A stretch of DNA of 64,000 nt from positions 2,133,224-2,197,223 of the forward strand of contig NC_022084.1 in NCBI RefSeq assembly GCF_000246985.2, read 5' to 3'. Shown here piece by piece: positions 1-64,000 of the stretch; the first letter of the stretch is position 1; each line of letters starts with the position of its first letter. The notes under the pieces are model-generated. The model ran no database searches, was not told the DNA's origin, and saw only the letters and a program-made list of their open reading frames with translations. The position numbers were made by a program, and so were the translations under genes. The DNA is from Thermococcus litoralis DSM 5473 (GTDB lineage Archaea; Methanobacteriota_B; Thermococci; Thermococcales; Thermococcaceae).

Positions 1-134
1 ATAAGAACATAAACTTCAGCCTTTGAAAGCTCCCTGCCAATTTCCTTAAGGACTTCTGCAAGCTTTCTCGTCTCCTCGTCCTCTGGCTTGAGAACAGGGT
101 TTCCATGAGGCATCATAGCTGCACTAATTAACAT
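1..134 (-). CDS. Extradiol (LigB/DODA-type) dioxygenase-family protein, N-terminal part only
   Basis: The reading frame starts at ATG 134 and runs off the window edge. It encodes MLISAAMMPHGNPVLKP and then a charged helix. The MPHGNP segment near the N-terminus resembles class III extradiol dioxygenase (LigB) family proteins, where this His sits at the metal site. Many archaeal members have no proven ring-cleavage substrate. The SD AGGTGG lies in the last codons of the threonine synthase gene just upstream, so the two genes are probably cotranscribed. Only about 44 residues are visible, so the family call is tentative. Confidence 0.5.
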   Translation of the reverse strand, partial: MLISAAMMPHGNPVLKPEDEETRKLAEVLKEIGRELSKAEVYVL

Positions 135-138
135 TGCA

Positions 139-1290
139 TCACCACCTAAAACATTCCTCAAGGGATTCTAAAGAACATTCTTCTACTTTTGGAGCTTCAA
201 TGTGGCTTAAAGTCTTTAATCCAGCCCCGGTGAGAATGCTAACGACCTTCGCTCCTTCTTTAATGACGCCTCTTTCTCTGAGCTTTCTTATTGCACTAAC
301 TCCTGTTGCAGAGGCAGGCTGAACAAAGAGACCTTCTCTGCCAAGGGCTCTCTGTGCTTCTAGTATTTCCCCATCTCTAACGGTAACGCATAGCCCGTCA
401 AGTTCTCTCAAACGTCTCAGCACTGCGTTCCCGCTTGGCGGGTAGGGATTTTCTATGGCGTGGGCTATTGTGTGCGGGCTCTCAAACCTCTCTATTCTAT
501 CTTTTCCACTGTTGAAGGCTTTGCATATCGGGGAACAGCCTTCTGCTTGAACCACCACAAAACGAGGGAGGTTTTCAATTAACCCACTCTCTTTAAGTTC
601 TAAAAATCCCTTCACAATCCCTCTAAACAGGCCTCCTGAGGAAGTGGGAATCACTACGTAGTCTGGAGTTATTTCCTCAATTATTTCGAAGCTTATACTC
701 TTATAACCCTCAATCCTAAAGGGATCGTCCGAGTTTATGAAGTATATACCCTTTTTCTGGCCTATTTCAAGGCTTTTGTAATAGAGCTCCCCGTAATCTC
801 CATGAACTTTGATGATTTTTGCTCCATAAACTTCTAAAGCTTTGAGTTTTTCTTCTGCTATCGTCGATGAAACGAGGATGTACGTTTCGAGTCCAGCATA
901 TGCCCCATAAGCGGCCACACTTGCCGCCATATTACCCGTTGAGACCGTACCAATCTTTTCAAACCCCAGCTGAAGAGCCCTATGAATGCCGAGATAAGTC
1001 CCCCTGTCCTTAAAGCTCCACGTGGGATTTGTGGTCTCGTTTTTGAGATAAAGTTTAACTCCAAGCTCCTTTGAGAGCTTTTTTGCCTTTGTTAGTGGGG
1101 TGTCCCCCTCTCCAAGACTTAGCTCTGGCTTGAGGTCAAATGGGAAAAATCCGGAGAATCTCTCCCAAACTCTTCTCCCTATTCCGGGAACGCTCTTGAA
1201 AAGTTCAAGCTCCAAGGGTTCTCCGCACTCACACCTTTGATATGGCTTTCTCAGAGAGTACCCTCTCCCGCATGCAGTACATTTCAGCAT
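139..1290 (-). CDS. thrC: Threonine synthase
   Basis: PLP-dependent conversion of O-phosphohomoserine to threonine. The N-terminus has a zinc-ribbon-like CTACG...CECG cluster, typical of archaeal threonine synthases. The PLP lysine lies in TWSFKDRG and the phosphate/substrate loop in STGNMAAS, with SSGGL and a C-terminal LTGAGL further on. ATG 1290 is chosen over ATG 1317 because GGAGGTGA lies six bases before it; the earlier start would also overlap the agmatinase stop. It forms a minus-strand run with the agmatinase upstream and the dioxygenase-like gene downstream. Confidence 0.9.
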   Translation of the reverse strand: MLKCTACGRGYSLRKPYQRCECGEPLELELFKSVPGIGRRVWERFSGFFPFDLKPELSLGEGDTPLTKAKKLSKELGVKLYLKNETTNPTWSFKDRGTYLGIHRALQLGFEKIGTVSTGNMAASVAAYGAYAGLETYILVSSTIAEEKLKALEVYGAKIIKVHGDYGELYYKSLEIGQKKGIYFINSDDPFRIEGYKSISFEIIEEITPDYVVIPTSSGGLFRGIVKGFLELKESGLIENLPRFVVVQAEGCSPICKAFNSGKDRIERFESPHTIAHAIENPYPPSGNAVLRRLRELDGLCVTVRDGEILEAQRALGREGLFVQPASATGVSAIRKLRERGVIKEGAKVVSILTGAGLKTLSHIEAPKVEECSLESLEECFRW

Positions 1291-1313
1291 GAATTCACCT
1301 CCAACATGCACCG

Positions 1314-2150
1314 TCATTTGGTTTTTGCGGCTTTCCCCAGAACTTCCCTTATTATCTTTGCAGCAGCAAAAGCACTTATACCTTTGTAATCGTACTTAGG
1401 ATTGAGCTCCACAATGTCAAAGGCAATTATTTCCACGTTCAAGCTCTTTATTACCTCGACAAGCTCCCTCGTGCTTAGACCTCCAGGCTCAGGATTTCCC
1501 ACGCCAGGGGCAAAGGCCGGATCTAGGACGTCCATATCAAACGAAAGGTATGCTTTTTCGAATGGAACTTGGATCACTGGGGAACGATAAATCCCCGATG
1601 CAGAGATTATTTTTACTCCATGCTCCTTTGCAAATTCGACCTGTTCTCTTGTAGGTGCCCTCACACCAATTTGGACAACGTTCTCCCCTTTTACCCAGCC
1701 CTCCTCTATCAATCGCCTTACCGTGCAGGCGTGGGAGTATTCATCGCCATCGTATTCTGGGTACATATCTGGATGAGCATCAAAGTAAATCAAGCCGAAA
1801 TCCTCGTTTGAGGCTTCTTTAATCGCCTTAAAAGTTGCATAGGTTATAGAATGATCTCCACCTAGAAAAAGGAAGAGTTCTCCATTATAATGCTTCCTAA
1901 CTATTGCGTTAACCTTTTCAACTAGCTCCTCGAAGGTGTCCGCCTTGATATCACCTAAATCCTTGTAACTCCAATGTTCAGTCAGATTTACTAACTCTTC
2001 ATTAAAGCTGTTGTAAAGCTCCTCGGAAGTTGCCTCCCTTATGGCTCTTGGCCCTTCAGCGCAACCTCTTCTGAAGGAAGAGGAGTTATCCCATGGAATC
2101 CCGAGGATGTAGAGGTTTGGTTTTTTAGATGAAGGGATTCCAAAAAGCAT
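1314..2150 (-). CDS. speB: Agmatinase / ureohydrolase (arginase family)
   Basis: Mn-dependent ureohydrolase. Metal-binding motifs are visible: GGDHS, DAHPDM and SFDMDVLDPAFAPG, followed by the conserved GGLSTREL. In Thermococcus kodakarensis the homologue is known to act on N1-aminopropylagmatine to make spermidine, so a polyamine role is likely here; this is family knowledge. At 278 aa it has a normal length. It begins directly after the stop of the MetRS-beta-like gene and ends just before threonine synthase, which suggests one transcript. Confidence 0.88.
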   Translation of the reverse strand: MLFGIPSSKKPNLYILGIPWDNSSSFRRGCAEGPRAIREATSEELYNSFNEELVNLTEHWSYKDLGDIKADTFEELVEKVNAIVRKHYNGELFLFLGGDHSITYATFKAIKEASNEDFGLIYFDAHPDMYPEYDGDEYSHACTVRRLIEEGWVKGENVVQIGVRAPTREQVEFAKEHGVKIISASGIYRSPVIQVPFEKAYLSFDMDVLDPAFAPGVGNPEPGGLSTRELVEVIKSLNVEIIAFDIVELNPKYDYKGISAFAAAKIIREVLGKAAKTK

Positions 2151-2480
2151 CTACCACACCTTCGTTCCTATTGGAACTTCATCCGGAACTGGTAAAAGGT
2201 AAACTTTGCCATCTTCGCTCTCGGCAACTATAAGCATTCCTTGGCTCTCAACACCTGAAAGCTTTTTGGGCTTCAGGTTTAAGACGAAAATAAACTTTTT
2301 TCCTTCAAGATCCTCGGGAGTGTATTGATCAGCTAAACCAGTTATTATAGTCCTCTGCTCACTTCCAAAGTCCACTTCGAGTTTTATGAGCTTCTTAGTT
2401 CTCTTCAGCTTTTCAGCTCTCTTAACGAGGCCCACCCTAAGGTCAAACTTCCAGAATTCATTGACATCATAAAGCTCCAT
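2151..2480 (-). CDS. Methionyl-tRNA synthetase beta subunit-like tRNA-binding protein (Trbp111/MetG-C OB fold)
   Basis: A single OB-fold tRNA-binding domain of 109 aa. FDLRVGLV opens the fold, and NLKPKKLSGVESQGMLI is the signature of the C-terminal dimer/tRNA-binding domain of MetRS and of free Trbp111-type proteins. Archaea often encode it as a separate gene. ATG 2480 has GGTG six bases upstream. The longer frame to 2546 would overlap the transporter gene, so it is not preferred. The stop abuts the agmatinase start. Confidence 0.85.
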   Translation of the reverse strand: MELYDVNEFWKFDLRVGLVKRAEKLKRTKKLIKLEVDFGSEQRTIITGLADQYTPEDLEGKKFIFVLNLKPKKLSGVESQGMLIVAESEDGKVYLLPVPDEVPIGTKVW

Positions 2481-2514
2481 AAATTTCACCACAAAAAATT
2501 GGGGAAGCGAATAT

Positions 2515-3828
2515 TTAGGCTTTGTGCTGGGAGGAAGCATCTGCACTAAACTTCAAAATGATAAAAATGCTGAGAAGTATTAAGAGGGAAGCAAGAAGGA
2601 AGTCTGCAAAGAATCCCCCTGCTTTCACGATAAATCCGCTCAATATACTTCCGATGATAGCACCGAGAGAACTTATCAGGTTATAAAAGCCCATCATTGC
2701 CCCTTTTTCTTTCTCTTTCGCAAGCTTAGAGATTATTGAAGTCGTTGATATGCCTATGTATGCCCATGAATAGCCAGCCAGTGCATAGGAGACGAAGGCG
2801 TAGAGTTTAAATACCGCTCCAGTTTGAGATAAGCCGAGCAGAATAAGGGAAAAGCCAAAGCTTCTTATGCTCAATCCCCTAAGGAGAGAAGCTTTTCCAC
2901 CTCTTCTCTCGGTGTGTATTCCGGCTTTCATATACATGTAGGCTGCTATTGATGAGTTTAGAACAGCAGCTAGATATATCTCGGACGTGCTAACATTGCG
3001 GGATTTTAACAGGACTGGGAATTGTGAAAAATATAACATCGCTCCTACCCAGAAGAGGATTGAGGCAAGATAAAACTCCTTAAACTCCAAAAATCTTGTG
3101 AGAGCTCGCTTGTTGTACTCGGGCAGGTGAATCATGATGTTTGGCAGATACCTAAACTTTTCGACAATGTAGTTTGCATAAACTCCCAGACTCTTTCTCT
3201 CAATCCTAAACGGGGCTTCTTGAATCCACTTAACTCCCAAAACAATCGAAGGAATATTAACAACAGCAAAAACTACAAGAAGTTGTCTAATACTTAGAAA
3301 ATAAGCTAGGAAAAACCCCAGAATAAGTCCAATAACCCACGCCCAACCACCTATCTCGTTGAACTTCGCAATCCCGTAGTCGAGTTGCTTTTTCTTTAGG
3401 ACTCTTGCAATAAGTATAACGGGAATTGGAATTGTGGCTGCGATGAAGAAAGAATACAGAAAGTTGAGGACCATTAGCTGAGTAATGCTCCTTGAAAACG
3501 CCATTAGAAACGAGAACAAAGATGTCCCGATAAAGCCCAGTATCAAAAAAGGTTTTCTTTTAAGCATTTTATCTGAGAGCTTTCCCCAAAATACTCCCCC
3601 TATCATTGAGGCAATGCTTCCAATAGCGTTAATTACTCCTACTTCTTGAGCAGATCCACCTGCTTCTAAAGTTAGGAGGGGTATCAGTGTAGAAGTACCA
3701 CCTGTTGAAACCTTGAATGGGACAAATGCGTAAAACCATCTAATCTTGGACTTCTTTGTGTAGGCAAACAGGGCTGAATCTTCGATGGCTCTTAGGGATG
3801 CATTCTCCCTCTTCCGAGAAGCCTTCAT
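2515..3828 (-). CDS. MFS transporter
   Basis: Multi-pass membrane protein of about 437 aa with roughly 12 hydrophobic segments. It has the MFS loop 2-3 type motif GKLSDKMLKRKPF, and a long charged stretch before the second half. The substrate cannot be told from sequence. ATG 3828 is preferred because AAGGTG lies six bases upstream; the in-frame GTG 3837 has no SD. The short acidic gene ends 42 bases upstream on the same strand, so the two probably share a promoter near 4085. Confidence 0.85.
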   Translation of the reverse strand: MKASRKRENASLRAIEDSALFAYTKKSKIRWFYAFVPFKVSTGGTSTLIPLLTLEAGGSAQEVGVINAIGSIASMIGGVFWGKLSDKMLKRKPFLILGFIGTSLFSFLMAFSRSITQLMVLNFLYSFFIAATIPIPVILIARVLKKKQLDYGIAKFNEIGGWAWVIGLILGFFLAYFLSIRQLLVVFAVVNIPSIVLGVKWIQEAPFRIERKSLGVYANYIVEKFRYLPNIMIHLPEYNKRALTRFLEFKEFYLASILFWVGAMLYFSQFPVLLKSRNVSTSEIYLAAVLNSSIAAYMYMKAGIHTERRGGKASLLRGLSIRSFGFSLILLGLSQTGAVFKLYAFVSYALAGYSWAYIGISTTSIISKLAKEKEKGAMMGFYNLISSLGAIIGSILSGFIVKAGGFFADFLLASLLILLSIFIILKFSADASSQHKA

Positions 3829-3870
3829 TGGGGACACCTTAAAGTAATGAAAGAAGAAGAGAAGAGCAGT

Positions 3871-4032
3871 TCACCAGTCTTCATCTTCGTCCCAGTCTTC
3901 CTCCTCCCATTCCTCTTCATCCCAATCTTCTTCGAACTCTTCATCGAAGTCCTCATCAAACTCTTCTTCCTCTTTTACCAATGGCTCCTCCTCGTAGTCC
4001 TCTACCTTCTTCTTTTTCTTTGGGGGTTGCAT
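3871..4032 (-). CDS. Small highly acidic protein (53 aa)
   Basis: ATG 4032 is preceded by GGAGGTG at ideal spacing. The product starts MQPPKKKKK and then is almost entirely Asp/Glu with four Trp in DW/EW pairs, ending DEDEDW. The lysine head followed by an acidic tail suggests an intrinsically disordered protein that could bind a basic partner. No family is recognised. It precedes the MFS transporter and has its own TATA and a 5'UTR hairpin, so translation is well supported. The opposite strand carries a long open frame that is only the complement of this repetitive GA-rich stretch. Confidence 0.8.
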   Translation of the reverse strand: MQPPKKKKKVEDYEEEPLVKEEEEFDEDFDEEFEEDWDEEEWEEEDWDEDEDW

Positions 4033-4045
4033 GTTTGACACCTCC

Positions 4046-4061
4046 CGCCCCTCTCGGGGCG
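4046..4061 (-). promoter_or_regulatory. 5'UTR hairpin with GAGA tetraloop before the acidic-protein SD
   Basis: Read on the minus strand, CGCCCC-GAGA-GGGGCG forms a perfect 6-bp GC stem closed by a GNRA-type tetraloop. The stem ends directly before the GGAGGTG ribosome binding site of the 53-aa gene. It could stabilise the transcript or present the SD. Confidence 0.55.
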
Positions 4062-4077
4062 TTATATACAGAGATCA

Positions 4078-4095
4078 TGGGTTTATAAACTTTTC
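4078..4095 (-). promoter_or_regulatory. BRE/TATA promoter for the acidic protein-MFS operon
   Basis: On the minus strand GAAAAG followed by TTTATAAAC is a good archaeal BRE plus TATA box, about 55 bases upstream of ATG 4032. Transcription would start near 4060 and include the GAGA hairpin. Confidence 0.55.
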
Positions 4096-4180
4096 GTCAT
4101 GGTTTCTCGGTTCTCATTCAAGATCTAAAAATATTAGGGCTGTATAACAATGTTAATTAGATATAACAGCCATACCTGGG

Positions 4181-4196
4181 AGAAAGGTTTATATAC
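4181..4196 (+). promoter_or_regulatory. BRE/TATA promoter for the PLP-DUF1611 operon
   Basis: AGAAAGG followed by TTTATATA is a strong BRE/TATA pair. It predicts a start near 4217 and a leader of about 95 bases. A second weaker TATA-like stretch (GTATAAAAA near 4253) lies closer to the gene. GGCTGT at 4138-4143 and ACAGCC at 4166-4171 form an inverted pair just upstream that could be an operator. Confidence 0.55.
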
Positions 4197-4311
4197 CCTT
4201 AACCAACTTTAGAATGGCTAATATCCATAATACAAGGGCTGAATAAGCGTAGAGTATAAAAATCCAAATTTGAGCCCTCAAATTCAAAAATAGGCGGATT
4301 TGGTGTGGGAA

Positions 4312-5214
4312 ATGGAGACAGAACTGAACTCTGATGAATCCCCCCTATTAAGGGCAATAAGCCTAGAGGAGAAATTGCGGATTTCGAAAATCTATCTAAA
4401 ACTCGAAGCGGCAAATCCAACAAAAACACACAAAGACAGGATCGCAAAGGCACACGTTAAACGGGCAAAAGCCCTCGGCTTTTCTGGGATTACTGTGGGA
4501 ACCTGTGGTAATTACGGGACATCTATAGCATATTTTGCAGAAAAAGAGGGACTAAGAGCCGTGATCTTTATTCCAAGGCACTATGAAAACTCAAGAGTGG
4601 AAGAAATGAAAAGGCATGGGGCAGAGGTTATATTTGTGGACGGGCCATATGAGTCAGCAGTCTTTATGAGCAAAACTTTTGCAGCAACTATGAATTATTA
4701 CGATGCAAACCCGGGATCGCAACCCATGATAGATTACGAAGCTTATTCCCTCATTTCAAAAGAAATTCTCAAAGAAATTGAGCCATATGCAGTCTTTGTT
4801 CCCGTAGGAAACGGTTCCACTCTAGTGGGGGTTTACTATGGTTTCAAAAAATATGGAAAGATGCCAAAAATCATTGGAGTTACAACAAGCTACGGAAATC
4901 AAATACTGAACGCATTTTATACCGGTAGTATGGAAGAAGTTAGAGACTTCGTTGAAACTCATCTTAATGAACCCCTTGTCTCATCGATATCCTTTGATCT
5001 TCAAAATGCCCTTGAAGCTGTAAAAGCATCGAAAGGGTATGTTTTTGGTTTTACCGATGATACAGCCTTAAAATATGCCAAGATTTTGGAAATGAGTGAG
5101 AGGATAAAGGTTCTCCCAGCCTCTGCCCTAACTTTAGCCGGGCTTGTTAAGTTTGTTAGAAAATTCGGTGTAAATAACGAGAATTTCGTCCTGCTCCTTA
5201 CTGGAGGGGTTTGA
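4312..5214 (+). CDS. PLP-dependent threonine synthase/dehydratase-like enzyme
   Basis: A fold-type II PLP enzyme of 300 aa. The Schiff-base Lys is in NPTKTHKDR, the substrate loop in GTCGNYGTS, the phosphate-binding glycines in VPVGNGST, and it ends LLLTGGV. It is much shorter than ThrC at 139-1290 and lacks the zinc-ribbon N-terminus, so it is a separate family; serine/threonine-type beta-elimination or replacement chemistry is expected but the substrate is unknown. ATG 4312 is chosen because GGTG lies six bases before it; upstream TTG and GTG codons lack an SD. It is first in a four-gene coupled operon with a DUF1611 protein, a MurL-like protein and a GNAT. Confidence 0.8.
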   Translation: METELNSDESPLLRAISLEEKLRISKIYLKLEAANPTKTHKDRIAKAHVKRAKALGFSGITVGTCGNYGTSIAYFAEKEGLRAVIFIPRHYENSRVEEMKRHGAEVIFVDGPYESAVFMSKTFAATMNYYDANPGSQPMIDYEAYSLISKEILKEIEPYAVFVPVGNGSTLVGVYYGFKKYGKMPKIIGVTTSYGNQILNAFYTGSMEEVRDFVETHLNEPLVSSISFDLQNALEAVKASKGYVFGFTDDTALKYAKILEMSERIKVLPASALTLAGLVKFVRKFGVNNENFVLLLTGGV

Positions 5215-5216
5215 AA

Positions 5217-6314
5217 ATGAAGAAAGCCTTGATTCTTGCGGAAGGAAGGTACAAAACGACCGATGGAAAGACTGCCCATGGGTTGGTTAGATACTCTAAG
5301 AGGTTTAAGATTGTGGGGGTAATAGATTCCACTTTGGCTGGAAAGGACGCTGGAGAAGTCTTGGATGGAATACCCCGCAACATTCCCATCTACGGAAGCT
5401 TCGAGGAAGCAGTTGCAGAGAATCCCGATGTCAAGTACCTCATAATTGGAGTGGCAACCCCTGGCGGATATTTGCCTCCGATCTACAGGGAGATTATAAA
5501 AAAGGCAATAAAAAGAAGGATGAACATAGTTAATGGTCTCCACAACTTTCTCAGCGACGATCCCGAATTTTCTCGCCTAGCCAAGAGGTACAAAGTTCAG
5601 CTGATAGATGTAAGGAAGATATACAGAGACCTAAAGATTCCTTTCACAGGAAAAATTGAGGAAGTCAAAGCCATAAAAGTTGCCGTACTGGGGACTGATG
5701 GTGCAATAGGCAAAAGAACCACCGCGATAATGCTTCATGAGGCATTCAAGCACTTTGGAAAGAAGAGCGTTTTTGTGGCAATGGGACAGACCGGGTGGAT
5801 GCAAGGGGCAAAATACTGCATAGTAATGGACTCAATAGTAAACGACTTCGTTGCAGGGGCTATTGAGGACGTTATCTGGAGAGCTTGGAAAGAAGAAAAT
5901 CCGGATGTTATTGTTACACACGGAGAGGGTTCTCTCCTCCACCCAGCTTATCCAGGTGGATTTGAGTTAATAGCCTCAGGTAGACCGGACTACATTGTGC
6001 TCCAACATGCCCCGGCAAGAAGATTTTTCGATGACTTCCCCCAGTACGAGATTCCACCCTTGGAGAGGTACATACAGCTGATTGAACTCCTCTCCGGTAA
6101 AAAACCGATAGCTATCACAATAAACTCTGAAAGACTCACGAAGGAAGAGGCTCTTCAAAAAGCAAGAGAGATAGAAGCAACTTACGGAATTCTAACGAGA
6201 GTACCTCTATATGAAGGTGTCGAAGACATAGTTAAGGCAATTCTTGAAGACGCAGAACGCCTAAAAGCAGTGACCCAGCAAGAGGTGGCTGCAAATGCCT
6301 CTCAAATGCTTTGA
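5217..6314 (+). CDS. DUF1611 family protein (DgcN-like)
   Basis: About 365 aa in two parts. The N-terminal Rossmann-like half contains GVIDSTLAGKDAGEVLDG and a nucleotide-fold strand VKYLIIGVATPGG. The C-terminal half has the P-loop-like GTDGAIGKRTT, typical of DUF1611, and GEGSLLHPAYPG. One DUF1611 member, DgcN, is described as a D-glutamate N-acetyltransferase; other members are uncharacterised. ATG 5217 has GGAGGGG upstream, two bases after the PLP-gene stop. The 3' end overlaps the next gene by 20 bases, indicating translational coupling. Confidence 0.82.
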   Translation: MKKALILAEGRYKTTDGKTAHGLVRYSKRFKIVGVIDSTLAGKDAGEVLDGIPRNIPIYGSFEEAVAENPDVKYLIIGVATPGGYLPPIYREIIKKAIKRRMNIVNGLHNFLSDDPEFSRLAKRYKVQLIDVRKIYRDLKIPFTGKIEEVKAIKVAVLGTDGAIGKRTTAIMLHEAFKHFGKKSVFVAMGQTGWMQGAKYCIVMDSIVNDFVAGAIEDVIWRAWKEENPDVIVTHGEGSLLHPAYPGGFELIASGRPDYIVLQHAPARRFFDDFPQYEIPPLERYIQLIELLSGKKPIAITINSERLTKEEALQKAREIEATYGILTRVPLYEGVEDIVKAILEDAERLKAVTQQEVAANASQML

Positions 6315-7728
6315 TTACATATCCATTGAAAAGCCAAAGCTCTCTTCTCGGAGGATTTCCTCCGTTTATACAATTTCTATTGATGGAAATGAGGAAAAAT
6401 TTAGGCTCATTCACACCTACGAAGAAAAAATTCCCAGAAATGAAGTCTTCGCAAAGCTTATGGTCATAACTCCAGCGATAAACTACGCTCTCTTCACCCC
6501 AGAAATTTCCTTTAACTTTTCCCTTGATCCAAGAGACCTGCAGTTCTTCAAGGATATGATGGAGCTTACTGCAAATGATATCCTTGTGAACAGGATATAC
6601 AGGAGGACAGGATTTGTCAGGGAAGAGTTCATCCCCAAAGAGATAAAACCGCAGCCTTTAGCGGAGGTTGTCCCGGAAAGAGTCGAAGAGGAAGAGGCAG
6701 AACTCACTCCCGACTACAACAAATGCGCTGTAATGCTTAGTGGTGGAAAGGAGAGCCTTCTCACCTATGGGCTTATGAAGGAAATAGGGTGTGAAGTTTA
6801 TCCATTCTTCTTCAATGAGTCCGGCGGGCACTGGAAAGTCGCCCTAACAGCGTACAAGTGGTTCAAGGAGCAGGAGCCAAACACCAAGAAAGTGTGGAGC
6901 AACGTGGACAGGCTCTACACATTTATAGAAAAGCACATGAAGATACTCCAAAACGTTGGGAAGCCAAAGGCTGAGGTATATCCGATAAGGCTATTCTTCT
7001 TTGAGCATTACGTCTTCTCATTCCTGCCATTAATTGAAAAGTACAGCATAGGAAACGTTTTGTTGGGCAACGAATATGACGACCCGAGGGGGCTTACTTA
7101 TGAGTTCCATGGGATACCTCACTTTTATGCCGTCCTCGACCAGAGCCAGTTCTTCGACAAGTATATGACGAGATGGTTCGCCGAGAGGGGTTTAAATATA
7201 AGGCAGTGGTCTGCCGTAAGACCAATAACGGGACTTATCGTTGAGAGAATCCTCTACAACCGTTATCCGGAGCTCTTTAAACTCCAGAGGAGCTGTCACT
7301 CAGTTCATAAGGAAGGCGGAGATTATGTGCCCTGTGGCACGTGCTTCAAGTGCAACGGCATACAAACATTCTTGCTGGCTAATGGAATAGATCCCCAGCT
7401 AATTAAATACAAACCGCACCACATAGAGACGCTTCCAAAGAGGATAGCAGAAGGAAAAGTTAGACTTGACGAGGATGAACTCCTACACTCGCTCTATCTG
7501 ATAAAGCAGAGAAAACCCGATTTTCCCCTCAGCGGGGGGAGGAGAGACCACGTGGAGATGCTCCACTTCGATGACAGAAATTCCCTCTTCGACAACATCC
7601 CTCTGGAGTTCAGAGAGAGGATATACTCAATATTCGAGCAGTATACAAGGGGTTATGCCTACCTAAAGGAAGGCAAATGGGTTGAAATAACAAGGGAGGA
7701 GGCGCTCCATGGAGTACACGATAGTTGA
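6295..7728 (+). CDS. PP-loop ATPase-like protein resembling MurL peptide epimerase
   Basis: 477 aa. A beta-rich N-terminus is followed by the PP-loop-like SGGKES near residue 150, then GNEYDD, then WSAVRPITGLIVERIL, then a Cys cluster SCHS...CGTCFKCNGIQTF. From memory these occur in the same order as in bacterial MurL (UDP-MurNAc-L-Ala-L-Glu epimerase), which uses ATP to epimerise a terminal glutamate. Thermococcales have no murein, so a different substrate is expected. GAGGTGG lies before ATG 6295. The gene overlaps DUF1611 upstream and the GNAT gene downstream by 20 bases each. The epimerase role is inference. Confidence 0.65.
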   Translation: MPLKCFDYISIEKPKLSSRRISSVYTISIDGNEEKFRLIHTYEEKIPRNEVFAKLMVITPAINYALFTPEISFNFSLDPRDLQFFKDMMELTANDILVNRIYRRTGFVREEFIPKEIKPQPLAEVVPERVEEEEAELTPDYNKCAVMLSGGKESLLTYGLMKEIGCEVYPFFFNESGGHWKVALTAYKWFKEQEPNTKKVWSNVDRLYTFIEKHMKILQNVGKPKAEVYPIRLFFFEHYVFSFLPLIEKYSIGNVLLGNEYDDPRGLTYEFHGIPHFYAVLDQSQFFDKYMTRWFAERGLNIRQWSAVRPITGLIVERILYNRYPELFKLQRSCHSVHKEGGDYVPCGTCFKCNGIQTFLLANGIDPQLIKYKPHHIETLPKRIAEGKVRLDEDELLHSLYLIKQRKPDFPLSGGRRDHVEMLHFDDRNSLFDNIPLEFRERIYSIFEQYTRGYAYLKEGKWVEITREEALHGVHDS

Positions 7729-8173
7729 TGGGGAGAGATACCTGGAAGAGATCAAAAAGCTTGACAGGGAAATAAGCTACTCATTCGTTCGCTTTTCCAT
7801 TCCCTATGAGGACTTCGCAAAGAGGCACGAAGAACTCTTTAGGGAACTTCTTTCACATGGAGAGCACAAGTTCTTCGCAGCCCTCGATGAGAAAGGAAAG
7901 CTACTGGGCCATGTCTGGGTTTGTTTGACCCTTGATACTGTGGATTACGTTAAAATAGCCTATATCTACGACATTGAAGTTATTAAAAAGGCAAGAGGGC
8001 TTGGAATCGGTTCAGCCCTTTTAAGAAGAGCTGAAGCATGGGCAAGAGAGAAGGGAGCAAAGAAAGTTGTACTTAGGGTGGAAGTTGATAACCCTGCAGT
8101 AAAATGGTACGAAGAACGAGGGTATCAAGCAAGAGCACTTATAATGGAGAAATTGTTAGATGTCAAAAATTAA
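7709..8173 (+). CDS. GNAT family N-acetyltransferase
   Basis: 154 aa. The acetyl-CoA loop motif is ARGLGIGSALL, followed by the typical RVEVDNPAVKWYEERGYQ C-terminal motif. Spacing and domain length fit RimI-type small GNATs, but the substrate is unknown. It is the last gene of the PLP-DUF1611-MurL-like operon, overlapping the preceding gene by 20 bases. Its 3' end overlaps the convergent nitrilase gene by 18 bases. An acetylation step in the operon's pathway is a reasonable inference. Confidence 0.85.
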   Translation: MEYTIVDGERYLEEIKKLDREISYSFVRFSIPYEDFAKRHEELFRELLSHGEHKFFAALDEKGKLLGHVWVCLTLDTVDYVKIAYIYDIEVIKKARGLGIGSALLRRAEAWAREKGAKKVVLRVEVDNPAVKWYEERGYQARALIMEKLLDVKN

Positions 8174-8830
8174 GAGCTTATCACCGCTACTTTTCCTCAA
8201 GAGATTTCCGCTCTCATCAAACACCCAAGCTCCACCTGGAGGGTAACTGTTAACGATAAAAGTCTTAACGCTGAGGAGTTTAACTCTTTCGGACATTGCC
8301 TTAAGGTCTTCTTCGCTTATCTTTCCGCTCTCGGGTGAATATTCCATAGGCACAAACAGAAAATCGGGCTTTTTCTTCCTTATCCACTTCGCTATGCGCT
8401 TGTTGTAAAGATCGCCACAGATGATTATTGCAACCTTACCGAATTCAGTCTTAGCAGTCTTCACTGTATTGCCCGTACAGAACTTCATTGGTTCCTGAAA
8501 CTTGCGGTGCCTAAGGATCACTTCTCCTTCACGGTTTATCAGGAGAGCGGAGTTATAGACACAGCTCTTATACGGTTCCAAGAGCCCAAAGATTACATAC
8601 ACGGCGTTATTCTTCGCAAGAGTGCTCACTCTCTTAACAATTTCATCATATAGCTTTGCTCCACTGAAGTCCCACTCCCTAAAGCCCGTGAGGCAGTACT
8701 CCGGGAAAACTATAAAATCGGGACTATATTGTAGTGCTTCTTTGAATCGTCTCTCAAACTCCTTCCAGTTAGTCCCAAAGTTTCCATCCTCAACGCGCAT
8801 CGGGATTAGAGCAACTTTCACCTTAAACAC
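8156..8830 (-). CDS. Carbon-nitrogen hydrolase (nitrilase superfamily)
   Basis: 224 aa, slightly short for the family. The Glu-Lys-Cys triad is visible as FPEYCLTG, HRKFQEP and IICGDLYNK. The substrate may be an amide or N-carbamoyl compound. The first strand VKVALIPMRV is needed for the fold, so the start must be GTG 8830 or GTG 8821; neither has a clear SD. A TATA-like stretch near 8845-8855 would suit a leaderless transcript. It faces the GNAT gene and overlaps it by 18 bases, so it may or may not belong functionally to that operon. Confidence 0.82.
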   Translation of the reverse strand: MFKVKVALIPMRVEDGNFGTNWKEFERRFKEALQYSPDFIVFPEYCLTGFREWDFSGAKLYDEIVKRVSTLAKNNAVYVIFGLLEPYKSCVYNSALLINREGEVILRHRKFQEPMKFCTGNTVKTAKTEFGKVAIIICGDLYNKRIAKWIRKKKPDFLFVPMEYSPESGKISEEDLKAMSERVKLLSVKTFIVNSYPPGGAWVFDESGNLLRKSSGDKLLIFDI

Positions 8831-8855
8831 CAGAAAAATTAAGCAATAAAAAGTG

Positions 8856-9383
8856 CTAGAGTTTTAGTTTAAAGCCCTCCATCTCTGTGTTAATTGCCTT
8901 TAAAACCATAACATACACGTATGGTTTAGTTTCCTTCCCATCTTTTGCCCTTACAGCTCTTATTACAGTGGTTGCCAATTCTTCTAGGAGGGACATCACG
9001 TATCTGGAACCATCATCTAGGACATCTCTGTTCACAAAGTAAAATATAGTATTTTTCCGGAAGTTTTCGTATTTCACAAGCAGGTCAAGGAGCATAAGGG
9101 CTTCAAACTTTGATTCAGCCAGTAAAAACACTCTAGATAAGCCTAAAACGACGACGATGGTTTGTTTGGTTTCATTTTGGGAGAAGTAGGGAGTGCAAGT
9201 TAATTCAAAATCCTTAATGAGCTTTGGAATATCACTCGCAGGTAGTCTAGCAAGTACTTTGCCTACGTTTAAGCGACCACCAACTTTAATGACCTTTAAG
9301 TTCTCAAAAAAGTTCGTTTCCAGCTTTGCAAGGCCTATTTGAGTTTTGTATAAAGACAGAGTATCGAGAATATCAATGATCAT
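8856..9383 (-). CDS. DUF257 family protein, main part of a split gene
   Basis: 175 aa, from MIIDILDTLSLYKTQ to EMEGFKLKL. It resembles the Thermococcales-specific DUF257 proteins, which look like RecA-like folds without a Walker motif; no function is known. The N-terminal segment of the family, ending in an aromatic-rich helix, is in a different frame immediately upstream (9380-9517). The ATG here overlaps the stop of that upstream frame in an ATGA arrangement. One extra A in the A7 run at 9395-9401 would fuse the two into one normal protein. Confidence 0.65.
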   Translation of the reverse strand: MIIDILDTLSLYKTQIGLAKLETNFFENLKVIKVGGRLNVGKVLARLPASDIPKLIKDFELTCTPYFSQNETKQTIVVVLGLSRVFLLAESKFEALMLLDLLVKYENFRKNTIFYFVNRDVLDDGSRYVMSLLEELATTVIRAVRAKDGKETKPYVYVMVLKAINTEMEGFKLKL

Positions 9384-9517
9384 GACATCATACCTTTTTT
9401 TCTAGCCCAGGTGAGCAAGTAGTAGAACCCCTTGTAGGGAAGTGTCAGTGAATCGTACTCTATCAAGACACTCTCTCCCGGAACAATTGATTCCCATATT
9501 TTAGCACCTTCGGTCAT
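9380..9517 (-). CDS. DUF257 N-terminal fragment (45 aa) ahead of an A7 run
   Basis: ATG 9517 follows GGAGGTG. The product begins MTEGAKIWESIVPGESVLIEY, as expected for the start of a DUF257 protein, then reads GFYYLLTWARKKGMMS and stops. In the zero frame the sequence A AAA AAA matches the X XXY YYZ heptamer used for -1 frameshifting. A -1 shift there would read RYDVMIIDILDTL and continue into the next entry. The alternatives are a sequencing error, a true mutation or a recoded gene. Confidence 0.6.
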   Translation of the reverse strand: MTEGAKIWESIVPGESVLIEYDSLTLPYKGFYYLLTWARKKGMMS

Positions 9518-9618
9518 TGCCACCTCCACTTATACCACCATCATAATTGTGGAATTCACTACTTATTAGTTTATTGGATTACAAAGACATCTTTGTAATG
9601 CACCCCATACTAGGAAAA

Positions 9619-10107
9619 CTACCACTTCAGCTGTTTACTTAGGTTGAATGCTTTTTCTGCAAGCTCATCAGGAATATCAAACGGATCTCGGTACTTGTTG
9701 AGTTCTTTGAACAGACTATCAAATTGTTTTAGAGTCTCTAAATTTTCCTCAACATCCTTCCTCTTTGAAACATTGTTTAGAAAATCAAATAAATCTCCCA
9801 TCGCAACATAAAGTTTCCAAAACTTCTCTTCTTTAGAAGCTAAGATTATAAATGTGTTTTTAGCAACAAAAACATTATCACGATAGTTTCGAGCATATAA
9901 TTGGATAACTTCATCAGAAGCATTGTTCTGGAGAAGATGTTCAAAAGTTTCTCCCATTGATTCAAGCTCCCACCTATTCAACTCAAACTTCGTGTACATC
10001 TCAACAAGCATTCTTTTCTCCTTCTCTTTACACTGCCACCAAGAATATATCGAGAAGGCTGAAACTAAGAGTAATGCTATGAGAATGAAATATAAGTTTT
10101 TCTTCAT
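9619..10107 (-). CDS. Hypothetical protein with N-terminal membrane anchor
   Basis: 162 aa. One hydrophobic segment at residues 5-25 (LYFILIALLLVSAFSIY) without a clear cleavage site suggests an anchored protein with a mostly helical, charged extracellular or cytoplasmic domain. No family is recognised. The SD GGTGGTTGC precedes ATG 10107. It stands alone between the split DUF257 gene and the interrupted methyltransferase gene. Confidence 0.65.
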   Translation of the reverse strand: MKKNLYFILIALLLVSAFSIYSWWQCKEKEKRMLVEMYTKFELNRWELESMGETFEHLLQNNASDEVIQLYARNYRDNVFVAKNTFIILASKEEKFWKLYVAMGDLFDFLNNVSKRKDVEENLETLKQFDSLFKELNKYRDPFDIPDELAEKAFNLSKQLKW

Positions 10108-10177
10108 GCAACCACCAAACTTTAATTTACCGATAAAGATTTAAAACTCTTTTGAGTCGTAATAACGAGGGGTTGCC

Positions 10178-10918
10178 ATGTTTAAAGACCTCGGCTATAC
10201 TGATTCACCCTTTTACGAAAAGACCTAAGATGAATACGATATAGAAAGCGAGAGAGGTAAAGAAAGATTTTCAGAGTTAAGAGAGATTCTTTCAAGGCAT
10301 TTACCCATTAAAAGAGGCAGAGCTTTGGACATTGGCTGCAACGCTGGGCTAAGCAGTTTTGTTTTAGAAGAGCTGGGTTTCGACGTGGTGGGCATAGATA
10401 TTCAAGAAAAGGCCGTAGAGCGGGCTAAAGAGTTAGCCAAAAAGCGAGGTTCAAAGGCAAAATTTTATGTTATGAACGCTAAAAATCTGGATTTCAAAGA
10501 AAACACCTTTGACCTCGTTGCTCTGCTAGGTTATCCACTGGCACATTTTAGCATCTGGGATTTTGATAAGATTTTGCAGGAAGTTAGACGAGTTCTGAAG
10601 CCTCAAGGCTGGATTGTGATTCAAGAAAGCGACTTCCTCTGGACACTCATAAGGGGGTTCAACCAGCCGGGACTTGAAGCTGAGGGCTTGATTAGAATAA
10701 ACATAGATGTAAACGTTTACGAGGGATATCTTGAGAGACTGCTCATTGATTTTGAAAAAGGCGTATTCTCAAGGGATAAGTTCTACATATGGTCCCCATG
10801 GATTCTGCGTTATGCCCTTGAGAAGAATGGTTTTGGCGTAGAGTTTAGGGATAAAGAGTTACTCATAGGGAGAATTAAAGAGAGTGATAGCTTCTATCAG
10901 TTTGACACATTAAAGTAG
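10178..10918 (+). pseudogene. SAM-dependent methyltransferase with in-frame TAA at codon 17
   Basis: The frame from ATG 10178 (GAGGGG upstream) stays open and family-like to 10918 except for TAA at 10226-10228. Before it the frame reads MFKDLGYTDSPFYEKT, and after it DEYDIESERGKERFSEL, so the stop replaces a likely Tyr codon. The downstream part is a class I methyltransferase with LDIGCNAGLSS (SAM motif I), VVGIDI and FDLVALLGY. A shorter protein from TTG 10325 would lack the first strand and helix. It is called a pseudogene unless the base is an error. Confidence 0.6.
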
Positions 10919-11117
10919 TAATTTATTCAGATAATCAAAAAAGTATCAACATTTTGGTTACTTTCTGGGATTTTTATGCTTTAAATTCCTTCTATTTCAA
11001 AAATAGGACTTTCTAACACTTACTTTTTTTTTAAAATAAATTTGATACCTTAAAGTCAAAAATTTTAAATATCTTACAGATTATATAAAATTATGAAAAC
11101 TTCATATGGTGATGCCA
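10919..11117. other. AT-rich intergenic stretch with promoter for the protease gene
   Basis: About 200 bases, very AT-rich, with long A and T runs. TTTTAAATATC near 11068 and TTATATAAAA near 11082 are TATA candidates for the protease gene. A T8 run near 11026-11033 could terminate transcription from the methyltransferase frame. No gene was seen. Confidence 0.4.
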
Positions 11118-12506
11118 ATGCGATGGAAACTACTGGGTATTTTGTTGCTTGGCTTGTTGATTTTGGGTTCTTTTGGGAGTGCAAATATTGTTAAGAACGG
11201 GAATGACAAGGCTTGCCAGCTTGTGAGTTACTGGGTTTTTGAGAATGGACAGTGGGTTCAGAAGAGCGAGCCCAGAGTTTGGTGGTACTGCCAAGAGCCC
11301 GAGAGAGTCAAGGGTTTTATGAGTTTTGCATTCAAAGAAATGCCCTATGGTTTATTCAAGAAACCGGATCCAATGACATTGCACCAAGCTGCAAGGGATT
11401 TAATAAATTTGGTGGGAGTTGATGAGCCTCGCGGGAAATTCTCCACAAGCTTGCCATCCTACGGGGGAATGTTTATCAACGAGGAAAAAGGATTAATCTT
11501 CGTGTATGTGAGGGATGAGAAAGATAAGGCGGAACTCAAACAGGCATTAGGAAAATACAGAGGAAAAGTGAACGTGGTGTTTTTAAAAGGCAAATACAGC
11601 TTTGAACAGTTAGTAAAATGGAAACACTCGATGGAAAAACTGGATGAAAGAATCATTGAACAGCTCGGAATTACAATGCTCGATGTCGACGAAGCCCACA
11701 ACTCTCTAACCATTGGTTTGGAAGAAATAACACCGGAGAAACTGAAGCTACTTGAAAATAGATTAGAGAAGCTTGGAATACCAAAAGAAGCAGTAAGGGT
11801 TGAGAGGAGAGAATACATGAAACTACTGGCTGATTATCACAGAGCACGACCGTTAGTGGGAGGTGTTATGATAAGGAGAGAAGATGCTCCAGACTCTTGG
11901 GGAACCTTAGGTTATATTGGATTCATTGGATCAACCCCATATTTTGTTACAGCAGGGCATCTTGGGATCTGGGGTACCAGTGGTCAGAGGATTTATCAAC
12001 CCACAGTGGATGAAGAGAATTACGTGGGAACAGTTACGTACAATCCGTATTTCCGGGATGATGAGTCAATTCCCTATAGATACAGCGACTCAATGCTTGT
12101 CAAAGCAGATGTTGCAGGCTCAACGAAAATATATAATCCATCACCATATACAAGCTCGGATTATATTGTTATAGGTAAAAGATATTCCGCAGATCAAATT
12201 GTTGGCGAAACTGTTATCAAAGTGGGCGCAACAACAGGAAAAACTACAGGTGAGATTACAAATAAATGTGTAACTTCATTCCTATCCCCAAAAGAGGACT
12301 ACTATCCGGATTTAGTTGCATTGTACTGTCAGATGGAGACGAACTTGGAAAGTGCCGGAGGGGATAGTGGTGCTCCGGTATTCAAGTCATACGGCACTTT
12401 TGTCGAACTTTATGGCATTCTCTGGGGAGGTACTAGCACTGTTTCAGCCTATAGCCCAATAGACGGAATTGAAGAGGACTTAGGAGTAACTCTCGACGTA
12501 AATTGA
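11118..12506 (+). CDS. Secreted chymotrypsin-like (S1 family) serine protease with propeptide
   Basis: About 462 aa. A signal peptide (WKLLGILLLGLLILGSFGSA) is followed by a propeptide-like region of about 220 aa with mixed alpha/beta sequence. The catalytic domain has FVTAGHLG (His), YRYSDSMLVKAD (Asp) and SAGGDSGAPVF (Ser). The arrangement resembles alpha-lytic-protease-like enzymes that need the propeptide for folding. ATG 11118 is preferred because GGTGAT lies just upstream. It is followed 18 bases later by a small secreted protein, and a relic of a second copy of its C-terminus lies at 14680-14843. Confidence 0.85.
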   Translation: MRWKLLGILLLGLLILGSFGSANIVKNGNDKACQLVSYWVFENGQWVQKSEPRVWWYCQEPERVKGFMSFAFKEMPYGLFKKPDPMTLHQAARDLINLVGVDEPRGKFSTSLPSYGGMFINEEKGLIFVYVRDEKDKAELKQALGKYRGKVNVVFLKGKYSFEQLVKWKHSMEKLDERIIEQLGITMLDVDEAHNSLTIGLEEITPEKLKLLENRLEKLGIPKEAVRVERREYMKLLADYHRARPLVGGVMIRREDAPDSWGTLGYIGFIGSTPYFVTAGHLGIWGTSGQRIYQPTVDEENYVGTVTYNPYFRDDESIPYRYSDSMLVKADVAGSTKIYNPSPYTSSDYIVIGKRYSADQIVGETVIKVGATTGKTTGEITNKCVTSFLSPKEDYYPDLVALYCQMETNLESAGGDSGAPVFKSYGTFVELYGILWGGTSTVSAYSPIDGIEEDLGVTLDVN

Positions 12507-12524
12507 TGAGAGGGTGAAGATAGG

Positions 12525-13025
12525 ATGAAGAAAAAAAGGGTTCTACTCTTATGCTTTTTATTTATATTATTGACTGGGATTCTTTATTTTTACTTTGATC
12601 ATAGCAGATCACAGAAAGGGAACATCTCCTGGAGTAATGACTGCGATGGCCTAGTGGAATACCACGTTCTAGAGGGAATGTCATCCCCAATAACAAACTG
12701 GGAAAAGGTTAATGATGCCTTTATAAGCATAAAAAATGGAAGTGCCTTTATAATGGTTGATGAAATCACGAACCTCGAGCTTGTTATGTGTTCATATTCT
12801 GGAGGTGAACTATATTTAAAATTCAAAGGCTCAGGAGAAAGGAGGGTAGTTGCTACAACCTTGCCCTCAGGCGAAGAAATAAACGCCACCATACCACTAC
12901 TTGGATACACATCGATCTTTAAGGTCACTCCCAAAGTCAAAGCCGAAAAAATAATAGTTTATATCTACGGAGACATCAACTACACCATTGCAATACCTCT
13001 GAATAGACAGAAAGCAGAGACATAA
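12525..13025 (+). CDS. Secreted or anchored hypothetical protein, partner of the protease
   Basis: 166 aa with an N-terminal hydrophobic segment (VLLLCFLFILLTGILYFYF) after basic MKKKR. The rest is beta-rich with N-glycosylation-type sequons (NIS, NGS, NAT, NYT). No family is recognised. GGGTGA precedes ATG 12525. The tight spacing to the protease suggests one transcript and a related job such as inhibitor, chaperone or surface anchor; this is inference. A different secreted gene sits in the equivalent position after the protease relic at 14833. Confidence 0.65.
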   Translation: MKKKRVLLLCFLFILLTGILYFYFDHSRSQKGNISWSNDCDGLVEYHVLEGMSSPITNWEKVNDAFISIKNGSAFIMVDEITNLELVMCSYSGGELYLKFKGSGERRVVATTLPSGEEINATIPLLGYTSIFKVTPKVKAEKIIVYIYGDINYTIAIPLNRQKAET

Positions 13026-13154
13026 ATGAGAGAAGGCTCAGACATATTGTTGTTGATTCCATGTTCACTGTTCACTTTGATCTCGGCTATTTCTAGAAAC
13101 GCAGGGCATTGTAAGTTACTTTCTTTTTTCAGACAATTTTACATGCACAAATAG
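13026..13154 (+). CDS. Possible small membrane ORF (42 aa)
   Basis: ATG 13026 lies next to the stop of the preceding gene and encodes MREGSDILLLIPCSLFTLIS and then a basic tail. One hydrophobic segment is present, but there is no clear SD and no recognisable family. It could be the remains of a longer membrane protein like those at 13222 and 13710. Confidence 0.25.
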   Translation: MREGSDILLLIPCSLFTLISAISRNAGHCKLLSFFRQFYMHK

Positions 13155-13221
13155 GAATTCTTAAATAGTCTAAACGCACATAATATTATGGGAATCCCTC
13201 TGGGGTGGATGGTGAACAGCC

Positions 13222-13689
13222 ATGAAGGAACACAAAAGTGCCATTTTCTTTTTACTCCTTGCCTCTCCCCTTTGGATCTTAACCATAATCGGAATCACCG
13301 AGCTTGCCCAGCATTATCCTAATGCCATAGACAATATTCCCCTTGTAAGGGTTCACTATGACCCTATTTCAGGAAGGTATCTTTTATCCGGGGCCTACGA
13401 ACTCGTGTATCCCACATTCTTGCTCTCGGTGCTCACACTGGCATTCCTGTGGAAAACGAGAGTGTCCCCCCGGGAATTCGGAGTCTTGGCATTAACTGTC
13501 CCATTAATAACGTTAGTATTCGCATTTGCCATCAGTTCACTCTCCGGCCATTCCGATTACAGCGATAGCGGTCCGGTGCTGATATTTGGTGCGTACATTA
13601 TGCCGGTTGTTTCATTCCTGCTTGGAGTCGCTTTGTATCAAGCACTTAGAGCAGTTCGAGTTCATAGTAATGGAGATATGACAGGATGA
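13222..13689 (+). CDS. Hypothetical membrane protein (four predicted TM segments)
   Basis: 155 aa with hydrophobic stretches at about residues 9-28, 58-78, 88-108 and 116-140. GGTGA lies six bases before ATG 13222. It has RVSPREFGVLALTVP, repeated as RVSPGEFGVFTLLVTP in the next locus, so the two are tandem paralogues. No function is recognised. Confidence 0.65.
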   Translation: MKEHKSAIFFLLLASPLWILTIIGITELAQHYPNAIDNIPLVRVHYDPISGRYLLSGAYELVYPTFLLSVLTLAFLWKTRVSPREFGVLALTVPLITLVFAFAISSLSGHSDYSDSGPVLIFGAYIMPVVSFLLGVALYQALRAVRVHSNGDMTG

Positions 13690-13709
13690 ATATGTAAAGA
13701 GGAGATGTT

Positions 13710-14128
13710 ATGAACGAAACCCCATTAGAGCACAAAAATCCGATGATGGTGAAAGAATACACTTTTTCTATTGTTTTTATAATCCTGCTCATTGAGCTGA
13801 CAGTGTTTGCCCTAAGCGAGGTGGGGGGTTTAATAACCGCGAGCGGAGGGGGTCTGGCTATCATTGGGGATTATCATTTTTGTTCCCGCTACTCTCAACC
13901 CCTCTATTCCTCTCATTGGTTCGTGTGTCGCCAGGAGAATTTGGAGTCTTCACCCTTTTGGTAACACCTTTTACAATATTTGCCCAGTCCATAATCGCGA
14001 GGATTCTGAGTCCAGCCTACTACGATGAGAGTTCAGGTGGGGTAGTTGTTACCGTCCTTTTCTACATTGGGTCCTTGTTGGGGATAGCTTTGTATAAGGC
14101 TTTTCAATCGTTTAAGAGGAGTCGTTAA
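13710..14128 (+). pseudogene. Paralogue of the 13222 membrane protein, frameshifted at a G5 run
   Basis: The first frame (from ATG 13710, MNETPLEHKNPMMVKEY) contains one TM segment and then loses similarity after a G5 run at 13848-13852. The continuation, GYHWGLSFLFPLLSTPLF then RVSPGEFGVF, lies in the -1 frame and runs to 14128. One extra G would restore a protein of about 139 aa with the same topology as its neighbour. Sequencing error or real inactivation cannot be separated here. Confidence 0.6.
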
Positions 14129-14228
14129 AAGCTACGTAGCGGTGATCCGGAAATAAAGAGGTGCTTGTACATTATTGCCACCTCTAAGAAAGGGGCAAAA
14201 GGATTCCAAGTCTGAAAGGAGAAATTAC

Positions 14229-14640
14229 TTTTTTCTTTTGAAAGCTTCGCCCTTTAGGGTGGGGATGCAGTGATTGAAAAACCAGCCCTTGGGAAGACGA
14301 AACCCTTAAATGTCTTGGCTTTTTAATAAGGCCTCGGAGAGGCCACTCAAAAAACCCGATGAGACAAGGTTTTACGTTACCACTCCGCCTTGGAGTGGTT
14401 GACGTTGTGAGGCGTCTTCAAAAACCGCCTTCGAGCGGCCAAAAACCAAAGGTTTAGCCTCTGAAACCATAACCCCAAGTCCCCTTTGGGGATAGGGGTA
14501 ACGGGGGCGAGACCGTCCCCTCGGGCTGAACCGAAACCGGCAACGGGAGTAGGGAATGAGTCGCCCGTAAACCTCTCCGCCATTGGCAAGGGGTTAAAGC
14601 CGAACCCTCGTCGTTCACGGCGGGGAGGAGGTCAGATTAA
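14229..14640 (+). mobile_element. IS200/IS605-like remnant with GC-rich structured segment (possible omega-RNA-like)
   Basis: The left part has CTTTTGAAAGC, then TCGCCCTTTAGGG, nearly the same as the solo end at 41981. The right part ends GGCGGGGAGGAGGTCAGAT, also shared with 42003-42022. Between them is unusually GC-rich DNA full of short hairpins, such as GGCCTCGGAGAGGCC near 14329 and CCGCCTTCGAGCGG near 14427. Such tails occur at right ends of TnpB-carrying IS605 elements, where the RNA guide is made. No intact tnpA or tnpB is present. The junction lies next to the truncated protease copy. Confidence 0.45.
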
Positions 14641-14679
14641 AGGACACTTCAGAGGTTGTAGGCATGGAGTGGAAAAAGA

Positions 14680-14843
14680 GAGATAGCGGTGCACCGGTAT
14701 TCGTAAAACCGTATTACACCACCGCAACAAGGATCGTCGGAGTTTTCTTTGGTGGTGTGGAAGGGACAACAGTAACGGGTTTCAGCGAAATTGACGGAAT
14801 ATTCTGTGAGTTAGGGAACATGGTGGTGGCATATGATAGTTAG
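14680..14843 (+). pseudogene. C-terminal relic of a second S1 protease
   Basis: The frame from about 14682 reads DSGAPVFVKPYY, then FFGG, then GFSEIDGIF, and stops at 14841-14843. This matches the catalytic-Ser end of the intact protease (GDSGAPVF, GILWGG, SPIDGIEEDLG). The N-terminal 85 percent is missing and the upstream sequence is the IS605-like remnant. It is therefore a truncated duplicate, probably once followed by the same kind of secreted partner. Confidence 0.75.
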
Positions 14844-15462
14844 GCGTGCTGTTGTTGTATTTTTCTTTTTATTGCTTATTGGAGCTTTTGTATTTTCCCG
14901 AGCAATGAAAACCGCCGAAGTCCAGGTCACCATATACTACCCAGGGGAACTCGTGAGCGAAGGCTACCTCGTGGAGGACGGCCAAGTAATCCTCAAGTTC
15001 CATGCACTAAATAGCTCCGAGGAAATCAAGACGAAGCATGAAACCTTCAAAGTTCGTTGCTTCTTCTGCAATCTTGATCTTGAGAACGCAACCATCCTTA
15101 TAGATGGAGCCTCTCTGAACCCAACCTGCAGGGATTATATCATGAGTTTTGATAACAAGGGAGATATTGTTGGAATGCAGTACATTGTGAGCCCTTACAA
15201 CTTAAGCGAGATTGCAGAAATCCGTATTCCAGAAGGATACAGCTTTCAGGACTTAAAATTTGAGAACAACACCCTAGTGATCCTGGTATCCCCTGGAAAT
15301 AGCGAAATTATTAAGATTGTCCGCTCAGAGGTTATAGCCGAACACAGGGAAGGGCTCAAGAGGGGATGGGTGAAAGTAATCTACACCGATGGAAGCAGAA
15401 GCTGGGAAGGCAGAGTGTACAATTTTGGAGAAGGAGAGTGCCCAGTGAGTATTAAGGCTTAG
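14833..15462 (+). CDS. Secreted or anchored hypothetical protein
   Basis: 209 aa with an N-terminal signal-like segment (RRAVVVFFFLLLIGAFVFS) and a beta-rich exterior domain containing two Cys pairs (CFFC, and later Cys near residues 98 and 203). No family is recognised. It overlaps the end of the protease relic by 11 bases (GGTGGTGGCATATG). This copies the protease-plus-secreted-protein arrangement at 11118-13025. Confidence 0.65.
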   Translation: MIVRRAVVVFFFLLLIGAFVFSRAMKTAEVQVTIYYPGELVSEGYLVEDGQVILKFHALNSSEEIKTKHETFKVRCFFCNLDLENATILIDGASLNPTCRDYIMSFDNKGDIVGMQYIVSPYNLSEIAEIRIPEGYSFQDLKFENNTLVILVSPGNSEIIKIVRSEVIAEHREGLKRGWVKVIYTDGSRSWEGRVYNFGEGECPVSIKA

Positions 15463-15567
15463 TGGTTCCCAAATGCCACAGTTCCTGAGCTTTTTGTCCT
15501 TGTGGGTTCCTTCGGCGAGTAAAGTATAAATTCCAAGATATCGACCTTTCTAATAAGGTGAAGCACA

Positions 15568-16392
15568 ATGGAACCCATCATCCGCAAGGCCAAACCCGAG
15601 GATAAACCATTCATCGAAGAAATAGCAAAGCTAACATGGGAAGGTGAAGATTACCTCGCAAGAGTCTTTGATAGCTGGGTAGAAGATGGAAACCTCTATG
15701 TTCTTGAGCTTGAGGGAAAAGTAATCGGAACGGCAAAGCTGACTCTTTTACCCGATAAGGTTGGTTGGCTTGAAGGGCTTAGAGTACACCCTGACTATAG
15801 GGGCAGGGGCTTTGGAAGAATAGTTCACAATTTCATGATACAGAAAGGAAGGGAACTTGCAGAAAAGAGCATCATAAATGCTTTGGAGTTTTCGACTTAC
15901 TTCCTCAACAAGGAGAGCATAGCAATGGCAAAGAAGGATGGATTCAAGATTGTGAAGCGCTACTACATTATGGGGAAAGCTGTAGAAGAAATTAAACCTT
16001 CAAAGCCATCCGACAGCACAATAGCCTCTTTAGAAGAGCTTGAATACGAGGAGTATATCCCAGTAGGATGGAAGTTCGTTCATAAAGTCCCGGAAGCTTT
16101 AGACTGGCTTAAAGAAAAAGCTATTATCAAAGAATGCGGCGGAACCAAGTTCATGATGCCCAAAGACTCCGAAAGTGCCTTTGTACCGTTTCACCTTTCA
16201 AAGCCATATGTAAAACAACTCCTCCCCTGCATGGCCCAAGAAGCCTTGAAAGCAAATCAAAAATACCTTGAAATTATGGTGCCTGAAGAGAGAAAGAAAT
16301 TGCTTGAGCCCCTCAGAGAGCTTGGCTTTGAAGTCTGGGACAACTGCAAGGAGCCCAATGTGCTGGTGTTCAGGAAGGAGTTAAAATTTTGA
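15568..16392 (+). CDS. GNAT family N-acetyltransferase
   Basis: 274 aa. The N-terminal GNAT domain has LRVHPDYRGRGFGRIV as the CoA-binding motif A. The C-terminal 130 residues (EYIPVGWKFVHKVPEALDWL onward) resemble the second half of larger archaeal GNATs. The substrate is unknown. GGTGAAGCACA precedes ATG 15568, and GTATAAATT near 15524 is a likely TATA. It is monocistronic, with its 3' end facing the HTH operon. Confidence 0.82.
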   Translation: MEPIIRKAKPEDKPFIEEIAKLTWEGEDYLARVFDSWVEDGNLYVLELEGKVIGTAKLTLLPDKVGWLEGLRVHPDYRGRGFGRIVHNFMIQKGRELAEKSIINALEFSTYFLNKESIAMAKKDGFKIVKRYYIMGKAVEEIKPSKPSDSTIASLEELEYEEYIPVGWKFVHKVPEALDWLKEKAIIKECGGTKFMMPKDSESAFVPFHLSKPYVKQLLPCMAQEALKANQKYLEIMVPEERKKLLEPLRELGFEVWDNCKEPNVLVFRKELKF

Positions 16393-16401
16393 AAAAAGAT
16401 T

Positions 16402-16692
16402 TTATTCCTCCAAAAACCTTTCCACCTTCTCTACCTTCCCTTCTATAGTTTCAAGCCTTTTTTCAATGCCTTCTAGCTTTGAAACAAGCCGGGAGATTTC
16501 ATTTGCCGTTTTAATTTCTTCCCTGTCATGCAAAGAGTAGCCAACGGAGTAGGAGATACCTGCCGCCATCAGGAACAATACTATTGCAATGCCTATGTTT
16601 GAATAGTTTGCGCCCCCTTTCAGGATTATTACTGTAGACAGAACTATTGCGGCTAACCAACTTGCTAAAATAATCACATCTCTCGTTCTCAT
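16402..16692 (-). CDS. Small membrane protein with C-terminal coiled coil
   Basis: 96 aa: two TM segments (DVIILASWLAAIVLSTVII and IGIAIVLFLMAAGISYSVGY), then a heptad-like tail EISRLVSKLEGIEKRLETIEGK. It starts four bases after GGAGGTGG and overlaps the true end of the HTH gene if the frameshift there is corrected. This indicates an operon of regulator plus membrane protein. No function is recognised. Confidence 0.7.
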   Translation of the reverse strand: MRTRDVIILASWLAAIVLSTVIILKGGANYSNIGIAIVLFLMAAGISYSVGYSLHDREEIKTANEISRLVSKLEGIEKRLETIEGKVEKVERFLEE

Positions 16693-16983
16693 CCGACCAC
16701 CTCCTTCAGGATATCAGGAGAGATCCTAACATCAAACGGAACAAGTTCATAAAAACCTAAGGGCCATTCCTCGTTTTTCATCCATCACGACTCTGCTCTT
16801 AACTATTCCCGCCTTTTCGAGCTTTTTTAAGTGGATTTTTGCGAGAGCCCTGCTTATTCCAAGTGCTATGGCTATCTCATTAAGATACATTGGTCTGTTC
16901 TCTTTGGCAAGCACCCCAACAATTTTGAGCCTTAGTGGATGTCCCAGCCCATCGAGTATTCTTGCCAGTTCTTCCACATCCAT
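16689..16983 (-). CDS. ArsR/MarR-like winged-helix regulator (frameshifted near its 3' end as sequenced)
   Basis: The product begins MDVEELARILDGLGHPLRLK and carries a winged-helix domain with EIAIALGISRALAKIHLKKLEKAGIV. As read, it stops at 16747. The sequence after it (FYELVPFDVRISPDILKEVV) is in another frame and ends in TGA overlapping ATG 16692. Removing one T (A5 run 16751-16755 on the plus strand) joins both, giving a 97-98 aa protein coupled to the next gene. The start is ATG 16983 because the predicted transcription start lies near 16997, inside the operator; ATG 17001 would be upstream of it. Confidence 0.75.
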
Positions 16984-17030
16984 GTTATCACTTGATAACA
17001 TGTAATAAAATGATTACATATAAATTTTTC
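16984..17030 (-). promoter_or_regulatory. Promoter with two adjacent palindromes for the HTH operon
   Basis: GTTATCA-CT-TGATAAC at 16984-16999 has perfect 7-bp arms. ATGTAAT-AAAATG-ATTACAT at 17000-17019 has perfect 7-bp arms. The second overlaps the TATA box (minus-strand TTTATAT, about 17017-17027) and the first overlaps the predicted start site. The arrangement suits autorepression by the encoded winged-helix protein. Confidence 0.65.
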
Positions 17031-17188
17031 GGTGATTCGTTCAAGATTTGAGAATACACCATGAGGAAAAAACGTACAAGACCCTGCTATTTAAGTTCCC
17101 TCAAGGATGCTCCCATTACTCCTGCCGAAAATTATTTAAAGTTTTTTCACCCAAAGCACGACGCTTTAAAACTCTGTGAGGGTTCTTT

Positions 17189-18358
17189 ATGCGCTGGAGT
17201 GAAATTCCCAGGGAAGCCAAGGCCTACATGATCTACCACACCCTCATAGCGCCAGGCCTAATAACTTGGACGCTCTTCCCACTCTACCTCATGATGACGG
17301 GCTACTCCGTCCTCGAAGTTGGAGCGTTCTTCACGATAGTCAACATCACCTCGATCCCGCTCACCTACATCTTCGGCAGGCTCTTCAACCGCTGGGACAT
17401 CAAGAAGGGCCTCATAGCGATAGACATCCTCGACGGGATAGCCTACGTCATGTACGGCCTCGCCAAGGGAGCGACAGCGCCGCTGATGCTCTTCGGCGGA
17501 AAAGTGATCGACAAGCTCTCCACTCTCCTCTATCCTCTCTACCAGGCCTACGAGCAGATAATTTATCCTGAGGACAAGTACGAGGAGATATTCGCTTGGC
17601 ATCTAAGATTGCCCGAGATAGCCACCTTGGTGAGCTTTCCGATAATGGGCTACCTCCTCGGGTACGTGTACAATAAGCCGGAGCACTACCGCCTGACCTT
17701 TCTCTTCTTCGGCCTCTTCTCGGTCGTAACGGTTACCTATCTCTGGCTCTTCCTCCCGAGCGTCGGGAAGGAGGAGAGGATAAGCCCGGAAGGGTTCACG
17801 TTCAAAGCGGGTGAGTTCAAGCGTCTAATCGCGTTTGAGACGCTCTTAACGCTCGCGTGGGGGCTTGCACCGGAGTTCATCCTCATAAACTACGTCGTCT
17901 TCGTGCTGAAAAAGACGGTCTTCGAGATAACGCTGATAGCGGTCGCGAGCAGCATTCTCAGGATAGCGGGTACCTACGCCAGCGAGCGCGTTCCAAAGAA
18001 TAAGGGCTTCCACGTGATAGCTTTGGGGATGTTCCTCAATGCCCTCTACGCCTTCGTGATGGCTTTGGCTCCGCCATTCTGGCTTGCATTGGCGGTTTAC
18101 GCCATCGGAGACTTCGGCAACGCGCTGTGGTTCCCATTCTATCGCTCGTGGCTCTTCAAGCTCATCCCGAAGGAAAAAACCACCGAGTTCCACGCGGCCC
18201 TTTCGAGCTACAACAGGGCCCTCGGCCTCGTAACGCCGATCGCGGCAGGAGCCCTGGCGAGCATTCGCCCCACGCTGCCCTACGGCGCGAGTCTTACCTT
18301 CTTCGCCCTGGCCGGGGCGATGCTCCTAATGGTGGGAGAGAAGGCTAAAACTCGTTGA
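17189..18358 (+). CDS. MFS transporter
   Basis: 389 aa with about 11-12 hydrophobic segments. GRLFNRWDIKKG fits the MFS loop 2-3 region, and NKGFHVIALGMFLNA the second-half equivalent. The substrate is unknown. GAGGG lies upstream of ATG 17189, and ATTATTTAAAG near 17130 is a plausible TATA. Base composition jumps here to a GC-rich pattern (33 of 60 G/C in the line at 17401), marking the left edge of the island. The last 14 bases overlap the convergent nitroreductase gene. Confidence 0.85.
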   Translation: MRWSEIPREAKAYMIYHTLIAPGLITWTLFPLYLMMTGYSVLEVGAFFTIVNITSIPLTYIFGRLFNRWDIKKGLIAIDILDGIAYVMYGLAKGATAPLMLFGGKVIDKLSTLLYPLYQAYEQIIYPEDKYEEIFAWHLRLPEIATLVSFPIMGYLLGYVYNKPEHYRLTFLFFGLFSVVTVTYLWLFLPSVGKEERISPEGFTFKAGEFKRLIAFETLLTLAWGLAPEFILINYVVFVLKKTVFEITLIAVASSILRIAGTYASERVPKNKGFHVIALGMFLNALYAFVMALAPPFWLALAVYAIGDFGNALWFPFYRSWLFKLIPKEKTTEFHAALSSYNRALGLVTPIAAGALASIRPTLPYGASLTFFALAGAMLLMVGEKAKTR

Positions 18359-18908
18359 AGCTCACGACATCCTCAAGCTTTTTCCTCTCGTACTTTGGCT
18401 TTGGATCGGCTGGATAGCCAACGGGGAGTATCGTCTGGAGCTTCCACTCGTTTGGCACCCGGAGGAGCTCCTTGATGGGCTTTGGGTTCGGGGGCGTATA
18501 CGTTACCGTCCCGAGGCCGAGTTCCTCAAGCGCAAGGAGAAGGTACCCAACGGCTATCCAAGTGGAGTGGAGCCAGTATGGGGCTTTAGTGTGTCCGAAG
18601 ACGAGGATTAGGTAGGGAGCTTCACTTAAGAAGGGCTTCTCCGGCTTAAAGCCCTTGGCGTTCAGCCAGGCTATGAGCTCTCCCTTGGTGTGAGAGTAGA
18701 ACTTCTCCTCTTCCCTCTCGCAGGCTTCACGGATTTTGGCCTTGAGCCAGTTGTCATCAACAACGACGAACTTCCAGGGCTGGGCGTTCATCCCGGAGGG
18801 GGCCTCCTTTGCCGCCTTTATGGCCTTCAGGATGTCCTCCTTTGGCGGCTTATCCGGGAGAAACTTCCTCACGGTCTTCCTGCGCTTCGCAAGCTCAAGG
18901 ACGTGCAT
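18345..18908 (-). CDS. Nitroreductase family protein
   Basis: 187 aa FMN-dependent nitroreductase fold. It has RRKTVRKFLPDKPP (FMN phosphate-binding Arg region), EAPSGMNAQPWKF (the conserved S-x-x-N-x-Q-P-W-x-F motif) and GLGTVTYTPP. The natural substrate is unknown. ATG 18908 is chosen with GGTGGTGCC upstream; the open frame extends to 19058 but the extra residues do not look like protein. It converges on the MFS gene with a 14-base overlap. Confidence 0.88.
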   Translation of the reverse strand: MHVLELAKRRKTVRKFLPDKPPKEDILKAIKAAKEAPSGMNAQPWKFVVVDDNWLKAKIREACEREEEKFYSHTKGELIAWLNAKGFKPEKPFLSEAPYLILVFGHTKAPYWLHSTWIAVGYLLLALEELGLGTVTYTPPNPKPIKELLRVPNEWKLQTILPVGYPADPKPKYERKKLEDVVSFNEF

Positions 18909-19041
18909 GGCACCACCGGCATAACTTGGCAGGACGGGGATAAAAAAGTTTGGACGTAGAACACTACCCCATCCCACACCTGCCACAGTCTTGTTCCCAT
19001 GCCTCCTCCCCCATTTACTCAACGAACCCACGGTAAGGCAG

Positions 19042-20202
19042 TTAGGAGGGCAGCTCATAGAGGAACCGGGGAACTTCCTTTCCAGAGAGCACCCTGACGT
19101 CCTTTGGGTACCTTCCCGTTTTGGCCCTCTCCCCAGACTTCACCTCGACCTTTAGGCTATCGGCTATGGCATCTACCTCGTAGGAATTGCGATAGTAGAA
19201 GACCTCGCCGAAGGCGCGGTAGAGGTGCTCCTGGACAACCCACTCGTAAAGTATATCCCTCTCAATTTCCCTGCGCGTCCAAAGCTCCATGGCCCTCGCC
19301 ATCAGGGGGTCCCTGAGCGCGAACTTCCTCTCCTTCCTTGGATAGAGTTTTCCATCCCCGCCGAGGTAGGGGATCTGGAGGAGCAGGTGTAGGGCCTCGA
19401 AGAGCTCTATGTAGTCCCTCGCTGTGTGGGGGGAAACTCCTACTGCCTTCGCTATGGAGTTGAAGGAAACTGGCGAAGGGGCTTTATCGATCACGGCCCC
19501 CATTATTTCCCTTGCCAGACCAGTGGAGCGCTCAAGGGCTTTGAGATCTGCCTTGATGAGCCCAACCAGCTCCTCCACCCTCAGAGTCCCGTTGAGGTGG
19601 GCAAGGTAGCCGCCGGTTTCGAGGTAGTCCTCAAAAACCTCCTGTCCCTTCGAGGGGAAGAAGTCGTCGTAGAAGAGGTTGTAGTAGTCCCTGAAGCTGA
19701 GGGGCATCACCGTTACGTCCCTTCCGTGCCCCCTCCTGCCGCCGAAGGTCTCCACCTGCCTGCCGACGAAGAGCGATATTGAGCCGGTAACCGTTATGAC
19801 GTCGTTCCGGAGCTCGCCGCTGTCTATGAGGAACTTCAGTGCCCTCCACCAGTCGCGGACGAGGCTGACCTCGTCGAGGAAGATGAAGGAGCCCTTAACT
19901 CCCTTTCTCTTCCGCATCCTCAAGTACTCGCGGAGAACCTCAAGGAGATCTTTGTAGTCCTCAAGGACGTCGCAGCTGAAGTAGAAGACGCGGTAGGGGT
20001 TCTCCTTCACGAGCTCCCTGATGAGGAGCTTTATCCCGAGGGTCTTTCCGACCCTCCTCGGCCCGACGACGAAGTTGAGGGAGAAGGGCTTCATCGAGAG
20101 CTCCTCAAGCCAGTTCGGCCTCACCCTGTAGGGCAGGCTCTCAAAGAGCTCCCAGCTTTTGTCTGGCTCGCCGAGCCACCAGGGGTTCTGGACCTCAAGC
20201 AT
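19042..20202 (-). CDS. Archaeal AAA ATPase with DUF4143-type C-terminus
   Basis: 386 aa. Walker A is GPRRVGKTLG, Walker B FIFLDEVS, then TGSISLF (sensor-like). A winged-helix-like region (VSFNSIAKAVGVSPHTARDYI) follows, and the C-terminal nuclease-like EVDAIAD...KVEVKSGE resembles PD-(D/E)xK folds. These ATPases are common in archaeal mobile or accessory DNA and their function is unclear. ATG 20202 is used because the promoter lies directly upstream; the longer frame to 20277 would run through it. Confidence 0.8.
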   Translation of the reverse strand: MLEVQNPWWLGEPDKSWELFESLPYRVRPNWLEELSMKPFSLNFVVGPRRVGKTLGIKLLIRELVKENPYRVFYFSCDVLEDYKDLLEVLREYLRMRKRKGVKGSFIFLDEVSLVRDWWRALKFLIDSGELRNDVITVTGSISLFVGRQVETFGGRRGHGRDVTVMPLSFRDYYNLFYDDFFPSKGQEVFEDYLETGGYLAHLNGTLRVEELVGLIKADLKALERSTGLAREIMGAVIDKAPSPVSFNSIAKAVGVSPHTARDYIELFEALHLLLQIPYLGGDGKLYPRKERKFALRDPLMARAMELWTRREIERDILYEWVVQEHLYRAFGEVFYYRNSYEVDAIADSLKVEVKSGERAKTGRYPKDVRVLSGKEVPRFLYELPS

Positions 20203-20203
20203 G

Positions 20204-20255
20204 TGCAGTTGTAGTGCAAAGGTATTTATAAAACTTTTGCAGTGAGAGTGCAAAA
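20204..20255 (-). promoter_or_regulatory. TATA promoter flanked by two copies of a TTTGCACT-N3-ACTGCA dyad
   Basis: On the minus strand, TTTGCACT-CTC-ACTGCA (within 20235-20255) precedes the TATA (TTTATAAATACC, about 20221-20233). TTTGCACT-ACA-ACTGCA (20204-20220) follows it, just before ATG 20202. The first is a full TTTTGCA/TGCAAAA inverted repeat. Copies on both sides of the TATA suggest a repressor that blocks TBP binding and initiation. Confidence 0.7.
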
Positions 20256-20300
20256 CTCTTCCCGCCCATGCACTCAAAAGGGTTTTAAGGATTGGGCCGC

Positions 20301-20366
20301 GGTGCCGCTGAACTCATAGCCCGGGAAAAGGAGGACAGACTAGAAAAGCTCCGTAAGGAGCGTTGA
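20301..20366 (+). pseudogene. Relic of the 3' end of the 21826 gene family
   Basis: The frame reads GAAELIAREKEDRLEKLRKER and stops, matching AAELIAREKEDKLEKL at the end of the gene at 21826-22952. It is preceded by an in-frame stop at 20286. It is a short duplicated tail lying upstream of the second ATPase gene, so that gene and its neighbour are bracketed by related sequence. Confidence 0.65.
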
Positions 20367-20418
20367 GCCCCCTTTCGTTCACACAGTTGAAACCCTAACA
20401 TCCGAAAACCTTAATTAT

Positions 20419-20449
20419 GATAACTGCCATTATGATAATGGTGATTATC
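20419..20449 (+). promoter_or_regulatory. 31-bp interrupted palindrome before the DUF234 ATPase gene
   Basis: GATAA-CTG-CCATTAT-G-ATAATGG-TGA-TTATC has 7-bp inner arms and 5-bp outer arms, perfect apart from the 3-base spacers. It ends two bases before ATG 20452 and contains GGTGA that could serve as the SD. It overlaps the expected initiation region, so it may be an operator. Confidence 0.6.
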
Positions 20450-20451
20450 AA

Positions 20452-21813
20452 ATGATGCCCTTCGTGGACAGGAGGGAGGAGCTGAAGTCCCTCCGCGAGA
20501 AGCTCAAGGGAGAGGGCTTCGAGCTTATAGTTATCTATGGTCGGAGAAGGGTCGGAAAGACGAGGCTCGTTCTTGAGGCAGTCAAAGACCTACCCCACGT
20601 CTACTACCTCGCAGTCGAGGGGGACAACCTCAGGCACTTCCGCGAGACCGCCGAGAGGGTCTTTCCTGAAGTCAGGTACTCCCGCGAGGACTGGGAGGGA
20701 ACGCTCCACGCGCTCAAAGGGAAGGTCATCGTCATAGATGAGTTCCCGAACCTGATAAAGGAAGATCCCAAAGTCCTCTCGGTTTTTCAGAGGGCGATCG
20801 ATCTCGACCTCTTGAATTCAAGAACGAAGCTGGTACTCCTTGGTTCTTCAGTCGGAATGATGACCGAAAAGGTCCTCAGCTACAAGAGCCCCCTCTACGG
20901 CAGGAGAACTGGCTCGATGAAGCTCAAGCCGATGAGTTTCTTTGCCCTCAAAAAGTTCTTCCCAGATGCGAGCTGGGAGGAGCTGGTTGAAGTTTATGGC
21001 CTTACCGATGGTATTCCCTTCTACATCACTCGCGTTAAACTGCCCTTTTGGGAGTGGCTTGAGAAAGAACTGAGCGATCCGGTGAGCTTCTTCAGGGACG
21101 AGGTCGACTTTCTTCTCCGCTACGAGTTCAGCGAAATAGGCACCTACAAGAGGATCCTTGAGGCGATAGCCCTCGGAAGGACGACCCCCAAGGAGATAAG
21201 GGACTTCACTGGGATGAAACACTCCGACATAACCCCCTACCTCAGGAACCTAATTGCCGTTGACCTCGTCGTCCGCGAGGTTCCGGTGACGGAAAAGCCG
21301 ACCTCGAAGAGGGGGCGCTACTATTTGGCCGACAACTTCCTCGCCTTCTGGTTCCGCTTCATCTATCCGAACCTCTCCCGCATCGAGGAGGGGACTTTTG
21401 ATGTGGCTGAGATCAAGCAGGATTACCCCCACTACCTCGGCCGGGTGTTTGAGAAGGTCGCTAGGCAGTTCCTCATCGAGCTGAACAAAGCCGGAAAGCC
21501 CCCGCTCCGCTTTATCAAAATAGGTCGCTGGTGGCGTAAGGGGGAGGAGATTGACCTCGTTGCTTTGAACGAGCGTGAAAAGAAGGCCCTCTTCGTTGAG
21601 GTGAAATGGAAAGATCTTAGGGGGAGGGAAGCGAGGGGGATTTTGAAGGACTTAGAGAGGAAGGCCGAGCTCGTGGGTCTCGATGAATGGGAGAAGTATT
21701 ACGGACTTGTGGCAAAGAGGGTGGAGGGAAAGGGAGAGCTCAGAGAAGAGGGCTGGCAGGTTTGGGATTTGAGGGACTTCGAAAGGCTTAATTCTTTTGA
21801 GGCCAAAGTTTAA
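20452..21813 (+). CDS. Archaeal ATPase with DUF234 / PD-(D/E)xK-like C-terminus
   Basis: 453 aa. FVDRREEL then Walker A YGRRRVGKTRL, Walker B VIVIDEFPNL, and a sensor-type LVLLGSSVG. A winged-helix region (TTPKEIRDFTGMKHSDITPYL) follows, and then DUF234 with GRWWRKGEEIDLVAL and FVEVKWK, which looks like a nuclease core. Function is unknown. Either ATG of the ATGATG pair (20452, 20455) could start. It has its own palindromic control region and is followed 12 bases later by the mosaic gene, so they may be cotranscribed. Confidence 0.82.
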   Translation: MMPFVDRREELKSLREKLKGEGFELIVIYGRRRVGKTRLVLEAVKDLPHVYYLAVEGDNLRHFRETAERVFPEVRYSREDWEGTLHALKGKVIVIDEFPNLIKEDPKVLSVFQRAIDLDLLNSRTKLVLLGSSVGMMTEKVLSYKSPLYGRRTGSMKLKPMSFFALKKFFPDASWEELVEVYGLTDGIPFYITRVKLPFWEWLEKELSDPVSFFRDEVDFLLRYEFSEIGTYKRILEAIALGRTTPKEIRDFTGMKHSDITPYLRNLIAVDLVVREVPVTEKPTSKRGRYYLADNFLAFWFRFIYPNLSRIEEGTFDVAEIKQDYPHYLGRVFEKVARQFLIELNKAGKPPLRFIKIGRWWRKGEEIDLVALNEREKKALFVEVKWKDLRGREARGILKDLERKAELVGLDEWEKYYGLVAKRVEGKGELREEGWQVWDLRDFERLNSFEAKV

Positions 21814-21825
21814 GGGGTGGAGAAA

Positions 21826-22952
21826 ATGCTGCTTGCACACCGCAAAAAGAAAGGATATGTTGTCGAGAAAGGGCTTTTTGGTAGAGAAAAAAAGATCGAG
21901 CAAGAATATCTGTACGAGAAACATATTGGGCTTACACCACTTGCTGACAATGCCCTAGGAAAGGCATTAGGAACAGATGTGTCCACACACACTTTGTCGG
22001 AAAGATTCGCTACGCAAACGTTGTAGAAGGGCACCACGACGCAGCGGGGTACGACGCGTTGGTTGCAATTGGCAAAGAGATTATAAAGAGAGTAACCGGA
22101 ACACAAGATCCCGTCGAAACGACACTACATATACTGCAGAGTTTCGGAAAGGAAAACGACAGAGAATTCGTAAAAGAATTTAGCCCAGACAACCCAAAGC
22201 TGGAAAATTATCACCAGCACATTCTAGTTTACTACCCAAAATACGAGGACTTTTATAGGAACCACAAAGAAGAGTTTGCAAACCGAGCCACAGAAAGTAT
22301 AGAGAGGATCCTAGGTAGGAAGCTAACATCTGAGGAGCGCCAAAAGCTGAGAAGAGCTTTCGAACTCGCAGCGGAATATGGCAAAAGATTCCATGATATG
22401 TTCAGAGGCGTAGATGAGAGCATGTACCACATGGTAGCGGAATCTGCAGAAGTGCACCGAACGGAGGGTTTTAAAGCAATAGAATACGCTGAAAAAACTC
22501 TGGGGGTGGATCTTCTCGAAAAAGTGGGAGACACCATACTCGAACTAAATAAACTCTTCCCCGGATTCTCAAAGCCAGAGGAAGTCTACGGCGACCGTTG
22601 GTACGAATTCCTCAAGAAGAAGGGCATCGATCCAAAAATACTGGAGCCCGCTGGAGCTAAGTCCAACTTCACCCAGGTTCAGAAGAAGGACGTCCCCAAA
22701 TGGATCTTGGAGACAGTCCCCGAGGGAGTGAGGTTGGAGGTCCTCTCCCTCGTGAAGGCCGTTAAGCTCGTAGGTTCTCCAGAGGCGAGGAGCAAGGCCA
22801 CTGAAGAACTCAGGGAAAAGGTTGAGGAGATAGCCGAGGGAGAGCTTAACGAGGAGGCCTTCCTTAGGGCCTGCCTCTATGCCCTCGCGGCCGAGCTGAT
22901 AGCCCGGGAAAAGGAGGACAAGCTCGAAAAGCTCCTCGGGGCTGGCTCTTGA
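21826..22952 (+). pseudogene. Unknown accessory protein, interrupted by a 2-base GT duplication and mosaic in composition
   Basis: ATG 21826 (GGTG six bases upstream) starts MLLAHRKKKGYVVEKGLF. The frame breaks at GTGT 21979-21982, where removing one GT gives GTDVHTHFVGKIRYANVVEGHHD and continues to 22952. The His- and Asp-rich stretch could bind metal, but I do not recognise a family. As sequenced, only a part from about 22059 would be made. The 5' two-thirds is AT-richer (27 of 60 G/C in the line at 22261) than the last 300 bases (36 of 60 at 22741), so the gene looks recombinant. Confidence 0.55.
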
Positions 22953-23147
22953 TACCATCGGGTAAGCGTGGGGGCGTTTAAATTGAGTAGAAATGTTGAG
23001 GAGCGGGTTATTGTTGGACAGGGGCCCCTGGTTTATCTTCCCTTTGTTTTGTTTGGAGTGACCCCCACGCTTGGCAGTCTCCCGGACAACATTACCAAAC
23101 GGATTCGGGGGTGATGTGCCAGCCACCAGGACAGCACAGCGTCCAAG
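22953..23147. other. Intergenic segment with nested inverted repeats
   Basis: AAGCGTGGGGG at 22964-22974 pairs perfectly with CCCCCACGCTT at 23062-23072. Between them is the perfect 12-bp palindrome CAGGGGCCCCTG at 23019-23030. No coding frame was seen. It could be a small non-autonomous element, a structured RNA or a terminator region between the convergent mosaic gene and the MNT gene. Confidence 0.45.
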
Positions 23148-23516
23148 TTACCCAACCCTCTCGAGTCTAACGTTTAAAAGCTCCCTGTACCGCTCGAATC
23201 CCTCTTCATCAACGATGTGGAACTCAAATGGGTGATAATCGGGCAGACCTGCGAGCTCCTCTATCCTCGCCTCAAGTTCGGCCCTCTCTCGGAGGCTTTT
23301 TGGGACTTTTTGAACCTTTATCAGCAGGTCAACGTCACTCCCGGCGGTGAACTTACCACTTAAGACGCTTCCAAATACGTAGAGCTCGCACTCGCCAAAA
23401 ACCTCCTCACAGGCTCTCTTTATCGTAGGAAGGTAGCGCCGGTAGTTCTTTATCATGAGGTACCTCTTCCTCCCGCGCTCGATCATTGCCTCAAGGGTTT
23501 TTTCTCTCGAACTCAT
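23148..23516 (-). CDS. MNT-type minimal nucleotidyltransferase (antitoxin)
   Basis: 122 aa. The nucleotidyltransferase motif is FGSVLSGKFTAGSDVDLLI (GS-x10-DxD), with a third acidic residue likely in FEFHIVD. Minimal nucleotidyltransferases of this kind pair with HEPN proteins as toxin-antitoxin systems in archaea, where the MNT protein modifies the HEPN toxin. The start at ATG 23516 overlaps the HEPN gene by 26 bases. It lies within the GC-rich island. Confidence 0.85.
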   Translation of the reverse strand: MSSREKTLEAMIERGRKRYLMIKNYRRYLPTIKRACEEVFGECELYVFGSVLSGKFTAGSDVDLLIKVQKVPKSLRERAELEARIEELAGLPDYHPFEFHIVDEEGFERYRELLNVRLERVG

Positions 23517-23904
23517 TAGCTAAGCCCTCCACGAAGTCCATAACTTCTCCCACGAACTCCATGAGCTCCTCTGCATCCTCGCGGTAGTAGCGCCGCGGTT
23601 CGTACCTCGTGCCTATGTATGCATCCTCAAGCTCCCTTAGGAGGCTCCTGTGCGACCTTATGAAGTCAGCTACCTTCTCTTCCGATTCAAGGGCTTTCCC
23701 AAGGGCCGCTAGAAGCTCCCTCACCGAGTGGGTTCTGAGCCTCACGTCAGCGTATTTAATCAGTAGGGCTTTGAGGTAAAACTGGAGCGCCTGCTCCGCC
23801 AGAAAAATCGCGGCGTCGTACTTCTTCCCCTCAAAAGCAGAGTTAGCAAGCTCCATGTAGTCCTCTGACATCTGAAGGAGAACCTCAACTTCTTCGTAGT
23901 GCAT
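23491..23904 (-). CDS. HEPN domain protein (putative toxin)
   Basis: 137 aa, all-helical. The family hallmark (EQALQFYLKALLIKY) is present, followed by RLRTHSVRELL and YIGTRYEPRRYYREDAEE. HEPN toxins are typically RNases; whether the R-x-H-type active site is intact is not certain from sight, as RTHSV is only a candidate. GGTGGGACG precedes ATG 23904. It is cotranscribed with the overlapping MNT gene. Confidence 0.83.
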   Translation of the reverse strand: MHYEEVEVLLQMSEDYMELANSAFEGKKYDAAIFLAEQALQFYLKALLIKYADVRLRTHSVRELLAALGKALESEEKVADFIRSHRSLLRELEDAYIGTRYEPRRYYREDAEELMEFVGEVMDFVEGLANEFERKNP

Positions 23905-23984
23905 CGTCCCACCGAAGTTAGTTTGAGTACCAGAAATTAATATCTTTCGATGTCGAGGCTAAAGATAGAAGCGGGAGGAAAGTC

Positions 23985-25721
23985 TCACGCCTCACCCATC
24001 TGCGATGTGTAGAGCCTGTAAAAGTAGCCCTTCTTCGCTAACAGCTCCTCTGGAGAGCCTTCCTCTACAATCCTCCCGTCGTCAACCACCACGACCTTAT
24101 CGGCGAAGCGCGTTATTCCGAGGCGGTGGGCGATTATGATGCTAGTCCTCCCCTCCATCAGCCTGAGCATGGCATCCTGCACCAGCCTTTCGGTCTTCGG
24201 GTCAACGCTTGAGAGCGCCTCGTCGAGGATAACTATGTCAGGATCCTTTAGAAGGGCCCTCGCGAGGGATATGAGCTGCCTCTCCCCAACGGAGAGGAGC
24301 TTTCCGGCCTCCCCCGCGGAGGTGTTGTAGCCCTGCGGAAGCCTCTCTATGAACTCGTGGACGCTAAGCTGCTTGCAGACCCTTATCACGTCCTCCTCGC
24401 TCGCCTCCGGGTTCGCCATAAGGATGTTCTCCATTATCGTTCCCGGGAAGAGGTAGGTCTCCTGCGGGACATAGCCTATTCTCTTCCTCAGGCTCTTTCT
24501 GCTTATCTCCCGCCCGTCGATTCCGTCGTAGCGAAGCTTACCGCTCGTCGGGTCGTAGAAGCGCATTATCAGGTTCGCCATCGTGGTCTTTCCGGCTCCA
24601 GTCTTCCCGACAACGGCCACCTTCGTGGCGGGGGGTATGTGGAGGTTTACCCCCTTGAGGACGGGGACGCCGTTCTCGTACTCAAACCAGACGTCTTCGA
24701 ACTTGATCTCGCCCTTCAGCCTCTCCACTTCTCTTCCAGAGTAGTCCTCAACGTTCTCGTCATCCAGAACCTCGTATATCCTCTCAAGCGCGGCTAGGGC
24801 CGACTGCAGGCTGTCGTAGAGGCCTATGACCTCGTTTATCGGCCCGCGGAAGCGCTGGGCGTACTGGATGAATGCAACGACAACGCCAACGCTAACCGCG
24901 CCCTGGTAGGCTAAATAGCCCCCATAGGCAATCACGACTATGACCGAGAGCAGGCTGGTTATGTTCATGAGCGGCCAGAAGAGGCCCATATACACGGCCA
25001 CCCTCAAATAGGCCTTTATGGTCTCCCTTGAGACCTTCGAGAACTCCCTCTCGACGTCGCTCTCCCTTCCAAAGGCCCTTATGGTCTCAACTCCAGCCAC
25101 GCTCTCCTCCACGACGCTCGAAATCCTCGCTATCTTCTGCCTCGTCTCCCTGTAGGCCCTCCTCATCTTCCCGCCGAAGTAGTAAGCGACGATGACCATC
25201 AGCGGGACGCTCGTGAGAGTCACAAGCGTCAGCTTCACGTCGAGGAGGAGCATGGCAATTATTATGCCTATGAGGCTGAGCAGACTGCCCAGGCTGCCGA
25301 GGAGGCCCGACACAAGGACGTCGTTCACTATTCCGGTGTCGTTAACTATCCTCGAAACGAGGTCTCCGGTCGATTTGTCCTTGAAGAAGTCTAAATTTGA
25401 GAGGAGCACCTTCTCGTGGAGCCTTGCCCTCAGGTCGCGGAGGACTTTCTGCCCAAAGACCTCGATGTAGAACGTCTGGAGCGTGGCGAAGAACCACTGG
25501 GCCACGAGGGAGGCAAGGTAGAGGAGAGCCACAGCTAAGAAGCCGGAATAATTGTTCGCCAAAATGTAGCGGTCTATCGCTATCCTCAGGATGTACGGGG
25601 GAGCGAGCGTGGCCAGGGCGGAGCCCACTATGCTCGCAACGACTATCGCGAGGGTTCTTTTATGGGACAGGGCCTCACCTATGAACCTTTTTAGGAGCGC
25701 AAGGGACGAGTTAGCCGCCAT
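23985..25721 (-). CDS. ABC exporter half-transporter, subunit B (consensus Walker B)
   Basis: 578 aa: a six-TM exporter domain followed by an NBD with Walker A GKTGAGKTT, Walker B VILDEALSSVD (catalytic Glu present) and the unusual signature LSVGERQL instead of LSGGQ. ATG 25721 overlaps the end of the partner gene by 11 bases; the frame continues upstream to 25814 but that is not ABC-like. Together with the partner it forms a heterodimeric exporter, probably for drugs, lipids or peptides. Confidence 0.88.
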   Translation of the reverse strand: MAANSSLALLKRFIGEALSHKRTLAIVVASIVGSALATLAPPYILRIAIDRYILANNYSGFLAVALLYLASLVAQWFFATLQTFYIEVFGQKVLRDLRARLHEKVLLSNLDFFKDKSTGDLVSRIVNDTGIVNDVLVSGLLGSLGSLLSLIGIIIAMLLLDVKLTLVTLTSVPLMVIVAYYFGGKMRRAYRETRQKIARISSVVEESVAGVETIRAFGRESDVEREFSKVSRETIKAYLRVAVYMGLFWPLMNITSLLSVIVVIAYGGYLAYQGAVSVGVVVAFIQYAQRFRGPINEVIGLYDSLQSALAALERIYEVLDDENVEDYSGREVERLKGEIKFEDVWFEYENGVPVLKGVNLHIPPATKVAVVGKTGAGKTTMANLIMRFYDPTSGKLRYDGIDGREISRKSLRKRIGYVPQETYLFPGTIMENILMANPEASEEDVIRVCKQLSVHEFIERLPQGYNTSAGEAGKLLSVGERQLISLARALLKDPDIVILDEALSSVDPKTERLVQDAMLRLMEGRTSIIIAHRLGITRFADKVVVVDDGRIVEEGSPEELLAKKGYFYRLYTSQMGEA

Positions 25722-27450
25722 TCCACCCACCCCTGCCCAGCATCTCGCTGAAGAGGCCTCCTTTCTCTGCCAGCTCCTCCGGCTTCCCGTCCTCCACAAT
25801 CCTGCCATCAACAATAACTATGACCCTGTCCACGAGCCTCACCATTGAAAGGCGCTGGGAGACGATAACGGCAGTTTTGCCCTTTAGGATGTCCCTAAGA
25901 TCAGCAATCAGGCTCTCCTCGGTCTTCGCGTCGAGGTTTGACACTGGATCGTCGAGGAGGATTATCTTCGGCTCGAGGAGAAGGGCCCTCGCCAGGGCTA
26001 TCCTCTGCCTCTGGCCGCCGGAGAGGGTTACGCCCTTCTCACCGACAACGGTGTCGTAGCCATCGGGGAGCGAGGAGATGAAGTCGTGGATTTTCGCTAT
26101 CTTGGCCGCTCTGATGATCTCCTCAAGGCTAGCGTCGGGCTTCGCCAGCGCTATGTTCTCCCTTATGCTCCTATTGAAGATGAAGGGCTCCTGGGGAACG
26201 TAGGCGACTATCTTCCTCAGGCAAGAAGTCTTTATCTTCCTCACGTCCACGCCGTCAATGAGGACTTCCCCCTTTTCCGGCTCGTAGAAGCGCGCTATGA
26301 GCTTTAACAGGGTGCTCTTCCCACTTCCGGGCGGGCCGGTTATGAGGACTTTCTCCTCGGGCCTGATTTTCAGGTTCAATCCCTTTAGCACCGTTTTTCC
26401 GGTGTGGTAAGTGAGGTAAACGTCCTTGAACTCGATCTCACCGCGCGGGTTGGTGAGCTCGACAGCGTCAGGCGGGTCGATGTGTTCAGGGGCAGAGTCG
26501 ATAACCTCAAAGAGCCTTGACGCGGCGGCAAGGCTCCTCTGGATGTCGCCTATGGTGAAGCCGAGAGCTCTAAGGGGCCACGTCATGGTTAGCATGTACG
26601 TTAGAAAGGCCGTGAGTTCACCAACGGTAAGGTTCTGGCCCATTATCGCCCTTCCGCCGTAGTAGAGCATGACGCTCATAGCTATCCCCATTACAAGGAA
26701 TGGCGCGTTGCCGTAGAGGGCAGTTATCTTGGTGGCCTCGACGTTGAGGGAATATAGCTTCTCGTTCTCCTCCTGGAACCTCCCCTGGATTTCCTCCTCC
26801 ACGGAGAGGGCCTTTATCGTCTTAACTCCCGCTATGCTGCCCGTCGAGACCGAGGCTATAACTCCCGTCTGGTGCCTCACCTCGTCGTATATGGGCCTCA
26901 CTTTCTTCGCGTAGGTGGTGTTTAAAGCGACCACGAGGGCTATCGTGAGGAGAGCAACACCTGTGAGGGCCCTGTTCATGCGGGCCATGTAGTAGAGCGA
27001 GACGAGGATGAGGAAGATGGAATAGACGAACATTCTCACGCGGAACGACAAAAAGCGCGTTATCCTCTCCGTGTCGTTGGTTATCCTGCTTATGAGCTGG
27101 CCGGAATAAGTCTTGTCGAAGAACTCCATCCTGTGCCGCTGGATTGCCCTGAAGGCGTCCATACGGAGGTGGTAGACGGCGTGCTGAGCGGCTTTAACCA
27201 AAAGGTACCTCCCGCTGAAGCTGAAGGCCCCGTTGAGAATAGCAACGAGAAGCACGAGGAGAGCATAGCGGATGGCGAGCCTATACTCGCCGGTGGTTAC
27301 ACCCTGATCTATGGCCTCCCTTATAAGAACCGGAATAACGCCGTTGGTGTACGACATCAGGAGAACTATGGCTAGACCACCTATGAAGTGGAGTTTGTGG
27401 TCTCTGAGGTAGCCTAGGAGCCTTTTGAGTTGCCGCACTGAGTCACTCAT
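25711..27450 (-). CDS. ABC exporter half-transporter, subunit A (degenerate catalytic Glu)
   Basis: 579 aa: TM domain then NBD with Walker A GPPGSGKST, canonical signature LSGGQRQR, and Walker B IILLDDPVSNLD where the catalytic Glu is replaced by Asp. Combined with the LSVGE signature of subunit B, this gives one degenerate and one consensus ATP site, as in known asymmetric exporters (TM287/288, BmrCD). ATG 27450 lies about 26 bases after a TATA with no SD, so translation is probably leaderless. Confidence 0.88.
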   Translation of the reverse strand: MSDSVRQLKRLLGYLRDHKLHFIGGLAIVLLMSYTNGVIPVLIREAIDQGVTTGEYRLAIRYALLVLLVAILNGAFSFSGRYLLVKAAQHAVYHLRMDAFRAIQRHRMEFFDKTYSGQLISRITNDTERITRFLSFRVRMFVYSIFLILVSLYYMARMNRALTGVALLTIALVVALNTTYAKKVRPIYDEVRHQTGVIASVSTGSIAGVKTIKALSVEEEIQGRFQEENEKLYSLNVEATKITALYGNAPFLVMGIAMSVMLYYGGRAIMGQNLTVGELTAFLTYMLTMTWPLRALGFTIGDIQRSLAAASRLFEVIDSAPEHIDPPDAVELTNPRGEIEFKDVYLTYHTGKTVLKGLNLKIRPEEKVLITGPPGSGKSTLLKLIARFYEPEKGEVLIDGVDVRKIKTSCLRKIVAYVPQEPFIFNRSIRENIALAKPDASLEEIIRAAKIAKIHDFISSLPDGYDTVVGEKGVTLSGGQRQRIALARALLLEPKIILLDDPVSNLDAKTEESLIADLRDILKGKTAVIVSQRLSMVRLVDRVIVIVDGRIVEDGKPEELAEKGGLFSEMLGRGGWNGG

Positions 27451-27470
27451 GGTGGAAAGATTGAGTCCGC

Positions 27471-27485
27471 TACTATAAATATTTG
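27471..27485 (-). promoter_or_regulatory. TATA box for a leaderless ABC exporter transcript
   Basis: Minus-strand AAATATTTATAGTA is centred near 27476, about 26 bases before ATG 27450. The intervening bases (CTTTCCACC directly before ATG) show no SD. This geometry places transcription and translation starts together. Confidence 0.5.
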
Positions 27486-27514
27486 TCGGTTAAGATGTCC
27501 ATCTGATAAAGCTT

Positions 27515-27982
27515 TCAACATGCCCAGGGCTTGACCATCAGTGCCGATGTTGTTACAAACCATGTAAAAACCACTAAAGCGAGCTCGTCAATGCGTTTTT
27601 CGTAGTAATCGCGATGAAGAAAGTACAAGAGGGCAGTTGCGAGGAAAAGGAAGATGAGCATCATCACAAAGCCTCCACCATAGAGCGTCTTGCAGATGCC
27701 AACAGGGACGAGAAGAAGGCCGAAGAGTAAATGGCTCTTTGCGAACTCCTTCAAACCATAACGCCCAAGGATAAGGTAAGCAATGAGCAAGGGAACTATC
27801 AAAATGGCTAAGGCGAGAATCCAAGTAGATGTTACACAGTAAAACTCGACACAGGGGTTCTGTCCGACTCTTCGAGTAGTCATGTAGAAACTGACAACTT
27901 TCCAGTTGCCGATTCCGAGGTATGTTTCGATGAAAAAGACAAAGAAGGAATATGTCACCATAAGAGCTGGCTTTCTCCTCAT
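27515..27982 (-). CDS. Hypothetical membrane protein
   Basis: 155 aa with an N-terminal signal-anchor-like segment and three further TM segments (ILALAILIVPLLIAYLIL, LLFGLLLVPVGICKTLY, FVMMLIFLFLATALLYF). No family is recognised. It lies between nadM and the GC-rich island, and composition returns to the AT-rich background around here. Confidence 0.6.
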   Translation of the reverse strand: MRRKPALMVTYSFFVFFIETYLGIGNWKVVSFYMTTRRVGQNPCVEFYCVTSTWILALAILIVPLLIAYLILGRYGLKEFAKSHLLFGLLLVPVGICKTLYGGGFVMMLIFLFLATALLYFLHRDYYEKRIDELALVVFTWFVTTSALMVKPWAC

Positions 27983-27992
27983 TCACTTCGCC

Positions 27993-28556
27993 TCAAAACT
28001 CAGGAATCCTTATAGGCGCCTGGAGTTCTTTTTCATTCTTTTCAAGATCCGTCGCAAGCATCCTTATCCTCTCGACACCCTTTATCTCCTTTATGAACTC
28101 GGCCACACTCTTTGGCACCAGATCCTCCCATGGTTCGCCTTCAATCATTCTCCTCCTTATTTCTGTAGCAGAGAGTATATCCTTCCTGAACATCGGCTGG
28201 ACTACTACTTTATAACCCCTCTCTCTAAAAAGCTGTGCGACAAGGGAATTACCGGTAAAGACTACGTCAAACTTCGGCACCATTGCTTCCACATACGGGG
28301 CCCAAATGGAGTTGAAGTTTATATCTGGTAGGGCAACGAGGAAGTATTTTCCTCTCGGAATTCCTTTTTCGTCTAAAGCCCTTATAAGCATCTCCATTCT
28401 TTCGCTTGTTGTAAATGGGTTTTTCAAAGTATGGCTAACCTGAGCACTCCCAATGCCAATTATAACCTCATCAACCTGCTTAAAAACGTATTCGAGGGCT
28501 TTTAAATGTCCATTATGTACGGGCTGAAATCTACCAACGAAAAGACCCCTCATCAT
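27993..28556 (-). CDS. nadM: Nicotinamide-nucleotide adenylyltransferase, archaeal type
   Basis: NMN + ATP to NAD. 187 aa. The nucleotidyltransferase motif GRFQPVHNGHLKAL and the C-terminal SATEIRRRM (ISSTxIR-type) are both present. NFNSIWAPYV is typical of the archaeal NadM group. GGAGGGATAG precedes ATG 28556, which directly follows the SAM hydrolase stop; the two genes are probably one transcript. Confidence 0.93.
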   Translation of the reverse strand: MMRGLFVGRFQPVHNGHLKALEYVFKQVDEVIIGIGSAQVSHTLKNPFTTSERMEMLIRALDEKGIPRGKYFLVALPDINFNSIWAPYVEAMVPKFDVVFTGNSLVAQLFRERGYKVVVQPMFRKDILSATEIRRRMIEGEPWEDLVPKSVAEFIKEIKGVERIRMLATDLEKNEKELQAPIRIPEF

Positions 28557-29342
<786 letters not shown>

Positions 29343-29388
29343 CTAAAAATTATTAAGGTTTATCTTTAAAAGAACTTTGGGGGAAAGC

Positions 29389-30999
29389 ATGAGGTATTTA
29401 AAATTTATTCCAATCGTGCTCATTCTTCTGATTTTCTCTTCTGGATGCTTAGTTAAGGAACCGGCAAAAGTTGATATTAACCTAGACAAAAGCGTCGTTA
29501 AGGAGGGGGATATTTTTCATATAATAGTTAAGGTCAACAACACTGGAAAAGTCGCGATAACTGGGGTTAACCTGTATCTTAACAACCCAGACTTTAGGAT
29601 ACTTCAAGCCCCTTCTTTGCAGGCACCTCTCAAAGTAGGCGAGAGGGCAGAGCTTATATGGATAGTCCAGGCTCCTTCAAATCCCGGTAGATATATGCTC
29701 AAAGCATCCGTAGAGGTAGTGGATGAACTTCAGAGAACGTGGGGTGGATTCTATAAAGAATTGATAATAAACGTCGTGGAAAAAGAAAGCGAGATACCTT
29801 TATTTGGGGTTTTGAGTGCAAGCGTTGCTTCTCCAGAGAAAGTTGAAGGGGGTAGCGAATTTAGAGTTGAGATAACGCTGAAAAATACTGGCAACGCCCC
29901 CATAACACTTAAAGGAATCTCGCTGAATCTATTAGATGGCATGGAAATTGTCAGAGAGCCAGAGGTTCCAGCAAATATTCTTCCTGGAGAAGAACATGGG
30001 CTGATTTATGTGATCAAAGCCCCCTACATGCCAGAAGAGGGATATATAACTATCTCCGTAATCTACTCTGAAAATGGAGAGGAGAAGAGAGAGCTTAAAA
30101 ACAGATTTGTCAAAACTCTTTGGAGACCGTGGAACTATGATGACGACATTTTAAGAGTCGCTTATGGTGAGGAGTACTACTGGATAGGGCTACCTTACCT
30201 CGTTGATGGATTTTGGAAAGAAAAATTCAATTCTACATCCAGGATAAACCGAGAACTATTAAAGAATGAGTCTCTTTCACTTGTGAAAAACGCCACCTCA
30301 GAGATTGAAGCTGCGAAGGCAGTTTATGATATGATTAAAAGCAGATACACCTTTGGGGACATCACAACGACCACAAACCCCTCTAATATACTTCCCCAGA
30401 ATAAGATAAGCTACGAAGAGGGCACACTTCTTTTCACAGGGATTTTAAGATCTTTGAATATTCCGGCTAGGGTTGTAACACTTTATAACGGGGAAGACTG
30501 CACGGAGAATGCAATTTCAGAGTTTTATTCAGCGGGGAGATGGTATGTTGTAGACTTCAAGAGAGAATTCTTTGGCTCGAGAGAAGAATACATAGCAACC
30601 CCACATTTCCCCAAGATCTATCAGATGGTAACGGATGGGTTCTACAATCTTGTAGCTCAAGCACCGGAAGAGGAAGAAAAGCACGAGCACGTGGATGTAA
30701 GCCCCAAGTATTTGGCCAATATAGAAGAGTCCTTAAAGAAGGTCGTCTCTGAAAGACTTAACCCTATGGTAAAGCCAAAACTATCAGTGGTGCTGATCAA
30801 CATGAATCAAAACGAGCGTATATTCACCCTTTTCTTATTTGCTTCTGCCTCTGAAAGAGAACTAAACCTTGTCTTTCAAAAGGCTGACCCAAAGAACCTC
30901 GCAAAAAACGTTGATGCACTATACAAATTTTATAAAGACAAACCATGGCCAGAAAACTTTAGAGAGTACTGGGGTATCCTGATGGAGGTGTACAAATGA
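29389..30999 (+). CDS. Surface lipoprotein with CARDB-like repeats and inactive transglutaminase-like domain
   Basis: 536 aa. The signal ends in the lipobox-like SSGCLV. Two beta-sandwich repeats follow ([18 protein letters not shown] and [19 protein letters not shown], each with a NTGK/NTGN turn), then a transglutaminase-like domain with [12 protein letters not shown]. In active enzymes Cys precedes this helix, but here EEGTLLFTG has Thr, and the His position in [17 protein letters not shown] is Asn, so it is probably non-catalytic. ATG 29389 is the first Met after GGGGG. The stop overlaps the trm56 start. Confidence 0.72.
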
Positions 31000-31538
31000 T
31001 AGTGGTGCTCAGATTGGGACACAGGCCGGAAAGGGACAAAAGAATAACAACCCATGTAGCCCTAACTGCGAGGGCTTTTGGAGCGGATAAAATTATAATA
31101 GCAGCCGAAAAGGATGAGCATGTGTATGAGAGCGTTACAGACGTTGTAAAACGTTGGGGAGGGCCGTTTGAGATTGAATTTAACCCCCACTGGAGGCAGA
31201 TTTTGAGAGAGTGGAAAGGAAAGATAGTTCATTTAACTATGTATGGAATACACATTGATGAAGCTATCTCAAAGATAAGGGAAGTAGCAAAGAATGAGGA
31301 CATCTTGATTGTTGTTGGTGCTGAGAAAGTCCCGAGGGAAGTTTATGAGATTGCCCACTACAACGTGGCTGTTGGGAATCAGCCCCACAGCGAAGTTGCA
31401 GCATTGGCGGTGTTTCTCGATAGACTTCTTGAGGGAAAAGGACTCAAAAAAGAATTCAAAAACGCAAAGGTTAAGATAATCCCACAAGAAAAAGGGAAGA
31501 AGGTAATATCTCTGGAGGAGCAGGGAGATGTTGAATAG
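30996..31538 (+). CDS. trm56: tRNA (cytidine(56)-2'-O)-methyltransferase
   Basis: Archaeal SPOUT enzyme that 2'-O-methylates C56 in the tRNA T loop. 180 aa. [17 protein letters not shown] is the family N-terminus; [12 protein letters not shown] and [21 protein letters not shown] form the SPOUT knot. GGAGGTG lies before ATG 30996. It overlaps both the lipoprotein gene upstream (4 bases) and the CDP-alcohol transferase gene downstream (11 bases), indicating coupling. Confidence 0.92.
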
Positions 31539-32088
31539 ATACCGTTCAAAAGTTAAGGGATACTTAGAGGCTATAGTAAAGCCTTTAGCTAAAATAGGCA
31601 TTACCCCCAACCAGCTTACATTTGTTGGACTGTTGATATCTCTTTTAGGGGCGTATTTCTTTGCTCAAGGCTCTCAGAGGATTGCCGCATTAGTACTGCT
31701 CTTTGGATCACTTGTAGATGCCCTTGACGGAACTTTGGCACGGCTTACAGAAAAAACTTCACGGTTTGGAGCATTTTTAGACTCAACCTTCGATAGAATA
31801 AGCGATGGGGCAGTGCTGTTTGGAATCGCATATGGAGGGTTAGTAAAATGGGAGATTGCAGTTATTGCGCTCATAGGTTCATATTTGGTTAGTTACGAGA
31901 GATGCAGGGCGGAACTTGCTGGAAGCGGTACTCTCGCAATTGGAATAGCTGAGAGGGCAGAGCGGCTCCTCATAATAATTGTAACGGCCCTTTTCAACAG
32001 GGTCGATATTGGTGTTTATGCCGTTGCAGTTTTAGCATGGATAACGGCATTCCAAAGATTGTGGGAAGCGAAGAAAAGATTGGATTGA
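31528..32088 (+). CDS. CDP-alcohol phosphatidyltransferase (archaetidylinositol phosphate synthase-like)
   Basis: 186 aa integral membrane enzyme with the full motif [20 protein letters not shown] followed by [10 protein letters not shown] (D-x2-D-G-x2-A-R...G-x3-D-x3-D). Homologues in Thermococcales make archaetidylinositol phosphate from CDP-archaeol and inositol phosphate. GGAGGAGCAGGGAG precedes ATG 31528. A C/D box sRNA begins about 20 bases after its stop and could be processed from the same transcript. Confidence 0.85.
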
Positions 32089-32103
32089 GAGGAAAAGCTA
32101 AAA

Positions 32104-32160
32104 CGGGATGATGAAAATTTCGCTAGCGGAGCTTGTGAAGATCCCTGCCGTTACTGACCG
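32104..32160 (+). ncRNA. C/D box sRNA predicted to guide 23S rRNA 2'-O-methylation
   Basis: Box C ATGATGA (32108-32114), a 12-nt guide AAATTTCGCTAG, box D' CGGA (32127-32130), 4-nt spacer, box C' GTGAAGA (32135-32141), a 12-nt guide TCCCTGCCGTTA, and box D CTGA (32154-32157). Both guides have the typical archaeal length; D' and C' each deviate by one base. The first guide complements TAGCGAAATT, found in domain IV of 23S rRNA, and the second fits (with G-U pairs) a TAACGGCGGGG segment a little upstream of it. The targets are from memory. The 3' end overlaps the HAD gene end. Confidence 0.8.
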
Positions 32161-32861
32161 TTTAGCTCTTCAATTATTACCACTATCTCTCTAAGGTCGC
32201 TTATAACAAATTCACACTCTTTCCACAGCTCTTTTTTGTTTCCCTTCTTATCCAGCAGAACACTGACCATGTCAACCTGCCTAGCGCCTACACAGTCTTT
32301 AAGAGGATTATCACCAACGTATATTGCCTCTTCCCCTTTTACATTTGCCTTTTCCAGAGCTAACTCAAATATCCGTGGGTGGGGTTTGTAGAAACCTGCC
32401 TCCTCACTTGTTGTTATGCTGTCGAAGAGTTCTAGAATACCCAAGGCTTCTAGTTGGGCTTTGAGATAGTCATTGTCAGAATCCGTGATGAGTCCTACAT
32501 GATATCCATTGGCTCTTAAGGTTTTTAGAGTTTCGAGGGCTTCATCGTAGAGTTTCCCATACTTTTGATGCATTTTAAGGTGAATTTCCCAGAACTTGGG
32601 AGAGACCTCAAAATTGTATTTCTTAGCAAGCTCCTGCATAATTTCTTCCTCAAGCAACTTAATTGGTTTGTAGGGCTTCCCTGCAAATTCCTTAAATCTT
32701 TCACTTGTAAGAGCTTCGTATTCTTTCCATACCTCCACTGGGTCAACGTTCTCCGCTTTAACCTCTCTCAAAACTTCTTTTATTATGTTCTGGTGGGTAA
32801 TGTCTTCATGTTCCTTGCTGAGCAGCGTACCAACGAAATCAAAAAACACCGCCTTTATCAT
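32151..32861 (-). CDS. HAD superfamily hydrolase
   Basis: 236 aa. Motif I is FFDFVGTLL, motif II LITDSDN, the conserved Lys is in GFYKPHPRIF, and motif III/IV is GDNPLKDCVGA. The cap is helical, as in haloacid-dehalogenase-like phosphatases. The second Asp of the usual DxD motif is Val, which is common in this archaeal subgroup; activity is likely phosphatase-like but the substrate is unknown. GGTGATAAGTA precedes ATG 32861. Confidence 0.83.
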   Translation of the reverse strand: MIKAVFFDFVGTLLSKEHEDITHQNIIKEVLREVKAENVDPVEVWKEYEALTSERFKEFAGKPYKPIKLLEEEIMQELAKKYNFEVSPKFWEIHLKMHQKYGKLYDEALETLKTLRANGYHVGLITDSDNDYLKAQLEALGILELFDSITTSEEAGFYKPHPRIFELALEKANVKGEEAIYVGDNPLKDCVGARQVDMVSVLLDKKGNKKELWKECEFVISDLREIVVIIEELNGQ

Positions 32862-33059
32862 TACTTATCACCAATACAAAAATGGTCTCCCGTCTTAAAA
32901 ATCCTTTTATTGTGGGGGGATTAAATATCTAACAAGCGTGAAATATAGTTGGAGAAAAGACAACTAAATAGAAATACTTTTGCCTGATTTTGCCATTTAA
33001 ACGTAAAATCTTGGAAAATGTATTTATAGAGCAAGGGAATATAATCGAAGGGGGTGACT

Positions 33060-33290
33060 GTGCTCGAGGCTGTACTGCTGATATGGGGGGTTAGAGACGA
33101 GGTATTGGAAAAACTTCCAATAAAAGGTCACTGGCTGTACGGAGAATACGACTTCATAGCATTTTTAAGATTTGAAGACAACAAAGAGTTGGAGGAGTTC
33201 AAGAGAGAGCTGCATCATCTAATTGGAAGTGAGAAGTTTAAAATATATCCAGTAAAATATTCAGCAAGAAAGGAACCTTTCCAGCCCTAA
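33060..33290 (+). CDS. Small Lrp/AsnC ligand-binding-like (RAM) domain protein
   Basis: 76 aa. LEAVLLIWGVRDEVLEKL, then GEYDFIAFLRFEDNKELEEF, gives the alpha/beta pattern of a stand-alone AsnC-type RAM domain without a DNA-binding part. The start is uncertain: GTG 33060 gives MLEAVLLIWG with AAGGGGGTGA just upstream, while GTG 33054 lies within that SD. TATTTATAG near 33020 is a likely TATA. Confidence 0.65.
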   Translation: MLEAVLLIWGVRDEVLEKLPIKGHWLYGEYDFIAFLRFEDNKELEEFKRELHHLIGSEKFKIYPVKYSARKEPFQP

Positions 33291-33302
33291 AGTCAAATTA
33301 AT

Positions 33303-33872
33303 TCATAATTTCGGTTCCATAATGCCCATCTTCTTAAGTTCTTCATAAGCTTTCCTTAGGACTTCTCGGATTTTATACCTCTTGTTGAGCCCTCCAAGCT
33401 TATAAGCTGCTTTTCTAAGGCTGCCTGACTGCAAAAAGAGCTTTAAAAGTGCAACCTCTTCAAAACTTAAATCTTTTAGGTGTTTCAGGGCAAGCTCTGC
33501 TATCTCGATTGGATTGTTGCCCTCATATGGAAAATCTGCCGACAATATGGGCTTATCCAGCAGCTTTGTGAATTCAAATTCAATTATAGTTACCTCCGTG
33601 TCAGGTTTTATGTTTTTGTAGTGTTCTTTAAGGGCATCCAAAAGCTCTTCTTTGTTCTTAAACCCGTCCTTAACAGCGTCTTCATCAGTAAGCTCGGAAA
33701 CTTTCTTCCTCTCAACTCTCTTTATTCTAGCCTTTCCAAGAACATAACCTCCTGCATGGATAAGAACCTCATCTCCTGGTTTTAGGTTAACTTTGCCCAT
33801 CCTTATAGTGGCATTTTTCTTCCCGTTAAGGAGCATATCTTTGTATTTTCCATCGAACTTTAGATTCTTCAT
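33303..33872 (-). CDS. ASCH domain protein with helical C-terminus
   Basis: 189 aa. The N-terminal ASCH (PUA-like) domain has LNGKKNATIRMGK, GDEVLIHAGG and VTIIEFEF, fitting an RNA-binding role. The C-terminal 80 residues (LSFEEVALLKLFLQSGSLRKAAYKLGG) look like a helix-turn-helix segment. GGAGGGAATAAA precedes ATG 33872. It follows another ASCH gene on the same strand by one base. Confidence 0.78.
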   Translation of the reverse strand: MKNLKFDGKYKDMLLNGKKNATIRMGKVNLKPGDEVLIHAGGYVLGKARIKRVERKKVSELTDEDAVKDGFKNKEELLDALKEHYKNIKPDTEVTIIEFEFTKLLDKPILSADFPYEGNNPIEIAELALKHLKDLSFEEVALLKLFLQSGSLRKAAYKLGGLNKRYKIREVLRKAYEELKKMGIMEPKL

Positions 33873-33873
33873 T

Positions 33874-34215
33874 TTATTCCCTCCTTGGTTTCAGGAGGCG
33901 GAACTTTATGGCGATTACTCCATAGCGGTTCTCCTTCCATTTTGGATACATATTGTGGAATCTTTTCACAGCCTGTTCAAAGCTGGGCTTATCTGGAAAA
34001 ATCTTTTCTATAGGTTCCTCCCTCAAAACCTGCCTAAAGGTCTCATATTTTTTAACTGAGATAACCTCCGCAGGAACTTCATTGTTAAATAGTATTTTAT
34101 CTTTGGGCTTGATCCCCTTTAGCTGTGGGTAGGCTACCCTAACCTCGATCCGCTTTTCTCCGCTTTTTATCATCTCAAGATATTCATCCCTAACGTATAG
34201 TTTGTGCACTTTCAT
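33874..34215 (-). CDS. ASCH domain protein
   Basis: 113 aa single-domain ASCH protein: [19 protein letters not shown] is the signature, followed by GDK-like [10 protein letters not shown] and [14 protein letters not shown] 34215 has AAGGAGCA just upstream; the frame extends to 34260 without an SD. It is probably cotranscribed with the ASCH gene at 33303-33872. An RNA-related role is inferred from the fold. Confidence 0.78.
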
Positions 34216-34311
34216 TGCTCCTTTAGTTAGTGGGGTAGATGCCTTAAAAAGATTGCACAAAAATGAAAAGGTTTAAATCATTTGAGAGCTAAATATACTT
34301 GGTGTGATAAA

Positions 34312-34476
34312 ATGCGAAGAGCTCAAAGTGCACTTGAGTACCTGTTCATACTGGCTGCTGTTCTGATACTGGTTATGGTAACCATAAGAGTTGTTTTCAC
34401 AAGTGTTCAGGCATTAAACTCATCAGTAACTGAATACATCGACACCGTAAAGGACAAGATTCTTGAGACTCTGTGA
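34312..34476 (+). CDS. Class III signal peptide (DUF361) pilin-like protein
   Basis: 54 aa. MRRAQSALEYLFILAAVLIL carries the euryarchaeal class III prepilin motif, with cleavage expected before the Q of QSALEYL. A hydrophobic assembly helix and a short exterior tail follow. GGTGTGA precedes ATG 34312. It is located nine bases before a prepilin peptidase gene that is likely to process it. The protein is small for a major pilin and may be a minor subunit. Confidence 0.82.
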   Translation: MRRAQSALEYLFILAAVLILVMVTIRVVFTSVQALNSSVTEYIDTVKDKILETL

Positions 34477-34485
34477 GGTGGTTCA

Positions 34486-35601
34486 ATGGAGCTCTTTTTA
34501 ATAGGTCTCGGGGTTATAATGGGCATTCTAACCTCTTACACTGATATAAAAACTGGATTTATAGAAGATAAGCACGTTTTTCCAATTGCCGGGATTGGGA
34601 TTCTTTATTATCTCTACTATGGGATTGCCATAAAGCATGACGTTTTCTACGCATTCTCCGGATTAATAGGACTCGCCATCGGATTTTTGTTGGGTTATCT
34701 GCTCTATCTCATGGGAGGCTGGGCAAGTGGGGACGTTGTTATCTTAATGGGCTACTCAGCTCTCTTTCCATACGCATCAAGCTATGCAAAGATAGTTCCT
34801 CCTTATGCGATAAGATACCCCCTGCACGGCATAACCCTCTTATTTAACAGCATACTTGCTGTGTTCCCCTTCATTTTCTTTTATTCTCTCGCAGTGTTAG
34901 TAATAAGGAGAAAAACTGCCCAATTAAAGGGGATTTTCATCGATAAATGGCTCAAGCCCTTTGAGCTTGCCCTCTGGATATCCGCGGCTTTTGTGATTCT
35001 CAGAATTGTCGGGAAAGCTATTCCTCCTCAATTTGGGGTTTTAATATGGGCAATAGCGATAGTTATCTTAGCAAAACTGCAAAAGGTTGGAGATGTCGTT
35101 GGGTTAATGCTTTTTGCTTATGGTGCATTTAAAACGCCGGAAATCGTCTACAGCTATTTGAAACTTGCCGCAACATTTTATACCTTTAAGGTGTTCTTTT
35201 CCCTTGTAAAGGTTTTAAGGGAGGAAGTATTGACAAAAAAAGTTTCTGCTAATGAGCTTAAGGAATGGGACATCCTCGGCGAGTGGATATATGAAAAGGA
35301 CGGCAAAATCTACAGAGACAGAGAAAGTTCTTTTGACAAGGTTATTAGGGCTTTGAAAACTCTTAACCTAAATGCGCTGAGAGTTGAATACGACAAACTA
35401 ATCGCCTCACCAACGGCTGAAGGGCTCAGAAAAGAGGACATAGAGACCCTCAAAGCTCTTGTGAACGAAGGAAAGTTGGAAGATGAATTTGTTGTAAGGA
35501 ATGCGATGCCCTTTGCACCGGCCTTATTTTTGGGCTTCTTAATATCGGTGTTTTACGGCGACTTATTCTGGTGGCTCGTGCTAAAAAGCTCAGGGCTTTA
35601 A
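34486..35601 (+). CDS. A24 family prepilin peptidase (EppA/FlaK-like)
   Basis: 371 aa polytopic aspartic protease. The catalytic Asp residues are in YTDIKTGFIEDK and GGWASGDVV (the GxGD-type site). Several TM segments are followed by a C-terminal cytoplasmic region of about 110 aa. The linkage to a class III pilin suggests it cleaves QxSxEYL-type prepilins, as EppA does in methanogens. The SD GAGGTGGTTCA precedes ATG 34486. Confidence 0.85.
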   Translation: MELFLIGLGVIMGILTSYTDIKTGFIEDKHVFPIAGIGILYYLYYGIAIKHDVFYAFSGLIGLAIGFLLGYLLYLMGGWASGDVVILMGYSALFPYASSYAKIVPPYAIRYPLHGITLLFNSILAVFPFIFFYSLAVLVIRRKTAQLKGIFIDKWLKPFELALWISAAFVILRIVGKAIPPQFGVLIWAIAIVILAKLQKVGDVVGLMLFAYGAFKTPEIVYSYLKLAATFYTFKVFFSLVKVLREEVLTKKVSANELKEWDILGEWIYEKDGKIYRDRESSFDKVIRALKTLNLNALRVEYDKLIASPTAEGLRKEDIETLKALVNEGKLEDEFVVRNAMPFAPALFLGFLISVFYGDLFWWLVLKSSGL

Positions 35602-35602
35602 A

Positions 35603-35612
35603 CTTTAAAAAC
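35603..35612 (+). promoter_or_regulatory. TATA box for the C/D box sRNA
   Basis: CTTTAAAAAC directly follows the prepilin peptidase stop and is centred about 26 bases before position 35633, which is the expected 5' end of the sRNA, a few bases ahead of box C. Confidence 0.5.
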
Positions 35613-35632
35613 CTTGCAGAATTTAATATAGA

Positions 35633-35692
35633 AAAGGGATGATGAGCTTTTGCTTTGCTGATTGTGATGAACACGCCCTTCTCTGACCTACC
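35633..35692 (+). ncRNA. C/D box sRNA with canonical boxes and two 12-nt guides
   Basis: Box C ATGATGA (35639-35645), guide GCTTTTGCTTTG, box D' CTGA (35658-35661), 2-nt spacer, box C' GTGATGA (35664-35670), guide ACACGCCCTTCT, box D CTGA (35683-35686). All four boxes match consensus and both guides are 12 nt, as in Thermococcales. A TATA lies upstream and a CCCTTTTTC run downstream. Targets would be CAAAGCAAAAGC and AGAAGGGCGTGT; I could not assign them to rRNA or tRNA from memory. Confidence 0.9.
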
Positions 35693-36317
35693 CTTTTTCT
35701 TTTAGAATTTTCCCAATGATTTCCTTTACTTCATATAGGTTTCTCGCAAGGTAGTCCCCTTCAACGCCCTCATGGGGGTTAATTGCTATGCTCACATCCG
35801 CAACTTTGAACATCGCTATATCGTTATGCCCATCACCTACAGCTATGGTCAGCTTCGGCTTGAGCTTTTTTTTAAGCTCGAGCAATATATCCCCCTTGTT
35901 TCTGAAGTCTACCCATGGAAGAACTTCTCCGGTTATCTTGCCTTTTTCGTCAAAGACAAGCTCGTTTGCATACACAAAATCAGCCTTAAGTTCCCTTCCG
36001 ACCCTCTCAGCAAGGCATTTAAGGCCACCACTAATTATTGCAATTTTAAAGTTCCTCTCTCTCAAGAATTGAAAAAGCTCTTCCACACCTTCAAAATACT
36101 CAACTGAATTTGCCCATTCCATAACCTCATCTTTTGTCCTCCCTTTCCAGAGGGAAGCATCCAACTTTGCCCATGTTGCATAGTCAAACTCCCCAGCAAA
36201 GAACATTTCTGCGTATTCTTTCCCTTTGTCCCACGTACCAAACTTTTTATGAAGCTCAACCCAGCTTGATTTGGATTTTACCAAGGTTCCTTCTAAATCA
36301 AACGCTATGAGGTACAT
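35688..36317 (-). CDS. serB: Phosphoserine phosphatase-like HAD hydrolase
   Basis: 209 aa. Motif I FDLEGTLVK (the D-x-E variant seen in archaeal and ThrH-like enzymes), motif II ISGGLKCLAERVG, motif III Lys in the LKLTI region and motif IV GDGHNDIAMF. It probably dephosphorylates phosphoserine. ATG 36317 has GGAGGG six bases upstream. It is the last gene of a minus-strand cluster with pcm and a zinc-finger protein. Confidence 0.8.
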   Translation of the reverse strand: MYLIAFDLEGTLVKSKSSWVELHKKFGTWDKGKEYAEMFFAGEFDYATWAKLDASLWKGRTKDEVMEWANSVEYFEGVEELFQFLRERNFKIAIISGGLKCLAERVGRELKADFVYANELVFDEKGKITGEVLPWVDFRNKGDILLELKKKLKPKLTIAVGDGHNDIAMFKVADVSIAINPHEGVEGDYLARNLYEVKEIIGKILKEKG

Positions 36318-36318
36318 C

Positions 36319-37639
<1,321 letters not shown>

Positions 37640-37686
37640 TTTCCTCACCTTGCAGCTTTGGATGACTTTTCTTTATAAAGATTAGC

Positions 37687-38616
37687 TCAGCTTTCTTTTA
37701 ATCTAACTAGATACGTTCTTCCCTCTTTAACCCTTTCTATTAAGCCTTTTTCCTCCATGTCTCTTAACAGCAAGCTGACTTTTGCCTTTGAAAAGCCAAG
37801 GCGCTTTACAAGGTCGCTTTGGTAGAGTGGGCCTTCTTTAAGCAGTTCAAGAACCTTCTCTTCATCTGAGCGAAGGTCAATTAGGGTTTTTTCTTTTCTC
37901 TTATAGATAGTTCCAGCAAAAAAGCCGCCTAAAAAGGCTATAAAAATTGTTGCCAGAAACATCGCTAACGGGAACTGGTTTGTCACCTCTCCCGAAAATC
38001 CCACTATAAAATAGAACTCCTCCTCTGGTCTAACGTCTGTCTTTTTCCATTCCAAAATCAGTGCATTTCCCGTGCTTTCAACTTTATCCGGGGAGGGAAC
38101 TACAGGAGATAGAATTGCATAACCCTTGGGAACGTAGAGTCTCGCGTAAAAATACCCAACCGGCTGGTTAAATTTGACGTAGTATGAAAACTGCTTTTTC
38201 CCACTAACCTCTTGGAGCATTCCTTCTGAATAAAAGCTTATTCTTATCTTTAACCTGCTTCCCGGCGAGACCTCAGGAAATTCAATATAAACGGCATTTA
38301 TGTCACCCACAATTTTAGAAACACTTATGTTGGCTATTTGAGTTTTGCCGTTGATCTCAATTATTGCCTCTGGGTTTTCGATTGGGTACTCAGAGTAGAA
38401 AGTGTAATAGGAAAGGGGAACGTTTGGAAATAGAACAACCTCGATGGTTTCTTTGACCTTATAATCCTCCAGAATATCAAAATAAAGGGAGTAACTGTCC
38501 AAGTTATATTCGTACTCCTGGGAAACTACAAATTTTGAAGGCAAGAGCAGGAAAAATAGCATGGCTATTAAAGCTGACTTCCTTCTTGAGGGTTTTTTAT
38601 TTTTAACAGTGGACAT
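37687..38616 (-). CDS. Membrane-anchored exterior domain with cytoplasmic winged helix
   Basis: About 309 aa. An N-terminal signal segment (LIAMLFFLLLPSKFVVSQ), a beta-rich exterior domain of about 190 aa, one TM segment (FPLAMFLATIFIAFLGGFFAG), and a C-terminal winged helix (YQSDLVKRLGFSKAKVSLLLRDMEEKG). The layout suggests a one-component sensor-regulator. ATG 38616 is taken; ATG 38646 is possible. The 5' end overlaps the PAPS-reductase-like gene by about 49 bases, which is a large overlap. Confidence 0.72.
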   Translation of the reverse strand: MSTVKNKKPSRRKSALIAMLFFLLLPSKFVVSQEYEYNLDSYSLYFDILEDYKVKETIEVVLFPNVPLSYYTFYSEYPIENPEAIIEINGKTQIANISVSKIVGDINAVYIEFPEVSPGSRLKIRISFYSEGMLQEVSGKKQFSYYVKFNQPVGYFYARLYVPKGYAILSPVVPSPDKVESTGNALILEWKKTDVRPEEEFYFIVGFSGEVTNQFPLAMFLATIFIAFLGGFFAGTIYKRKEKTLIDLRSDEEKVLELLKEGPLYQSDLVKRLGFSKAKVSLLLRDMEEKGLIERVKEGRTYLVRLKES

Positions 38617-40448
38617 ACTTCCATACACTCCTCGCAGTGAATACATTTCGCTGAATCAACCTCTATCTTTTTTGTATGGGGGTTTATTCTTAAAGCATTT
38701 TCTGGACACTTTCCGACACAAACCCCACATCCAACACACTCATATGCCCTCTTTATTAGGTAGTACGCCCTTATAGCATCTTCTCTGCTCTTTGCCCTAA
38801 CCTCTTCCTCCGTAAACACTATAGTCTTTACCCTTATGGAGTTTTTATCTTCGCTTACTTCACCCAATATCGGGGCTACTTCTTTGATTCTTTTCAAGAG
38901 TATCTTCGTATTTATTTTGAGAATAAATTCTCCATCTCTCTCTTCAAGCGAATATCTTATAGGTTCCCATGTCCGTTTTTCCGGAATCTTTACTCCAAGT
39001 TCCTTTGCAATGGCCTTTTGCCCTTTAGTTAACCGCCTCCACCTCCAGAAGCCGTAGGTTATCCATTCCTCTGGCATTCCAAAGCGTTCTTTCCACTTCC
39101 TAAGCTCACTCTCCCATTTTTCCCACAGCTGCGGCTTTTCCTCCTTTAGTGTTTGAATTTCAGCTAGGGAAGAGCTTGGACACATAAAGCAGCCAATTCT
39201 GTCCAAACGGTTCTCATAGAGGGGGTTGTATTTCAGCTTGCGGGAGAATATGTAGAGCCACACCTCGAGGGCGTTCCAGTGAAATATTGGAGAGGCTCCA
39301 ATTTCGTTAGGCACCCATGGATTTTTCCACACTCTGGGCTGCTTGTATCTCTGCAGGCTCTCGTACTTTCTCTGGCCCACAAACATTAGGACACCATTTG
39401 GGTAGTGTTCCTTTATCGTTAAGGTTATTGGGCCCAGCTTTGTAACTTTGCAACACCATCTATAGTCTCTTCCCGGGGGTGAAAAAACGCTGAGAGAGCT
39501 CCAGAATGCATCGCCAGCATCAGCCACGATAAATTTTATGTTTCTTTTCTCAAGATCCTGCTTAATTTCTCTTACATACTCAAGGGTTTCTGGGAACTCT
39601 ATTCCAGTGTTGTTGAAAAACACCGTAAAGTTCTCAAATTCCTCAAGGGCTAAACCCAAAACGGCTAAGCTATCTTTTCCACCGCTGAAGGCAACGGCAA
39701 TTGGCTTATTTGTATTTTGAGCAGTTGTTCTCATAAACGCTCTGGCTTCTTTAACTCTCTCCTCTAGCGCCGATTTGTTGGCCTTTATTACCTCTTCCAT
39801 AGTTGCTTTCTTCCCTTCCCGGTATTGAACCTTTTTTTGGTGCCTTGTTTTTATCCCGGTACCGCGTTCTTTTTTATCAATCAGCTGTTCGTAATTCTTT
39901 TTAGCTATTCCTGTAGCGATGACTTCATCCTCACAGACCACTATAACGTCGTCTCCAATTCTAATGCTCTCTTCTGCCTCGATAACTCCCACAGGCAAAA
40001 CGTTTGCACCGTTTTTTATCGGCTCTTTTGCACCCTTGTCAACTATAACCCACTTTTTCATATTTTTTCCAAAGCGCTTCCATAAGGCTATGGCACCTTC
40101 AATCTTCAACCCCGGCTTCCACTTAAGTTCAAGCGGGTCAAAGCGAAGCCACCCAAAAACGTAGCCGTCTACAATTATCTCATATACATCGTCTTCCCCA
40201 GGGGTTTTGTTCAAAAGGACTACCTTGCCGTCAAGTATCTCCCCTACATCAACACCATAATGGGCTTTAAACTCTCTCTTAATAAACTCTAAATCCTTTT
40301 CAAAAGCAAGTCTCACGTCTGCAGGGGGAGTTAAGTCTACCCTAAATCCCTCACCATGTATATCGCACTTCTCACTTATTAACGGGACATTACATTCCTC
40401 GCACCAGTGAATGTGGGCTTTCCCTAAAAATACTGGCCCTTTTCTCAT
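38568..40448 (-). CDS. PUA - PAPS reductase-like - ferredoxin fusion protein
   Basis: 626 aa in three parts. The N-terminal CEECNVPL...C zinc-binding stretch and a PUA-like region come first. Next is an adenine-nucleotide alpha-hydrolase/PAPS-reductase-type domain with AFSGGKDSLAVLGLALEE and the Cys pairs WCCK and CFMC. The C-terminal 2x[4Fe-4S] ferredoxin has CVGCGVCVGKCP and CIHCEECMEVCP. Such fusions are common in Thermococcales and methanogens. Sulfur or tRNA thiolation chemistry is possible; the substrate is not known. GGTGAGATA precedes ATG 40448. Confidence 0.82.
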   Translation of the reverse strand: MRKGPVFLGKAHIHWCEECNVPLISEKCDIHGEGFRVDLTPPADVRLAFEKDLEFIKREFKAHYGVDVGEILDGKVVLLNKTPGEDDVYEIIVDGYVFGWLRFDPLELKWKPGLKIEGAIALWKRFGKNMKKWVIVDKGAKEPIKNGANVLPVGVIEAEESIRIGDDVIVVCEDEVIATGIAKKNYEQLIDKKERGTGIKTRHQKKVQYREGKKATMEEVIKANKSALEERVKEARAFMRTTAQNTNKPIAVAFSGGKDSLAVLGLALEEFENFTVFFNNTGIEFPETLEYVREIKQDLEKRNIKFIVADAGDAFWSSLSVFSPPGRDYRWCCKVTKLGPITLTIKEHYPNGVLMFVGQRKYESLQRYKQPRVWKNPWVPNEIGASPIFHWNALEVWLYIFSRKLKYNPLYENRLDRIGCFMCPSSSLAEIQTLKEEKPQLWEKWESELRKWKERFGMPEEWITYGFWRWRRLTKGQKAIAKELGVKIPEKRTWEPIRYSLEERDGEFILKINTKILLKRIKEVAPILGEVSEDKNSIRVKTIVFTEEEVRAKSREDAIRAYYLIKRAYECVGCGVCVGKCPENALRINPHTKKIEVDSAKCIHCEECMEVCPLLKIKNPQEGSQL

Positions 40449-40498
40449 TATCTCACCTAAGGGAGAAAAACTAGCTGGGTTTATAACTGCTTTGGTTG

Positions 40499-41782
40499 TT
40501 ATAGAACTTCAATTGCGAGAACACTTTTTCCAAATTCTTCAACTCTAAAAGTTCGACCGGTAGATTCCAATGAATAGATAATTTCATTTTTGCTTGGAAA
40601 CTTGATAAATTCTTTAGTTAATTTTTCAAAGAACTCCCAAGCTTCAATTCCAGGATAATTCTCTCTAAAAGGTTCAACTATTATAAGTTTTCCTCCTTCA
40701 CCCAAAGCATTAACAGCACTGCTTATGACATGTTGAATATTTGGGATATATTCTAAGAGAAAACTCACTATTACTACATCATACTCTCCTTTCGGCTTAA
40801 CTTTTTGAACATCAATCTCTTTTAGTGTCACCCAGTCTAACCCATTTCTTTTTACTCGTCTTTTTGCGATATTCAGAAGATTATGGGAAAAATCGACTCC
40901 TGTATATACTCCCTCATAACCAACAATTTTTCCAATCTCTTCTGGAGATACAGAGCCACATCCAAGATCTAGAACCCTTTTACCCCGGGTAATCCCACCA
41001 ACCTCTTTGATAATTGTTCGGTAAATTCTTGTCAAGTGACTGTTGAGGCGCATATCCCAAAACTCTGCATTCTTGTCAAAGTCCATAAGACTTATTGGAG
41101 AGTTGGAATTTAAGGAGACTTCTACAAATTCAAGCATTCTGTCAAATATAGGGATTACATCGAGAGTGAGATACGATATGGATCCTATGTCTAATTCTAG
41201 TTTGTAATTTATACTCCTCCCCCAGATTCTATTAAATGCGGTTTCTGCAAACCCAAGTGTTGTGTAAGTCTCTAGCATTGTTTTGAGTAAAACTTTATTT
41301 CTAACAGGAATGTCCACCAGGGCGTCTGCATAATGCTTTTTTTCATTTATTGCATGAAATACTCCATACTCCAAACCAAGTTTGAGTAAATTAAGCAGTG
41401 CTAAGTTCACGGCAAAAGATAGCGTTGTATCAAGGACACGAACTAGGGTCTTTACACCATTTTTTTGAAAAAGAAGTTTCTCTTTCACATTTTGAGATTC
41501 CAAAAAATCCAAAAAACTCTTTCCCTCCTCAGATAAGCGATAATACTTAAATCCTTCTCCCTCAACAATGTCAACTAACCCTAAGTCCACAAGTGATTTA
41601 TCATCTTGATGTATAGATGCTGTTCCTAAGAGCATGTCTTTGACCTCTTGTATGCTTAAATTTGTAGCTTTGGCTATTTCTGAAAGATAAGCTGGCGAGG
41701 GATATGTTCGAGCTAGATATCTAAGAAGCCTTAGTTTGTTCTTCCCAACATAACGGAGAGTATTTAGAAAATTCGTATTCAT
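40499..41782 (-). CDS. Winged-helix - methyltransferase fusion protein
   Basis: 427 aa. The N-terminal winged helix is LLRYLARTYPSPAYLSEIAK to DIVEGEGFKYYRLSEEGKSF. A helical middle resembles O-methyltransferase dimerisation regions, and the C-terminal class I methyltransferase has VLDLGCGSVSPEEIGKIVG, VYTGVDFS and YDVVIVSFLLEYIP. O-methyltransferases for natural products share this order, but a true DNA-binding regulator cannot be excluded. ATG 41782 has GGAGGGTG upstream. Very AT-rich codon use and the nearby IS remnants suggest acquisition. Confidence 0.72.
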   Translation of the reverse strand: MNTNFLNTLRYVGKNKLRLLRYLARTYPSPAYLSEIAKATNLSIQEVKDMLLGTASIHQDDKSLVDLGLVDIVEGEGFKYYRLSEEGKSFLDFLESQNVKEKLLFQKNGVKTLVRVLDTTLSFAVNLALLNLLKLGLEYGVFHAINEKKHYADALVDIPVRNKVLLKTMLETYTTLGFAETAFNRIWGRSINYKLELDIGSISYLTLDVIPIFDRMLEFVEVSLNSNSPISLMDFDKNAEFWDMRLNSHLTRIYRTIIKEVGGITRGKRVLDLGCGSVSPEEIGKIVGYEGVYTGVDFSHNLLNIAKRRVKRNGLDWVTLKEIDVQKVKPKGEYDVVIVSFLLEYIPNIQHVISSAVNALGEGGKLIIVEPFRENYPGIEAWEFFEKLTKEFIKFPSKNEIIYSLESTGRTFRVEEFGKSVLAIEVL

Positions 41783-41806
41783 GAAATGACACCCTCCAGT
41801 CTCCAA

Positions 41807-41974
41807 CTATAAACCCTAATGTATTCCTAAGTTAGAAGAATATTAAAAGTTTTTTGTGTAGGTACCCCCTTATCAGGACAACATTCTCTGAAGCCATCTG
41901 GTAGCATCGCCTTAGATTTATCAAACCAAGAAACTCGCTTTATCTCCTTCTCCACTTTCTTGAATCAAAAGGTT
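41807..41974. other. Intergenic stretch without recognised gene
   Basis: It holds the divergent promoter region of the winged-helix methyltransferase. A minus-strand stretch from about 41965 to 41910 reads KKVEKEIKRVSWFDKSKA and could be a decayed coding fragment, possibly from the neighbouring IS605-like element. No complete gene was seen. Confidence 0.3.
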
Positions 41975-42024
41975 AAATTTTTCTTTTGAAAGCCTCGCCC
42001 TTCAGGGGCGGGGAGGAGGTCAGA
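41975..42024 (+). mobile_element. Solo IS200/IS605-like end
   Basis: TTTTTCTTTTGAAAGCCTCG, then a CGCCC-TTCAGG-GGCG hairpin, then GGGAGGAGGTCAGAT. The 5' part matches 14230-14263 and the 3' part matches 14622-14640. No transposase of this family is nearby, so it is a lone end or a non-autonomous copy. Confidence 0.5.
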
Positions 42025-42067
42025 TATTAAAACGCAACACCCAACGGCTTATCCTGATAGCGGCACG

Positions 42068-42077
42068 TTAAAAACCA
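42068..42077. repeat. Target site duplication, left copy
   Basis: TTAAAAACCA is repeated exactly at 42947-42956, immediately outside the inverted ends of the IS. Confidence 0.8.
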
Positions 42078-42946
42078 GGGCGTGTTTAGTTTCACCCCCT
42101 GTTATTTAAACAGTATTTGACTCTGAGGAGGATTTTCAGACCATAACACATTACCCCAAGCAGGATTCGGGTTACAGTAGTCTTTTTCAGAAAACAGGGG
42201 ATTCTACTGCCAAACCAAGTTGTAAACGCACCCCAGAACCCCTCATGAGGATTCCTATGCCCGTACTCTTCTTCAGAAAACACTCTGTCTCTCTTCTTAC
42301 TACCAAAACCACCTGGAGGGTTCTTAGTCTTCTTAACAATCGGCCGATAACCCTTTTCCACCACAGTGTTCAGAACTTTCTTTGAATCATAAGCCCCATC
42401 AGCATAAAAATTCCCAGAACCCTCCGGCAGGAGTTCAATCAGCTCGTTCTCAGAAGTCGTGATCTTCACAGCAACCGGATACAGTAAACCCGGCAGGATT
42501 CTCGTTATTGCCTGAACTTCTATTCTGTCCTTTTTTTATTTGTGATAATGGTTGAGTCTGCTTGAGTGCTGGCGTAGGGTAATTTCTGGAGTTTTTTCAG
42601 GAGGTGGTTTGTCAGTTCTTCGAGGTTCAGCTTTTTCTCCCAGTTGTGGAGGGTTGAGTAGTGAATGTTTGCTCCGAAGAATTTTCTGCCGTAGTGCTGG
42701 GCGTCTCTGAGAGGTAGGTTGTAGTATTGTTTAAAGAGGAGTATTGCCAGTATTGTTTTTACTGGGAATTTTTTGGATTTTGGTAGGTTCTTCAGCTTTC
42801 CTTCTGATTCGAAGTCTGCTAAAACGTCAAGAATTGCGAATGCCACGCTTTCAGGGTCTTTGAGTCTGTGATCCCATCTGGGGATCACGACAACCACCTG
42901 AAAGAATTCAGCAAAAACCCTAATAAAGGTTACTATAAACACGCCC
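42078..42946 (-). mobile_element. 869-bp IS element (IS5/IS4-type DDE transposase)
   Basis: Terminal inverted repeats GGGCGTGTTTA (42078-42088) and its complement (42936-42946) are exact for 11 bases. The 10-bp direct repeat TTAAAAACCA lies on both sides. The transposase occupies nearly the whole element on the minus strand and is split at an A7 run. Intact ends and a perfect target duplication point to a recent insertion, directly upstream of the tRNA-Lys promoter. Confidence 0.85.
42092..42888 (-). pseudogene. DDE transposase, two frames joined at an A7 run
   Basis: The first frame, from GTG 42888 (AGGTGGTTGTC upstream; MIPRWDHRLKD), carries the first Asp in TQADSTI and stops after NKKRTE. 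The second frame has YADGAYDSKK (second Asp) and GHRNPHEGFWG (Glu). A -1 shift or one extra A at 42531-42537 reads NKKKDRIEVQAITRI and joins them to about 265 aa. IS transposases commonly use slippage at such runs, so it may be functional rather than a pseudogene. Confidence 0.7.
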
Positions 42947-42956
42947 TTAAAAACCA
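42947..42956. repeat. Target site duplication, right copy
   Basis: TTAAAAACCA, identical to 42068-42077. It continues into AAAAATTTATAAG, the tRNA promoter, showing that the insertion hit just upstream of the TATA box. Confidence 0.8.
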
Positions 42957-42969
42957 AAAAATTTATAAG
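42954..42969 (+). promoter_or_regulatory. BRE/TATA promoter of tRNA-Lys
   Basis: CCAAAAAA followed by TTTATAAG (42962-42969) predicts a start near 42991, four bases before the mature tRNA 5' end. Part of the BRE-side sequence is the IS target duplication. Confidence 0.65.
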
Positions 42970-42994
42970 AGCATTGTAATCCCTAACTTATCGA

Positions 42995-43072
42995 GGGCCG
43001 GTAGCTCAGCCTGGTTAGAGCACCGGGCTTTTAACCCGGTGGTCGCGGGTTCAAATCCCGTCCGGCCCGCCA
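42995..43072 (+). tRNA. tRNA-Lys (UUU)
   Basis: The acceptor stem GGGCCGG pairs with CCGGCCC. D arm TAGCTCAGCCTGGTTAGAGCA, anticodon stem CCGGG/CCCGG with loop CTTTTAA (anticodon TTT), and T arm CGGGTTCAAATCCCG are all standard. The discriminator is G and CCA is encoded at 43070-43072. There is no intron. Confidence 0.97.
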
Positions 43073-43140
43073 CTTAACAACTTTTCTAGGAATCGAAAGA
43101 GCTTAAAGTTCTGAATGCCAATTATCTTACGGGTGATAGC

Positions 43141-43374
43141 ATGGATGTTTTTGAGCTGGCTAAAAAATATCATGTTGAACTGGGCATAAAAGAACCAAGT
43201 TTTGCCACGATGGCAGCGGAGCTTTTCGGAGACTTGGGATTGAGCATAATGAACCACCTGAAAGAGGAGGGATACACTTTAAAGGGCACAAGGTTCCTGG
43301 ACTATGAGAAGAGCCTTGTGCTGGAAATAGTAAAAGAAAACAAGAGCTACGAAATCCTCTTGAGAAAGCTTTAA
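43141..43374 (+). CDS. Small hypothetical protein (77 aa)
   Basis: MDVFELAKKYHVELGIKEPS to YEILLRKL. It is probably alpha/beta; KGTRFLDYEKSLVLEIVKEN has the look of two strands. No family is recognised. It stands just after tRNA-Lys; the SD GGGTGATAGC precedes ATG 43141. Its end overlaps the convergent DUF4139-like gene by four bases. Confidence 0.65.
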   Translation: MDVFELAKKYHVELGIKEPSFATMAAELFGDLGLSIMNHLKEEGYTLKGTRFLDYEKSLVLEIVKENKSYEILLRKL

Positions 43375-44690
43375 TAGGTCACCTCATAATCGAAAATTAT
43401 TTCTTCCTTTTCTCCCGGATTAACCGTTATTTTGAATTCCACGTAGTTGGCTGTCTCTACTATTGGGCTCACTGAGCTTTCCAAGATTTTTCCACGCCAC
43501 TTGTAGTGTCTGACAATCACTTCCCTGCTCTCTTTGCCGAAGTTTTCCACCGTGACTTTGATTTTATAGTAAGAATATCTTTCCCTGTGCTTTTCTTCCA
43601 GCACTTCCGTTTTTCCTTTTAAGTCCACATCTCTGCCTAATTTAAGCCTCAAAATGTCGCCTTTCGCAGTGTGGTCTATCATTTGTTCTCCAATTAATAC
43701 GTTCTTGTCTTCCATTTCTTTGTAAATTTCCACAACACCTCTGGGCAGGACTTCACTTGTCTCTAGGGAGATAATCTCATAAACATCTTGACTTCCACCG
43801 TAGGGATAGCTTTCATAGAGGTATTCCCGCGTAAACTTGCTCTCCTGGTAGATGTAAGGGATGAGCTTTTTCTCAAATGCCTCAATGTCAATAGTTCCGA
43901 GTTTGTAGAGATAAAAAGCCTCCAATTTTATCCTCTGGATTGGTTGCTGAGGTACTTCTTTTGTAGCTGCCTCTAGTGTATAGTATCTATCCATAATTAT
44001 CTGAGGAGGCTGGTAAAACTGAACATCTCCCGAAACAAGAAGAACGTCAGTGTTTTCAAAGCTCTTGTTGGTAGGATTGTCAATCACCACATACCCATAA
44101 AACTCCGCCTTATCTCCTAGGTAAAGCTTGTACCTTGAGCTCCAGCCTATTCCTCCAACCCGGTAGATGAGCTTGAAGAAGTACTTTCCATCCTCCTCAG
44201 CGTTTACTATGGCATAAACATCCGCGGTACTTTCTTCACCGATTGAGGCCATCTTTATATAGGCTATTTCCTCCTGACTTATCAAATAATAGCCATCTCC
44301 TTGGATTGCTATCTTCCCGTCTTTGTATCCCAGGAATTTTCCACTTAGTGTTTCTCCGCTTTTCAGTTTTATTGTTATCTCTTTTCCAATATTGGCTTCA
44401 ACCAGATCTTTTCCTTTAAGTTCTTTACCTACGACTCCAAGAACCTTAACCTTCTCATCAAGAGGCTTCAGCGTAACCTCATCAATCTGGAGTCCTTTAA
44501 GCATCTCCAGCGGAACTTCATTTATGCCTTTCTTCAGCTCAACTTGAATGGTCTTTTCCACAACTCCAATCTTGGCTGAATCATAGAGTGCAAGTGCAGT
44601 GTGGCTCTCTTCAGCTTTCGTTTGATGGAATACAATCATGGCTAGAAGAACAAAAACCACTAAAACTCCTCCAACAATTTTTCGCTTCAT
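43371..44690 (-). CDS. Secreted DUF4139-like beta-rich protein
   Basis: 439 aa. An N-terminal signal anchor (IVGGVLVVFVLLAMIVFH) and then an all-beta exterior protein with IKLKSGETLSGKFLGYKDGK and GIGWSSRYKLYLGDKA, typical of the DUF4139 fold, and VSGDVQFYQPPQI. The role is unknown; cell-surface location is expected. ATG 44690 has GGTGATTGAA upstream. It is divergent from acdB. Confidence 0.75.
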   Translation of the reverse strand: MKRKIVGGVLVVFVLLAMIVFHQTKAEESHTALALYDSAKIGVVEKTIQVELKKGINEVPLEMLKGLQIDEVTLKPLDEKVKVLGVVGKELKGKDLVEANIGKEITIKLKSGETLSGKFLGYKDGKIAIQGDGYYLISQEEIAYIKMASIGEESTADVYAIVNAEEDGKYFFKLIYRVGGIGWSSRYKLYLGDKAEFYGYVVIDNPTNKSFENTDVLLVSGDVQFYQPPQIIMDRYYTLEAATKEVPQQPIQRIKLEAFYLYKLGTIDIEAFEKKLIPYIYQESKFTREYLYESYPYGGSQDVYEIISLETSEVLPRGVVEIYKEMEDKNVLIGEQMIDHTAKGDILRLKLGRDVDLKGKTEVLEEKHRERYSYYKIKVTVENFGKESREVIVRHYKWRGKILESSVSPIVETANYVEFKITVNPGEKEEIIFDYEVTY

Positions 44691-44823
44691 TTCAATCACC
44701 CAAGAGGATATCACCCTCATTCTATTTATAGGAATCGACAGCTTCAATCACATTCGAAATGGAAAGACTTTTAACATTGTCAACATAACTGAAACTGTCA
44801 TCACTATAATCGAGGTGGTAGAG

Positions 44824-45522
44824 ATGGATAGAGTTGCAAAAGCTAGGGAAATAATCGAAAAGGCAAAAGCTGAGAACAGACCACTTGTGGAACCGGAGGC
44901 AAAGGAAATTCTTAAGCTTTACGGCATTCCAGTTCCAGATTTTAAGGTTGCAAGAAACGAGGAAGAGGCTGTTCAATTCGCAAGGGAAATAGGCTATCCA
45001 GTTGTTATGAAGATAGTTTCTCCACAAATTATCCACAAGAGCGACGCTGGTGGTGTTAAGATCAACATAAAGAACGACGAAGAGGCTAGAGAAGCTTTCA
45101 GAACTATTATGGAGAACGCCAAAAACTACAAGCCCGATGCAGATCTTTGGGGAGTTATAGTGTACAAGATGCTCCCTCTTGGCAAGGAAGTTATCGTTGG
45201 TATGATAAGAGACCCACAATTTGGACCCGCAGTAATGTTTGGTCTCGGTGGAATATTTGTCGAGATTCTCAAGGATGTGAGCTTTAGGGTTGCTCCAATA
45301 AGCAAAGACGAAGCCCTTGAGATGATCAAAGAAATAAAGGCTTACCCAATCCTTGCCGGAGCAAGAGGAGAAAAGCCAGTTGACATCGATGCCCTTGCGG
45401 ATATAATCGTCAAAGTTGGAGAATTAGCCTTGGAGCTTCCAGAGATCAAGGAGCTTGACATAAACCCCATCTTCGCTTACGAAGACAGTGCAGTTGCAGT
45501 TGATGCTAGAATGCTCCTTTGA
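44824..45522 (+). CDS. acdB: Acetate-CoA ligase (ADP-forming), beta subunit
   Basis: ATP-grasp subunit of the archaeal enzyme that makes ATP from acetyl-CoA and ADP, the main energy-conserving step of peptide and sugar fermentation in Thermococcales. 232 aa, the usual size of a separate beta subunit. YPVVMKIVSPQIIHKSDAGG, GPAVMFGLGGIFVEIL and LDINPIFAYE are family motifs. ATG 44824 follows GAGGTGG. The open frame begins earlier at 44638 but that part lies in the promoter. Confidence 0.92.
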   Translation: MDRVAKAREIIEKAKAENRPLVEPEAKEILKLYGIPVPDFKVARNEEEAVQFAREIGYPVVMKIVSPQIIHKSDAGGVKINIKNDEEAREAFRTIMENAKNYKPDADLWGVIVYKMLPLGKEVIVGMIRDPQFGPAVMFGLGGIFVEILKDVSFRVAPISKDEALEMIKEIKAYPILAGARGEKPVDIDALADIIVKVGELALELPEIKELDINPIFAYEDSAVAVDARMLL

Positions 45523-45555
45523 TTTCTCTTCTTTTTAAAAATTTAGAGAAGAAAG

Positions 45556-46353
45556 TCAATACCAGGTTTCAGCTATAACGTCATGCTTGTGTATGCTTTC
45601 ATGACTTACAACCTTTACGTGGATTTTGCCCTTAAATTTCTGCTTTGCTTTGAATATTATTTCTCTCGCAACATCTTCCACGAATTTTGGATTTGAGTAC
45701 ATATTTTGAACAACTGCGTTCTCATCAATGGTCTTCAATAAGGTATATGTCGGGGAGCTAAAAGAACTCTCTACCACATCTATCATATCTTCTAGGGCTA
45801 TTTCCTCATTGTAGTCTGTTCTTATTTCGAGTGTCGCAACTGCTCTCTGGATGTGGGTTTTCCCTTGATTGTTGGCCATCGCGTGTGGACAAGCGGTGTT
45901 TCCAATTACCTTAACCCTCAAAACTTTCTCAATTTGCCCGGGCTCTTTTATTACCCCAACCTCAACATCATACGTCTCAAGGCTGATTTTTTTGCTGGCA
46001 GGTGTTTTTCTCTCCATGATAAGCTGTGTTTTAATCCACACTTCAGCCCTCTTATGGGGATGCTTTCCTTCCAACCTCTTTATCACCGCGAGACCAAGTT
46101 CTTCAAGAGAAGTGTGTGCTTCTTTCACTTCCTCCTCAACGGCCTCACTCATTGTTTCGGTGATGCTTTCAACAAGCCTGCTCATGTGAATGCCTTTCTT
46201 TTCCTCAGGAACGTCTATCGTTATCTCAAATGTTGGGATAAAGGTGTAAAGCTTACCTTTCCAGTTTATTCTCGCTATTGTTCTCAAGTTTGTTATGCCA
46301 ACTCTGTGAAGTCTCTCTTTGATCTCTGGAATCTCTTCTTGAGTCTCAAACAT
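45556..46353 (-). CDS. mptA: GTP cyclohydrolase MptA (type IV)
   Basis: Fe(II)-dependent conversion of GTP to 7,8-dihydroneopterin 2',3'-cyclic phosphate, the first step of archaeal pterin synthesis. 265 aa. [20 protein letters not shown] is the FolE2/MptA signature, with HMSRLVESI and [19 protein letters not shown] at the C-terminus. A GAGGTG SD precedes ATG 46353. It is at the end of the large minus-strand cluster, 42 bases after the DUF4129-like gene. Confidence 0.92.
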
Positions 46354-46395
46354 TTTCTCACCTCCATTAGGAGAACCTAATCGGTTCTTTTAAAC

Positions 46396-47160
46396 TTATC
46401 TCAAAAATCTCATAAGCTTCTCGTAACTTTCTTTTGCTACAGTAATATCCTCCCTGTTGAGTCGATACCCGTATTTTGCTTTCTCAAACACGCGGGTAAG
46501 TTTATCCAAATCCTCCAGATCCTCAAAAATATCCCTTAGCTTGTCCTCATGCTCCCAGTGGGTCCAGCTTTTTTGATAAGGATAACCTTTCCTTATTAAC
46601 CCCGCAACGACGTTTTTGTACATTTTGATTATTCTTTCCTCGGGACTTCCTTCAATTGAATCAAAAGCTATCTCAGGATCAAATTTGGCAATCTCAAGTT
46701 TTTCTGGTTTCCTTCTTCTAGTTATAAAAAGAAAAACGAGGATAAGGGCAAAAACAAAAATTGGGGCAAGATAAGCATAGCCTGGAAGGGGTTCATAGGT
46801 TATTTTGAAAGTATCATTAAAGAAGCTGAACTTCGGGTATTTTATTATAGGCGCTTGAACGCCCCTATAAGGCTCAACCCTCCTGCTGAAAAGAGCCCTC
46901 AGCGCTATCACAATCGCCAGAATAATTACAAGCTCTCGGAGATAATCTCCTTTTGTTCGCTTTCTTTTTTTAACTGACTGCAGGGGGATGCCTTTCTCGA
47001 AAAGAAACCATACTGAATAGGCAAGAAGTCCAAAAAATAGTGCCGCCCACAGGATGTAAATCACCTCGATATTGAAGGTGCTTTGTCCATGTTCCACAGT
47101 AGCCCTAAAGAGCACGGCAAAGAGCAACAACATAAGCAAAAATGGCAGTATTTGCCTCAT
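46396..47160 (-). CDS. DUF4129-like membrane protein
   Basis: 254 aa with four TM segments (residues about 4-20, 33-52, 75-90, 128-147) and a C-terminal cytoplasmic helical domain, SPEERIIKMYKNVVAGLIRKG, characteristic of DUF4129. Function is unknown. The start lies two bases after the DUF1699 stop, continuing the topoisomerase VI operon. Confidence 0.78.
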   Translation of the reverse strand: MRQILPFLLMLLLFAVLFRATVEHGQSTFNIEVIYILWAALFFGLLAYSVWFLFEKGIPLQSVKKRKRTKGDYLRELVIILAIVIALRALFSRRVEPYRGVQAPIIKYPKFSFFNDTFKITYEPLPGYAYLAPIFVFALILVFLFITRRRKPEKLEIAKFDPEIAFDSIEGSPEERIIKMYKNVVAGLIRKGYPYQKSWTHWEHEDKLRDIFEDLEDLDKLTRVFEKAKYGYRLNREDITVAKESYEKLMRFLR

Positions 47161-47162
47161 AT

Positions 47163-47552
47163 CTACCGCCCGTTTATTATGTAGTAGACGGTCCTCAGAG
47201 GAATGTTAAGTTCTTCACTTATCTCCCTAGGTGTTTTTCCGCTTTTAATGAGCTCTTCAATAAGCTTTAATGTAGCCGGATCATACTTTTTAGGTCTTCC
47301 TCGGGCGTGGTTCATAGGGACAAGCTTAATTCCCATTTGGTTAAGTGCTTTAATGATTTTTTTGGAAACTTTTGGATACAAACTCGGAGGGCATCCGATG
47401 ACTTTCACATTTGGAGCCCTCTCAAGTATCTTCACAAGGATTATCTTGGTTGGTCTGAGATTTATGTAAACCTCAGTAACATCCCTATTAAGCTTCTCCT
47501 CTATTTTTCTCAAGAGCTCATCATTATTTCTCGCCTTTATCTCAACCCTCAT
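47163..47552 (-). CDS. DUF1699 family protein with resolvase-type HTH
   Basis: 129 aa. An N-terminal alpha/beta part (EVYINLRPTKIILVKILER, VIGCPPSLYPKVSKKI) is followed by a GRPKKYD linker and the HTH SGKTPREISEELNIPLRTVYYI. It is probably a DNA-binding protein. ATG 47552 has GGGTGA six bases upstream, formed from the stop region of DUF530, so the two are coupled. Confidence 0.75.
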   Translation of the reverse strand: MRVEIKARNNDELLRKIEEKLNRDVTEVYINLRPTKIILVKILERAPNVKVIGCPPSLYPKVSKKIIKALNQMGIKLVPMNHARGRPKKYDPATLKLIEELIKSGKTPREISEELNIPLRTVYYIINGR

Positions 47553-47557
47553 CTTTC

Positions 47558-48805
47558 TCACCCTTGGAGGAGCTCCAAAAATTGTTTTGCCTTATCACTC
47601 TTTGGCATAAACTTCTCAAATTTGCTTGTATCCTCAAATAGCGCCATGTGTAAGCCAGAGAGTACAAACTTCTCTATAGCTTCTTTGAGTTCTTCTTCAT
47701 CTATCCCAAGTAGCTTGCTCACTTTTTCTTCATCAAAGGGGCTAACTCCATACAGAATAACCCCGCCCAAAAGGTAGTTGGGGATGTTCGAAATCTCGCT
47801 CCTCCTCCCGCTTAAGAGAGTCTCAATTTCACATTTTTTAATAATAAGCATACTGCCAAATCCAGTACGGAACTCTGGCTCATCCATAAACGGCAGATCG
47901 AAGATTGAGTAATGGCAATCTATACAGGGCCTTATTTGGGGATATAGGCCAATAGTTTCTCTCTCTTTTTCAGAGGTTATGTAGTAATATCTGAATAAAT
48001 CTAAGGCAAGAATTTTAGCCCCGTCTTCGGGATATAAGGAAGCATAGGCGAGTGATAGGTTGTCTATGGTGTAGTGACTGTTTATCAGAACTCCCTTAGT
48101 TTTCACATATGTTAAGAGCCTCCATCTGAATTTTCGACCAAAGCGCTTCTTGAGTTCCCCGTCTATATCGGCATCTACAGGGAGCTCAACTCTCTCTTTC
48201 TTTAACCTTCCTCCCTGCCAGTACTCCACCTCTATTCTCATCCCCTTTCTTTGAACCTGACCTTTTTCCTTGAGCTTGGACTTTATCTCCTTAAAAGTAT
48301 CTCTAGTTTTGTTGCTCTTTTGCCCCAGGATTCTAAGAACATCACCTGAGTAAGCCAAATGAGGCAATATCTCCACTCTTCCAAGCTTAATGGGCTTTTC
48401 AGAGATTCTTATTGAGCCGAGTTCTTCCTTGTTAGTGATGTCTTTAACTTCAACAATTTTCTTCCCTTTGTAAAAGGTATAATTGGATTCTATTGTAGCA
48501 AGGGCCATTTTATGGGCTGTTATTGCCGTTCTAAGCCGTTCAAGGGTTAGCATGCGGTAGTGATTTCTCAGCAGAATTCTTCTGATATGGGGATCTCGTT
48601 CCCTTTTACTTGACATTGTATAAGAGAGCGTCTCACCAACTCTACGGGAAAGTTCTTCTTCCAAATCTTTAAGGAAGGCAAGATTGCGGTTTAAATTAAA
48701 AGCTAAATAAAGAGGGTCGAAATTCTCAAATAACCTGCCCATGTTTATTTTTATATCGTCCAAAACCCTATTTATCTGTGCTATAAGCTCCTCAGTTGTC
48801 GTCAT
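47558..48805 (-). CDS. DUF530 family protein
   Basis: 415 aa. Typical of a family conserved in methanogens and Thermococci with no known function. [20 protein letters not shown] carries a CxxC-like pair, and the C-terminal [21 protein letters not shown] is helical. It overlaps the Top6A gene by four bases. Constant association with topoisomerase VI suggests a DNA-related role; this is inference. Confidence 0.75.
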
Positions 48806-49947
48806 GGCAGGAGTTCCTCATTGGCAATTTTTTCGGGGAGATATCTTCTCGCAACGAACTCCAAACTCTTGTTTGCCAGAGCCTGCTGTTCAATCCTAAC
48901 TCCCCACTTGAGTGCCAATTTAAGCTGTCTCTGCCATTCCTTGTTCTGGAACCACGGGTAGTTCATCTCCTCTATAATACGCTTGTAATCCCCGGTTGGA
49001 CCACCTTTCTTGTTTGGCGGAATTCCCTTGAGCTTTTCTGTAACGTTTTCAAGACCGTATTTCTTGATGTCGTCCATCGTCATGCCAACGAACTTTGCCT
49101 CTGGCGTTGCAAGCTTTTCACTGAGATAAGCGAGGTTTATTGATCCCTGCTTGATTGTAGAGTAGATGTACCATCCATAAGGGTCACCATCAGTAAAGAC
49201 AATTATCGGCAAACCTTCCTCGTAGTGAAGCCTGTGAATGAGCCTTCTAACGCCTCTTGAAGCCTGTCCCTGGGTGGCAACTATGAGGGCTTTCTCTTTC
49301 TTTGGATACTTTTCTTCTATAAGCCTGTCCGCCATAGCGGCAGTCTCTACTACAAGAACGTAATCTACATTAATTTCTGGGAACTCTATATGCTCCACGG
49401 TTCCGGGGACTGCCCATCCACCCATACCGAGCTTTGAAGCGTTGAACTCATCTTCTCCGTCCTTAATAACGATATCACCGTAAACATATCCCCTTCTGTC
49501 CGCAGTTATGTGCATTTCCTCTCTCAAAACACCGAACATTCTCTCCAGGTCCTCTATTATGGGATCGCTCTCGCTCTGATCTTCGAAGGTGTTTTCCTTC
49601 GTACCGGGGATTGTGTGTTTGTTTGCATAATAGGCTTCTCTCAAGCTTGCGTGCTTACCCTCAGCGACCAATCTCTTTATGTATGCCGCTATCAAGAGCG
49701 TCTGCATAAATTTCCTAGCATGGGCAACGTGGAAGAGGTACCTCCTTGAGGTCTTGTTACCCATTTTAATTAAGCGATCTTTTTCATCGAAATAAACGTT
49801 GCTGAGGCCTCTTGTAGGAACATCTATAAAGGGATTTCTGCCTGCTTTTATTTCTTCGAGAACTTCTTTTCCGAATTCCTCAAGCTTTTGAAGGACTTTT
49901 CTAGGATCGTAGCTGAAGCGTTCCTTAGGCTTTTCACGTTTAAGCAT
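48802..49947 (-). CDS. top6A: DNA topoisomerase VI subunit A
   Basis: Spo11-like DNA-cleaving subunit of the type IIB topoisomerase. 381 aa. The catalytic Tyr lies in [17 protein letters not shown], in the winged-helix domain, and the Toprim motif in [11 protein letters not shown] and [18 protein letters not shown]. It begins eight bases before the Top6B stop. Normal length, no anomalies. Confidence 0.96.
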
Positions 49948-51643
49948 TCTCCTCAGCCTCCAGTGGCTTTTCTTCTATGGTTTCAAATTTCTTTTCAATA
50001 ATCTTTATCAGAAGGGTTTTTATTGTGCCTTCAGGCTCTCCGGTTAGAATGCTCAAAGCCCTACTTATCTCTGGAACATACTTCTCAAACGTCTTCCTTC
50101 TTTTCACCTGATAGAGCTTGCGGTGTTTTCCTCCTAGATATTTAGCAAGTCTTCTCGCAACTTCCATTACAGCAAGTCTTATTTCTTCGTATATCTCCTC
50201 TTCACTGGCGACGCTTTGCTTTCCTGTAGAGGTGTAGGGAACGTGCACACTGATTACGTTAACCAAAAGTACCAGCGGTGTCCTTTCGAGATCATCCACT
50301 CTATATCTCTTCCAATCGATATTTCTTGCCGCGGAGGTTATAACACACGAACCGGCATCAAAGAGCAGAGGAACCCTGTTAGCGTATCTAAGGAGATCAA
50401 AACCACTGCTCAGCTCTCCCCCAAATGCCAAGCCCACCTCTACTTGGAAAGGAATTCCACCACGATAGACTTTGGGAGGTCTTGTTACAGCGGTTACGAA
50501 CTCCGGCTTTAAAATTCCTAAAAGTCCTTTTTCTATGTTCTCTTCTCCAATTGGTCTTAATCCATGGGTTGGGGGAGCTAAAAATGTCATGTACTTAAAC
50601 GCCTCTACAATCTCTTCAGCCTCGTGCCAAGTGAGCTTATCCGGAGACTTTTCCATAATTTTTCTGACTTCTCTGAGAACTTTTTTACCTCTTCTTCCAA
50701 AACTTGCGATTATTCTATCAACCTCTCCCTCAGCGAGCCTTTTTAAGAGTTGTTCCCTGACATTCTGCTCCTCTTCTTCCTTTATAAGCCTCAATGCGGT
50801 TATATATTTTACAAGCTCGTCTATTTTTTTGTCGCTTATTCTTGAAAACTCTCCTATAAGAAAAGTCCTCACTGTTGTTCTTGTCGTTCTTCTGGCCATT
50901 CTGTAAACGTCATCCGTCATTACTCCCTTTGGGTGGGGTTTCATCTCCTCCGGAGGCTCTGGAACTTCTTCACTGCTTCTCGGAAAGACTATCAACTTTC
51001 CATCAGGCTCTATAAGTTCAATATGGGCATGAGGATTGGCTATCGCGGTAAGCTTAAGATACCAGTAAGGGCCCTGCTTGGAGCGGATGTAACGAACTTC
51101 CTTAACTTCCATTTCTATTCTCGTTCCCCTCCATCCCGTAGGGTTGGGGTGTTTTATCTTTTTGAAAATTTTTCCTTCGTTCTTTTCCACATCTATGCCG
51201 ACCCAAGCTTCTATTATCTCATCACCACCAGTGGAGGTTATAACTCTGGTGGCTTTTCCACTGGTGATTTGAGCAAACATTACGGCACCGCTAATACCAA
51301 TACCCTGCTGACCCCTGCTTTGAATATTTCTATGAGCCTTTGTACCAGCAAGCATTTTACCAAAGACATGTGCTATGAACTTTTCTGGAATTCCAGGGCC
51401 GTTGTCTTCAACGATTATTTTATAGTGCTCATTTCCAAGTTCTTCTATCTCGACTCTAACGTAAGGCAGGATACCAGCTTCCTCACAAGCGTCCAAAGAA
51501 TTTGTTACCGCTTCGTGGATAAGAGTTGTAAAGGAGCGCAGTTTTCCAGTATAGCCAAGCATTGCGGCATTTCTTCTAAAGAACTCACTGACACTCTGGA
51601 TTTTAAACTCTTTAAACAGCTTGTTTGCTTCAGAATTCGCCAT
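49940..51643 (-). CDS. top6B: DNA topoisomerase VI subunit B
   Basis: GHKL ATPase subunit. 567 aa. N-box [26 protein letters not shown], and [15 protein letters not shown] give the ATP site; a transducer domain follows. ATG 51643 ([13 protein letters not shown]) has GGGAGG eight bases upstream and is preferred to ATG 51661. It overlaps the KH gene upstream by 14 bases and Top6A by 8. Confidence 0.96.
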
Positions 51644-52292
51644 AATACATGCCTCCCTCAAGCTCTAAATCCTTTTTTCTTCTTTCAAGATATTTGTAAA
51701 CGGTTCCGTGGGGGGAACCTTTGGCGAGCTTTTCAATAGCCGTTTTGGCTATTTGGACTTGAATTGGATTTCCAATGATAGCAACGGTCTTTCCATAGAC
51801 ACTTATGTCCGTCCCACTCATTTCTTCGATTATCTCCCTCGTTCTACCCTTTCTACCAATTATTCTCCCTCTAACCCTTGGAAGGGCATTCTTCTCATTC
51901 CCTACAACAACATCTGTCAGGTCAACGACTTCAAGAACCTCACCTTCGTTAAGCAGTCTGAATGCCCTCTCTGGAGAGAAGCCCCTTCCAATAGCCAACA
52001 CAATATCTCTCGCCTTCCACACTGCCAAAGGATCGTCAGTTTTTTCTGTGGAAGTGATAAATACCTCCCCTGTTTGACTGTCTACCTCTATCTTGGTTTT
52101 TGTCGCCTCTTCAATCTTTTTCTTTGTCTCGCCCTTTTTCCCTATAACCACTCCAATTCTCTCTTTAGGAATTCTCACAAACTCTTCCTGCTCGCCTAGG
52201 GCCTCAAACTCTTCAATTTCAAAGGACTCCCTTTTTTCTCCCTCTTTGTCTACATACTCATACTTTTTCAGCTTCTCTTCAAACTCATCCAT
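51630..52292 (-). CDS. KH domain RNA-processing protein (Dim2/Krr1-like)
   Basis: 220 aa with two KH domains: RIPKERIGVVIGKKGETKKK and RGRIIGRKGRTREIIEEMSG. It is the archaeal counterpart of Dim2/Pno1, which assists 18S/16S 3'-end processing in small-subunit assembly. ATG 52292 has GGTGATTG upstream. Its location between RIO1 and Top6B is conserved; RIO1 and Dim2 act in the same ribosome maturation step in eukaryotes. Confidence 0.9.
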   Translation of the reverse strand: MDEFEEKLKKYEYVDKEGEKRESFEIEEFEALGEQEEFVRIPKERIGVVIGKKGETKKKIEEATKTKIEVDSQTGEVFITSTEKTDDPLAVWKARDIVLAIGRGFSPERAFRLLNEGEVLEVVDLTDVVVGNEKNALPRVRGRIIGRKGRTREIIEEMSGTDISVYGKTVAIIGNPIQVQIAKTAIEKLAKGSPHGTVYKYLERRKKDLELEGGMYYGEF

Positions 52293-52293
52293 T

Positions 52294-53070
52294 TCAATCA
52301 CCAGCTAGCTCTCTAAACTTTTCCTCAAGATTATCAACCGCCACTCCCTTTTTAGCGAAGTAATTGATGACATTTCTTAAATCACGATAGAGCAGTGAGA
52401 GCGCCATTCTATTCCTCTTCACCGTTGCCTGAGACCAGTCAATTATTACTGGCTTATCCCAGATTAGGATGTTATACTCACTGAGATCACCGTGAACCAT
52501 ATCTCCTCTTTTCCAGAGCTTTTCAATTGAATCCATGGCAAAGTTATAGAGCTCTTCAAATTCTTTTTTAGTGAGTTCTTTTTCCACGTCTTTTAATCTT
52601 GGAGCGGGGTATTCATCCCCGATGAACTCCATTATGAGAACGTTATTGCTGAATGCTATTGGCTCTGGAGCCCTAACAGCGTATTTCATTGCCCTCTGGA
52701 GATTTTTAAATTCCCTCCTAGTCCATACAAAGACCAGCTTTCTGATGTCTTTTGGTAGATAGCCAATTCTTGGATCCGCTGCTAAATACTCCCATATTCT
52801 CCTAAATTCAGTTGTATAGGTGCGATAGATTTTAACAGCAATAGGATTGCCATCGACATCGATACCCCTAAACACATTCGCCTCTTTTCCCGTTGAAATC
52901 ACACCAAGCAGTTTTTCTATATTTCCCTTTCGATGAAAGTAGGAAAGGGTGTTAACAGTTGTCCTGTCAAATACCTCACTAAACACTTTATAGAGTTCAC
53001 TATCCTTTTCCCTACGCTCTTCTAATCCCAGAATCTGTGATATCTCTCTATCTATGTCTTGGATTTTCAT
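52294..53070 (-). CDS. rio1: RIO1-type serine protein kinase
   Basis: 258 aa. STGKEANVFRG is the RIO1-specific nucleotide loop, VKIYRTYTTEFR follows the catalytic Lys, HGDLSEYNIL is the catalytic loop, and IDWSQ the metal-binding Asp. RIO kinases act late in small ribosomal subunit maturation. It starts six bases after the aIF-1A stop and ends next to the KH gene, forming a ribosome-assembly module. Confidence 0.94.
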   Translation of the reverse strand: MKIQDIDREISQILGLEERREKDSELYKVFSEVFDRTTVNTLSYFHRKGNIEKLLGVISTGKEANVFRGIDVDGNPIAVKIYRTYTTEFRRIWEYLAADPRIGYLPKDIRKLVFVWTRREFKNLQRAMKYAVRAPEPIAFSNNVLIMEFIGDEYPAPRLKDVEKELTKKEFEELYNFAMDSIEKLWKRGDMVHGDLSEYNILIWDKPVIIDWSQATVKRNRMALSLLYRDLRNVINYFAKKGVAVDNLEEKFRELAGD

Positions 53071-53076
53071 AACCCA

Positions 53077-53418
53077 TCACAGAGTTAAGCCGCCGGTAAG
53101 GAAATTCTGGGTGATCTTGTTCTTCCTGATAAGCCAGTCGACTTGGGTCTTTGTATAGCGATAAACTATGTCTCCCCTTTCGTCGCTTTGCACTTCCCAG
53201 GGTTGGACTATAACCACATCCCCAACTCTAATCCACATTCTCCTTCTCAGCTTCCCCGGTATTCTGCACCTTCTAACCTTTCCATCTGAGCATCTAACAT
53301 CCATCCATCCTGAGCCTAGAGCCTGCTCTACTATTCCGAACACTTGGTTATCCTTTGGGAGGGGAACTCTAATGACTTCCTCCCCTTCAACAGTTCTATT
53401 TTTATCGTTTCTTGGCAT
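53077..53418 (-). CDS. eif1A: Translation initiation factor aIF-1A
   Basis: 113 aa OB-fold factor. [32 protein letters not shown] and [19 protein letters not shown] are family motifs. ATG 53418 (MPRNDKNR) has GGTG six bases upstream and matches the usual archaeal start; the frame extends to 53490 but through the promoter. It is the first gene of the operon that continues through RIO1, KH, Top6B, Top6A, DUF530, DUF1699 and DUF4129. Confidence 0.95.
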
Positions 53419-53595
53419 GAACATCACCCCACGTAGTTTATTTGATAACCTTATAAGCCTAAGCTTTTTGCAAATATTTTCCACTATCAATTAATTGGGA
53501 TGTTTTTAAAATTTTTGCATGAATTCATTTAAACATCCATAAAGTTGAAAAGGAGAAGAGCCTAAACTCCAATTACGGAAAGAGGGGGATGAAAT

Positions 53596-54759
53596 ATGAA
53601 AGAAACAATACTCCTCACGGGCCCTCCCCTTAACGGACGGGATGAATATGCGGAAGAAGCGTTAAAGCTTGCAAAAAGTGAGAGCTTTCAGTATTATCAC
53701 GTGTTTGATTATCTGAAGGAAGTCGGAAGAGAAAAGGGCGTCAAAATTACAAGAAAAAACGTTTTAGACTTTGCGATAAGCCATCCGGATTTGATGAACA
53801 GCATTCGCGACGAGGCGTTCAAAAGGATAAAAGACGAAATCGAAAAGAGCGAAAAGGCTTTTCATCTAGTCTCAACTCCAGCCCTGTTTAGATGGGGAAG
53901 TGGGAGCGTTTTAGGTTTTACCCTAAGCAACCTCAAGCTCTTAAAGCCGAGTAGGGTCATCATAATGCTCGATGATATCCTGAGTGTTAGAAGAAGGATA
54001 ATCCATGATAAGGAATGGTTTGAGCGCTTTGGAGAAGACAAAGAGAACATTAAGCTCACAACCCTTGTAATGTGGCGTGAAGATGCCATAAACCACGTGA
54101 AAACCCTTGTCCATGAACTCAACAAGGAGGGGATCCAGGTTAGGTATGTCCTTCATTTTGGAATTAGACACCCACCCCAGACGTTTATAGATTTAATCTT
54201 CCATGAAAAAGAAAAACCCTTGGTGTACCTAAGCTATCCCATGACAGGGCATGAGGAGGAATACTACCATAGGGTTAGGGGATTTTACGAGAAGCTCAGC
54301 AGGCATTTCACGGTCTTGGATCCTGGAGCGCTTGACGACTGGTGGATTGTTGCAGAGTATGATGCTCAAGTAGAGAAAAACCCAGAAGTGCAGAGAATAA
54401 AAATCAAGAACATCTGGGATGGTGAAGAAATAGAAGAGCTCGACAGAGAGGATATAGAACAAGCCACCGATATTTTAAGGAGACAGCTCGTTGAGAGAGA
54501 TTTTAATTTAGTGGATGTAAGCAAGGCCATAGCGGTCTATCACTATGCCCAAGGGGTATCTGCTGGGGTTATAAGCGAGATGGCTGAAGCATATAGGACT
54601 CTAGGAGCTATTTATCTCTACTACCCGTTTAAAAAGAGACCAAGCCCATTTATGGAATTCTACGGCATGCAAAATCCCTCAAGGAGAACGATGTTCAAGG
54701 ACGAGAATGAGATGATCCAAGCTATGGTTGAAGAGAAGGAGTACTGGACAAAAGCATAA
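53596..54759 (+). CDS. Degenerate NTPase domain fused to nucleoside deoxyribosyltransferase-like domain
   Basis: 387 aa. The N-terminus ILLTGPPLNGRDEYAEEA looks like a P-loop kinase in which the GK[ST] is lost (NGRDE). The C-terminal half starts VYLSYPMTGHEEEYYHRV and ends VSAGVISEMAEAYRTLGA, resembling nucleoside 2-deoxyribosyltransferase-type folds with the catalytic Glu in SEMAEA. The function is unknown; nucleotide salvage or repair is possible. GAGGGGGATGAAAT precedes ATG 53596. It is a lone gene facing gdhA. Confidence 0.6.
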   Translation: MKETILLTGPPLNGRDEYAEEALKLAKSESFQYYHVFDYLKEVGREKGVKITRKNVLDFAISHPDLMNSIRDEAFKRIKDEIEKSEKAFHLVSTPALFRWGSGSVLGFTLSNLKLLKPSRVIIMLDDILSVRRRIIHDKEWFERFGEDKENIKLTTLVMWREDAINHVKTLVHELNKEGIQVRYVLHFGIRHPPQTFIDLIFHEKEKPLVYLSYPMTGHEEEYYHRVRGFYEKLSRHFTVLDPGALDDWWIVAEYDAQVEKNPEVQRIKIKNIWDGEEIEELDREDIEQATDILRRQLVERDFNLVDVSKAIAVYHYAQGVSAGVISEMAEAYRTLGAIYLYYPFKKRPSPFMEFYGMQNPSRRTMFKDENEMIQAMVEEKEYWTKA

Positions 54760-54811
54760 ACTCCTGCTTTATTTTTTAACAACAAAGAACAATAAGAAAA
54801 GAGAGAAGAAA

Positions 54812-56071
54812 TCACTTCTTGATCCATCCGCGGTCTTTCATTGCTTGGTAGACTCTGCTGACTGCAACTACGTAAGCAGCGTCTCTCATGTTGATGTTCT
54901 TCTCCTTGTGGGTGTTGTAAACGTCCCAGAAGGCCTTGGTCATCTTCTTGTCAAGCTTTGCCCTTGTCTCCTCAACTGTCCAGTAATCACCGGTTATGTT
55001 CTGTACCCATTCGAAGTAGCTTACTGTAACACCACCTGCGTTACAGAGGAAGTCGGGGATGATGAGTATGCCCTTCTCGTAGAGAATCTCGTCTGCCTCT
55101 GGTGTGGTTGGACCGTTTGCAAGCTCGGCAACGATCTTGGCCTTGATGTTGTCGGCGTTCTTCTTTGTGATGACCTCTTCGATAGCTGATGGTGCAAGAA
55201 CATCTACCTCAAGCTCAAGGAGCTCTTCGTTGGTTATGTTGGTTGCTCCTGGGAAGTCCTTAACGCTACCGGTCTTCTTCTTCCAAGCAAGAACTTCGTC
55301 AGCGTTGAGGCCATCTGGGTTGTATATACCACCCTTGCTGTCGCTGACTGCAACAACCTTCATTCCGTACTCTTCGCTCATGATCTTGGCCATGTAGTAT
55401 CCAGCGTTACCGTAACCCTGGATGGCTATTGTCTTGCCCTTCAAGTCCATTCCAAGAGCCTTTGCGGCTTCCCTAACTGTGTAGCTTGCACCTCTAGCTG
55501 TGGCATCCATTCTTGCTACGATACCACCAACGCTTGGTGGTTTACCCGTGATAACACCAAAGGATGGGTCTTTCCTTCTTGAGATTGTTTCATATTCGTC
55601 CATCATCCATGCCATGATCTGTGGGTTAGTGTAAACGTCTGGAGCTGGAATATCGGTGTATGGGCTTATAACATCATAGATAGCTCTTACATATCCTCTA
55701 GCAAGTCTTTCCTTCTCTCTGTCGCTCATTTCCTTTGGATTACAGATGACACCACCCTTACCTCCACCATATGGGAGGTCCATAACGGCAGTCTTCCAGG
55801 TCATCCAAGCGGCCAAAGCCTTGACGGTGCTAAGTGTTTCTTCAGGGTGCCATCTAATACCACCCTTTGTTGGACCGCGAGCCCAGTTGTATTGGACTCT
55901 AAATCCTGTGAAAACCTTTACAGAACCGTCATCCATCTCAACTGGAATGCTGACTTCAACAATTCTTTGTGGCCTCTTTAAAAACTCAAGGGCCTCTTCA
56001 CTTATGTCCATATATTGGGCAGCTCTTTCAAGCTGCTTAACAGCAATTTCAAATGGGTCTTGCTCAACCAT
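54812..56071 (-). CDS. gdhA: Glutamate dehydrogenase
   Basis: 419 aa hexameric NAD(P)-dependent enzyme interconverting glutamate and 2-oxoglutarate plus ammonia, one of the most abundant proteins of Thermococcales. [12 protein letters not shown] has the catalytic Lys region, [10 protein letters not shown] the catalytic Asp, and [15 protein letters not shown] the dinucleotide fold. ATG 56071 ([11 protein letters not shown]) has GGAGGG six bases upstream. The sequence is, from memory, nearly that of T. litoralis. Confidence 0.97.
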
Positions 56072-56120
56072 GTTCATCCCTCCAACTTAGGTGATTGGCG
56101 ATACAAATTTGAGCAATAGC

Positions 56121-56137
56121 CTATATAAACTTTTCGC
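56121..56137 (-). promoter_or_regulatory. BRE/TATA promoter of gdhA
   Basis: Minus-strand CGAAAAG followed by TTTATATAG is a strong archaeal promoter, about 53 bases before ATG 56071, in keeping with high expression. Confidence 0.7.
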
Positions 56138-56593
56138 CGAAAGTGGTTAGAGAACCGATATTTTTAAACAAAAGGTTATGTACATACATTTTCCTATAAA
56201 TAAAAAACATCTAAAAAAGTTTTCTGATGGAGAAGCCTCCAGAGGCTTTTTTTAGCATACATCAATGCCTAAGAAAGTGTATTGATGTATGGAAAGTTTT
56301 AACTATGTCAAAATATTTAAAAAGGTAAAAGTGCCCTCAGCGAGAAGTCGGTCATCACCCTTCAGCTCACTCTTGTTCCAATCATCGGGACATACTTAAT
56401 TACATCAATCCTTTTAAAGCTAAACCTGCAATTAAAGTTACGCAACTATTATAATAGTTCTTACTTAATCGCTAAATTTTAAACAATTATTCAAAAACCA
56501 TAATTACGCTAGTTTTAAGTATTGTCGTCTTGACAAATGTCCAGATTCTAAGTTTCAAGTGTTTGTAAATCGTCTTTTGTCGAGATAAGCCAA
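56138..56593. other. Long non-coding stretch between gdhA and the NSS transporter
   Basis: About 450 bases without a gene. It holds a terminator-like hairpin AAGCCT-CCAG-AGGCTT followed by T's (56233-56253, plus strand) and the 11-bp inverted repeat CATACATCAAT / ATTGATGTATG (56256-56266, 56281-56291). A stretch near 56338-56400 reads EKSVITLQLTLVPIIGTYLI in one frame and may be a decayed membrane-protein fragment. Confidence 0.45.
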
Positions 56594-56654
56594 GAGAAAA
56601 GTTTATTAATGGAAGAAAACATAGACACATTTGCCGATATTTGTACATCGGCAT
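56594..56654 (+). promoter_or_regulatory. Promoter and leader inverted repeat of the NSS transporter
   Basis: GAGAAAA then GTTTATTAAT (56601-56610) is the likely BRE/TATA. TGCCGAT (56632-56638) and ATCGGCA (56647-56653) form a 7-bp inverted repeat at the expected start region, a candidate operator or leader hairpin. Confidence 0.5.
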
Positions 56655-56689
56655 CCTATTCAGATACAACAATATACGAGGTGAATTAG

Positions 56690-58257
56690 ATGGAGCAAAG
56701 GGATAGGTGGGCAACCAAAATTGGTTTGATCTTAGCTATGGCAGGAAACGCAATAGGTCTCGGAAACTTCTGGAGATTTCCATATCAAGCCGCCGTCAAT
56801 GGTGGCGGTGCGTTCATGATACCCTACTTTGTCGCACTGTTCCTCCTCGGAGTTCCTATTATGTGGGCAGAGTGGGTTACGGGGAGGTATGGAGGTAAGT
56901 ACGGCCACGGTACATTGGGTCCAACATTCTACTTAATGGCTAGAGAAAGCGTGAAGCCCAGAACTGCCATTATCTTTGGTATGATCGGTGGTATGCTAGC
57001 TTTCTCAGTGACAACGCTGCTTAACAGCTATTATCTACACATTATCGGATGGTCCGCAGCTTACACGTACTTCAGCGCAACTGGAGCATACTTTGGAAAA
57101 GACTCCGTGGAGTTCCTTATTAGCTATCTCAGCAATAATACCCAAGTGTTCATCTTCTGGGTATCTCAGTTGCACTCCTTGGTGTCGCAGTAGCACAAGG
57201 TGTTAGTAAAGGTATCGAGAGATGGGTTAAAGTAATGATGCCAGCCTTGTATGTGGCAGCTATCTTATTGGTTTTAAGATCTCTCACCCTTGGTTCACCA
57301 GTAAAGCCGGAATGGAGCTCAATCAAGGGATTTGAATTCTTATGGGAGCCAAGATTTAGCGAGGTGACATTTAAATCAGCCCTTGCAGCTGCAGGACAGA
57401 TATTCTTCACACTCTCCCTTGGTATGGGTATCATACAGAACTATGCCTCCTACCTAGGTCCAGAGGATGACGTTGCACTTTCAGGTCTTGCAACAGTTTC
57501 CCTTAATGAGTTTGCCGAAGTTATCCTTGGTGGTTCAATTGCTATCCCAATAGCCTTTGCTTACCTTGGCCCAGAAAAGGCTATAGCGGGTGGTGTTGGT
57601 TTAGCATACATAGCTTTACCAAACGTCTTCATGAACATGCCAGCTGGACAGCTATTCGGTGCAATATGGTTCCTATTACTCTGGTTTGCAGGGTTCACAT
57701 CAGCTATAGCTATGTACAACTACTTAACAGCATTACTAGAAGAAGACCTTAAAATAAACAGAAAAACAGGTTCAGCAATTGTATTCCTGCTCTACTTGAT
57801 ATTAGGTCTCCCAGTTGTCCTTGACCCAACAAAAGCATCCCTTGACCTTTATTACTTAACAGAGCTTGACAATTGGGTTGGCTCATACCTGCTCGTCGTA
57901 CTTGGTCTCTTTGACATCATAGTCGCAGTATGGCTCTTCAAGCCGGATAACTTCTGGGAGGAGCTTCACAAGGGAGCATATATTAAAGTTCCAAGCTGGA
58001 TTAAACCAATTATGATGTACATAGCTCCGATTTATACAATAATACTCCTTCTGGGAAGTACATGGGATTACTACAAGGCAGGTTACTTCAAGGCAGTACC
58101 CGGCTATGTTGGCACGCCAGAATACGCCAATTGGGTGTGGTATGCAAGGGGTATGATGCTGTTTATCCTCATCATTGGTGCCATTGAGGCATACATGGCC
58201 ATCAAGAAGAAGTATGGCGAGGAACTAGCAAAGAACGAGGTAATAATAAAGCTCTGA
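56690..58257 (+). pseudogene. NSS-family sodium-dependent amino acid transporter, one-base frameshift
   Basis: The first frame (MEQRDRWATKIGLILAMAGNAIGLGNFWRFPYQ) has the NSS N-terminal signature and stops at 57193. The second frame (ALLGVAVAQGVSKGIERWVK, running to 58257) is the rest. One extra G in the GGG at 57159-57161 joins them (FWGISVALLGVAVAQ) into about 522 aa with 12 TM segments. The downstream small-subunit gene is intact, so the transporter is likely functional and the frameshift a sequencing slip. Substrate probably amino acids. Confidence 0.75.
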
Positions 58258-58268
58258 GGTGGTGAAAA

Positions 58269-58373
58269 ATGAAGGCAAGCGCTCTGGCATTTATGGCCCT
58301 TGCATGGGGCGTAATATTAATCTGGATGTACTTGGCAGTGGGCAAATTGCTCAAGGCAGAGCAAAAATCTTAA
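58269..58373 (+). CDS. NSS transporter small subunit-like protein (MetS-type, 34 aa)
   Basis: MKASALAFMALAWGVILIWM then YLAVGKLLKAEQKS: one TM helix with a short charged tail. GAGGTGGTGAAAA precedes ATG 58269, 11 bases after the transporter stop. Small one-helix proteins follow NSS transporters in several bacteria (MetS of the MetPS methionine/alanine system) and are needed for transport there. The same role is inferred. Confidence 0.75.
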   Translation: MKASALAFMALAWGVILIWMYLAVGKLLKAEQKS

Positions 58374-58416
58374 AGCCCTTTTCTTTTCTTTATAATATTT
58401 AGAGGAGGTGTTCTTT

Positions 58417-59145
58417 GTGAAAAGTCCAGAGCTTCTTAGGGAAACTGCAAAGGTTTTAGAAGAGACTGAGGAAAAAATTAAAAGTTTAACTTCCCTCTCA
58501 CCAAGGAAGAAACAGAGTGCCTTAAACAAGATAAGAGAAGCAAGAGAGAATTTTAGAAAAATGGCTGATGAAGTTGTTATTGATAACGAAGAGCTTGCCA
58601 ACTTTTTCTTAAAGAGAGCTGTTAAGCTAAAGAACTCTACAAACGACAAGACCGTAGAGCGACTAGGGGAGAAAGAGTACATGAAGAGCGTCGAGGTGAT
58701 GTTCAGATATTCTAAAGCTACTCCATATGATTTTGCCGGGTATATGAAATATGTAAACAGAGCTTACAAAGCATACGTGTGGGGCATGGTAAGCTTTTTC
58801 GTTGTAACGGCCTTCTTGCCGGTGGAATTTAAAATAACTTCACTCATATTGTTGATTCCGATATTGCTTTCTCTCCTGAGTTTAAGGAAGAGGGGATATA
58901 CGGGACTTATGCTGGCTTTTGCTGCAATCCCAATTCCACTCATAACAGGTGCCCTTGCAGTGAGGGCTTATATAGATGTGTTTATAAGTCCCAGCGCACT
59001 TCAAGAAGCCGCTCAAGGATTGGGAGTATCTCCAACTACTGCCCAAATCATTGCTGGAATAATGGTGCTCTTTGGAATTGCCGAGCTGTTGCTGTTGAGC
59101 TATGCTATCTACATGTTTTACAAGCACAGACATGCGTTCCTCTGA
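58417..59145 (+). CDS. Hypothetical membrane protein with N-terminal helical domain
   Basis: 242 aa. The first 125 residues are charged and helical (LLRETAKVLEETEEKIKSL), followed by four TM segments (VWGMVSFFVVTAFLP, SLILLIPILLSLLSL, GLMLAFAAIPIPLITGAL, IAGIMVLFGIAELLLLSYAI). No family is recognised. GTG 58417 has GGAGGTG six bases upstream. Confidence 0.68.
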   Translation: MKSPELLRETAKVLEETEEKIKSLTSLSPRKKQSALNKIREARENFRKMADEVVIDNEELANFFLKRAVKLKNSTNDKTVERLGEKEYMKSVEVMFRYSKATPYDFAGYMKYVNRAYKAYVWGMVSFFVVTAFLPVEFKITSLILLIPILLSLLSLRKRGYTGLMLAFAAIPIPLITGALAVRAYIDVFISPSALQEAAQGLGVSPTTAQIIAGIMVLFGIAELLLLSYAIYMFYKHRHAFL

Positions 59146-59167
59146 AAAGAAAATTAAAATTTAGCTC

Positions 59168-59485
59168 TCAATAGAGAGCTTCGTTTCCTTTTTCTCCCGT
59201 CCTTACTCTTATCGCTTCATATACAGGCAGAATGAATATCTTCCCATCCCCGGGCATGCCTCGTCTTGCATTTTGAATTATTATACTAACGACTTTTTCA
59301 ACATCCTCGTCTTTAACAACTATCTCAATCTTCATCTTCGGCATGAGTTCATAAGGTGGTACTCCTCCCTGCACACCCCTGCCCTTGACAGGATAAGCAG
59401 TCATGGGCACTATCCCCATCTGCTTCAAAGCCTTTTGAACTCTATCAAAATCCTCTTCCCTAACAACAGCTTCAATTTTTCTCAT
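59168..59485 (-). CDS. PII-like nitrogen regulatory protein with short T-loop
   Basis: 105 aa. MRKIEAVVREEDFDRVQKAL, GRGVQGG and a C-terminal GMPGDGKIFILPVYEAIRVRTGEKG are PII signatures. The T-loop between GRGVQGG and KIEIVV is shorter than in GlnB/GlnK and lacks the usual modifiable Tyr region. ATG 59485 has GGTGG upstream. No amtB lies nearby, so the partner is not obvious; gdhA and an amino-acid transporter are the nearby nitrogen genes. Confidence 0.82.
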   Translation of the reverse strand: MRKIEAVVREEDFDRVQKALKQMGIVPMTAYPVKGRGVQGGVPPYELMPKMKIEIVVKDEDVEKVVSIIIQNARRGMPGDGKIFILPVYEAIRVRTGEKGNEALY

Positions 59486-59531
59486 AAGTTCCACCAAATA
59501 TAATTAGGCAAAGAAAAGAAGATAAACTTTT

Positions 59532-61493
59532 CTAACCCAGGTATTTCAAAGCCCTTTCAAGTCTCTTCTTTGGAATTCTTGTTTCTTTTGCCAGTTTCAC
59601 TAAATCGGCATTTTTAAGGTCTTCAATGCTTCTAATCCCAGCTTTCTTTAGCTTTTCAACGGTCTTTGGGCCTATACCCTTTATAGCCAGAAGCTTTTTC
59701 TCGAATTCTTTTTCTTCCTTTGTTATCTCTTCAAGCTCAAGCTGACGTTTGGCTTTACTGCTCTCCCACCTTTCCTCCAAGTTCTGAGCACTTGCAACGC
59801 TTATGCTTTCCCCTTTCTCCTCTTCCTCTAAGGGAATTTCCGGTGGTTCAATGTGATCGGGAACACTCGGAGGCTCTTCGCTCACGTAAACCTCGATGTT
59901 TATTGGGTGGAATGGATTGTCAATCTCCTCCACCTCTTCTAAGAATTCCCTTTCTTTGAATTCACTGCCTTTGAAGTACTCTTCTAGAGCGTTTACCAAG
60001 CGGTGGAAGTAGTTTGCGTGCTCCAAAAGACGTTTTTTCCCATATTCCTTTGCTTGACCCGTGGTAATAAGGAAGGGCCAATCGCTGCTCTCAATAAGCA
60101 AAAGCTCCCTTCCAAGCTGTTCTAAAACTCTATCGCCAAATTCATCCTCATGGAGATATTTACTTGCAAGGGCAACCATCCTTCTCTCTGCAAGATGTAT
60201 ATGCTCCCACACCCACTCCACTTCTGGATTCCACCATGTGTAATGAGTCCCGTACATTCCCCACGAACCCTCTGGAAGCTCTATCTCATACCTCTCCCCC
60301 TGATAGTTCTCAAGGAACCTTGATATCGTTGTGCTCTCTATGCCCTCTTCTTCCATGAGCTCCAGTACCCTTCCAAGCCATTTAACACCCTCAAACCACC
60401 AGTGACCAAAGAGTTCCGTATCATAGGGCGCAACAACTATGCCTTTTTCTCCGCATTCTCTCTCATATTCTTCCAGGAGAGACTTAACTAAGCTTACAAA
60501 GTGTCTTGCATGTTCTTCAACCCTTTCTAAAGCCTTTTCTGGAACGTAGGGTTCTTTCCCCCCAAGGCCGACTTCTTTGGATGTAACCCTCCAGTACTGT
60601 CCTCCACTCTTTTCTGCTTTTTTGTGGAACTCCCTATACCAGAAATCCCCTGGATACCCTATGTCCGCACTCCAAACTTGGAGCCCAGTTTCCCTGTTCC
60701 TCGCGAACACAGCTATGTTCGTTCCCTTTATGAAGTAAGGTCTCAGCGTGGACTTCTTGGTCTTTGCAGGGAGGATTTTCCCATAGCCGAAGCTTGCTGG
60801 ACCTTCATCTATCAGGTGGCTTTCAACAAAGAAAAACTCCAATCCGTACTTTTCTAAGAACTTCTCAATGCCTTTTCTCCATACGATCTCTCCGCTGCTT
60901 GGGCTTTGCCAAAGCCCTTCTGGCCTGTAAGCACACTCTGGAAGCCATATACCCTTTGGCTTCCTTCCAAAATATTTTTCGTAGGTGAGAATTCCATTGA
61001 CAATCTGTCCCTCAATTGCTTCATCCCTCTCTAAAAGGGGTAGATAGCCGTGGGTCGCTCCAGATGTTATTATCTCGATGTATCCTTCGTCTTGGAGCTG
61101 CTTGAGAACCCCAAGTATGTCTCCGTTTATGCTCTTCCAGTACTCATAGACTCTAGTGAAGTAATCAAGCATGTAAGAAATTGCACGTTTAAGCTTTTCA
61201 TCCTCGTATTTTTCCAAGTCCTCACGCATGGCTTTGAGTTTTCTCTCCATGTATTCCTCAAATCCCCTCTTTATGTATTCATCTGCAAGCTGCTCGGCTA
61301 ATATCGGTGTGACACCTATTACCAGCTGAAACCTTGCCCCTTTTTTCTTGAGCCTCTCAAACTCCATCAAAAGAGGTATGTAAGTCTCAGAGATAGCCTC
61401 AAAGATCCACTCCTCGCCAAAAGGCCATTTGCCGTGTTTCCTTACATAGGGAATATGGGTGTGTAGCACAAACGTAAAATATCCTCTGACCAT
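59532..61493 (-). CDS. GH57 1,4-alpha-glucan branching enzyme with C-terminal HhH motifs
   Basis: 653 aa, matching the T. kodakarensis TK1436-type branching enzyme. FVLHTHIPYVRKHG is the GH57 N-terminus, the nucleophile Glu lies in WLPECAYRP (near residue 186) and the acid/base Asp in APYDTELFGHWWFEG. The C-terminal tail has the helix-hairpin-helix AIKGIGPKTVEKLKKAG and a second one, RIPKKRLERAL, as in homologues. It makes alpha-1,6 branches in glycogen. Confidence 0.93.
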   Translation of the reverse strand: MVRGYFTFVLHTHIPYVRKHGKWPFGEEWIFEAISETYIPLLMEFERLKKKGARFQLVIGVTPILAEQLADEYIKRGFEEYMERKLKAMREDLEKYEDEKLKRAISYMLDYFTRVYEYWKSINGDILGVLKQLQDEGYIEIITSGATHGYLPLLERDEAIEGQIVNGILTYEKYFGRKPKGIWLPECAYRPEGLWQSPSSGEIVWRKGIEKFLEKYGLEFFFVESHLIDEGPASFGYGKILPAKTKKSTLRPYFIKGTNIAVFARNRETGLQVWSADIGYPGDFWYREFHKKAEKSGGQYWRVTSKEVGLGGKEPYVPEKALERVEEHARHFVSLVKSLLEEYERECGEKGIVVAPYDTELFGHWWFEGVKWLGRVLELMEEEGIESTTISRFLENYQGERYEIELPEGSWGMYGTHYTWWNPEVEWVWEHIHLAERRMVALASKYLHEDEFGDRVLEQLGRELLLIESSDWPFLITTGQAKEYGKKRLLEHANYFHRLVNALEEYFKGSEFKEREFLEEVEEIDNPFHPINIEVYVSEEPPSVPDHIEPPEIPLEEEEKGESISVASAQNLEERWESSKAKRQLELEEITKEEKEFEKKLLAIKGIGPKTVEKLKKAGIRSIEDLKNADLVKLAKETRIPKKRLERALKYLG

Positions 61494-61673
61494 AAAATAC
61501 CACCTCTATGCTGCAATTCTGTAGAACTTTATTAACTTTTGAGTATTTAACGATTTCGGAATGGAAATTCCTTTTATGGTTTAAAAATGGTTCATAACGA
61601 TGAAATACTTGAGAATGTATGAGCACCGCTATAATTTAAAAGCATTTGGAACAACTTTCCCTAGGTGGGAAGA

Positions 61674-63626
61674 GTGAAGCAGGAAATGAGCAGCGTCGAC
61701 ATCAAATACATAGTAGAGGAGCTGAAGTCCTTGGAGGGGGCTAGGGTTGACAAAATATACCACGATGGGGATCAAATTAGAATAAAACTCCACATAGCGG
61801 GAGAAGGGAGAAAAGATCTTATTATTGAAGCGGGCAGAAGGATTCATCTAACAACCTACATAAAAGAAGCCCCCCAACAGCCCTCTTCGTTCACCATGCT
61901 TCTCAGAAAATACCTGAGCGGCTTGAGGCTTGAAAAGATAGAACAGCACGATTTTGACAGAATAGTGAAACTCAAAATAGGGGAATACACGCTAATAGCC
62001 GAGCTCTTTAAAAGGGGTAATGTTATTCTCGTTGATAAAGATAATGTCATAATCTCTGCCATGAGGCATGAAGAGTTTAAAGATAGGGCAATAAAACCAA
62101 AACACGAGTACAAAATCCCTCCTGCGAGAGAGAACCCCATTGACGTTTCTTGGGGGAAGTTTAAAGAGCTCATATCATCTCAAGAAGTTGAGATAGTTAG
62201 GGCTTTGGCGAGAAGCCTTAACATGGGTGGGTTATATGCAGAGGAGATTCTTCTAAGGGCTGAAATAGGGAAAACCAAAAAAGCCAACGAGTTGAATGAA
62301 GATGAGCTCAAAGCTATCTTTGATAGGATGAAAGAAGTTTTTAACTCCCCGAAGAAGCCAAACATAGTATATAAAGACTCTGCACCCATAGATGTCCTTC
62401 CAATCGAGCTCAAGTGGTATGAAGGCTATGAGAAAAAATTCTTCGAGACTTTCAGCGAGGCTTTAGATGAGTATTTTGGAAAAATCCTCATTGAGAGTGC
62501 AAAAATTGAGAGAACCAAAAAGCTTCAGGACAAGAAAAGAGGGTTAGAGGTTACTCTTAGAAAGCAAGAGGAAATGATAAAAGGTTTTGAAAGGCAAATG
62601 CAGGAAAATCAGGAGATCGGCGACTTAATCTACGCAAACTTCACCTTTGTGGAAAACCTCCTCAAAGAGCTTTCAAAGGCAGTTGAAAAGCTTGGGTGGG
62701 AGGAATTCAAGAAAAGAATAGAAGAAGGTAGAAAATCGGGCAATAAAGTAGCTCAGATAATAAAAGGCATAGATCCAAAAGAGAAGGCCGTAACGGTCGA
62801 ACTCGAAGGTAAAAAGGTAAAGCTCTACCTCAACAAGAGCATAGGAGAAAACGCCGAGATTTACTATGAAAAAGCAAAGAAAGCAAAGCACAAGCTTGAG
62901 GGAGCAAGAAAAGCTTACGAAGACACACTGAAAAAAATTCAAGAAATTGAAAAGCTCATAGAGGAGGAAGAGAAAAAGGAGCTCAGCGTGAAGAAGCTTG
63001 AAAAAAGAAAGAAGAAGTGGTTCGAAAAGTTCAGATGGTTTGTAAGCAGTGAAGGCTTTCTGGTAATAGGGGGAAAAGATGCCACAACAAATGAAATAGT
63101 CGTAAAGAGACATATGAGTGAGAACGACCTCTACTGCCATGCAGATATTTATGGAGCGCCACACGTGGTAATAAAAGATGGCAAGAAAGCTGGGGAGAAA
63201 ACGATATTCGAAGCCTGCCAGTTCGCAGTTTCCATGTCAAGGGCATGGAAAGATGGAATATACTCCGGAGACGCTTACTGGGCAGATCCGAGCCAAGTGA
63301 CAAAAAAAGCCCCAAGTGGAGAATACCTGGGCAAAGGGGCCTTCATGGTTTATGGAAAGAGAAACTGGATGCATGGCTTACCAGTAAAGCTCGCCATTGG
63401 AATAGTGGAGTATGAAGGAGAGAAGCTCCCAATGTGTGGGCCTGTTGATGCCGTTAGGGCTCATACAGACAAGTACATCATTATCCGCCCGGGAAGAACA
63501 AAAAAGAGCGAACTTGCCAAAAAAATAGCTAAAATTTTCGAGAAGTGGGGGTACAAAGTGGAGCTTGACGACTTAATGCAAATCCTACCGCCCGGAAACG
63601 GTGAGATTGTGGAGGTGGTAGAATGA
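61674..63626 (+). CDS. rqcH: Ribosome quality control protein RqcH (NFACT/Rqc2 homologue)
   Basis: 650 aa. The NFACT-N domain has MSSVDIKYIVEELKSLEGAR and APQQPSSFTMLLRKYLSG, a coiled-coil middle runs from about residue 280 to 460, and the NFACT-R domain has HADIYGAPHVVIK and WADPSQVTKKAPSGEYLGKG. Homologues bind split large ribosomal subunits and add C-terminal tails to stalled peptides. GTG 61674 (MKQEMSSVDI) is chosen because GGTGG lies six bases upstream. The stop overlaps the next gene. Confidence 0.92.
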   Translation: MKQEMSSVDIKYIVEELKSLEGARVDKIYHDGDQIRIKLHIAGEGRKDLIIEAGRRIHLTTYIKEAPQQPSSFTMLLRKYLSGLRLEKIEQHDFDRIVKLKIGEYTLIAELFKRGNVILVDKDNVIISAMRHEEFKDRAIKPKHEYKIPPARENPIDVSWGKFKELISSQEVEIVRALARSLNMGGLYAEEILLRAEIGKTKKANELNEDELKAIFDRMKEVFNSPKKPNIVYKDSAPIDVLPIELKWYEGYEKKFFETFSEALDEYFGKILIESAKIERTKKLQDKKRGLEVTLRKQEEMIKGFERQMQENQEIGDLIYANFTFVENLLKELSKAVEKLGWEEFKKRIEEGRKSGNKVAQIIKGIDPKEKAVTVELEGKKVKLYLNKSIGENAEIYYEKAKKAKHKLEGARKAYEDTLKKIQEIEKLIEEEEKKELSVKKLEKRKKKWFEKFRWFVSSEGFLVIGGKDATTNEIVVKRHMSENDLYCHADIYGAPHVVIKDGKKAGEKTIFEACQFAVSMSRAWKDGIYSGDAYWADPSQVTKKAPSGEYLGKGAFMVYGKRNWMHGLPVKLAIGIVEYEGEKLPMCGPVDAVRAHTDKYIIIRPGRTKKSELAKKIAKIFEKWGYKVELDDLMQILPPGNGEIVEVVE

Positions 63627-64000
63627 TAAACCTCTACGCAATAGCCCAGAGAGAACTCGCAAAGGACTTGCTCTTCGAGGTTGACGATGAAGTGGTTACG
63701 TTCTCTGTAAAAGGGGTTATGATAGCAAAGACGAACTCAAAGGGCTATAATTTTTCTTTTGTTGAGATTACAGACAATGAGTTTGTGCTGGCAGTTCAGA
63801 TGAGAGGGTATGTGATTTATCTCGGCTTAGAAAGCGATGAAGTAATTGACGAAGATGCATATCCAGAAATCGTAAGGGCATTGATAAACCACCTCTTGCC
63901 TGCCCTTCATGCCCTTGTCAAAGAGGCCGAGAAGAGCTATACCGGGAAAGCAGATTTGCTTTTAGACGATAATATGAGCCCTGAGATGAAAGAATTCTTT
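63623..64000 (+). CDS. Unknown protein, 5' part only
   Basis: ATG 63623 overlaps the rqcH stop (ATGA) with GGAGGTGG upstream. The visible 126 residues begin MINLYAIAQRELAKDLLFEV and include EITDNEFVLAVQMRGYVIYL and a helix IVRALINHLLPALHALVKEA. No family is recognised. Coupling to rqcH suggests a shared transcript. The gene runs off the window. Confidence 0.7.
   Translation, partial: MINLYAIAQRELAKDLLFEVDDEVVTFSVKGVMIAKTNSKGYNFSFVEITDNEFVLAVQMRGYVIYLGLESDEVIDEDAYPEIVRALINHLLPALHALVKEAEKSYTGKADLLLDDNMSPEMKEFF

Follow-up and report, generated by a model that had tools for sequence, protein, structure and literature searches.

A conserved archaeal operon encoding a MurL-like PP-loop protein: a candidate module for amino-acid stereo-inversion

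We lean towards reading four coupled genes of Thermococcus litoralis, located within the 64,000-nucleotide stretch of DNA analysed here (the window), as an ATP-driven module for the stereo-inversion of a small, N-blocked and probably acidic amino acid or dipeptide. The genes encode a PLP enzyme, a DUF1611 protein, a MurL-like PP-loop protein and a GNAT acetyltransferase. MurL, an unusual ATP-consuming epimerase of bacterial peptidoglycan synthesis, is the sole relevant curated family matched by members of the PP-loop protein's family; the co-occurrence of this family with DUF1611 and the epimerase-type neighbours of DUF1611 also speak in favour of the proposed function. That relatives of MurL occur in archaea lacking murein and are inherited together with a DgcN-like protein points to an archaeal D-amino-acid pathway, and some heat-loving archaea without a murein wall probably handle mirror-image amino acids in a way that has not been described. 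No description of the four-gene set and no pairing of MurL with QueC were found in the literature searched; papers naming both "MurL" and "archaea" concern other topics, judging by their titles and abstracts, and those mentioning DUF1611 are unrelated to the operon. The reading also offers a concrete, assayable candidate function for a group of homologous proteins that Pfam does not cover.

Operon architecture and co-inheritance

The genes are preceded by a predicted archaeal promoter element (Table 1), whose exact sequence occurs at this one position in the whole window; when up to two mismatches are allowed, three matches are found versus 0.85 expected. The earlier note on this DNA had claimed that the four genes are tightly coupled by 2-base gaps and 20-base overlaps, and the open reading frames and their junctions agree: 2 bases separate the PLP and DUF1611 genes, and overlaps of 20 bases join DUF1611 to the PP-loop gene and the PP-loop gene to GNAT. 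All four genes are under purifying selection, with dN/dS against the related locus L008 of 0.05 each for the DUF1611, PP-loop and GNAT genes and of 0.10 for the PLP gene, the last calculated over its available part only.

Table 1. Features of the operon and its surroundings (positions in the window)
Feature	Position	Strand	Remarks
BRE/TATA-like archaeal promoter element GAAAGGTTTATATA	4182..4195	+	5' of operon; predicted
PLP fold-type II enzyme, PRK06381 family	4300..5214	+	TTG start; alternative in-frame ATG at 4312
DUF1611 protein	5217..6314	+	PF07755, 229 bits; PF17396, 110 bits
PP-loop ATP-pyrophosphatase, MurL-like, 477 aa	6295..7728	+	without Pfam family
PP-loop motif SGGKES	6739..6756	+	residues 149-154 of MurL-like protein
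Cys4 motif C-x12-CGxCxKC	7294..7353	+	residues 334-353 of MurL-like protein
GNAT acetyltransferase	7709..8173	+	PF00583, 67 bits
Nitrilase-family amidohydrolase	8156..8830	-	PF00795, 65.5 bits; converges on GNAT

Strong co-conservation of the genes was seen across Archaea, which bears out the grouping made in the earlier note. The four-gene order is repeated in the intact Thermococcaceae loci among those examined and in two Nitrososphaerota MAGs (L003 and L004), and the core trio is found again across Thermoproteota. DUF1611 is present in all 18 Thermoproteota genomes that carry the MurL-like PP-loop gene, and a MurL-like sequence is present in all 24 Thermococcaceae genomes that carry DUF1611 (Fisher p of 7e-23 and 2e-21, respectively, uncorrected for phylogeny); in the Thermoproteota genomes G352, G358 and G396, the two genes lie on different contigs. 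The position of GNAT is kept in the Thermococcaceae loci and in L003, L004 and L055, and a GNAT gene adjoins the MurL-like gene in L057, L063 and L066. Within Thermococcaceae, the distribution of the operon is patchy and some copies are decaying. Asparaginase_2 genes adjoin the MurL-like gene in four genomes, a further point in favour of the proposed function. As for the nitrilase gene, its convergent position was correctly described before, but its membership in the conserved unit did not hold: it occurs only in L001, L002 and L005-L007, with a remnant in L008, and the other loci lack it. Since it is confined to the closest relatives and already a remnant in one of them, it was rejected as a fifth member and placed outside the unit.

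The PP-loop protein between MurL and QueC

The PP-loop protein of the window matches by itself no curated family. Among 23 members of its family, 15 match the NCBIfam MurL model (best E 1.4e-9), all of them below its cut-off of 700 bits, and none matches the QueC, NAD-synthase or thiolase models. A profile match to MurL sequences was obtained with E 3e-11, and the family profile matches Xanthomonas sacchari MurL with E 5.8e-10 over 196 columns, a score exceeding that of every other PP-loop protein tried, bridging homologues excepted; distant archaeal homologues were required as queries to reach annotated MurL. A better fit to enzymes of the tRNA-thiolation or NAD-synthase type was not seen, and these identities were rejected, as the other PP-loop proteins of the genome align mostly over the PP-loop region only.

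Residues S149, G151 and S154 of the PP-loop motif are invariant in the 23 homologues, the distant ones included, and so are C334, C347, C350 and C353 of the Cys4 motif, a probable zinc site. Candidate active-site residues are E260, Q283, S306 and R323. The Cys4 motif is preceded by an S-x-x-R-P...V-x-R stretch common to MurL, and a MurL core (PP-loop, S-x-x-R-P...V-x-R and SC...CxxCxxC) recurs when the archaeal and bridging sequences are aligned with those of MurL. With Xanthomonas MurL, the archaeal protein shares the PP-loop, NE, Q-x-S, S-x-x-R-P...V-x-R and SC...CGxCxKC elements in identical order, as well as a length of 450-480 aa. However, the two are ~15-20% identical, the score stays far under 700 bits, and the operon partners differ. 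The N-terminal domain could not be matched to its MurL counterpart above the level of column-shuffled controls. The T. litoralis genome encodes neither MurD2 nor any Mur ligase (no match to PF08245, which was matched in 13 of 14 controls), in line with the previous description of the organism as murein-less, and because of this the native substrate of MurL is not expected there. The archaeal protein is a distant branch and not MurL proper. Searches found no relatives in viruses, and a plasmid search with the window protein as the query gave no match. On an Exiguobacterium plasmid, the gene of a remote PP-loop protein is flanked by those of a PLP enzyme and an NRPS.

The resemblance to MurL proposed in the earlier note is thus upheld by the model matches and is qualified by their distance from the cut-off and by a fold that is equally QueC/QatC-like. 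The AlphaFold2 model of the protein (pLDDT 87.5) has QatC and QueC as its best PDB folds, with Cap9 also among the best. All three share with it the fold, the PP-loop and the four-Cys site, and the QatC structure aligns over most of its length. The published QueC motifs are YxQxHxxE, VPxRN and C(x)8CxxCxxC (PMC13329287). The first two, which concern the substrate, are missing from the MurL-like family alignment, and the third differs in the window protein by an x12 instead of an x8 spacing, with the four cysteines kept. On the basis of these motifs and the score, a QueC identity was rejected despite the agreeing fold. A canonical QueC is encoded at another site in the T. litoralis genome.

The fold leads to a serious rival explanation, which we consider unlikely, namely a QueC/Cap9-type role for the PP-loop protein in the synthesis of amides or peptides: a carboxylate would be adenylated and attacked by ammonia or an amine. 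GNAT, DUF1611 and the PP-loop protein would then produce an acetylated amino-acid amide or dipeptide, following a logic similar to that of N-acetylglutaminylglutamine amide solutes. Besides the three top folds, this explanation draws on the chemistry of QueC and Cap9, which make amide bonds from activated carboxylates, and on gene neighbourhoods: the locus L072 combines a PLP gene and a distant MurL-like protein with a D-Ala-D-Ala-ligase-like ATP-grasp enzyme fused to a GNAT, and the Exiguobacterium protein has the flanking genes named above. It is weakened by a PP-loop sequence closer to MurL than to QueC, by the deviating motifs, and by the partners of DUF1611 elsewhere, which are epimerases and not ligases. 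The NAGGN synthetase model matches one GNAT only, weakly, and this identity was rejected for the GNATs.

DUF1611, the epimerase slot and the direction of inversion

The DUF1611 protein, consisting of a Rossmann N-domain and a P-loop domain, is a relative of DgcN (PDB relatives 2g0t, 2obn and 7xrj), with which it shares the P-loop GTDgaiGKRTT and GQT motifs; it scores 163.4 bits against the NCBIfam DgcN model, below the cut-off of 480. The DUF1611 tree splits into two clades by partner type (branch support 100/98), and the operon protein belongs to clade B, outside the DgcN/MR_MLE clade, with a long DgcN branch that leaves the exact place of DgcN unsure. The family resemblance to DgcN noted earlier therefore stands, whereas transferring D-Glu acetylation to a protein outside the DgcN clade is unsafe.

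DUF1611 marks an "epimerase slot", beside which types of epimerase are exchanged. In 9 of 14 Thermoproteota genomes with DUF1611 but no MurL-like gene, an enolase-superfamily epimerase adjoins it; two dipeptide epimerases and a D-aminoacylase are its neighbours in Haladaptatus, and DgcA is its neighbour in Pantoea. In Ruegeria and Aliiroseovarius, the adjoining gene encodes an ornithine-racemase-like enzyme. The L-Ala-D/L-Glu (dipeptide) epimerases that fill this position in other archaea differ from the MurL-like protein in having an unrelated fold and not using ATP. In the T. litoralis genome, the search for enolase-superfamily epimerases gave one weak match, probably enolase itself. The archaeal unit thus resembles the DgcN-DgcA pathway in pairing DUF1611, with identical P-loop and GQT motifs, with an epimerase-type gene, and departs from it in the DUF1611 clade, in a MurL-type instead of an enolase-superfamily epimerase, and in the added PLP and GNAT genes.

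In the proposed stereo-inversion, the ThrC-like PLP enzyme would supply or remove the free amino acid, and DUF1611 would block its amino group by acylation in the manner of DgcN. The MurL-like enzyme would then adenylate the alpha-carboxylate with ATP, acidifying the alpha-hydrogen so that the centre could be inverted; the release of AMP and pyrophosphate would make the inversion one-way. GNAT may acetylate the product or the substrate. We infer the epimerase chemistry, the N-acylation, the acidic substrate and the direction, as well as a D-amino-acid product. Two acyl-transfer genes, DUF1611 and GNAT, are awkward for a single blocking step.

MurL epimerisation is ATP-dependent, releases AMP and runs from L to D only (PMC8788868). 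By analogy, and in view of the Ddl-like/GNAT fusion present at one variant locus, the L to D direction is weakly favoured. A more speculative extension, which we regard as improbable at present, is that the four enzymes of these murein-less archaea make an undescribed acetylated D-amino-acid metabolite, with the D-Ala-D-Ala-ligase-like enzyme joining in one lineage. The opposite direction is assumed by a catabolic explanation that otherwise overlaps with ours and is possible, if doubtful: the module would salvage D-amino acids, be they D-Glu, D-Asp or the D-residues that damaged peptides contain, as usable L-forms, the MurL-like enzyme substituting for DgcA. DgcN-DgcA is indeed a route of D-Glu degradation (PMC12363236, PMC10845958), the Haladaptatus neighbourhood points the same way, the patchy and decaying Thermococcaceae copies suit a dispensable catabolic trait, and the adjoining Asparaginase_2 genes would suit Asp/isoAsp handling. 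Against it stand the one-way reaction of MurL and the position of the operon DUF1611 outside the DgcN clade; moreover, no recurrent transporter or peptidase neighbour was seen across lineages, among the few neighbours annotated.

The PLP enzyme

The PLP enzyme (PF00291, 178 bits) shares fold-type II with threonine synthases and passes the NCBIfam model NF004996, named threonine synthase PRK06381 (425.5 bits, cut-off 266), a name that does not prove function. On this match rests the highly improbable explanation that the operon serves ordinary metabolism of the threonine/serine type, with unrelated genes sharing a transcription unit. The enzyme does not reach the cut-off of the ThrC model TIGR00260 (85.4 bits, cut-off 167.1), which is exceeded by a canonical, housekeeping ThrC encoded elsewhere in the T. 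litoralis genome (349.6 bits). The PLP enzymes of the operons form one clade (100/100), separate from the T. litoralis paralogues including the canonical ThrC, and archaea of different phyla have inherited the trio together; like the ThrC encoded elsewhere, this speaks against ordinary threonine/serine metabolism. Our preferred reading suggests that the label "threonine synthase" is wrong for the PLP partner of the operon.

A constrained four-gene unit in Thermococcaceae

The T. litoralis genome consists of 2.2 Mb in one contig; the closest relative bearing a name is a Thermococcales MAG. The earlier note described four coupled genes on the plus strand, and their open reading frames and junctions were confirmed (see table). 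In comparison with locus L008, dN/dS was 0.05 for each of the DUF1611, PP-loop and GNAT genes and 0.10 for the available part of the PLP gene, so all four are real and under constraint. The convergent nitrilase gene is confined to the closest relatives and persists as a remnant in L008; it is therefore placed outside the unit.

Operon features, in window positions
Feature	Position	Strand	Remarks
BRE/TATA-like element	4182-4195		upstream of PLP gene
PLP enzyme	4300-5214	+	ORF confirmed; 2-base gap to DUF1611
DUF1611 protein	5217-6314	+	ORF confirmed; 20-base overlap with PP-loop gene
PP-loop protein	6295-7728	+	ORF confirmed; 20-base overlap with GNAT gene
GNAT	7709-8173	+	ORF confirmed

Matches to the PP-loop protein were found in 28 of 94 Thermococcaceae genomes, about 25 of them substantial, and DUF1611 in 24 of the 94, each time adjoining the PP-loop gene. 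The PLP-DUF1611-PP-loop-GNAT order was seen in the intact loci examined; locus L016 ends at a contig edge, and the decaying copy at L011:81-401 has an internally deleted PLP gene. The operon copies of G027 and G029 are broken, with MurL-like or DUF1611 genes disrupted by stops or frameshifts, and G010 and G011 hold only stop-bearing fragments, so some lineages are losing the unit. Elsewhere in the window, an ORF at 11106-12506 (+) combines a signal-like start with the stretch GDSGAPVF, as is typical of proteases of the trypsin-like kind.

Recurrence in Thermoproteota

The PP-loop profile gave no convincing match in the same phylum outside Thermococcaceae. Co-conservation, on which the earlier reading depended, was nevertheless borne out. 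The same order recurs in two Nitrososphaerota MAGs carrying all four genes at 39-56% identity. A sample of 398 genomes from the phylum to which one of these MAGs belongs (Thermoproteota) contains 18 with the PP-loop protein; all 18 have DUF1611, and 15 a contiguous PLP-DUF1611-PP-loop trio (loci L003, L055, L056, L058-L062, L064, L065, L067-L071). In the other three genomes (G352, G358 and G396), DUF1611 lies on a different contig from the PP-loop gene and its GNAT, so the DUF1611/PP-loop link is more than positional; PLP adjoins DUF1611 in G358 and G396, and the contig ends there in G352. The Fisher tests of co-occurrence (p 7e-23 and 2e-21) ignore shared ancestry and overstate its strength.

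Asparaginase_2 genes, about 70% identical mutually, adjoin the MurL-like gene, or the fragment of it at a contig end, in G352, G358, G396 and G322, hinting at Asp or isoAsp. In the genomes of the loci concerned (L057, L063, L066, L053), DUF1611 is placed elsewhere, accompanied by PLP wherever that can be seen.

The PP-loop protein between MurL and QueC

A Pfam scan assigned the PP-loop protein to no family. The NCBIfam MurL model matched 15 of 23 PP-loop homologues (best 1.4e-9); models for QueC, NAD synthase or thiolation enzymes matched none of the 23. The proposed resemblance to MurL thus held, and the thiolation or NAD-synthase fit named beforehand as its refuter was not seen. The bridge to MurL is formed by distant archaeal homologues (L072-L074), one of which retrieved the annotated Xanthomonas sacchari MurL (E 7e-3). 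The archaeal profile including them matched a MurL profile built from four sequences (3e-11, 196 columns); when it was compared with single sequences, X. sacchari MurL (5.8e-10, 196 columns) outscored all of this genome's PP-loop proteins and every QueC. The PP-loop protein and MurL have several features in common, nucleotide and Cys4 motifs among them (PP-loop, NE, Q-x-S, S-x-x-R-P...V-x-R, SC...CGxCxKC); the N-terminal domain showed no sequence match to MurL. In profile-profile comparison QueC, with a deeper alignment, was nearly as close as MurL (2.5e-10), and the AlphaFold2 model (pLDDT 87.5) was nearest to QatC (1.5e-5), then QueC. With MurL nearest in sequence, the QueC profile close and the model nearest QatC, the protein is a separate branch of a MurL/QueC-like group. 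Because QueC and Cap9 make amides with the same fold, activity as an amide or peptide synthetase is retained as a less likely but serious alternative.

MurL-like genes on Pseudonocardia plasmids (L093:4623-6032, L095:3968-5368, L096:3968-5362) are 34-37% identical to X. sacchari MurL, with no MurD-like gene annotated nearby. Another MurL-like branch (L073:836-5106, L074:7448-11694) belongs to a conserved cluster that also encodes a radical-SAM protein and the ATPase and ABC-2 permease of an ABC transporter.

DUF1611, its epimerase neighbours and the possible pathway

Outside the operon, DUF1611 usually neighbours an epimerase or racemase of unrelated type. In Pantoea this is DgcA; Haladaptatus has two dipeptide epimerases together with a D-aminoacylase, and Ruegeria and Aliiroseovarius have an ornithine-racemase-like enzyme. 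The last pairing is seen on marine alphaproteobacterial plasmids (L173:7848-10219, L174:7875-10192), with hypothetical genes upstream. An enolase-superfamily epimerase lies beside DUF1611 in 9 of 14 Thermoproteota genomes having DUF1611 without a full PP-loop gene; G305 and G322 have PLP-DUF1611, and the remaining three show no epimerase near DUF1611. Epimerase types are exchanged beside this protein. In the DUF1611 tree the sequences fall on two sides (100/98), one of the enolase-epimerase/DgcN kind and the other of the PLP/MurL-like plus racemase kind, with DgcN and the haloarchaeal row on long branches; P-loop-domain motifs are common to both sides.

No Mur ligase was found in the T. litoralis genome, and its sole MR_MLE-type match is weak and enolase-length, as in nearly every Thermococcaceae genome. 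Together with the neighbours of DUF1611 elsewhere, this makes the MurL-like gene seem to fill the epimerase place, and the operon a variation on the known DUF1611 and epimerase pairing. MurL itself inverts L to D only, converting ATP to AMP, and its authors proposed alpha-carboxylate adenylation (PMC8788868). The favoured explanation is that the MurL-like enzyme would use ATP to invert an amino acid that is N-blocked and probably acidic, with acylation by the DUF1611 protein. A catabolic reading, which has a different direction, overlaps with this explanation; confidence placed in one therefore does not exclude the other. A new metabolite pathway may lie behind the operon; none with this gene set was described in the literature searched, which covered few subscription journals and not the primary paper on DgcN.

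The operon PLP proteins, with the one from L072 among them, group in a single clade (100/100) separate from the T. litoralis paralogues, and canonical ThrC is encoded elsewhere in this genome. At window 142-2150 (minus strand), a second ThrC-like PLP gene shares an overlap with the end of a gene of the agmatinase family, a pair also present in locus L002. At L072:6189-10216 (Thermoproteota), the PLP gene and the distant MurL-like gene precede a full D-Ala-D-Ala-ligase-like ATP-grasp fused to GNAT, which takes the place of DUF1611. On an Exiguobacterium plasmid (L094:1320-6249), the gene for a remote QueC/MurL-like PP-loop protein stands in a row with those for a PLP enzyme and an NRPS, between the two.
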